DNA from: a virus
Virus record (IMG/VR): IMGVR_UViG_3300025082_000062
Span: 1 to 26,040 of that record
Strand: one strand, 5' to 3'
DNA length: 26,040 bases
Part shown: positions 1-26,040 of the stretch, one piece after another
Position numbering within the stretch: position 1 is the first letter of the stretch
How the letters are laid out: each line of letters opens with the position of its first letter
Notes under the pieces: generated by a model
Database searches by the model: none
Told to the model about the DNA's origin: nothing
The model's input: only the letters and a program-made list of their open reading frames with translations
Made by a program: the position numbers and the translations under genes

Positions 1-2577
1 GTTTTTAGCAATGATGCCTATCAGGGTCTCTCTAGTGCGGGAGCTTCGCAGAGTGGTTCTCTTGAGGGCGCCCTCGCAGCTATTTTTTATACAACCGGTG
101 CCAGCACTTACTTACAGATGAGCGGCGCCATCGCTACCCTTAGTGATAACCGAACCGTCGACGTTGGCGATGCGGGCTGGGCCGGCGGTACCAACACCAC
201 CGGCTCTAATGTTGTTGTTAAGGATACAGGCAAAGCATACGAGTTCCGAATGATTATTAATAATTCGGATTATAATAGTTCGAATGTCACAACAGTCTTC
301 AACTTTGATCCCAACAGCGCGAAGTATATTCGTAAGGTGTTCAATACAACCCCACAGCGAACCAATACTGATATCGTGAGTGATGAACAAAACTACTTCC
401 TTGGTGAAAGTTTTGATCGCCATATGAAATCGGTTATTACGGCAACTGCTGGCAAAACCTTTGCTGCCGTTATCAATCTTACCAATGCTACTGACGGCGA
501 TTCCGACAACTTCCGCGCAGGTGTTCAAAGTTCAGAAACGCCTTACATTATTGGTTGCGACACTGCACAACGCTCTAACGGAAGTTCCAACAATTATGAT
601 ATTCAGGCAATGCCTGCGCTCTTCCGAGTAATCGGACTCAATGACGCGGGTGATTGGACCAATCGAAACCTGAAAGTTTCAATTCAGGATATCAAAGTTT
701 CTTCAAATGAGAGTGACCCTTATGGTAGCTTCTCTTTGGTTGTACGTCGCTTAAGCGATTCTGATAACGTAGTACAGGTTGTGGAGCAATTCAACGATCT
801 TAATTTGAACCCCGATTCCCTTAACTACATCGCACGCAAGATTGGTGACAAGTATACTACTTGGAACACTACAGAGCGCCGCTATGTGGAGGTGGGCGAT
901 TGGGACAATGTTTCCAAGTATATCCGCGTTGATATGAATGAAGACGTCGTCGGTTCTGATGCATCTCTTCTTCCCTTCGGTTTCCGAGGAATCATCAAGT
1001 GGGATGATGAAGCAGCCCTGTACGCGTCGACTGCCACTGGCAATTGGGTTGATACAAATACCGTAGGTCCCGAACAGCGGGTATCTCCGGGCAGTCTTGT
1101 GACTTCCTTTGGCGTTCTTACCGGATCTATCAGTACTGGTGCTTTGATTGTCAGCAGCTCGGTTGCCGAAGACTCTGCGGCCGGCGACAAACTCTACATG
1201 CGCTACACGTGCAAGTTAACGGCTTCCGTCTCTTATCCCGCACCCGAATTGCGACTTAGCGCTTCGGATGGTGATCTAAGCAACACCCAAGATGCTTACT
1301 TTGGTATGCAGACCAGTCGAACAACTGGCGGAACTGTCTTTGATGGCTCGACTATTGATATGCTTCGACCACGTGGTGGCGAAGTAGCAAATATGTTCGC
1401 CGGCGTCTCCGCAGGCATTCGTGAGCGCTCCATGTACTTTAGTCTTGACGATGTAAAGGCAAATGGTATCTGGGCTTCTGGTTCGCATGCTCTCGGTACT
1501 GCTCTTACTAATACGAGTGGCGCCGTATCGGGCGTCTTGGACGCCGGTTACGATCGATTCACTGTACCCATGTATGGTGGCTTCGACGGGCTCGATATTA
1601 CAGAGCTTGACCCCTTCCGCAATAGTCAGTGGACCGGTACAAGCCCCACGGATGATAACAGCTACACGTTTAACACTATTCGCCGTAGTATCGATTCTCT
1701 CGCCGACCCCGAGGTTGTTGAGATGAACCTTGCTACCATCCCCGGACTCAAGCAACCCGGTCTTACTTCACAACTCATTAATGTGTGTGAAGATCGTGCC
1801 GACGCTCTGGCGGTTATCGACGTTCAGGGTGGATACAAGGCGCGTGCAGAAGGCACTACGTCAGCCCGTAATAATACGGCTGCCGAGTTGGCTACGGTTA
1901 TCAATGACCTGCGTACGCGGGCTATCAATAGCTCTTACGCATGTACTTTCTACCCGTGGCTGCGCTGCCGCGACACTATTAACGGTGCTATGGTTTGGTT
2001 GCCGCCTTCTGTTGCCGCTTTGGGAACTTTCTCAAGCTCGCAAAAGAAGACTCAGGTTTGGTTTGCTCCCGCAGGCTTTAACCGCGGCGGACTTACCGAG
2101 GGTGCCGCTGGTATTCCGGTTACTGATGTATCCCATCAGCTGCGTCGTAAGGATCGTGATGATCTCTATGCTGCAAACATTAACCCGATTGCTAAGTTCC
2201 CCGCAGAAGGCATTGTAATCTTCGGTCAGAAGACCCTGCAGGTTACTCCTTCCGCTCTGGACCGTATTAACGTGCGCCGGCTCATGATCTTCGTGAAGAA
2301 GCGCATCTCTCAGGTTGCCGCCACTCTCTTGTTCGATCCGAACGTGAAGACTACGTGGAATCGCTTTATCTCTAGCGTCGAGCCTATCTTGGCCGATATC
2401 AAGACCAACTTTGGTCTGTCGGATTATAAGCTCATCCTGGATGATACAACGACTACGCCGGATTTGGTTGATAGGAACATCATGTATGCTCGTATCTACC
2501 TGAAGCCGACAAGGGCAATTGAATATATTGCGATTGATTTCAATATCACTCGAACTGGAGCATCATTTGATGATTAA
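1..2577 (+). CDS. Tail sheath protein (5' end missing)
   Basis: Forms the contractile outer sheath that surrounds the tail tube and drives injection. The frame is open from base 1, so the true start lies upstream; the ATG at 118 is internal. At least 858 residues are present, longer than T4 gp18 (about 660), which suggests inserted surface domains. The last 150 residues look like the conserved sheath C-terminal domain: an L-R-R-K-D-R-D-D-L-Y stretch, then K-F-P-A-E-G-I-V-I-F-G-Q-K-T-L, then R-I-N-V-R-R-L-M-I-F-V-K-K-R-I, ending in a strand pattern with E-Y-I-A-I-D-F-N-I. The tube gene follows 63 bases downstream, the usual order in myoviruses. The family call is firm; the function of the large N-terminal part is unknown. 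Confidence 0.93.
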   Translation, partial: VFSNDAYQGLSSAGASQSGSLEGALAAIFYTTGASTYLQMSGAIATLSDNRTVDVGDAGWAGGTNTTGSNVVVKDTGKAYEFRMIINNSDYNSSNVTTVFNFDPNSAKYIRKVFNTTPQRTNTDIVSDEQNYFLGESFDRHMKSVITATAGKTFAAVINLTNATDGDSDNFRAGVQSSETPYIIGCDTAQRSNGSSNNYDIQAMPALFRVIGLNDAGDWTNRNLKVSIQDIKVSSNESDPYGSFSLVVRRLSDSDNVVQVVEQFNDLNLNPDSLNYIARKIGDKYTTWNTTERRYVEVGDWDNVSKYIRVDMNEDVVGSDASLLPFGFRGIIKWDDEAALYASTATGNWVDTNTVGPEQRVSPGSLVTSFGVLTGSISTGALIVSSSVAEDSAAGDKLYMRYTCKLTASVSYPAPELRLSASDGDLSNTQDAYFGMQTSRTTGGTVFDGSTIDMLRPRGGEVANMFAGVSAGIRERSMYFSLDDVKANGIWASGSHALGTALTNTSGAVSGVLDAGYDRFTVPMYGGFDGLDITELDPFRNSQWTGTSPTDDNSYTFNTIRRSIDSLADPEVVEMNLATIPGLKQPGLTSQLINVCEDRADALAVIDVQGGYKARAEGTTSARNNTAAELATVINDLRTRAINSSYACTFYPWLRCRDTINGAMVWLPPSVAALGTFSSSQKKTQVWFAPAGFNRGGLTEGAAGIPVTDVSHQLRRKDRDDLYAANINPIAKFPAEGIVIFGQKTLQVTPSALDRINVRRLMIFVKKRISQVAATLLFDPNVKTTWNRFISSVEPILADIKTNFGLSDYKLILDDTTTTPDLVDRNIMYARIYLKPTRAIEYIAIDFNITRTGASFDD

Positions 2578-2583
2578 TATTGG

Positions 2584-2601
2584 GGGAGGTTTTAATCTCC
2601 C
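2584..2601 (+). other. Stem-loop between sheath and tube genes
   Basis: A 7-bp stem (GGGAGGT with ATCTCCC, one G-U pair) closes a 4-base loop just after the sheath stop codon. No U-run follows, so it is not a typical intrinsic terminator. It could protect or process the mRNA between two highly expressed structural genes. The tube gene has its own Shine-Dalgarno (AAGGAG at 2625-2630). Confidence 0.4.
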
Positions 2602-2640
2602 ACACTATATAACTTAGGACTTACAAGGAGAACTTATACA

Positions 2641-3213
2641 ATGCCATTTTGGACCAGCGCTTTATCAGAGCCTAAACGAGCACATCGCTTTATCTTGGAA
2701 ATCCCAGGACTTGTGAATGCTGAGCAAAAGTTTACGTATGCTACTTACCTTGCAAAGTCGGTCACAAAGCCCGGCTACACTGTGGGACAGTCGCCCCATA
2801 AGTTTTTGGGCAACACTTATTACTATCCTGGCTCGGTCGAGTGGAACACAGTAACAGCTACCATTGTAAACGCAGTCAATCCTGACAGCAACCAGCTTCT
2901 CCTTAACGCCCTGACGGGAATGGGATATTTGGACCCCAATAAACAAGAAGAGATTTTCAATTCTGGTCATGCCCCGGGTACTGTTAATAAGGCCGACGCG
3001 CTGCGGCAGTTGGGTCTTGTCACCATTGAAGAAGTTAATGGTGAGGGCGGTACTGTTGGTACGTGGCGCTTAGAGAATGCCTTTGTGACCAACGCCACTT
3101 TCGGTGATTTAAGTTATGACAATGATACGGAATTACTTAATGTTACGGTCGAAATGCGGTATGATTGGGCTAGGTACCAATCTGGTCCCGCGGTTGATGC
3201 AGCTGCTGGCTAA
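2641..3213 (+). CDS. Tail tube protein (T4 gp19-like)
   Basis: A 190-residue protein expected to form the rigid inner tube through which DNA passes. The N-terminus (M-P-F-W-T-S, then K-R-A-H-R-F-I-L-E-I) and the central segments about sampling a residue shift near P-G-Y-T-V are typical of the gp19 tube family. The C-terminal strand L-N-V-T-V-E-M-R-Y-D-W-A-R-Y is characteristic. AAGGAG lies 10 bases upstream of the ATG. Its length and its place directly after the sheath gene fit the family. The last residues are a short Ala-rich tail. Confidence 0.88.
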   Translation: MPFWTSALSEPKRAHRFILEIPGLVNAEQKFTYATYLAKSVTKPGYTVGQSPHKFLGNTYYYPGSVEWNTVTATIVNAVNPDSNQLLLNALTGMGYLDPNKQEEIFNSGHAPGTVNKADALRQLGLVTIEEVNGEGGTVGTWRLENAFVTNATFGDLSYDNDTELLNVTVEMRYDWARYQSGPAVDAAAG

Positions 3214-3248
3214 GTTCCGGAGCCCACCTCAAAGAAAGTAGGTAATTA

Positions 3249-4103
3249 ATGGCTAGAAAAAGAAACTCAGAGCGGTTTGCAGCGCCAACCCCTGAAGATA
3301 CGTCTGCGACTCCCGCAGCAGTAACAACAAATGATATTTTTTCGTTTGTAACCCCCACCGAATTCGTGGATCTCCCCAGCAAGGGGCGTTTCTATACAGG
3401 CGACAGCCCCCTCGCGGGAATCGAGAGTATTGAAATTCGACACATGACGGCAAAAGAGGAAGATATCCTCACCAGCGAAGCGCTCCTTCGTAAGGGACTA
3501 GCTCTCGATAGGATGTTACAATCTCTATTGACTGATAAAACGGTTGACCTTGATGATTTTTTGATCGGTGATAAAAATGCACTAGTTGTAGCCGCACGTA
3601 TTACTGGTTTTGGATCAGATTATGTAACACAGGTAAGCTGTCCCAGCTGTGCTAGAGTTAATGAAACATCTTTTGATTTGGAAGAGTTAAGTTTGTATTA
3701 CGCGGACACAGTTCCCGACGAAGTGGAGACGACCGACTCCGGTACCTTTACGTTCACGCTGCCTACAACCGGAGTTACTGTAGAAGTTTGTTTGCTGACC
3801 TCCGGAGAAGAGAAAAGATTGTCAGCTTCTGTGGAGAAAAAGAAGAAACTAAATCTCCCTGATTCACGTAGCACTGACTTGCTTAAAGCCGTCATTACTT
3901 CACTCAATGGCGTAACAGATCTTAGTATGATCGCGCGCTTTGTGGATTTAATGCCTGCTCGCGACTCTCGCCATTTAAGACAGGTGTATGAAATTTTGAA
4001 GCCTGACGTAGACATGAGCCATGAATTCACATGCGAGACATGCTCCTACGGTGGAAAGGTGGTAATGCCGTTAACGGCAGAGTTTTTTTGGCCTACCACC
4101 TGA
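3249..4103 (+). CDS. T4 gp26-like baseplate hub / tail assembly chaperone, zinc-ribbon type
   Basis: A 284-residue protein resembling the T4 baseplate family that includes gp26. Visible signs are the V-D-L-P-S-K-G-R-F-Y motif near residues 37-46, the following M-T-A-K-E-E-D-I-L segment, and two CxxC pairs (C131/C134 and C262/C265) that probably bind one zinc ion. T4 gp26 is needed for hub and tail assembly. Here the gene lies between tube and tape measure, the usual place of tail-assembly chaperones. The 3' end carries a seven-T run (4083-4089) followed within 12 bases by the stop, and the +1 frame continues into a conserved-looking extension, so the protein may be made in a short and a long form. 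The domain family is fairly clear; the chaperone role is inference. Confidence 0.72.
   Translation: MARKRNSERFAAPTPEDTSATPAAVTTNDIFSFVTPTEFVDLPSKGRFYTGDSPLAGIESIEIRHMTAKEEDILTSEALLRKGLALDRMLQSLLTDKTVDLDDFLIGDKNALVVAARITGFGSDYVTQVSCPSCARVNETSFDLEELSLYYADTVPDEVETTDSGTFTFTLPTTGVTVEVCLLTSGEEKRLSASVEKKKKLNLPDSRSTDLLKAVITSLNGVTDLSMIARFVDLMPARDSRHLRQVYEILKPDVDMSHEFTCETCSYGGKVVMPLTAEFFWPTT
4058..4100 (+). promoter_or_regulatory. Candidate +1 ribosomal frameshift element
   Basis: The seven-T run at 4083-4089 is read as TTT TTT TGG in the gp26-like frame. Sliding the P-site tRNA from TTT (4086-4088) to TTT (4087-4089) keeps perfect pairing and makes GGC (4090) the next codon, entering the +1 frame. 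A hairpin (TGCCG, loop TTAA, CGGCA; 4066-4079) ends three bases before the run. A second pair of arms, GGTGGTA (4058-4064) and TACCACC (4094-4100), encloses both hairpin and slip site. The geometry suggests recoding, but whether it functions is untested. Confidence 0.5.
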
Positions 4104-4275
4104 TTATCAAGCAGAAGTTTATGAAGAGCTATTCGTGCTCAAGCACCATGGAAGCTGGTCATTTGTGGAAGCGTATAACCTCCCCGTCCAGCTGCGCCGT
4201 TGGTTCGTCGAAAGACTAATTAAAGAATACAAGCAACAAAACGAACAAGCCAAGCAAGCATATGAACGCAAATAG
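4090..4275 (+). CDS. +1-frame C-terminal extension of the gp26-like protein (chaperone T-domain-like)
   Basis: This frame encodes 61 residues starting G-L-P-P-D-Y-Q-A-E and containing S-W-S-F-V-E-A-Y-N-L-P-V-Q-L-R-R-W-F, followed by a charged helix ending in Y-E-R-K. The sequence looks like a real, conserved domain. Yet the frame has a stop at 4072 and no ATG, GTG or TTG before GTG 4135, which would remove the first 15 residues. The simplest reading is translation as a fusion (280 + 61 residues) after a +1 shift at the T-run. Alternatives are a separate 46-residue product from GTG 4135, which has a weak GAAGAG upstream, or a one-base sequencing error in the homopolymer. The location matches the frameshifted G/GT-type chaperones known from lambda and other tailed phages. 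Confidence 0.62.
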   Translation, partial: GLPPDYQAEVYEELFVLKHHGSWSFVEAYNLPVQLRRWFVERLIKEYKQQNEQAKQAYERK

Positions 4276-4294
4276 GCTTGGCTTTTTGGTTTTT
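4247..4294 (+). terminator. Intrinsic terminator-like hairpin after the frameshift ORF
   Basis: A perfect 9-bp stem, AAGCCAAGC (4247-4255) with GCTTGGCTT (4276-4284), is followed by a T-rich tract (TTT GG TTTTT). The left arm lies inside the last codons of the extension ORF and the loop holds its stop codon. The 20-base loop is long for an efficient terminator, so partial termination or attenuation ahead of the tape measure genes is more likely than a full stop. Confidence 0.5.
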
Positions 4295-4324
4295 CTACTA
4301 TTTATTTAATGAGGGCGTTCGTGC

Positions 4325-4648
4325 ATGTCAAAAACGATTCATATTGATTTAAACCATAAAAATAATACTTACCTTACGGAAGATGTTACAAGCCAATTTG
4401 CTAATGACATCTATATGCTTATGCAGAGCTTGTACGCAGGTGATGCCCCCGACATAAAAGTATCAGTGGGGGGCAATCCTGCGCAGATTACTGCTTTTTT
4501 CACCGCCCTGAAGCGTGAAAAGCGATATATGGATTCCTATGTAAAACATGGTCTTAATGATGCCCAGACCATGTATAGTGAGTATCAGCTTCAGGATGCA
4601 GTTCGCCAATTTGAGTTTGAAACCGGCTTAAAATGGCCGTTTAAGTAG
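4325..4648 (+). CDS. Small tail-module protein, unknown function
   Basis: A 107-residue soluble protein starting M-S-K-T-I-H-I-D-L-N and ending E-F-E-T-G-L-K-W-P-F-K. I see no known motif, membrane segment or signal. It is mostly helical in pattern (S-Q-F-A-N-D-I-Y-M-L-M, then T-A-F-F-T-A-L-K-R-E-K-R-Y). GAGG at 4311-4314 is a plausible ribosome site. It sits 13 bases before the tape measure gene and is probably co-translated with it. A small tail-assembly or baseplate-hub helper is possible from position only. Confidence 0.7.
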   Translation: MSKTIHIDLNHKNNTYLTEDVTSQFANDIYMLMQSLYAGDAPDIKVSVGGNPAQITAFFTALKREKRYMDSYVKHGLNDAQTMYSEYQLQDAVRQFEFETGLKWPFK

Positions 4649-4661
4649 GGGTAAATTTTAA

Positions 4662-6932
4662 ATGGCCGAACTTACCGACGCAACAGTCCAAAATCTTAAT
4701 AAGCTGCTCCAGCGCTTGGAGGAGTCGAGCAGTGGCTCATCCCCGCGCGCCGCCGGCGAGGGCACCTCTCCTCAAGCGCGCCGGAAACCACTCGGCGCCA
4801 TCGACACCGCCGACATCGACGCCCAAAGGGAAAAACTGATTGACCTTAATGAGGAACTTGCCAAAACAGACGAACTCTATTCCAATCTTACAGAAGGAAT
4901 AAGCTCCAGGTACACAAAAGCACTGCAGGAGGCGACGATCGCAACCGAAAACGCGCGCCTGCAAAAACTGGAAGCCATTAAAACTGCGCAAGATGAGATA
5001 GCGGCTAACAAAGCGCTCATGGAGCTCGAAGAGGACAACGCACAACTTGTAGCCCTGCTAGCAAGCGAAAATGATAACCTTACTGCCTCCATCGTTGTTC
5101 TGAAAACAGAGGAGAAAGACCTCAATAAGACACTAACGAATACACAGAAGAGGTTAAAAGGCGAGCAAGGGCTCGCTAACCATTTTTCAGAGCTTGGAAA
5201 GAAAATCACAGGGACTGCCCTTAAGACAGGCGGATTTGGTGACAATCTGAATCAATTAGGCAAGCAATTTCGCAAGGTCAAGGCTTCGGGTGGTAGCGGA
5301 TTCAAAGCACTAGCAGCCGGCGCCGCAGATTTTGCCAAAAATCTTCCCCTGAAATTCTTTGATGCCATTGTTAATGGAACCTGGGAGCTGGCTAAAGCTC
5401 AAGACAAAGCAATTTCGGCATTTCGCAAGGCAACCGGCGCCGGCAAAGAATATAATCTTGAAATAACGCAAACGCAGCAGAGACTGCAGTATGCTGGTGT
5501 GGGTGCTGAGAAGGCTGGAAAAGGTTTCAATATTCTCTATGATAGCTTTTCGGCTTATACCCAACTGAGCGAGAGCGAACGCGGCGTCGTGTTAGATACC
5601 ACGTTGCTGCTTACCGAGCTTGGTGTAAGCGGTCAGACAACGGCTAAAATCTTTGACCAAATGAGCCGCTCCCTTGGGATGAGTGTTGAAGCATCAAACG
5701 ATGTCATGCTCAGACTGGCAGGCACCGCTAAGTCTTTAGGCGTCTCAATGAGTAAGATGGCATCCGATTTCCAGGGTGCCTTCTCAGAACTTTCTAAGTA
5801 TGGCAATGGCGCCATTGATGTGTTTGAAGGATTGGCAAAGCAGTCCAAGGCAACCGGCATTGAAGTAGGAAAACTCATGGGGATTGCCAAGCAGTTTGAT
5901 ACCTTTGATGGCGCCGCCAAATCTGTTGGTCGTCTTAACGCCCTATTGGGCGGTCCCTATCTTAACTCTATTGATATGTTGAATGCATCTGAGGCACAAC
6001 GAATTGATCTTCTGAAGTCTTCTATTGACGCATCAGGCGTACAGTTCGAGGCTATGAATCGCCACGAGAAGCAGGCAATGGCTGCAGCACTGGGAATGTC
6101 TGTCGAAGATGCGTCTCGTATCATGAAGATGTCCACCGCTGAAATGGAACTGCAGGCGCTACAACAAGAAGAATTAGCCGAACTAGCACAGAATTCTCAA
6201 GAGATAATGGATCAGCTTAAGAATGCCTTCCAGACTATGTTGGTGGATATGCGCCCCCTTATAGAAGACGTTATTGTTCCGACAGTGGAGTTCCTGGGTG
6301 AGATCGGACAGTGGTTTGGAAATGCCGAATCTGCGATGGTGCGCTTTATGAAGGTGGGGCTTCTCGCAGCTGGCGTGGCTGCTTTGATCGCAGCCCCCTT
6401 TACGGGCGGCACAAGTCTGGCAATGTGGGCTTCTGTGGCGGCCATCGGACTAGCCGCTGGCGGCATCGCTGGGGCAACATTCGGAGGCGGCGGAGGAGGA
6501 GGCGCATCTGAGCCCGGCACGCATCGACAAGATCTTGCGTTGGCTCGGGGAGGTCTGGTAAATCTGGGACCCAAGAAGAGCGCAGCGCTCAAAGCAGGCG
6601 CAAGGCGCCCGGATATGATGTTAGCTCCGGGGGGCGAAGTAGATCCCGAACCTGCGCAGGGTGGCGGAAGCTTCCTTGAGAAGCTTTATGCTGCCGTGGG
6701 ACTGAACGAACATGGACCAGAAACAGCGGTGCTCCCTTATGGTACTTATGTCACCAACGCAGCGGACACTAAAGAGTCCATTAACATGGCAACAGCTGTG
6801 GTGGCTGAACTAAAGGGTTTGCGTGAGGATATCTCGCGCGGAGGCACCCAACGAGTTATGTTGACACTCGACGATGGTCAAGAATTTGCCGCGTCTATAG
6901 TTAATGCATCGGGAATGACACCCTTTGGTTAG
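4662..6932 (+). CDS. Tape measure protein
   Basis: This protein sets tail length and occupies the tube lumen before injection. It has 756 residues. Residues 10-50 are Ser/Gly/Ala/Pro-rich and probably disordered. Residues about 45-170 form a long charged coiled-coil pattern (repeated E-K-L, E-L-A, E-E-K). A helical middle with many A-G-V-G-A-E-K-A-G-K-type segments follows, then a hydrophobic double segment at about 560-605 with a run of seven glycines behind it. The C-terminus has a small domain with H-G-P-E-T-A-V-L-P-Y-G-T, common near the ends of tape measures. Using the usual 0.15 nm per residue, the tail would be about 110 nm long (inference). It lies downstream of the tube/chaperone genes and upstream of the baseplate genes, as expected. 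Confidence 0.85.
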   Translation: MAELTDATVQNLNKLLQRLEESSSGSSPRAAGEGTSPQARRKPLGAIDTADIDAQREKLIDLNEELAKTDELYSNLTEGISSRYTKALQEATIATENARLQKLEAIKTAQDEIAANKALMELEEDNAQLVALLASENDNLTASIVVLKTEEKDLNKTLTNTQKRLKGEQGLANHFSELGKKITGTALKTGGFGDNLNQLGKQFRKVKASGGSGFKALAAGAADFAKNLPLKFFDAIVNGTWELAKAQDKAISAFRKATGAGKEYNLEITQTQQRLQYAGVGAEKAGKGFNILYDSFSAYTQLSESERGVVLDTTLLLTELGVSGQTTAKIFDQMSRSLGMSVEASNDVMLRLAGTAKSLGVSMSKMASDFQGAFSELSKYGNGAIDVFEGLAKQSKATGIEVGKLMGIAKQFDTFDGAAKSVGRLNALLGGPYLNSIDMLNASEAQRIDLLKSSIDASGVQFEAMNRHEKQAMAAALGMSVEDASRIMKMSTAEMELQALQQEELAELAQNSQEIMDQLKNAFQTMLVDMRPLIEDVIVPTVEFLGEIGQWFGNAESAMVRFMKVGLLAAGVAALIAAPFTGGTSLAMWASVAAIGLAAGGIAGATFGGGGGGGASEPGTHRQDLALARGGLVNLGPKKSAALKAGARRPDMMLAPGGEVDPEPAQGGGSFLEKLYAAVGLNEHGPETAVLPYGTYVTNAADTKESINMATAVVAELKGLREDISRGGTQRVMLTLDDGQEFAASIVNASGMTPFG

Positions 6933-6944
6933 GAGATAAATAAA

Positions 6945-7934
6945 ATGAATCCATATCCAGCGCTACGCAACAACGATTTTTTTACGATTAAGATTTGGCA
7001 TCTTCCCACCAACAAGGAGGTTACCTTTGAAGGATGGGTGACAAGTTTTAGTGATACCTATACTTCTCAGTGGCAGGAAGAGACGGTTTATGGACGAATG
7101 GATCCACTGGCCACTTATCAACGAACAGGACGAAGCATTCAGTTGGCCTTTGATATTCCAAATGATGATAAACAACATGCTATAGACAACATGGATAAGG
7201 TCCGGCAACTAATTAAATTTATGTATCCTCTTTATGCCGCGGGCGCCATGGTACAACAAAACACTCTCCAGTCAGGACCTCTTCTCGGTTTGAAGTGGAC
7301 AAATCTAATTTCGAGCCCCAACAATAGCGATGAAAAATTAATTGGCTACATCAATGGCGGTTTAGCTTATAGTCCTGAGGTTACTGAGGGCGGTTTTATA
7401 TTGCAAGGACTGGAATCCGCCACGGTGGAACGTTCCAGACCCATCCCCGGTCAGCGCGTGGAAAGTCAATCTTCGATCGCTGTAAAGAATTACTTTCCTA
7501 AGAAGCTATCCTTGAGTTTTACGTTCACAGTGCTTCACACACACCTAGTCGGCTGGGCGCCAACAGCCGGCAGAACCAGCGATCGCAGCTTTACTTTCGG
7601 TGGCTCCTTCGGGACGGATGAAGCTTTCCCCAATGCTTTTATCGCCCCCCCACCGCCTGAGGGCTTTGTCGCCGGCCCCCGATCCACCGCGGAGACTACT
7701 GACGACGCCAATGGAAATTTGGACCGGAAAGACAACCCCACTGAGGAGCAAATAGACGACGCCATCGCCGAACGCCGAGAACGCCTAAATCAAGGCCCCG
7801 ACGCTCAGGCTGATGTCGGCGAAGTTGCGGGCGGAAACAATGATGAGGATGAGGTGGCTGAAGTACAGATGGGCGCCTGTTACGGTGAACACGGCCAACA
7901 ACTCAGAGATCTCGGCATGTGCGGGGATCCATAA
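6945..7934 (+). CDS. Probable baseplate / tail-tube initiator protein
   Basis: A 329-residue protein whose first 200 residues look like one folded domain: F-F-T-I-K-I-W-H-L-P, F-E-G-W-V-T-S-F-S-D, E-E-T-V-Y-G-R-M-D-P-L-A-T-Y-Q-R-T-G-R and I-Q-L-A-F-D-I-P. The pattern 'YGR-DP-xxTY-xxT-R-x-I-x-L' is one I associate with tube-like proteins at the baseplate of myoviruses. Residues 205-329 are Pro/Gly/Asp/Glu-rich and probably disordered, with two late cysteines. AGGAG overlaps the tape measure stop codon, so translation is coupled. A role in starting tube polymerisation on the hub is inferred from position and fold pattern. The exact T4 counterpart (gp48 or gp54) cannot be assigned. Confidence 0.6.
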   Translation: MNPYPALRNNDFFTIKIWHLPTNKEVTFEGWVTSFSDTYTSQWQEETVYGRMDPLATYQRTGRSIQLAFDIPNDDKQHAIDNMDKVRQLIKFMYPLYAAGAMVQQNTLQSGPLLGLKWTNLISSPNNSDEKLIGYINGGLAYSPEVTEGGFILQGLESATVERSRPIPGQRVESQSSIAVKNYFPKKLSLSFTFTVLHTHLVGWAPTAGRTSDRSFTFGGSFGTDEAFPNAFIAPPPPEGFVAGPRSTAETTDDANGNLDRKDNPTEEQIDDAIAERRERLNQGPDAQADVGEVAGGNNDEDEVAEVQMGACYGEHGQQLRDLGMCGDP

Positions 7935-7937
7935 CAC

Positions 7938-8276
7938 ATGGGAAACAGATACAACAACAAAACAATCTTCCGCAACCAGAGCGAATCCTATGAAAGTATT
8001 CTAGAGCAACGCCAGGTTCCTTACATCCGCCAATACGGCACTCCCCAGCTTGAGTCGCCTGGTGCATCCGATCGCGCTGACCTCATGCGGATACAGCATA
8101 TATGGAAAGTTGGCGACCGGTTTTACAAATTGGCGCTAAAGCATTATAATGATGCTCAGTATTGGTGGGTTATCGCACTGTATAATAGCAAGCCCACTGA
8201 AGCACACGTGAAGAATGGAGATGTACTCCTTATCCCGCTTCCATTGGATGAGGTTCTGCAAGTAATAAGCGGATAG
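7938..8276 (+). CDS. LysM-like baseplate protein (T4 gp53-like)
   Basis: A 112-residue protein. Residues 50-105 carry a LysM-like pattern: W-K-V-G-D-R-F-Y-K-L-A-L-K-H-Y-N-D, then Y-W-W-V-I-A-L-Y-N and a V-K-N-G-D-V-L-L-I-P-L-P end. In contractile phages such small LysM proteins sit in the baseplate wedge or hub (T4 gp53 is the known case) and stabilise it, rather than binding peptidoglycan. The ATG lies 3 bases after the previous stop and the stop lies 3 bases before the next ATG, so all three genes are one translational block. Confidence 0.65.
   Translation: MGNRYNNKTIFRNQSESYESILEQRQVPYIRQYGTPQLESPGASDRADLMRIQHIWKVGDRFYKLALKHYNDAQYWWVIALYNSKPTEAHVKNGDVLLIPLPLDEVLQVISG
8122..8150 (+). promoter_or_regulatory. 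Possible internal sigma70-like promoter
   Basis: TTTACA (8122-8127), a 17-base spacer and TATAAT (8145-8150) match the sigma70 consensus at 11 of 12 positions, 130 bases before the giant baseplate gene. It lies inside the LysM-like coding region and is the only such site I found in the tail module, so chance is a real possibility. Confidence 0.3.
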
Positions 8277-8279
8277 GTC

Positions 8280-11200
8280 ATGGCATACGAGGAAACCGAT
8301 CTAGAAAAAAAGCGCAGATTGCAAGACGCGCCACAGCCCTTAACCCCAGAGGATGCTGCGTGGCTCCAAGCTTATGATGAAGCGGTTCAGTTACAGCGCC
8401 AAGCTGATCGTGAAGCGGCACTCAGCGCCGAGACTGCCGGAGCCTTGTCTGCAGGAATTCGTAAACTCTCTCCCCAGTGGCTCGATGACGCTGCTCCCAC
8501 ACTCTTCGAGTTATATAAAGATAGTCTTAAATTAGAGTATGCATACAACTACTTTGTGGAGAACTATGTGGAGAATGGGTATCAAGAGAGAATTGAAGAG
8601 GCAACGAGCGAGCTTATGGCGTCCACCGGCGGCACCGCCGCGGGATCCATCGCCAGTGTTGAGTCCGCAATAGCAGCACTGGGACCGGTGGAGCTAAACA
8701 CCGGCGGCGGTCACGTGAAGGGAACGAACTGGCTAAATGTAAAAACCAAGTGGCGCCAGTTCGGTTTGATCACGGGCTATAATATGCAGTTTCAAGCCAA
8801 GTCCGTTCTGGATATTCGAAAAGAGATGGAAGAACAAGGAAGTTGGTCAGATTTTGTGAACGATGCCGATGACGTCGCTCGAACTCAGCAGCTTCTCAGT
8901 GTTCAAAGTCCTCGCTACAGGACCATGGTCGGAGGCTCCAGTGAGCCCGGACTATCCCTCGCGGCACTGGAAGCCGAAGATAATCCAGGCACCAGTGTTT
9001 TTGTAGGAGGGGAAACAAATTGGTTTTATTCGAAGGTCCACAAGCGCAATGCCGCCCCCCCTGGCGCCGAAAGCACCACCACGCCAAGCAATGTACACCA
9101 GCGCCGGTATAATCCCGGAGACTCCAGCTGGCCTGCCGATCTTCTAGAAGGTCCCGGCGGCGGCTACTCCGGTGCCGCCCGCGCGCTTGGAATCCCACCG
9201 CGAGGCAAAGGCGATACCAATCGTTTTTCATTGGACCCTCTTTTTTATGGAACGACGATTCAGATTGATAACTACTTTGATCAGAACAGCACCGCTGCAG
9301 CGCCCATGTACGGACATTTATTATCTCCTGAAATTATGGACTTATTAACCTTGGTGGGCGTAGATAATAAAAAACTGGATCGTCAGACCTTCCTCGATGC
9401 CCGCGCAAGCTTGATGACGTCAGGGATCGATATCTGGAACGCCGCCGCCCAGAAGCTCGACCGCGGCGGCTACAACTCATGGATCTGGAGCGCCGCTAGC
9501 GCGCAGCCCAATGCCGCGGCGGAAACCACCAGCGCGTGGAGTCGCGCCTTTAACGCGTATGGTAACAGGGCACACGCCTCTTATAACGGACCGAATGGAC
9601 CATCCCCCCAGAAGTCCAAAAGCAGCAAAGTAGTTGACACACCTCGCGGTCAGCACATATTTCCCGATCGCCTGGCGCTATTGCATACTCTCCCCCTTGA
9701 AGGCATACCATTCCACGTGTGGGGCCCGGGCGTCGCGCCCACCGATTACTTCCCTGGCGAGATCGAAGATGGCAAGCGACTGTTAGATGAAGCCTCGTTC
9801 GCCGCATATAGAACCCATATTGATGACGTTGTACCAGCGCAAGTAAAAACAGCATGGCGGACCCTATTTGAAGGATTTGAGAACAAAAGCAATAACCTTT
9901 CTGTGCTTGACACCTCTATTCGAAATTATATAGGAACAGAATTCAAGGATTTATTTGGCGATCCTATCGACTCAGACAAAGGACAGAAGGTCCTGCACGA
10001 CCACGTAGAGAGAATACTGGATTTCTTCGGCGCCGGCGCAATCAGTGAAGACACGTCCGCACAAGCGAGAGAAAAGGGGATTACCGGCGGCAAGGGCGCA
10101 GCCCCCACCCTGAAGGAAGTAGATCCGACTGCTCTGGATGTTGTAGCTAATTATCGTCAACTTAAGCCGTTTGACTTGCAATGCTTTTTGATGGAAAACG
10201 TCGATGCAGTTACGGAGTTGCACAAAAAGAATGTTGCAGCACAGCCTTATAAAAATGTGGTCGCGCTGACCAATCCCCGCGCTAGTTTGGGCGGTCCCGG
10301 AACAACCATATCCCGCATTAACCACATAGGCGACGATGCAGCGAAGGCACTCTTAGATTTACCCACAGCAGTGTACGGAGCCCTTACTCCATACATCAAG
10401 CTGTATCGTGTTGACTATGACCCAGAGACAGGAATGATACCCATTGGTCAGCAAGAGATTCCTATTCCTAATTACACCCGAGAAGAAGATATTATAGGAT
10501 CCGCGGGACGTTACAAGGGATGGGGATTACAATCCTTTACGTGGAAGTTGGACGGTGTCCAACCAGCCGAAGTCGACAATAATATCAGCGCTAATTTATC
10601 TTTTTACTTTCAAACTATTAATGAATTGTTTGAGGGATCTGATCGAAACCAGGGCGGCTTTGGCGGCGGCGGCAAAAAGGCGGTCCCTCTCGATTTGTTA
10701 ATTTCCGCTGCGACTCTTAAGAGCGCGCTGCCCCAGAAGGACGAAAAGAAGGATCAGAAACCCGAAGAGAAGCCCAAAACTTGTAAAGCAGCCCAGAATG
10801 CTGTCCTCGCTGCCGGGGCTCAGTATGATGGGGCTCAATTCCGTATTAAAGTTGTGGCAGGATGGGCAACACCGCCCCGACACGTTCTTCGTGAAGTGTG
10901 GCCAGAGCCCCACCCGCGTTGGGACACAGAAAAAAAGAAATTAGATGCTGTGACAGCCGCCCTTAAGGCTAGTCGCATTGCTCTGTATCTTCAGCAAACG
11001 CGACACAACCTTACTTTCAATGAAAATGGGTCTGTCAAACTATCGATTGATTATCAGGCAGCAATTAGTGGAATTCTGACGAATAACAAAATGGATATTT
11101 TGGGACCAACCGACAAGCAGACAAAGGCTCTTTTGGAGACTTTAGAGAAGGATGTGGAGAAATCGCGAAAGAAAATAAATGATGTAAAGCAGGAAGCGGT

Positions 11201-13013
11201 TACTACACACCCCGACGCCGAGACCCGGAGTAAACATATTCAGTCGGAAACTAAGGGCGAGCGTGAAGCCATGAAAAAATTGTTAGAAGAAAAAAAGGAA
11301 CTACTCAATGCCGATCGTCTCAAAAAATATCGTAAGTTTCTGGAGGGATTATATGGACGCCAAGACCTAAATCTTCAAAACCGAGACGCCACCCAGACCC
11401 AAATTTATACTATGCGGGTTGAGACGGACGAATTAGTCAAAACACCGCTCGGGCAAATCACTGACCCTGAAGAGCGCGCAAAACGCGCAAGAGAAAAAAT
11501 GAGCAAAAGCACCGGCTTTAGTGTTAGCGAAATAGGCGGACGCTCATCGTTTAATACAAACTTGTTAGACTCCCTCGCGCAGACCGGGGGGAATACTGCC
11601 GATGACGAGCCCCGGACAGTTTCGCAGAACATCACTAACCAATGGAATAAGAGCATGCGCGAGGGCAAAGAAACCGACGTAATGGACATTCCTTATTTTT
11701 ATTTGGGTGATTTGGTTGATATGATTCTTGAGACAAATGTAATTTTGGGTACTAATAATGAGCCTAGTGCTATTCTTAAATCCAATTTTAGGATGTTTTT
11801 GGCTGATATAGACATTACCAATCCTTTGTTGCTCTATCAGTTTGAAAATTCAGATGAAATTGTATGCGCCAACACAATCAATGACAACGAGGTACTAGAA
11901 CAGCTACGCAAGAAGGGACTTCTCTTTAATGGAAGCGTCAAAAAGCGTATTAATATCGGGGATATTCCAATCTCTATTGATCAATTTAATATATGGTTTA
12001 AGAACCATGTCATTAAGAATCAAAGAAATAGCTATTATCTATTACACTTCCTGAAGGACATCTGTGCCAGCCTTATTGGGGAAGCTCTCAAAAAGGGATG
12101 CATCCAGGAGAACGTGGTAGATGATATTCGGTTCGATACAGCTATAGTTCACTTCAACAACAAAGACAAAGACTCAGGACTGCCGCATGTTGGCGCCAAA
12201 GGTACCGGTAATGTTGTTAGTGTTGACAGGCTAACCGAATTGGTAAGATCCTCAACACCTGAAAATGATATCCCAAAACTCGCCACAGCCGTCAAGAAGC
12301 GCAAAGCGGGAGATGAGAAATTCTTCAACAAATATAACATCACCTCTGGATTGATTCTGTATTCTACTGACGCGTCGCCCCGCGACCGTAAAGGCGATCA
12401 GAAACATGATTTGGAAAGTGGGATTTATCATCACTACATTGGCTCGCCGGTTGGCTTAGTTAAGAAAGCCAGCTTCTCGCGTCAGGAGCAGACTTATCTC
12501 CGCGAGGCTAAGATACAGAAGTTTGGTAACCTGGGCGCCCAGCAGCTGCGCGAGTTATATTCTGTGCGTCTGGATTTAGTAGGCAATAGCCTATTCAAGA
12601 ATGGCCAATATACCTTTATTAGACCCACGATGGCTGGCACCGACGTGAGCCTTGTCCGTCTTTTGGGATTAGCAGGCTACTTTCTTATCACTGGCGTCAG
12701 CCATACTATTTCCCCCTCTGGCTACAACGTAAGTCTTACAGCCCTACAAGAAGGACTCGACTTCGAAAGCGGCACCGCACCGGTGGTTGGTGTTGCTCTA
12801 GACGTACCCCCCGACATTGAACGTGCGCCCACGGATCGAGCGCAACAGCATGCCGACGCGCAGTACGCCGCCGCGCTGGGCGAAGAGATCGACGAACTTT
12901 TGGATGACCCCGAGATCAACGCGCTGATCGATAGCATCGGCGAGCCGACCGGTACCACCACGAGTGCACAAGCCACCGATGTGTACCTCGGCGGCATCCC
13001 TCCGAGAGACTAA
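8280..13013 (+). CDS. Giant baseplate protein (hub/wedge-like), 1577 residues
   Basis: The largest gene of the window. Residues about 720-785 (I-P-I-P-N-Y-T-R-E-E-D, then a W-K-L-D-G-V-Q-P and A-N-L-S-F-Y-F-Q-T pattern) and about 1138-1300 (Y-L-G-D-L-V-D-M-I-L, D-I-P-I-S-I-D-Q-F-N-I-W-F, then N-S-Y-Y-L-L-H-F-L-K-D) look like baseplate structural domains. Residues about 1430-1493 (V-G-N-S-L-F-K-N-G-Q-Y, then a G-Y-F-L-I-T-G-V-S-H-T-I and G-Y-N-V-S-L-T-A-L-Q pattern) resemble hub-type ends. A Lys/Glu-rich coiled coil lies near 940-1030. Ala/Gly/Pro-rich low-complexity stretches near 250-310 and 385-450, and a 75-residue acidic tail, are probably disordered. It has no recognisable peptidoglycan hydrolase motif. 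It may combine parts that are separate proteins in T4; the precise role is unknown. Confidence 0.65.
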   Translation: MAYEETDLEKKRRLQDAPQPLTPEDAAWLQAYDEAVQLQRQADREAALSAETAGALSAGIRKLSPQWLDDAAPTLFELYKDSLKLEYAYNYFVENYVENGYQERIEEATSELMASTGGTAAGSIASVESAIAALGPVELNTGGGHVKGTNWLNVKTKWRQFGLITGYNMQFQAKSVLDIRKEMEEQGSWSDFVNDADDVARTQQLLSVQSPRYRTMVGGSSEPGLSLAALEAEDNPGTSVFVGGETNWFYSKVHKRNAAPPGAESTTTPSNVHQRRYNPGDSSWPADLLEGPGGGYSGAARALGIPPRGKGDTNRFSLDPLFYGTTIQIDNYFDQNSTAAAPMYGHLLSPEIMDLLTLVGVDNKKLDRQTFLDARASLMTSGIDIWNAAAQKLDRGGYNSWIWSAASAQPNAAAETTSAWSRAFNAYGNRAHASYNGPNGPSPQKSKSSKVVDTPRGQHIFPDRLALLHTLPLEGIPFHVWGPGVAPTDYFPGEIEDGKRLLDEASFAAYRTHIDDVVPAQVKTAWRTLFEGFENKSNNLSVLDTSIRNYIGTEFKDLFGDPIDSDKGQKVLHDHVERILDFFGAGAISEDTSAQAREKGITGGKGAAPTLKEVDPTALDVVANYRQLKPFDLQCFLMENVDAVTELHKKNVAAQPYKNVVALTNPRASLGGPGTTISRINHIGDDAAKALLDLPTAVYGALTPYIKLYRVDYDPETGMIPIGQQEIPIPNYTREEDIIGSAGRYKGWGLQSFTWKLDGVQPAEVDNNISANLSFYFQTINELFEGSDRNQGGFGGGGKKAVPLDLLISAATLKSALPQKDEKKDQKPEEKPKTCKAAQNAVLAAGAQYDGAQFRIKVVAGWATPPRHVLREVWPEPHPRWDTEKKKLDAVTAALKASRIALYLQQTRHNLTFNENGSVKLSIDYQAAISGILTNNKMDILGPTDKQTKALLETLEKDVEKSRKKINDVKQEAVTTHPDAETRSKHIQSETKGEREAMKKLLEEKKELLNADRLKKYRKFLEGLYGRQDLNLQNRDATQTQIYTMRVETDELVKTPLGQITDPEERAKRAREKMSKSTGFSVSEIGGRSSFNTNLLDSLAQTGGNTADDEPRTVSQNITNQWNKSMREGKETDVMDIPYFYLGDLVDMILETNVILGTNNEPSAILKSNFRMFLADIDITNPLLLYQFENSDEIVCANTINDNEVLEQLRKKGLLFNGSVKKRINIGDIPISIDQFNIWFKNHVIKNQRNSYYLLHFLKDICASLIGEALKKGCIQENVVDDIRFDTAIVHFNNKDKDSGLPHVGAKGTGNVVSVDRLTELVRSSTPENDIPKLATAVKKRKAGDEKFFNKYNITSGLILYSTDASPRDRKGDQKHDLESGIYHHYIGSPVGLVKKASFSRQEQTYLREAKIQKFGNLGAQQLRELYSVRLDLVGNSLFKNGQYTFIRPTMAGTDVSLVRLLGLAGYFLITGVSHTISPSGYNVSLTALQEGLDFESGTAPVVGVALDVPPDIERAPTDRAQQHADAQYAAALGEEIDELLDDPEINALIDSIGEPTGTTTSAQATDVYLGGIPPRD

Positions 13014-13072
13014 CGTGCCGGCATCAACCAGAACCAATAGAAAAGCTTAGTAAACGAGGAACTATATAAGAT

Positions 13073-14365
13073 ATGGCAAACACATTTAATTATCCCATTG
13101 GCGATCTCGTTAGCCCTAAGGGGAAAAATGACTTAGGTGCACTTGGTGGGTTTTACCAACGCAGCCTTTATAAAGAAGGAGTGTATCCGCAAGCGCGCCC
13201 GATCGGCTTAGACGTTTGGCATGATAAATTTTTGTATGGTCGCATTGATCAAAATCAAAATACTGTTGTGCCGCGTCTAATAAATATGAAGGCTATCCCT
13301 TCCAGCGGTCCGGCTAATGTGATGGCTCTAAACGTGGCTGTGACCGCGTTTGAAAAATTCGTGCGGCATATGCAGAAGGCTACATGGGTGCGAGCAGTTG
13401 TACCTCAGGGTAATCCGGCGATGATGAATCTGGAAGCAGTCAGGGCATACGAATCACCCAATGCAAGCTATAGTCAGTTCACACAAAACTTATTTAATGC
13501 CTTTCTTAGAAATTTAAGCGGCACCCAGAAGTTTGCCATTCGAGACTTCCCCTCCTTCCTAAAGTTTTATCGCCCCTACCTCTTAAATGTAGCACAAGCA
13601 ACTCCCATCACCAAAACAAATTATATACTTTCTTCTCAGGCTAGCCTAATGGGGAGTGGACTCAGCATTTCAATAAGCAATTTAGATGCGTCAAACGATG
13701 CTGTCAAATATAAGAAGTTTCTCTCTGACCCCAACTTTGAGTTTTTCCGACGCTGTGCAAAGAAGTATGGTTTTGTGGTTAACAAAAATGCTCCATGGAT
13801 TTTAACTGCAGATTTATTTACGGAGGCTTTTTTAGCAACTGGCACTAGCGGATATGCTGTACCTGGAACCGGTACCACAGTTAATAAAAATAACTTTTTT
13901 GATATTTTTTATACCAAAACATACACCACGGATTTTGCTGATCTAGTTCGAATTCTACTTAACTCGTACCATCAGCTGGTAGCCAAGGCGCCTTATTATG
14001 ATGACGAAGTGGGCACCGTAGATTCTAAATGCTCCATTGCAGCAAAACCTCGCGTCCCTCTTGAGATGAAGGAGTCGGAATATATGGAGGGACACCCTAG
14101 TGCCTCGTTATTGCCAATTAAGCTCCTCATCGATTTATATATTGATCTACGACAAGTAGAGGTTCAAAGCCCCTTGTCTCCCCATCATCTTAGGTCCCTC
14201 AAACAAGAATCATATGACCTATTTTCCCTTATTGCCGGCGCCCCCACCAGCCTAAGCCTGGGTACGGTCGCCCACTATGTAAACTTAGTATACCGCCAGT
14301 ACATTTATGGCCCCGGTGCCGTGGTTATGCAAACGCGAGAACGTTTAGACAGAAAAAGTACTTGA
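13073..14365 (+). CDS. Probable virion structural protein, unknown function
   Basis: A 430-residue soluble protein beginning M-A-N-T-F-N-Y-P-I-G-D-L-V-S and ending just before the early gene block. I recognise no family. It has an N-terminal segment with R-P-I-G-L-D-V-W-H-D-K-F, a helical middle rich in Phe/Tyr, a Gly/Thr-rich loop near residues 263-275 (V-P-G-T-G-T-T-V) and a helical C-terminus. GAGGA at 13056-13060 is a ribosome site at slightly long spacing. Its place at the end of the tail operon, after the giant baseplate gene, suggests a baseplate or tail component. The stop codon TGA (14363-14365) is part of the -35 box of the next promoter. Confidence 0.6.
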   Translation: MANTFNYPIGDLVSPKGKNDLGALGGFYQRSLYKEGVYPQARPIGLDVWHDKFLYGRIDQNQNTVVPRLINMKAIPSSGPANVMALNVAVTAFEKFVRHMQKATWVRAVVPQGNPAMMNLEAVRAYESPNASYSQFTQNLFNAFLRNLSGTQKFAIRDFPSFLKFYRPYLLNVAQATPITKTNYILSSQASLMGSGLSISISNLDASNDAVKYKKFLSDPNFEFFRRCAKKYGFVVNKNAPWILTADLFTEAFLATGTSGYAVPGTGTTVNKNNFFDIFYTKTYTTDFADLVRILLNSYHQLVAKAPYYDDEVGTVDSKCSIAAKPRVPLEMKESEYMEGHPSASLLPIKLLIDLYIDLRQVEVQSPLSPHHLRSLKQESYDLFSLIAGAPTSLSLGTVAHYVNLVYRQYIYGPGAVVMQTRERLDRKST

Positions 14366-14390
14366 CACGCGCTGAGCCTCCTGCTATTAT
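14362..14390 (+). promoter_or_regulatory. Strong sigma70-type promoter P1 (DNA polymerase)
   Basis: TTGACA (14362-14367), 17-base spacer, TATTAT (14385-14390): a perfect -35 and a one-mismatch -10. The -35 overlaps the stop codon of the last structural gene. The predicted transcription start falls at or just before the GTG start of the polymerase gene (14397), so the mRNA would be nearly leaderless. Confidence 0.8.
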
Positions 14391-14396
14391 AACACA

Positions 14397-15599
14397 GTGA
14401 AGGAAGACTCTCTGCTATTTCAGGTGCTTGATCAAAAAAGAGATTGTATTGGATATTTTGCCAACAATTCTATCAACCCCACCAAACAGATGCCCCGTTC
14501 TGGAGCCACCTGGGAGTACTCTACTCACCTTCCAGGCGATCATTATGAACTAGCACGCATTTACAGCGACGGAGCCACCCTGACAGAGGTTTGCCCCGAG
14601 GATTTGCGTGATAGCTGGGAGGAAATCAAGAAACAGCTTAGAGCGTGTCTCAAGGCTTTTAAAACATCACAACTTTCTTTGGATGAAAACTGCTTTTATG
14701 ATGTGGTTCCAGAATTCTTCCTGTATCAATATCTTGAGGCCAAAAATAAGATCACTAAGCACGTTTTGGAGACCCACCCGAAACCAGAGAACTATGACTG
14801 CATGTACAACCTTGTGGAAATGCTCTCTAGCATCCGTTCGCAGACTGTGAGTGTCGACATCAACCCAATCAAGCATCTTTTGAGCAGTGTCCGCGGCATG
14901 AACTTTCACCGCACCCTGCAAACCGTCAATCACGTGTGCGACTATAACCCATGGGGCACGATCACAGGGCGCCTATCAACAAACCCAAACAGTTTACCCA
15001 TTCTCACGATGAACAAAGAGTTCCGCGCGTGCATTAAACCAAAGAACGACTGGCTCGTGGAGCTTGACTTTAATGCAGCAGAGTTGAGGGTGCTTCTGGC
15101 TCTCGCCGGCGTTGAACAGCCCAAGAACGACATCCATAATTGGAATGTCAAGAACGTTTTCGATGGTGAACTCAGCCGCGAAGAAGCCAAAGTGAAAACC
15201 TTCGCGTGGTTGTATTCTAATAAGGAAAACAAGGACTTAGAGAGCCTCTACAACAAGAAAATAGTCCGGGATAAGTACTGGGATGGCTTAAAAATCGAGA
15301 CAGATTATGGTAGAATAATAGAGAATGTAGACGAGCATCATGCGCTCAATTACATCGTTCAAAGCACCACAATCGATATGGTGCACGAACAGGCTTATAA
15401 AGTCTACGAGCTTTTGAAGGGGAGAAAGAGCCACATCGCATTTCTTATTCACGACGCTGTGTATATCGACCTCGCCGAAGAGGATCGCTACGAAATATTA
15501 AATTTGCTTGACACGTTCAAGAAAACGCGTTATGATATGTTCAAGGTTAACGTCTCCGCTGGAAAGAACCTCGGAGAAATGAAGGAACTTAAGTTATGA
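14397..15599 (+). CDS. Compact family A DNA polymerase (polymerase domain only)
   Basis: Replicative DNA polymerase of the Pol I/T7 type, 400 residues. Motif A is D224-F-N-A-A-E229-L-R. Motif B has R261, K265, F269 and Y273 with the same spacing as E. coli R754, K758, F762 and Y766. Motif C is H352-D353-A354, where the usual Glu after the Asp is Ala. A T-G-R-L-S-T-N-P-N-S-L motif precedes motif A. The distance from motif A to C is 129 residues against 177 in E. coli Pol I, so fingers and insertions are reduced. No 3'-5' exonuclease motifs are visible in the first 190 residues, and no separate exonuclease gene of that type is in the window. The start is GTG 14397, seven bases after the -10 box. 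A separately encoded proofreading subunit, as reported for Rhodothermus phage RM378, is possible elsewhere. Confidence 0.88.
   Translation: MKEDSLLFQVLDQKRDCIGYFANNSINPTKQMPRSGATWEYSTHLPGDHYELARIYSDGATLTEVCPEDLRDSWEEIKKQLRACLKAFKTSQLSLDENCFYDVVPEFFLYQYLEAKNKITKHVLETHPKPENYDCMYNLVEMLSSIRSQTVSVDINPIKHLLSSVRGMNFHRTLQTVNHVCDYNPWGTITGRLSTNPNSLPILTMNKEFRACIKPKNDWLVELDFNAAELRVLLALAGVEQPKNDIHNWNVKNVFDGELSREEAKVKTFAWLYSNKENKDLESLYNKKIVRDKYWDGLKIETDYGRIIENVDEHHALNYIVQSTTIDMVHEQAYKVYELLKGRKSHIAFLIHDAVYIDLAEEDRYEILNLLDTFKKTRYDMFKVNVSAGKNLGEMKELKL
15508..15536 (+). promoter_or_regulatory. Sigma70-type promoter P2 (MazG-like gene)
   Basis: TTGACA (15508-15513), 17-base spacer, TATGAT (15531-15536), lying inside the 3' end of the polymerase gene. 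The predicted start is about 50 bases before the ATG of the NTP pyrophosphohydrolase gene at 15596. Confidence 0.65.
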
Positions 15600-15913
15600 A
15601 CAAGATTTACCAGAAGCTAGTCAGGGATCGTATTCCCGAAATTATCGAGGAAGCCGGGAAGGAATTCTCGGTGTGCCAAGTAAAGGGCGATCGCCTCCAG
15701 GACTACGCTATGAAGAAGCTCCAAGAGGAAGTCCAGGAGTTCGTTGAGGACCCGAGCGCCGAAGAGGCGGCAGACATTATGGAGATCTTTCATTTTATTT
15801 GCCATCGCATGGGTATCAAAGAGAGCGAAATTCTGGCACAAGCTACGTCGAAGCGGCTTCTGCGGGGCGGATTTGAAATGGGATACGTCTTGGAGTGGGT
15901 CGCGGACGAATGA
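15596..15913 (+). CDS. MazG-like NTP pyrophosphohydrolase
   Basis: A 105-residue all-alpha pyrophosphohydrolase of the house-cleaning/phosphoribosyl-ATP pyrophosphatase-like type, expected to hydrolyse non-canonical or excess NTPs to NMP and PPi. The start N-K-I-Y-Q-K-L-V-R-D-R-I-P-E-I-I is diagnostic. The metal-binding pattern ExxE (E45, E48) followed by ExxD (E57, D60) is intact. It overlaps the polymerase stop by ATGA and overlaps the next gene by ATGA, so translation is coupled to both. It fits nucleotide-pool control during phage DNA synthesis. Confidence 0.85.
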   Translation: MNKIYQKLVRDRIPEIIEEAGKEFSVCQVKGDRLQDYAMKKLQEEVQEFVEDPSAEEAADIMEIFHFICHRMGIKESEILAQATSKRLLRGGFEMGYVLEWVADE

Positions 15914-16761
15914 GAATAATAGGTTTAGGCAAAGCCGGCTGCAGTTTGGCACAAGCATTTTCAAAGTTCCCTCAGTATGAAACAGTGAAGATCGACGCGG
16001 ATAAGGGCGCTGATATTACTATCAAAAAGCGCGATAGTCACGAAGAGTACGACGCTAAGTTTCCTAACGTGAAGCGAAAGCTAAAATTCTCCAACGAAGA
16101 GATCATGATAATTGTGAGCGGTGCCGGAAAGATCTCGGGCGCCATCTTACGTCTCCTAGAGCAACTTCAGAACAACAAGATCACCATACTGTATATACAA
16201 TCTGACCTGCGCCTACTCAGCGAAATGCAGAAAAAGCAAGATAAAATTGTTAGTAATGTTTTGCAGGAATACGCAAGGTCGGGGGTCATCGACGCGATAT
16301 GGCTAGTGGATAACCGTCTCGTCGAACGAGGCATCGGGGAAGTGCCCATCATGGGCTATTATGAGGTTCTCAATCAGGCCATCGTCAACATGATTCACAT
16401 GATTAACGTGTTCAGGAACTCAGAGCCCGTTATTGGCAATTTTATCACACCCTCTGAACTGAGTCGGATTGCCACCATCGGACTTCTAGAGATAGATGAG
16501 GATGCAGAAAGTTGGTTTTATGACTTGACAAACATCCGAGATGTGGTATACTATTATGGTATCAATGAGGCAGAACTAAAGGACGACGGGACATTGTTTA
16601 AGAAAATTACAAATTATATTTCGTCTAAGCTGGATGAAAAAATGAACGTGTCTTATGGAGTGTATAAAACCACCTATGAACAACGATATTGTTATTGCAT
16701 TCAGTATTCATCTATGGTACAATCATACAAAGAACTACTAGACGATCAGGATATTGGCTGA
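15910..16761 (+). CDS. Divergent FtsZ/tubulin-like protein
   Basis: A 283-residue protein. ATG 15910 (overlapping the previous stop) is preferred over an in-frame GTG at 15895 because it puts the nucleotide-binding strand at the very N-terminus: M-R-I-I-G-L-G-K-A-G. Residues 65-78 (I-M-I-I-V-S-G-A-G-K-I-S-G-A) sit where FtsZ has its G-G-G-T-G-T-G signature loop, but the loop is shortened. Then come a strand (K-I-T-I-L-Y-I-Q-S-D), a long helix with Q-K-K-Q-D, a D-A-I-W-L-V-D-N-R-L segment like FtsZ's 'D-xx-I-xx-x-N-xx-L', a core H7-like helix, and a G-N-F-I-T-P-S-E-L-S-R-I loop in place of the catalytic T7 loop. The order matches the FtsZ/PhuZ fold, and the protein is slightly smaller than PhuZ. 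GTPase activity is uncertain because the key loop residues differ. Confidence 0.55.
   Translation: MRIIGLGKAGCSLAQAFSKFPQYETVKIDADKGADITIKKRDSHEEYDAKFPNVKRKLKFSNEEIMIIVSGAGKISGAILRLLEQLQNNKITILYIQSDLRLLSEMQKKQDKIVSNVLQEYARSGVIDAIWLVDNRLVERGIGEVPIMGYYEVLNQAIVNMIHMINVFRNSEPVIGNFITPSELSRIATIGLLEIDEDAESWFYDLTNIRDVVYYYGINEAELKDDGTLFKKITNYISSKLDEKMNVSYGVYKTTYEQRYCYCIQYSSMVQSYKELLDDQDIG
16525..16552 (+). promoter_or_regulatory. Sigma70-type promoter P3 (ssb)
   Basis: TTGACA (16525-16530), 16-base spacer, TATACT (16547-16552), inside the 3' part of the tubulin-like gene. It would give the ssDNA-binding protein gene (ATG 16796) a leader of about 235 bases. Confidence 0.65.
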
Positions 16762-16765
16762 TCGT
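16742..16765 (+). promoter_or_regulatory. Leader hairpin upstream of the ssDNA-binding protein gene
   Basis: A perfect 8-bp stem, ACGATCAG (16742-16749) with CTGATCGT (16758-16765), closes an 8-base loop and contains the stop codon of the upstream gene. It ends 16 bases before the strong AAGGAG (16782-16787) of the ssb gene. T4 gp32 controls its own translation through a structured leader, so a similar role is possible but unproven. Confidence 0.4.
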
Positions 16766-16795
16766 ACTTTAACCCAACTATAAGGAGATAAAAAA

Positions 16796-17569
16796 ATGGG
16801 TATCAATTTAGATAAGATGAGAGAAAAGCTCTCGTCACTACGTGGAGACGGAAACTCCTCAAATGACACTTTCTGGCGACCAGAGGATGGCGACCAGACT
16901 ATTAGAATCGTTCCGACAGCAGACGGCGATCCTTTCAAGGAGATGTGGTTTCACTACAACATCGAGAAGGGTGGCTTTCTGTGTCCCAAGCGCAACTACG
17001 GCGACGAATGTCCTGTATGTGAGTTCGCCTCACAGCTATGGCGCGAGGGAGTCGATAACAATGACGAGCACAGCAAGAAGACTGCAAAGTCCCTCTTTGT
17101 GCGACAGCGTTTCTTCAGCCCCGTGATGGTTCGCGGTGAGGAAGAGAAGGGTGTGCGCATCTGGGGCTATGGTAAGACTGCCTATGAGAATCTTCTGACT
17201 CTCGTGTTGAATCCGGAGTATGGTGATATCACCGACACTGAGACCGGCACGGATCTTCAGATGACTTATGGAAAGCCTCCGGGCGCTTCCTTCCCACAGA
17301 CAAAGCTTGTGCCTCGTCGCCGATCGTCCCCGCTCTGCGAGGAAATGACCGCGGACAAGTGTGCCGAGCTTCTCGATAGCATTCCGGAGTTCTCTGGGTT
17401 GTTTGAACGAAAGACTAGTGCGGATGTACAGACTATTCTCGATACATTTATGAATTCTCAGGTCGATGATCCTGAGACTGTTAGTAGCGAGACCACGAAG
17501 TATGGCAAGACTACTAATGGCGAAGCCAGCGCAGTGGATCAGGCTTTCGCGGAGCTTGGGACGCTTTAA
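16796..17569 (+). CDS. Single-stranded DNA-binding protein (T4 gp32-like)
   Basis: A 257-residue protein that coats ssDNA and organises replication and recombination. The gp32 signature is present: a basic N-terminal region (D-K-M-R-E-K-L-S-S-L-R), F-W-R-P-E-D-G-D-Q-T-I-R-I-V-P, and the zinc site H53, C63, C72, C75 in the H-x9-C-x8-C-x2-C arrangement, followed by aromatic and basic residues of the OB fold. The C-terminal tail is Ser/Thr/Glu-rich but less acidic than in T4. AAGGAG with A-rich spacing gives a strong ribosome site, fitting high expression. Promoter P3 and a leader hairpin lie upstream. Confidence 0.9.
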   Translation: MGINLDKMREKLSSLRGDGNSSNDTFWRPEDGDQTIRIVPTADGDPFKEMWFHYNIEKGGFLCPKRNYGDECPVCEFASQLWREGVDNNDEHSKKTAKSLFVRQRFFSPVMVRGEEEKGVRIWGYGKTAYENLLTLVLNPEYGDITDTETGTDLQMTYGKPPGASFPQTKLVPRRRSSPLCEEMTADKCAELLDSIPEFSGLFERKTSADVQTILDTFMNSQVDDPETVSSETTKYGKTTNGEASAVDQAFAELGTL

Positions 17570-17585
17570 ACATCCCCCCCACAGG

Positions 17586-17610
17586 GAGGCACAGGGTTAT
17601 CAGGTGCCTC
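17586..17610 (+). promoter_or_regulatory. Leader hairpin A (before histone-like gene)
   Basis: GAGGCAC (17586-17592) pairs with GTGCCTC (17604-17610) over an 11-base loop. It is followed by an A-rich stretch and GGAAG before the ATG at 17630. It shares stem, loop and flanks with hairpin B at 17839. Confidence 0.6.
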
Positions 17611-17629
17611 ACAAAAGAAAGGAAGAGTT

Positions 17630-17821
17630 ATGACAACTACTGATACAAATCGTTTAGAACAACTGATTACCATTCTCGAGGAAACTCGGGACGATCACAC
17701 CAAGTTTTTTGGCACCGGAAACAATGCCGCAGGAACTCGTGTTCGTAAGGCAATGCAGGAAGTGAAGACGTTAGCACAGGAACTTCGTGTTGAAGTCCAA
17801 GAGACTAAGAACTCGGGTTAA
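17630..17821 (+). CDS. Histone H1-like (Hc1-type) small DNA-binding protein
   Basis: A 63-residue helical protein with the Hc1/bacterial H1-like core: L-E-Q-L-I-T-I-L-E-E-T, then K-F-F-G-T-G-N-N-A-A-G-T-R-V-R-K-A-M and V-K-T-L-A-Q-E-L-R-V-E-V-Q-E-T-K-N. The G-N-x-A-A-G-T-R-x-R stretch is the most conserved part of this family, known from Chlamydiota and Bacteroidota. It lacks the long Lys/Ala-rich tail of full H1-like proteins, so it is core-only. It may coat or bend phage DNA, or modulate the host nucleoid. The gene stands between two near-identical leader hairpins and directly after ssb, which hints at high expression. Confidence 0.68.
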   Translation: MTTTDTNRLEQLITILEETRDDHTKFFGTGNNAAGTRVRKAMQEVKTLAQELRVEVQETKNSG

Positions 17822-17838
17822 ACTCTGACAGCCGCAGG

Positions 17839-17862
17839 GAGGCCCGGGGATACAGGGGTCTC
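17839..17862 (+). promoter_or_regulatory. Leader hairpin B (before 176-residue protein gene)
   Basis: GAGGCCC (17839-17845) pairs with GGGTCTC (17856-17862) with one G-U pair and a 10-base loop. Compared with hairpin A, the sixth stem pair changes from A-U to C-G, a compensatory change. The AAAGAAAGG ribosome-site region downstream is also shared. Confidence 0.6.
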
Positions 17863-17894
17863 AATTTATCACATCAAAGAAAGGGAATTTAAAA

Positions 17895-18425
17895 ATGGGT
17901 GATTTTATTAAGAAGTTGCGAGAGCTGGGCGTCGAGGACGACGGCACTGTGACGTTGAATTATAGTGAGGGCTGCGAAGTATGGCACATCAATGAGAGCC
18001 ATGTTGAGGAGAGTGTTGCAGAGACTGAGACCGCCGCAATGCTCGCAGGACTGCTGGTTTCCGGTGTTCCGGTTTACAGCAGTTACGGCGGAGTGACCGA
18101 GGGTGGCGACATCCTCAACGAGATGCGGGCACAGGATGTGCTTGAAGACTACGAGCGAGGTGAAGAGTACTTTGAGGAGTATATCACCGAGAAGCTGCAG
18201 GAAACCATCTACGATGGGGAGTATTCAATTGAGTATTCCACCGAGCAGTATGATTACAAGCGTGGCCGTTGCAATATCTCAACGTCGGTGAGGGTTCGTG
18301 CGGGCGATCTGTTTGCGGCTGATGCTGCGACAGCTGGTCGGTTCCAGTTCTTTAACCCGGACAATTTTGTCTCGGGCTTCAACGTTTCTGTTGAAACCAA
18401 GAACGGCACTCTCACGCTTAACTAA
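17895..18425 (+). CDS. Acidic protein of unknown function
   Basis: A 176-residue protein with many Glu and Asp residues and no membrane segment. It begins M-G-D-F-I-K-K-L-R-E-L-G-V-E-D-D-G. Middle positions carry E-D-Y-E-R-G-E-E-Y-F-E-E-Y-I, and the C-terminal half looks strand-rich (Y-S-I-E-Y-S-T-E-Q-Y, then N-I-S-T-S-V-R-V-R-A-G, ending N-G-T-L-T-L-N). I do not recognise a family. AAGGGA lies upstream with an A-rich spacer, and the leader carries hairpin B. The stop codon abuts the GTG of the Smr-like gene. Its place between the ssDNA-binding/histone-like genes and the Smr-like gene suggests a DNA-metabolism or regulatory role, by context only. Confidence 0.75.
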   Translation: MGDFIKKLRELGVEDDGTVTLNYSEGCEVWHINESHVEESVAETETAAMLAGLLVSGVPVYSSYGGVTEGGDILNEMRAQDVLEDYERGEEYFEEYITEKLQETIYDGEYSIEYSTEQYDYKRGRCNISTSVRVRAGDLFAADAATAGRFQFFNPDNFVSGFNVSVETKNGTLTLN

Positions 18426-18644
18426 GTGAAAACTTTAGATTTACACGGTATACGACACGAAGGGGTCGTTCAGCAAGTTCACAGTTTTGTGTACAACAAT
18501 GAGCTGCCTCTTCGTATCGTTACCGGTAAATCTGAAACAATGCGTAAAATAGTAGTTGACACGGTGGGACTTTTAGGGTATCATAGTCACTATGAACGAT
18601 TGATCAACGAAGGATCGCTGATCATAACAGAACAAGAATTTTGA
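18426..18644 (+). CDS. Stand-alone Smr-like domain protein
   Basis: A 72-residue protein with the small MutS-related domain: L-D-L-H-G (residues 4-8) with H11 nearby, then I-V-T-G-K-S (31-36) where Smr proteins usually have a H-G-K-G or T-G-x-G loop, and a C-terminal helix-strand. Smr domains nick or bind branched DNA or cleave RNA. Small single-domain copies occur in T4-like marine phages. The GTG start directly follows the previous stop. Promoter P4 lies in its 3' half. DNA-branch processing beside UvsX is a reasonable guess, but RNA cleavage is equally possible. Confidence 0.7.
   Translation: MKTLDLHGIRHEGVVQQVHSFVYNNELPLRIVTGKSETMRKIVVDTVGLLGYHSHYERLINEGSLIITEQEF
18556..18594 (+). promoter_or_regulatory. 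Sigma70-type promoter P4 with overlapping palindrome
   Basis: TTGACA (18556-18561), 17-base spacer, TATCAT (18579-18584). The perfect palindrome CATAGT-C-ACTATG (18582-18594) covers the last half of the -10 box and the predicted transcription start, as expected for a repressor operator. Expected targets are the three small membrane genes and uvsX. Confidence 0.62.
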
Positions 18645-18655
18645 AAGGAAATTAA

Positions 18656-18820
18656 ATGATTGCTCGAATTAACCGAATGGCGCTCATCGCCATTTTCGCC
18701 CTCTTGATGGGCTTTTTTATTACTACTTCCACAGGTTGCCCTGATGGAGACGACGACGACAGCGCATCGGATGACGATGATAGTGCTGTTACCGACGACG
18801 ACGACTCGGCGGTAGAATAA
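18656..18820 (+). CDS. Small Asp-rich lipoprotein
   Basis: A 54-residue protein with a clear signal peptide: basic start (R4, R7), a hydrophobic core at residues 8-24 and Cys28 after S-T-G. The lipobox is atypical at -3 (Ser instead of Leu/Val), but the layout is that of a lipoprotein. After Cys28 come three acidic repeats built on D-D-D-D-S-A. The repeat units use different codons (AGC GCA, AGT GCT, TCG GCG), so the protein sequence is being kept rather than a recent DNA expansion. The ribosome site is AAAGGAAA. The product would be anchored at the membrane with an acidic tail; superinfection exclusion or lysis-related roles are conceivable, but nothing is proven. Confidence 0.75.
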   Translation: MIARINRMALIAIFALLMGFFITTSTGCPDGDDDDSASDDDDSAVTDDDDSAVE

Positions 18821-18951
18821 TGGGCGCGCTTACTTTTGAAGTGTTATACCAGGCGTTCCTCGCAGGTCTCCTTGGTTGGACATTTGCGTATACTTTAGTA
18901 ATGCGCCAGCGTCTTACGAAGGTGGAAAACCACCTGAATGGCGGAGAGTAG
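18820..18951 (+). CDS. Tiny membrane protein A
   Basis: A 43-residue protein with one hydrophobic segment (about residues 6-28: V-L-Y-Q-A-F-L-A-G-L-L-G-W-T-F-A-Y-T-L-V-M) followed by a basic R-Q-R-L-T-K stretch, predicting a cytoplasmic C-terminus. Its ATG overlaps the lipoprotein stop (TAATG), so translation is coupled. No family is recognised. The length is below usual gene-finder limits, but the tight overlap on both sides supports it as a gene. Confidence 0.55.
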   Translation: MGALTFEVLYQAFLAGLLGWTFAYTLVMRQRLTKVENHLNGGE

Positions 18952-18959
18952 TAAAGAAA

Positions 18960-19115
18960 ATGTGGATGACGCTGGCTCTGATAATTTTAATATTTTATGT
19001 ATTGAATCTCCGGCGTCAACTGCGCGAAGTTAGCGAAGAAGTATCGCGACTTCACAAAGACTTCATGGCTGAAGTTTATATGAGATATGGAGAAGAATTT
19101 CATGGCAAAGAGTAA
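18960..19115 (+). CDS. Tiny membrane protein B
   Basis: A 51-residue protein starting M-W-M-T-L-A-L-I-I-L-I-F-Y-V-L (one membrane segment at the N-terminus), then R-R-Q-L-R and a heptad-like helix (E-V-S-E-E-V-S-R-L-H-K). The positive residues after the segment predict a cytoplasmic C-terminal coiled coil. ATG 18960 is chosen because the longer in-frame reading to about 18876 overlaps gene A fully and lacks a good start. GGAGAG lies 11 bases upstream. Its end overlaps the uvsX start by 14 bases. Confidence 0.55.
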   Translation: MWMTLALIILIFYVLNLRRQLREVSEEVSRLHKDFMAEVYMRYGEEFHGKE

Positions 19116-20223
19116 GTCCAAAGCAGGCAAGATTTCAATTGATGGTCTGCGAACCCTAATCAACAAAACTTCGGGCGTGAATGTCGCCCACAATCTGAAG
19201 GAAGCAAATCCTACAGAAGTAAAAGAGTGGATCCCCACCGGTTCTCGGTGGCTGGATTCTATTGTCTGTCGCGGTCAGCTTGGTGGCATCCCAGTTGGCA
19301 AGTTCACGGAGATTGCCGGTCTTGAATCAACCGGCAAGTCTTTCATGGCCGCGCAGTGTGCAGCCAATGCCCAGAAGATGGGCATGACGGTGGTATATAT
19401 GGATTCAGAGTCAGCGATTGACCCAGGATTCCTAGAACGTACCGGATGTAATCTAGATGATCTGATCTATGTCCAGGCCCAATCGGTGGAACACGTTCTG
19501 GAAACAGTTGAAAGTGTCCTTAATTCGGGCACCGAACGAACCCTGTTTATCTGGGATTCGTTGGCTCTGACTCCTACCGTCTCCGATGTAGAGGGGGACT
19601 TCAATCCTCAGTCTACGATGGCAATGAAGGCGCGCATACTATCAAAGGGAATGTCCAAGCTGACAATCCCGATTGCGAATACAAAGTCTGCCTTCCTGGT
19701 TCTTAACCAGTTGAAGACTAATATTCCACAGGGACCCAACGCCCGCATCGTCGCAATGACGACACCCTACATTACCCCAGGCGGAAAGGCTATGCATTAT
19801 GTATACTCTCTGCGCATCTGGTTGACGGGGCGTAAGGCGAAGTCTGCTTTCATCGAGGATGAGAGTGGTTTCCGCATCGGCTCCGAGGTGAAGGTCAAGC
19901 TTGAGAAGTCTCGCTTCGGCACACAGGGACGCAACTGCGCGTTCAAGATTCTATGGGGCACGGAAGAGGTGGGCATCCAAGATGCTGAGAGTTGGTTGGA
20001 AGCAATCAAGGGCTCCGACAATCTTAAGCAAGCGGGTGCTTGGTTCTCGCTGGTACACAAGGACGGCAAGGAAGAGAAGTTCCAGACTGCGCATTGGGTT
20101 TCCAAATTGGAAGATGAGAAGTTCAAGAGTCGAGTCTTCGAGATCATGGACGAAGAGATCATTCGTAAGTTTGACACGCGCGAGGGAAGCGCTGAGGATT
20201 TCTACGACGTAGATAAAGAATAG
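19102..20223 (+). CDS. uvsX: UvsX/RecA-type recombinase
   Basis: A 374-residue strand-exchange ATPase for recombination-dependent replication and repair. Walker A is G-L-E-S-T-G-K-S (73-80), closer to RecA than to T4 UvsX. Walker B is T-L-F-I-W-D-S (147-153). The segment V-V-Y-M-D-S-E-S-A-I-D-P-G-F follows the usual RecA core. I place the start at ATG 19102, with GGAG 9 bases upstream, rather than the in-frame ATG at 19087. The C-terminus is acidic and ends D-F-Y-D-V-D-K-E. The DNA for these last residues and the following 12 bases recurs at 21354, after the next gene. Confidence 0.88.
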   Translation: MAKSKSKAGKISIDGLRTLINKTSGVNVAHNLKEANPTEVKEWIPTGSRWLDSIVCRGQLGGIPVGKFTEIAGLESTGKSFMAAQCAANAQKMGMTVVYMDSESAIDPGFLERTGCNLDDLIYVQAQSVEHVLETVESVLNSGTERTLFIWDSLALTPTVSDVEGDFNPQSTMAMKARILSKGMSKLTIPIANTKSAFLVLNQLKTNIPQGPNARIVAMTTPYITPGGKAMHYVYSLRIWLTGRKAKSAFIEDESGFRIGSEVKVKLEKSRFGTQGRNCAFKILWGTEEVGIQDAESWLEAIKGSDNLKQAGAWFSLVHKDGKEEKFQTAHWVSKLEDEKFKSRVFEIMDEEIIRKFDTREGSAEDFYDVDKE

Positions 20224-20232
20224 AACTATTTA
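20203..20232 (+). repeat. 30-bp direct repeat, copy 1
   Basis: Thirty bases covering the last five to six codons of uvsX, its stop codon and nine following bases. It is identical to 21354-21383. Together the two copies bracket the 367-residue gene exactly. Confidence 0.95.
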
Positions 20233-20259
20233 GTATATCCCTAATATAGGGTTTACACA

Positions 20260-21363
20260 ATGACAACTTATTCTAGTTTCCCACAGCACCAATTAATTAC
20301 AGAGAACTTCCGCGCCTATGCGTCGCCCGATCAGCCACTAGACGAAGCGATGAACATGAGAGACCTGTTGAAAGACGCGTTACAGGTTATCGCCTCTACA
20401 GGCGCCGTCGTGGGCACAGCCGGCGCGGGCGGAGATGTTGTTACAGACTCTTTTTTTGCGATGGACACTGCAAAAGATGTGTTGGTAGAAGTACAAGGCT
20501 TACTTGATGAGTTATCAACCCTTGCAGCCGTCGCCGCCTCGGTTGCGACCCTTAATTATGGCGCCAATCCTGTGCTTTTCTATGCTCGGGTTAAACACAC
20601 CCTCAAAAAAGCTATTTCCTCCGGTTCAGTTGGAGAGGATATTAAAGATTTTATTAAAGAAGTACAAGAAGCAACAGAAAAAATAATAGAAAGAATTATA
20701 CGCGCCGTTTCTAAATGGGTGAGTACACTTCTTCCCGACGACTTCGGTCTCGGAGGACCAGCTTTCGAAGCCACCATGAGTAGTGCCATCTTTGGAGCAG
20801 CTGAAAAGTCGTACACTCTGGCTAGCGCTGGGATAAAGTCTCTCGGCAAAACGGGCGAACTTCTTACCGACGCTGATGCTTTACAGGCTTTTCTCACAAA
20901 GATGGTAGATAGCATTATTGCTAGCGCCACTAAGGCTCATGAAATGCTTGAGAACCCAGAAGGCTTCACTGAAAAGATCAATGCCATGGGCGCCAAAGTC
21001 ATCAGCAAGCACCCCGCTGTTGCCCTTTTTAAGTGGGCAACTGATACTCCCGACATACTTGAAAAGGTGATCTCCCTCTTAGAGGAAGCCAGAGAAACCT
21101 GGATACCTACCGTCGTTAAAGTCATGCGCAAGCTTATTTCTTTGCTCTTTGGTGCCGTCGGCGTCTTTCAATTGATAATGAATCCCCAAGAAAGGGAAGA
21201 GCTGCTGAATGTTGAAGTGGGCGAATTTGATATAACCGACCCGCTCGGCATGGAGGCCGCCACCGAACTCCCCCAAGTAGCTGAGTCCCTTAACAAGCAC
21301 TCCAGCTTTCCGGAGTACCAGCTGATGACGGAGAATTGGCGCCGATATTTACTTACGACGTAG
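20260..21363 (+). CDS. ENF/ENW-motif protein, unknown function (cassette gene)
   Basis: A 367-residue Ala/Glu-rich helical protein. It opens with Y-S-S-F-P-Q-H-Q-L-I-T-E-N-F-R-A-Y and ends with a near-copy, H-S-S-F-P-E-Y-Q-L-M-T-E-N-W-R-R-Y-L. In between are small-residue, weakly hydrophobic stretches (residues 40-60, 88-105 and 275-310) that could be amphipathic helices or membrane segments. I know no function. Such E-N-W-[RK]-x-Y motifs resemble targeting peptides at the start of capsid-bound proteins (T4 internal proteins carry comparable N-terminal signals), but here the motif stands at both ends. A small hairpin (CCCTA-ATA-TAGGG, 20239-20251) and AGGG precede the start. The gene is bracketed by the 30-bp repeat, suggesting insertion into the uvsX 3' region. 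Confidence 0.7.
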   Translation: MTTYSSFPQHQLITENFRAYASPDQPLDEAMNMRDLLKDALQVIASTGAVVGTAGAGGDVVTDSFFAMDTAKDVLVEVQGLLDELSTLAAVAASVATLNYGANPVLFYARVKHTLKKAISSGSVGEDIKDFIKEVQEATEKIIERIIRAVSKWVSTLLPDDFGLGGPAFEATMSSAIFGAAEKSYTLASAGIKSLGKTGELLTDADALQAFLTKMVDSIIASATKAHEMLENPEGFTEKINAMGAKVISKHPAVALFKWATDTPDILEKVISLLEEARETWIPTVVKVMRKLISLLFGAVGVFQLIMNPQEREELLNVEVGEFDITDPLGMEAATELPQVAESLNKHSSFPEYQLMTENWRRYLLTT

Positions 21364-21383
21364 ATAAAGAATAGAACTATTTA
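21354..21383 (+). repeat. 30-bp direct repeat, copy 2
   Basis: Second perfect copy of the uvsX 3'-end sequence, 1151 bases after the first. Here it overlaps the last three codons and stop of the 367-residue gene in a different reading frame, so protein conservation cannot explain the identity. Confidence 0.95.
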
Positions 21384-21389
21384 TAAGTG

Positions 21390-21851
21390 ATGAAACTTAT
21401 AATGGAAAACTGGAAGAGGTATCTGAACGAATCGGAAGTCCAAGAAGAGGGCTGGAAAGACATAGCGTTGGCAGGAGCGCTGGGGTTAAGTTCCTTAGCC
21501 GGTCCCGCACAAGCAGCAGATGTCGATGTCCCGCCCGAGGTTGCTACTCAAACTGTCGAAAGCCTTTCCGCTCAAGATATGGAATCCATAGATGACTTTT
21601 TTCTTAGGATTGTTAATGCAGCCTTCCGCGGTCAAGAAGGCGACGCGTATACCCAGCAGGCAGAAGATTTTATTCGAACAAATGCCCAGCAGATGGTACA
21701 AAGTCCCTCAGGTGAATTTGATACAAGCCTGACAGCCGAACAGGGAGCGGAGGCTATGCGTCAATTAGAGGAAATGCCTTCTGCGCAATCGGGATTAGAG
21801 AAGAACGATCTTGTACAGCATTTTCATAATATGAGTGGCTTGTACAAATAA
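21390..21851 (+). CDS. ENW-motif protein with signal-like segment, unknown function
   Basis: A 153-residue protein (ATG 21390; an in-frame GTG lies just before at 21387). It starts M-K-L-I-M-E-N-W-K-R-Y-L-N-E, the same motif as the neighbouring gene, followed by an acidic hinge and a hydrophobic segment (A-L-A-G-A-L-G-L-S-S-L-A-G-P) ending A-Q-A-A-D, which looks like a signal-peptidase-like or protease site. The remainder is acidic and helical (repeated A-Q-D-M-E-S-I, E-Q-G-A-E-A-M). No Shine-Dalgarno is obvious. A head-internal or exported protein is possible. The copy-2 repeat ends 6 bases before the start. Confidence 0.65.
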   Translation: MKLIMENWKRYLNESEVQEEGWKDIALAGALGLSSLAGPAQAADVDVPPEVATQTVESLSAQDMESIDDFFLRIVNAAFRGQEGDAYTQQAEDFIRTNAQQMVQSPSGEFDTSLTAEQGAEAMRQLEEMPSAQSGLEKNDLVQHFHNMSGLYK

Positions 21852-21870
21852 GGATCTCCTAAATAAACCC

Positions 21871-21907
21871 TTGACACCGAGGCTCCTGTGAGGTATACTC
21901 ATAGGAG
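21871..21907 (+). promoter_or_regulatory. Strong sigma70-type promoter P5 with operator-like dyad
   Basis: TTGACA (21871-21876), 17-base spacer, TATACT (21894-21899): one mismatch to consensus in total. An inverted repeat, CTCCTGTGAG (21883-21892) and CTCATAGGAG (21898-21907), matches at 9 of 10 positions and is centred on the -10 box. It lies upstream of the likely transcription start, so it is a DNA site rather than an RNA hairpin. It drives the 5'-3' exonuclease gene. Confidence 0.78.
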
Positions 21908-21929
21908 TTTCATACATTAGGGGATACAC

Positions 21930-22895
21930 ATGAAAAGAGTAATGATCGTTGACGCTCTCAACGCCTATTTCAGGGCGTTTATCGTCAACCCAAGCCTGTC
22001 TACTCACGGGCAACCCATCGGGGGACTGAAGGGCTTCCTAGGCATCTTACAGAAGCTCTGTCGGGACATCAAGCCCGACACCGTGATGATCATCTGGGAT
22101 GGTCCTGGAGGAAGCCGCAAGAGGCGAGAACAAAATAAGAATTATAAGGCCGGAAGAAAGCCAATCCGCGTCAATCGGCAAACCGATATGACTGACGAGC
22201 AGCAGCGATCTAATATGGTATGGCAGCAGCTTCGATTGATTGAATATCTAAATGAACTTCCTGTCATCCAACTTCGCTTTGACGAAGTGGAGGCTGACGA
22301 TGTGATTGCTTATGCCACAGGTATGGAGCAGTTCGATGGCTGGGAGAAGGTAATAGTCTCCAGTGATAAGGATTTCCTTCAATTGTGTGACGAGGAGACG
22401 GTTCTTTTCCGCCCCATTCAGAAGAAGGTTCACACTCAAGTTAACATTGTGGAGGATTTTGATATCCATCCAAGGAACTTTGCCATGGCTCGTGCGATTG
22501 CTGGGGATCCATCCGACAACCTAGCCGGCGTACCTCGCGCCGGTCTCAAAAGTATCGCAAAAAACTTAAATTTTCTTAGAGAAGATAAAGATGTAACATT
22601 ACAGGAGATTTTCGATTGCTGCCTCCAAACTGAGTCTAAAGCTAAGTTTTTCACGAACGTTTTAGAGTATAGAGATGTAATTATAGAGAACTATAAACTC
22701 ATGCAATTATATAATCCCGCGCTCTCTTTGCAGTGCCGAGATAAGGTACACTATGCTCTCAACAATTTTGAATACGACTACAATAAGACGGAGATTATCC
22801 GCATGATGAACCAGGATGGTTTTGGAGTATTCAACTGGGACGATCTTCATGCAACAATGAACCGTATTTGCCTTGACAAAGCCCTCCAGAAGTAG
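21930..22895 (+). CDS. 5'-3' exonuclease / flap endonuclease (T4 RNase H / T5 D15-like)
   Basis: A 321-residue FEN-family nuclease that removes RNA primers and 5' flaps during lagging-strand synthesis. The acidic metal ligands are in place: D8 (V-D-A-L-N), D57 (I-I-W-D-G-P-G-G-S-R-K-R-R), E121/D123/D124 (V-E-A-D-D-V-I-A-Y), D146/D148 (S-S-D-K-D-F) and D193/D196 (G-D-P-S-D-N). The helix-hairpin-helix-like G-V-P-R-A-G-L-K-S-I-A follows. It supplies the 5' exonuclease activity missing from the compact polymerase. AGGGGA lies just before the ATG, and P5 stands 30 bases upstream. Its 3' end carries promoter P6. Confidence 0.88.
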   Translation: MKRVMIVDALNAYFRAFIVNPSLSTHGQPIGGLKGFLGILQKLCRDIKPDTVMIIWDGPGGSRKRREQNKNYKAGRKPIRVNRQTDMTDEQQRSNMVWQQLRLIEYLNELPVIQLRFDEVEADDVIAYATGMEQFDGWEKVIVSSDKDFLQLCDEETVLFRPIQKKVHTQVNIVEDFDIHPRNFAMARAIAGDPSDNLAGVPRAGLKSIAKNLNFLREDKDVTLQEIFDCCLQTESKAKFFTNVLEYRDVIIENYKLMQLYNPALSLQCRDKVHYALNNFEYDYNKTEIIRMMNQDGFGVFNWDDLHATMNRICLDKALQK

Positions 22896-22901
22896 TATCA
22901 T
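22873..22901 (+). promoter_or_regulatory. Sigma70-type promoter P6 (helicase)
   Basis: TTGACA (22873-22878), 17-base spacer, TATCAT (22896-22901), across the end of the exonuclease gene. Inverted arms TTGCCTT (22868-22874) and AAGGCAA (22902-22908) flank it. The predicted transcript would start about 12 bases before the helicase ATG at 22920. Confidence 0.65.
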
Positions 22902-22919
22902 AAGGCAATGGAGACAGCA

Positions 22920-24287
22920 ATGAAAATAAACGGTGAGCCGATGAACTTCTCAAAATATGGGAAGTCATTTCAAGAAAAGCTTTGCATGGTCATACTTGAT
23001 GACCGGGCTTTTGCGGATCAGATCGAGGAAGTACTAGATGTAAACTTTTTGGAGTTGAATTATCTTAAGTGCTTCTTGAATAAGGTATTTGATTATCGCA
23101 AGAAGTACGAGGTGCACCCCTCCCGAGATATCATGAAGACCATTCTTCGGTCTGAGTTGGATAATGAGAACGAACTGACTTCCAAGCAGGTGCGAGAGTA
23201 CTATGTTAGGAGCCAAGTCAACGCCCTCACCGATGTGGAATATATTAAGGATACGGCACTCGACTTTTGCAAAAAGCAAAACCTCAAGTCTGCGATGGTA
23301 AAGTCCATAGGGCTCCTCCAGAATTCATCTTTTGATGAAATATCCCAAGTGATTAATGACTCCCTCAAATTAGGAATGAACAATGATGAGGGCTATGACT
23401 ACAAGAAGGACTTTGAAGAGAGGTTCAAGCCACGCTTCCGCAACCCGGTCACCACTGGGTGGGAATTGATTGATGATATATGCAAGGGAGGGCTGGGACA
23501 GAAGGAATTGGGCGTTGTCATCGCCCCCACTGGCGCTGGCAAGTCTATGGCTTTGGTACACCTAGGTGTCCAGGCGCTGCTCGAAGGTAAAACAGTAGTA
23601 CACTACACCCTGGAACTACAGGATACGGTCGTTGCCTCTCGTTATGATTCGTGTCTTACAAAGATCCCTCTTCAAAACCTTACCTCTTTTAAAGAACAAA
23701 TTTACGAAGAGGTTCAGAATATTTCTGGTCGACTTATTGTGAAGGAGTATCCTACCAAGACCGCGAGCACTCAAACTATTCGGAATCATTTAGAAAAGTT
23801 GCGTATGCGCAGTATAGATGTCGACATGATCATCGTAGACTATGGAGATTTACTTCGTCCCGTTCGCTATCTAAAAGAGAAAAGGAACGAACTCGAATCT
23901 ATTTATGAAGAGCTGCGAGGTATCGCGGCAGAGTACGAGGCACCAGTGTGGACAGCATCACAGACTAACCGGTCTGGACTTAACGCAGAAGTCATTACGA
24001 TGGAATCAATCTCTGAGGCATTCAACAAATGCTTCATCGCTGATTTTATCTTTACTATCTCCCGAACGATTGACGACAAGGTAGCCAACTCGGGCAGACT
24101 TTTCGTCGCGAAGAATCGTAACGGACCTGATGGGCTCGTATTCCCTCTTTTTATGGACACGGCAAATGTATGCATCAAGGTACTTGAGCCTTCCGAAGAA
24201 GATGAGATAGTAGAGGTAAGCGCCAAAAAGCAAAAAGAGAATTTGGTTGAGAAGTATAAGAAGTTTAAAAAGAACAACGGAGGGTGA
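22920..24287 (+). CDS. Replicative DNA helicase (DnaB / T4 gp41-like)
   Basis: A 455-residue ring helicase that unwinds the fork ahead of the polymerase. Walker A is A-P-T-G-A-G-K-S with K208; Walker B is M-I-I-V-D (303-307). The segment P-V-W-T-A-S-Q-T-N-R-S-G holds the usual sensor and arginine region. The N-terminal 190 residues are a helical domain, as in gp41. ATG 22920 is preferred over 22908, because GGAG at 22910 serves it with good spacing and the upstream ATG would be almost at the transcription start. The stop is followed after 2 bases by the reductase ATG. Confidence 0.87.
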   Translation: MKINGEPMNFSKYGKSFQEKLCMVILDDRAFADQIEEVLDVNFLELNYLKCFLNKVFDYRKKYEVHPSRDIMKTILRSELDNENELTSKQVREYYVRSQVNALTDVEYIKDTALDFCKKQNLKSAMVKSIGLLQNSSFDEISQVINDSLKLGMNNDEGYDYKKDFEERFKPRFRNPVTTGWELIDDICKGGLGQKELGVVIAPTGAGKSMALVHLGVQALLEGKTVVHYTLELQDTVVASRYDSCLTKIPLQNLTSFKEQIYEEVQNISGRLIVKEYPTKTASTQTIRNHLEKLRMRSIDVDMIIVDYGDLLRPVRYLKEKRNELESIYEELRGIAAEYEAPVWTASQTNRSGLNAEVITMESISEAFNKCFIADFIFTISRTIDDKVANSGRLFVAKNRNGPDGLVFPLFMDTANVCIKVLEPSEEDEIVEVSAKKQKENLVEKYKKFKKNNGG

Positions 24288-24289
24288 GG

Positions 24290-26040
24290 ATGCACAATCA
24301 GGAACAAGTCAAGGAAGCAACTCTTGAATATTTCGGTGGCGATGAGCTGGCAACAAACGTCTTTATGACGAAGTATTGTCTGCGAGACAAGAAGGGGAGC
24401 TTTATGGAAAAGACTCCCGATGATATGCACAAGCGCCTCGCCAAAGAGTTTGCGAGAATGGAAGATAAATTTATTACTCGTAAATCAAATCATCTTACGG
24501 AGAAAGAAATATATTCTTATCTTAAAGACTTCAAGTATATTGTACCCCAAGGCTCTCCGATGATGGGAGTAGGAAATGATTATGTTAAAGTATCCCTCTC
24601 GAACTGTGTCGTTGTCGACAATCCTCAGGACAATGTTTCGTCCATTATGGACACTGGCAAAGACCTTGCAAACCTGTTTAAGCGTCGTTGTGGTGTTGGG
24701 CTTGATATTTCTGATCTGCGCCCCGAGGGTGCTCCCGTTAACAACTCTGCTCGGACTACTACTGGGGCTTGGAGTTTTGCTGACTTCTATTCATATGTAT
24801 GTAGGATGATCGGACAGAACGGCCGCCGTGGGGCTCTGATGATCTCTATGGACATCCGGCACCCTGACATCGAAGAGTTCATCAAGATGAAACGAGACCT
24901 CTCCAAGGTTACTGGCGCCAATGTGTCAGTAAAAATAACCGACGAGTTTATGAAAGCCGTCGAGAACAGCGAAGTGTTCAATTTGCAATTTCCAGTTGAA
25001 GGAGAACATCCTGAGTTCAGCGCACAGGTAGACGCTGCATCTCTATGGAAGGATATCATTGAGTCAGCCACCACCACTGCAGAGCCAGGACTGTTGATGT
25101 GGGACAATATCACAAAGAACCTGCCGGCGCATGAGTATGCTGCGTTCAAGACCAAGACCACCAACCCTTGCGGAGAAATACCATTATCAGCCTACGATAG
25201 CTGTAGGCTAATTTCTCTCAATTTAAAAAACCTCGTCAAAAATTCTTTCCAAAAAAATGCAGACTTTGACTTTTCTAAGCTTAAGCAAGTTGCCGCTATT
25301 GGTATGCGTCTCTCTGACGACCTCATAGAACTAGAACTAGAAAAGCTTGAGAAAATCCGCCAGCATGCCGATACACCAGACGAACGCGAGCTGTGGACAA
25401 AGCTATATAACGCCGCCCACGCAGGCCGCAGAACTGGTCTGGGCACTCACGGCTTGGCTGATGCAATCGCCTGTCTAAATTTAGCCTATGATAGCCCCGA
25501 AGCGCTGGTAATCATTGAGAAAATCTATGAGACCCTACGCAACGCCGCCTATGAAGAAAGCGCATACCTTGCCCAAGAACGAGGCGCATTTCCTGCTTTC
25601 GACTGGAGCGTCGAGGAAAACAACGAGTTTATCCAGCGCCTCCCCGAAAGGCTAAAAAAGATGATTGCCGAACACGGACGCCGCAACATCTCAATTCTTA
25701 CAAATGCCCCCACAGGGTCAGTTTCCATCATGTCCCAGACATCATCAGGCTTAGAACCAGTATTCCGCAATACCTATGTTCGGCGCCGCAAACTGTCGCA
25801 CGACGAACAGGATATAACGCCCGACCACATCGATGACCTAGGCGACCGGTGGCTTGAATACGAAGTAAAGCATCATAATGTACAGGAGTGGTTCAACCAG
25901 CACCCCTTCAAAGATCCGGGACCAATCCCGGCATTCTTTGTTGAAGCCGACAGCATCGACTGGGAGCAAAGAGTTGCAGTCCAAGCAGTAATTCAGCAAA
26001 GTATCGATCACAGCATTAGTTCGACAATCAATCTTCCAAA
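24290..26040 (+). CDS. Ribonucleotide reductase large subunit, class II-like (3' end missing)
   Basis: Makes deoxyribonucleotides for phage DNA. 583 residues are visible and the frame runs off the window. Active-site residues are present: C106 in S-N-C-V-V-V, then N292, C294 and E296 in N-P-C-G-E-I, and C305 in D-S-C-R-L-I-S-L-N-L. P-T-G-S-V-S-I-M-S-Q-T-S-S-G-L-E-P-V-F is the substrate phosphate loop and, with the short 11-residue gap between C294 and C305, points to the adenosylcobalamin-dependent class II rather than class I. There is no N-terminal ATP cone: the protein begins directly with M-H-N-Q-E-Q-V-K-E-A. GGAGGG upstream gives a strong ribosome site. Whether a small subunit or class II C-terminal cysteines follow cannot be seen. 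Confidence 0.85.
   Translation, partial: MHNQEQVKEATLEYFGGDELATNVFMTKYCLRDKKGSFMEKTPDDMHKRLAKEFARMEDKFITRKSNHLTEKEIYSYLKDFKYIVPQGSPMMGVGNDYVKVSLSNCVVVDNPQDNVSSIMDTGKDLANLFKRRCGVGLDISDLRPEGAPVNNSARTTTGAWSFADFYSYVCRMIGQNGRRGALMISMDIRHPDIEEFIKMKRDLSKVTGANVSVKITDEFMKAVENSEVFNLQFPVEGEHPEFSAQVDAASLWKDIIESATTTAEPGLLMWDNITKNLPAHEYAAFKTKTTNPCGEIPLSAYDSCRLISLNLKNLVKNSFQKNADFDFSKLKQVAAIGMRLSDDLIELELEKLEKIRQHADTPDERELWTKLYNAAHAGRRTGLGTHGLADAIACLNLAYDSPEALVIIEKIYETLRNAAYEESAYLAQERGAFPAFDWSVEENNEFIQRLPERLKKMIAEHGRRNISILTNAPTGSVSIMSQTSSGLEPVFRNTYVRRRKLSHDEQDITPDHIDDLGDRWLEYEVKHHNVQEWFNQHPFKDPGPIPAFFVEADSIDWEQRVAVQAVIQQSIDHSISSTINLP

Follow-up and report, generated by a model that had tools for sequence, protein, structure and literature searches.

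Three points have been published before: frameshifting in tail-chaperone genes, the chaperone role of T4 gp26/gp51 and +1 shifting in tailed viruses. Vladimirov, Gautam & Davidson (2022, Virology 566:9-15) are reported to have recognized gp26/gp51 as the tail assembly chaperones in T4-like phages, with frameshifting reportedly conserved in several T4-like groups and separate genes used by T4. In lambda, the G/GT pair is produced by a -1 shift, an instance of the conserved tail-gene frameshift described by Xu, Hendrix & Duda in 2004. A 2025 paper (PMC12846349) cites Vladimirov et al. on the poly-T signals that direct -1 shifting in chaperone genes of T4-like phages, and +1 tail chaperone shifts have been proposed for haloviruses, which are archaeal tailed viruses (HSTV-2, and the HF1 group at TTT-CGC; PMC5009743, PMC7230728). 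An initial annotation of the DNA analyzed here had put forward a +1 shift in a gp26-like gene as a case for which it knew of no description. This was too strong, as gp26/gp51 chaperones were known, T4-like relatives use -1 shifting at poly-T and +1 shifting had been proposed for haloviruses. No published account of the +1 clade presented below was found in the literature searched, the full text of Vladimirov et al. 2022 standing outside that search. Sequence comparison supports as new a large +1 variant of the tail-chaperone frameshift, together with an upstream SD-hairpin element.

The window, i.e. the whole stretch of DNA analyzed, is a viral contig from IMG/VR, 26,040 bases long, and the tail tube, chaperone and tape measure features described lie on its plus strand. 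The gp26-like tail assembly chaperone in its short form (TAC-N, 284 aa; PF12322, phrog_150) is encoded in the 0 frame at 3249-4103, and this frame ends GAG TTT TTT TGG CCT ACC ACC TGA, with the stop of the short form at 4101-4103. The slip site TTT TTT TGG (4083-4091, conserved as YTT_TGG) includes a run of seven T at 4083-4089. In the +1 frame, a TAA at 4072-4074 forms the 5' bound of the frame transition, and 61 residues (GLPPDYQAEVYEELFVLKHHGSWSFVEAYNLPVQLRRWFVERLIKEYKQQNEQAKQAYERK) follow from GGC 4090 to a TAG at 4273-4275. These residues constitute TAC-C (4090-4275), a predicted three-helix domain supported by pN/pS, AlphaFold2 and hhalign, which would be reached only after a +1 shift. 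The first ATG, GTG or TTG in this frame is GTG 4135, inside the C domain. The T-run, the frames, the end of the 0 frame and the lack of a start before GTG 4135 had been noted initially and were confirmed in the window sequence. The claimed gene position between tube and tape measure was also correct: the tail tube gene (2641-3213; phrog_4542 tail tube, E = 3.6e-17) is followed by the TAC gene (3249-4275), a small ORF (4325-4648) and the tape measure gene (4662-6932; phrog_167 tape measure, E = 1.4e-6). This resembles the lambda G/GT arrangement, as do the slippery site, conserved at the ORF1 terminus, and the second ORF without its own start; however, the sequences are unrelated, and the shift is -1 in lambda and +1 in the window clade. 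The small ORF at 4325-4648 (107 aa, with an SD) had no Pfam or PHROG match. Elsewhere in the window, a family A DNA polymerase at 14397-15599 comprises only 400 aa (the polymerase part) and adjoins gp32-like, RecA/UvsX-like and DnaB-type helicase genes, and a 5'-3' exonuclease is encoded separately at 21930-22895.

TAC-N matched PF12322 above the curated cut-off (E = 1.1e-9) and phrog_150 (baseplate hub); PF12322 was also matched by the RM378 protein, T4 gp26 and T4 gp51, and sequence similarity of TAC-N to T4 gp26 itself was weak. The AlphaFold2 model of TAC-N (pLDDT 89.5) had as its best PDB fold match the HK97 tail assembly chaperone 2ob9, a weak match (probability 0.75, E = 0.31), with further PDB fold matches at probability 0.08 or less. 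Among predicted viral structures, its matches were the baseplate hub of SP-15 and hub assembly proteins of T4-like baseplates. TAC-C was modelled as three helices (pLDDT 94). Its matches to named families were individually weak in HMMER, and hhalign aligned it to a gp51-type C-domain profile (93% probability, E = 3e-7), representing the domain that follows gp26 in the -1 frame in cyanophages, Aeromonas Ah1, Vibrio phi-Grn1 and Rhizobium RHph_Y68. Neither the profile of the fused chaperone nor the C domain gave a useful match when searched by sequence against the PDB. The profiled -1-frame domain of T4-like phages is phrog_634, the baseplate hub assembly catalyst, i.e. gp51. Because T4 gp26 and gp51 both match PF12322 and the C domain is phrog_634, gp51 looks like gp26 plus a TAC-C-type domain, in agreement with Vladimirov et al. 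2022. Comparison shows that both parts are homologous to gp26/gp51-type chaperones, and there is good support for placing them in the chaperone family.

The gp26-like protein is very probably joined to the C domain by a programmed +1 slip at UUU, with UGG next, giving the chaperone short and long forms. We infer its occurrence, efficiency and role in assembly as follows. Most ribosomes would end at the TGA at 4101, releasing TAC-N. In a minority, the P-site tRNA-Phe would move from UUU 4086-4088 to the overlapping UUU 4087-4089 with UGG waiting in the A site, and decoding would restart at GGC 4090 to yield smaller amounts of a long form, TAC-NC, extended by 61 residues. The junction of TAC-NC would read ...E-F-F-G-L-P-P..., with a predicted junction peptide of VVMPLTAEFF-GLPPDYQAEVYEELFVLK. 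By analogy with lambda gpG/gpGT, TAC-N would coat the tape measure and TAC-C would help to recruit tube subunits. An upstream SD-like sequence and hairpin would stimulate the slip. A counterpoint is that the A-site UGG is a sense codon and is not known to be decoded slowly in these hosts.

Relatives were collected from IMG/VR by protein search (80 loci, 48-100% identity) and by profile search (80 more), and the same two-frame arrangement was present in every locus that extended to the junction. The first junction set contained 163 loci, of which 130 were distinct, and the frames joined at YTT_TGG in all of them (TTT_TGG, rarely CTT_TGG). The slip region was TTTTTTTGG in 118 distinct junctions, TTCTTTTGG in 5, TTTCTTTGG in 5 and TTCCTTTGG in 2. 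TTT was the P-site codon in 123 and CTT in 7, while TTC, which accounts for 25.5% of the remaining Phe codons in the same genes, was seen in 0. The two slip-site Phe codons showed the highest codon conservation anywhere in the gp26-like gene. A 0-frame stop followed at +15, +18 or +24 from the start of the slip site in 130/130 distinct junctions. The +1 frame was closed by a stop eight bases 5' of the slip codons in 62/130, so the transition must fall within about 25 bases, an interval with YTT_TGG as its sole common element. A later set of 208 distinct junctions, partly overlapping the first loci, was obtained from three further scans and a genome-contig scan in which the motif was not required; 206 of the 208 had a YTT_T site (TTT_TAC in six of these). 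In L232, the C domain was held in the +1 frame. The clade is a large group of uncultured, mostly marine, bacterial viruses in which the ribosome appears to shift forward by one base. At about 200 independent sequences, this is among the largest natural sets of bacterial sense-codon +1 programmed frameshifts, and its size makes the YUU_U slip rules readable from variation.

The +1-frame domain, initially described as plausible and conserved, had a pN/pS of 0.12 in the +1 frame, compared with values of 1.5 and 2.9 when the two alternative frames were read. By this measure the +1 frame is evolving as protein, and purifying selection acts on both frames. A homopolymer error or pseudogene, with one continuous ORF as the true sequence, could be suspected from the T7 run, and the relatives have already refuted it: many metagenomes, through 163 contigs, show the same offset, as do the isolates RM378, Mel-JY01 and immuto, both frames are under purifying selection, and variants such as TTC TTT TGG and TTT CTT TGG break the run. 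We regard such an error as next to impossible. The homologue comparison that had been suggested as a check revealed no homopolymer error and no single continuous ORF in the +1 clade, and a separate start for the second ORF was absent in the window's sequence group.

That last point bears on whether the second ORF is an independent gene with its own start or reached by reinitiation, which we consider very unlikely. A strong SD-like sequence does lie upstream, and among more distant gp26 phages an overlapping ATG is present in LR756511 and Atu_ph07, where a separate start appears to be used, and RHph_Y68 is annotated as two genes. In the window's own sequence group, no start codon separates the upstream +1-frame stop from the C domain. 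Over the whole first set, this interval was free of ATG, GTG and TTG in 78/130 distinct junctions. Initiation at GTG 4135 in the window would cut away most of helix 1, and an independent start would leave the conservation of YTT_T unexplained.

Transcriptional slippage, in which the polymerase slips on the T-run to give mixed mRNAs, could draw on the homopolymer of 7 bases in the window, but seven T is short for this process and relatives with TTCTTTTGG, TTTCTTTGG and TTCCTTTGG keep the frames with runs of only 3-4 T; we judge it extremely improbable. A ribosomal -2 slip on the T-run would reach the same frame with one extra Phe and has a precedent in phage Mu. Seven T would let UUU re-pair two bases back, and the first slip codon is TTT-favored too (123/130 distinct junctions). 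TTT_CTT_TGG sites are compatible with both +1 and -2 movement. In contrast, TTC_TTT_TGG and TTC_CTT_TGG, found in 7/130 distinct junctions, permit re-pairing after +1 and not after -2, where C at the middle position would be mismatched; a -2 slip would also tolerate TTC in the P site, yet it was never seen there. We hold a -2 slip to be very unlikely. A +1 slip on YUU_U re-pairs the P-site tRNA in every site variant, and the second ORF was in the +1 and not the canonical -1 frame in the window and in all clade relatives except L249 and L261. Comparison of these variants shows the direction to be +1. The +1 UUU slip before UGG, as first suggested for the gp26-like protein and its C domain, is supported by the retention of site, frames and gene position in hundreds of relatives.

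T4-like chaperones share with the window a PF12322 TAC-N, a homologous gp51-type C domain and a gene that precedes the tape measure. The relatives in cyanophages, Aeromonas Ah1, Vibrio phi-Grn1 and Rhizobium phages have the C domain after a poly-T in a shifted frame, as in the window; however, these relatives shift -1 at T_TTT_TTC/G (T_TTT_TTC in P-SSM2), whereas the window clade shifts +1 at YTT_TGG. T4 encodes the two forms as separate genes, unlike the single frameshifted gene of the window clade. The haloviruses resemble the window in a proposed +1 shift in a contractile-tailed virus, slipping on TTT at the same gene position, and differ in the A-site codon (CGC vs. TGG here); a conserved SD-hairpin has not been reported for them. 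A homologue of the window TAC-N was looked for in HF2, and none was found. Within the +1 clade, L249 and L261 have lost the site (TTC_TTC_TGG); their C domain is in the -1 frame and follows a standard -1 heptamer, A_AAT_TTC, and these two appear to represent a natural reversal of direction from +1 to -1. One homologous chaperone family thus displays -1 shifting, +1 shifting, separate genes and a +1 to -1 reversal, which makes the determinants of frameshift direction directly testable.

Upstream of the slip site a conserved order was observed, with an SD-like GGAGGU, a 4-6 bp hairpin and then the slip site. In the window, the SD-like element AAGGTGGTA (4056-4064, including AAGGTGG at 4056-4062) pairs with the 16S anti-SD at -8.2 kcal/mol, and the 5-bp hairpin TGCCG-TTAA-CGGCA (4066-4079, arms 4066-4070/4075-4079; -7.0 kcal/mol) stands between it and the slip site. 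The initial annotation had recognized this hairpin, which is present and kept beyond protein demand, and had missed the SD-like sequence in front of it. The 7-bp outer arms that it had also described (4058-4064/4094-4100) are present but are attributable to chance, with all 7 pairs in 2/95 independent relatives and 1-2 in most.

These elements were assessed in a training set of 95 representatives below 85% C-domain identity and a held-out set of 99 representatives. Anti-SD pairing of ≤ -6 kcal/mol within 40 nt 5' of the slip site was found in 89/95 training representatives vs. 15% of controls, and an SD was found in 75/99 held-out representatives (control 14%). The SD-like core ended at -22 (33) or -16 (43) in the training set. 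Glu before Val at the SD-like element was encoded by GAG 63 times vs. GAA once, as against 46:79 elsewhere (p = 5e-19). The spacer hairpin was more stable than synonymous recodings (mean z -2.7 and -3.6), and in the held-out set the interval -21..-1 gave a mean z of -2.3 while control positions stayed close to 0. For -15..-1 in the held-out set, the mean z of -5.3 is inflated by recodings that are wholly unstructured, and the 51-54/99 representatives in the strongest decile are the safer figure. A hairpin was present in 124/169 sequences with an SD vs. 6/31 without (p = 2e-8, relatedness not corrected). Single-register covariation was weak (284 paired cells vs. 276 ± 3 shuffled; 159 vs. 154 ± 2); support for the hairpin is provided by its stability relative to synonymous recoding, by several alternative registers and by its association with the SD. 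By these comparisons the inner hairpin is maintained beyond what the protein demands. Downstream RNA structure gave no signal (mean z about -0.3 vs. dinucleotide shuffles and -0.5 vs. synonymous recodings).

In a held-out subgroup (L321, L312, L318, L213, L323, L217 and L341), TTT_TGG was kept and both the SD-like sequence and the spacer hairpin were absent (about -36..0). Neither element is thus indispensable, and the two appear to be gained or lost together. An SD acting as an initiation signal was also considered: where the SD is at -22, a 0-frame ATG is often present at -18, but the group with SD at -16 lacks a regular start codon at the right distance, so this function was rejected.

The distance from the SD-like element to the P-site codon is 19-25 nt, which counts against the reading given the 3 nt of published +1 stimulators; with the hairpin folded it would be ~4-6 nt (SD at -16) or ~11 nt (SD at -22), by arithmetic only. 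Published SD distances are 9-14 nt for -1 stimulation and 3 nt for +1 stimulators, and a 5' stem loop near the shift site can stimulate +1 shifting in constructs (PMC5009743). The RF2 (prfB) +1 shift is similar in its YUU_U slip (CUU_U in a few window-clade relatives) and its upstream SD-like sequence. It differs in that the A site of the window clade holds the sense codon UGG and not a stop, and in the SD distance, which is 3 nt in RF2, whereas 16 or 22 nt separate the SD end from the slip codons in the window clade. In Kyanoviridae and Ah1, which shift -1, the T-run begins 8-10 nt after the end of the SD-like core, close to the published range for -1, and the spacer has little structure or none, whereas in the window clade the SD is displaced to 16 or 22 nt with a hairpin between. 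For initiation, the split ribosome binding sites of T4 genes 25 and 38 are known cases in which a hairpin reduces an SD distance that would otherwise be too long (PMC3014915). These likewise comprise an SD, a spacer hairpin and a decoding site, but they position initiation at an AUG, whereas in the window clade the slip site is internal and no start codon is present when the SD is at -16.

SD-hairpin-YUU_UGG may be considered, as a tentative reading, a new kind of bacterial +1 stimulator, in which the hairpin would shorten the SD spacer and/or zip up behind the ribosome, driving it forward. No description of an SD-hairpin-slip element was found in the literature searched. If true, a hairpin between the SD helix and the E site would be a split SD acting on an elongating ribosome, and direction within one chaperone family would be set by interchangeable cis signals: an SD ~9 nt from T_TTT_TTY for -1, SD-hairpin-YUU_UGG for +1, and A_AAT_TTC for -1 again.

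Isolated phages carry comparable junctions. A +1 continuation follows TTT TTT TGG in RM378 and in the Microcystis phage Mel-JY01, and TTT CTT TGG in the Flavobacterium phage immuto. Putative +1 sites with a long +1 continuation were seen in SP-15 (TTT TTT CAC), GXN1 (TTC TTT CGT), LIS04 (TTT TTT AGT), LuckySocke (CTG TTT CAG) and LR756508 (TTT CTA). In the GenBank records of immuto, SP-15 and Mel-JY01, the two parts are annotated as unrelated genes or the second part is left truncated, and the present analysis corrects these annotations. Genome-collection relatives L434, L436, L438, L439 and L441 came from metagenome bins with the labels Flavobacteriales, Flavobacteriaceae or Winogradskyella. 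This hints at hosts among the Bacteroidota, although binning is weak evidence. In Streptococcus phage GXN1 (L087), the end of the gp26-like ORF (4682-4729) has a putative +1 site, UUC UUU CGU, of which UUU_CGU is the core of the influenza A PA-X +1 shift site.
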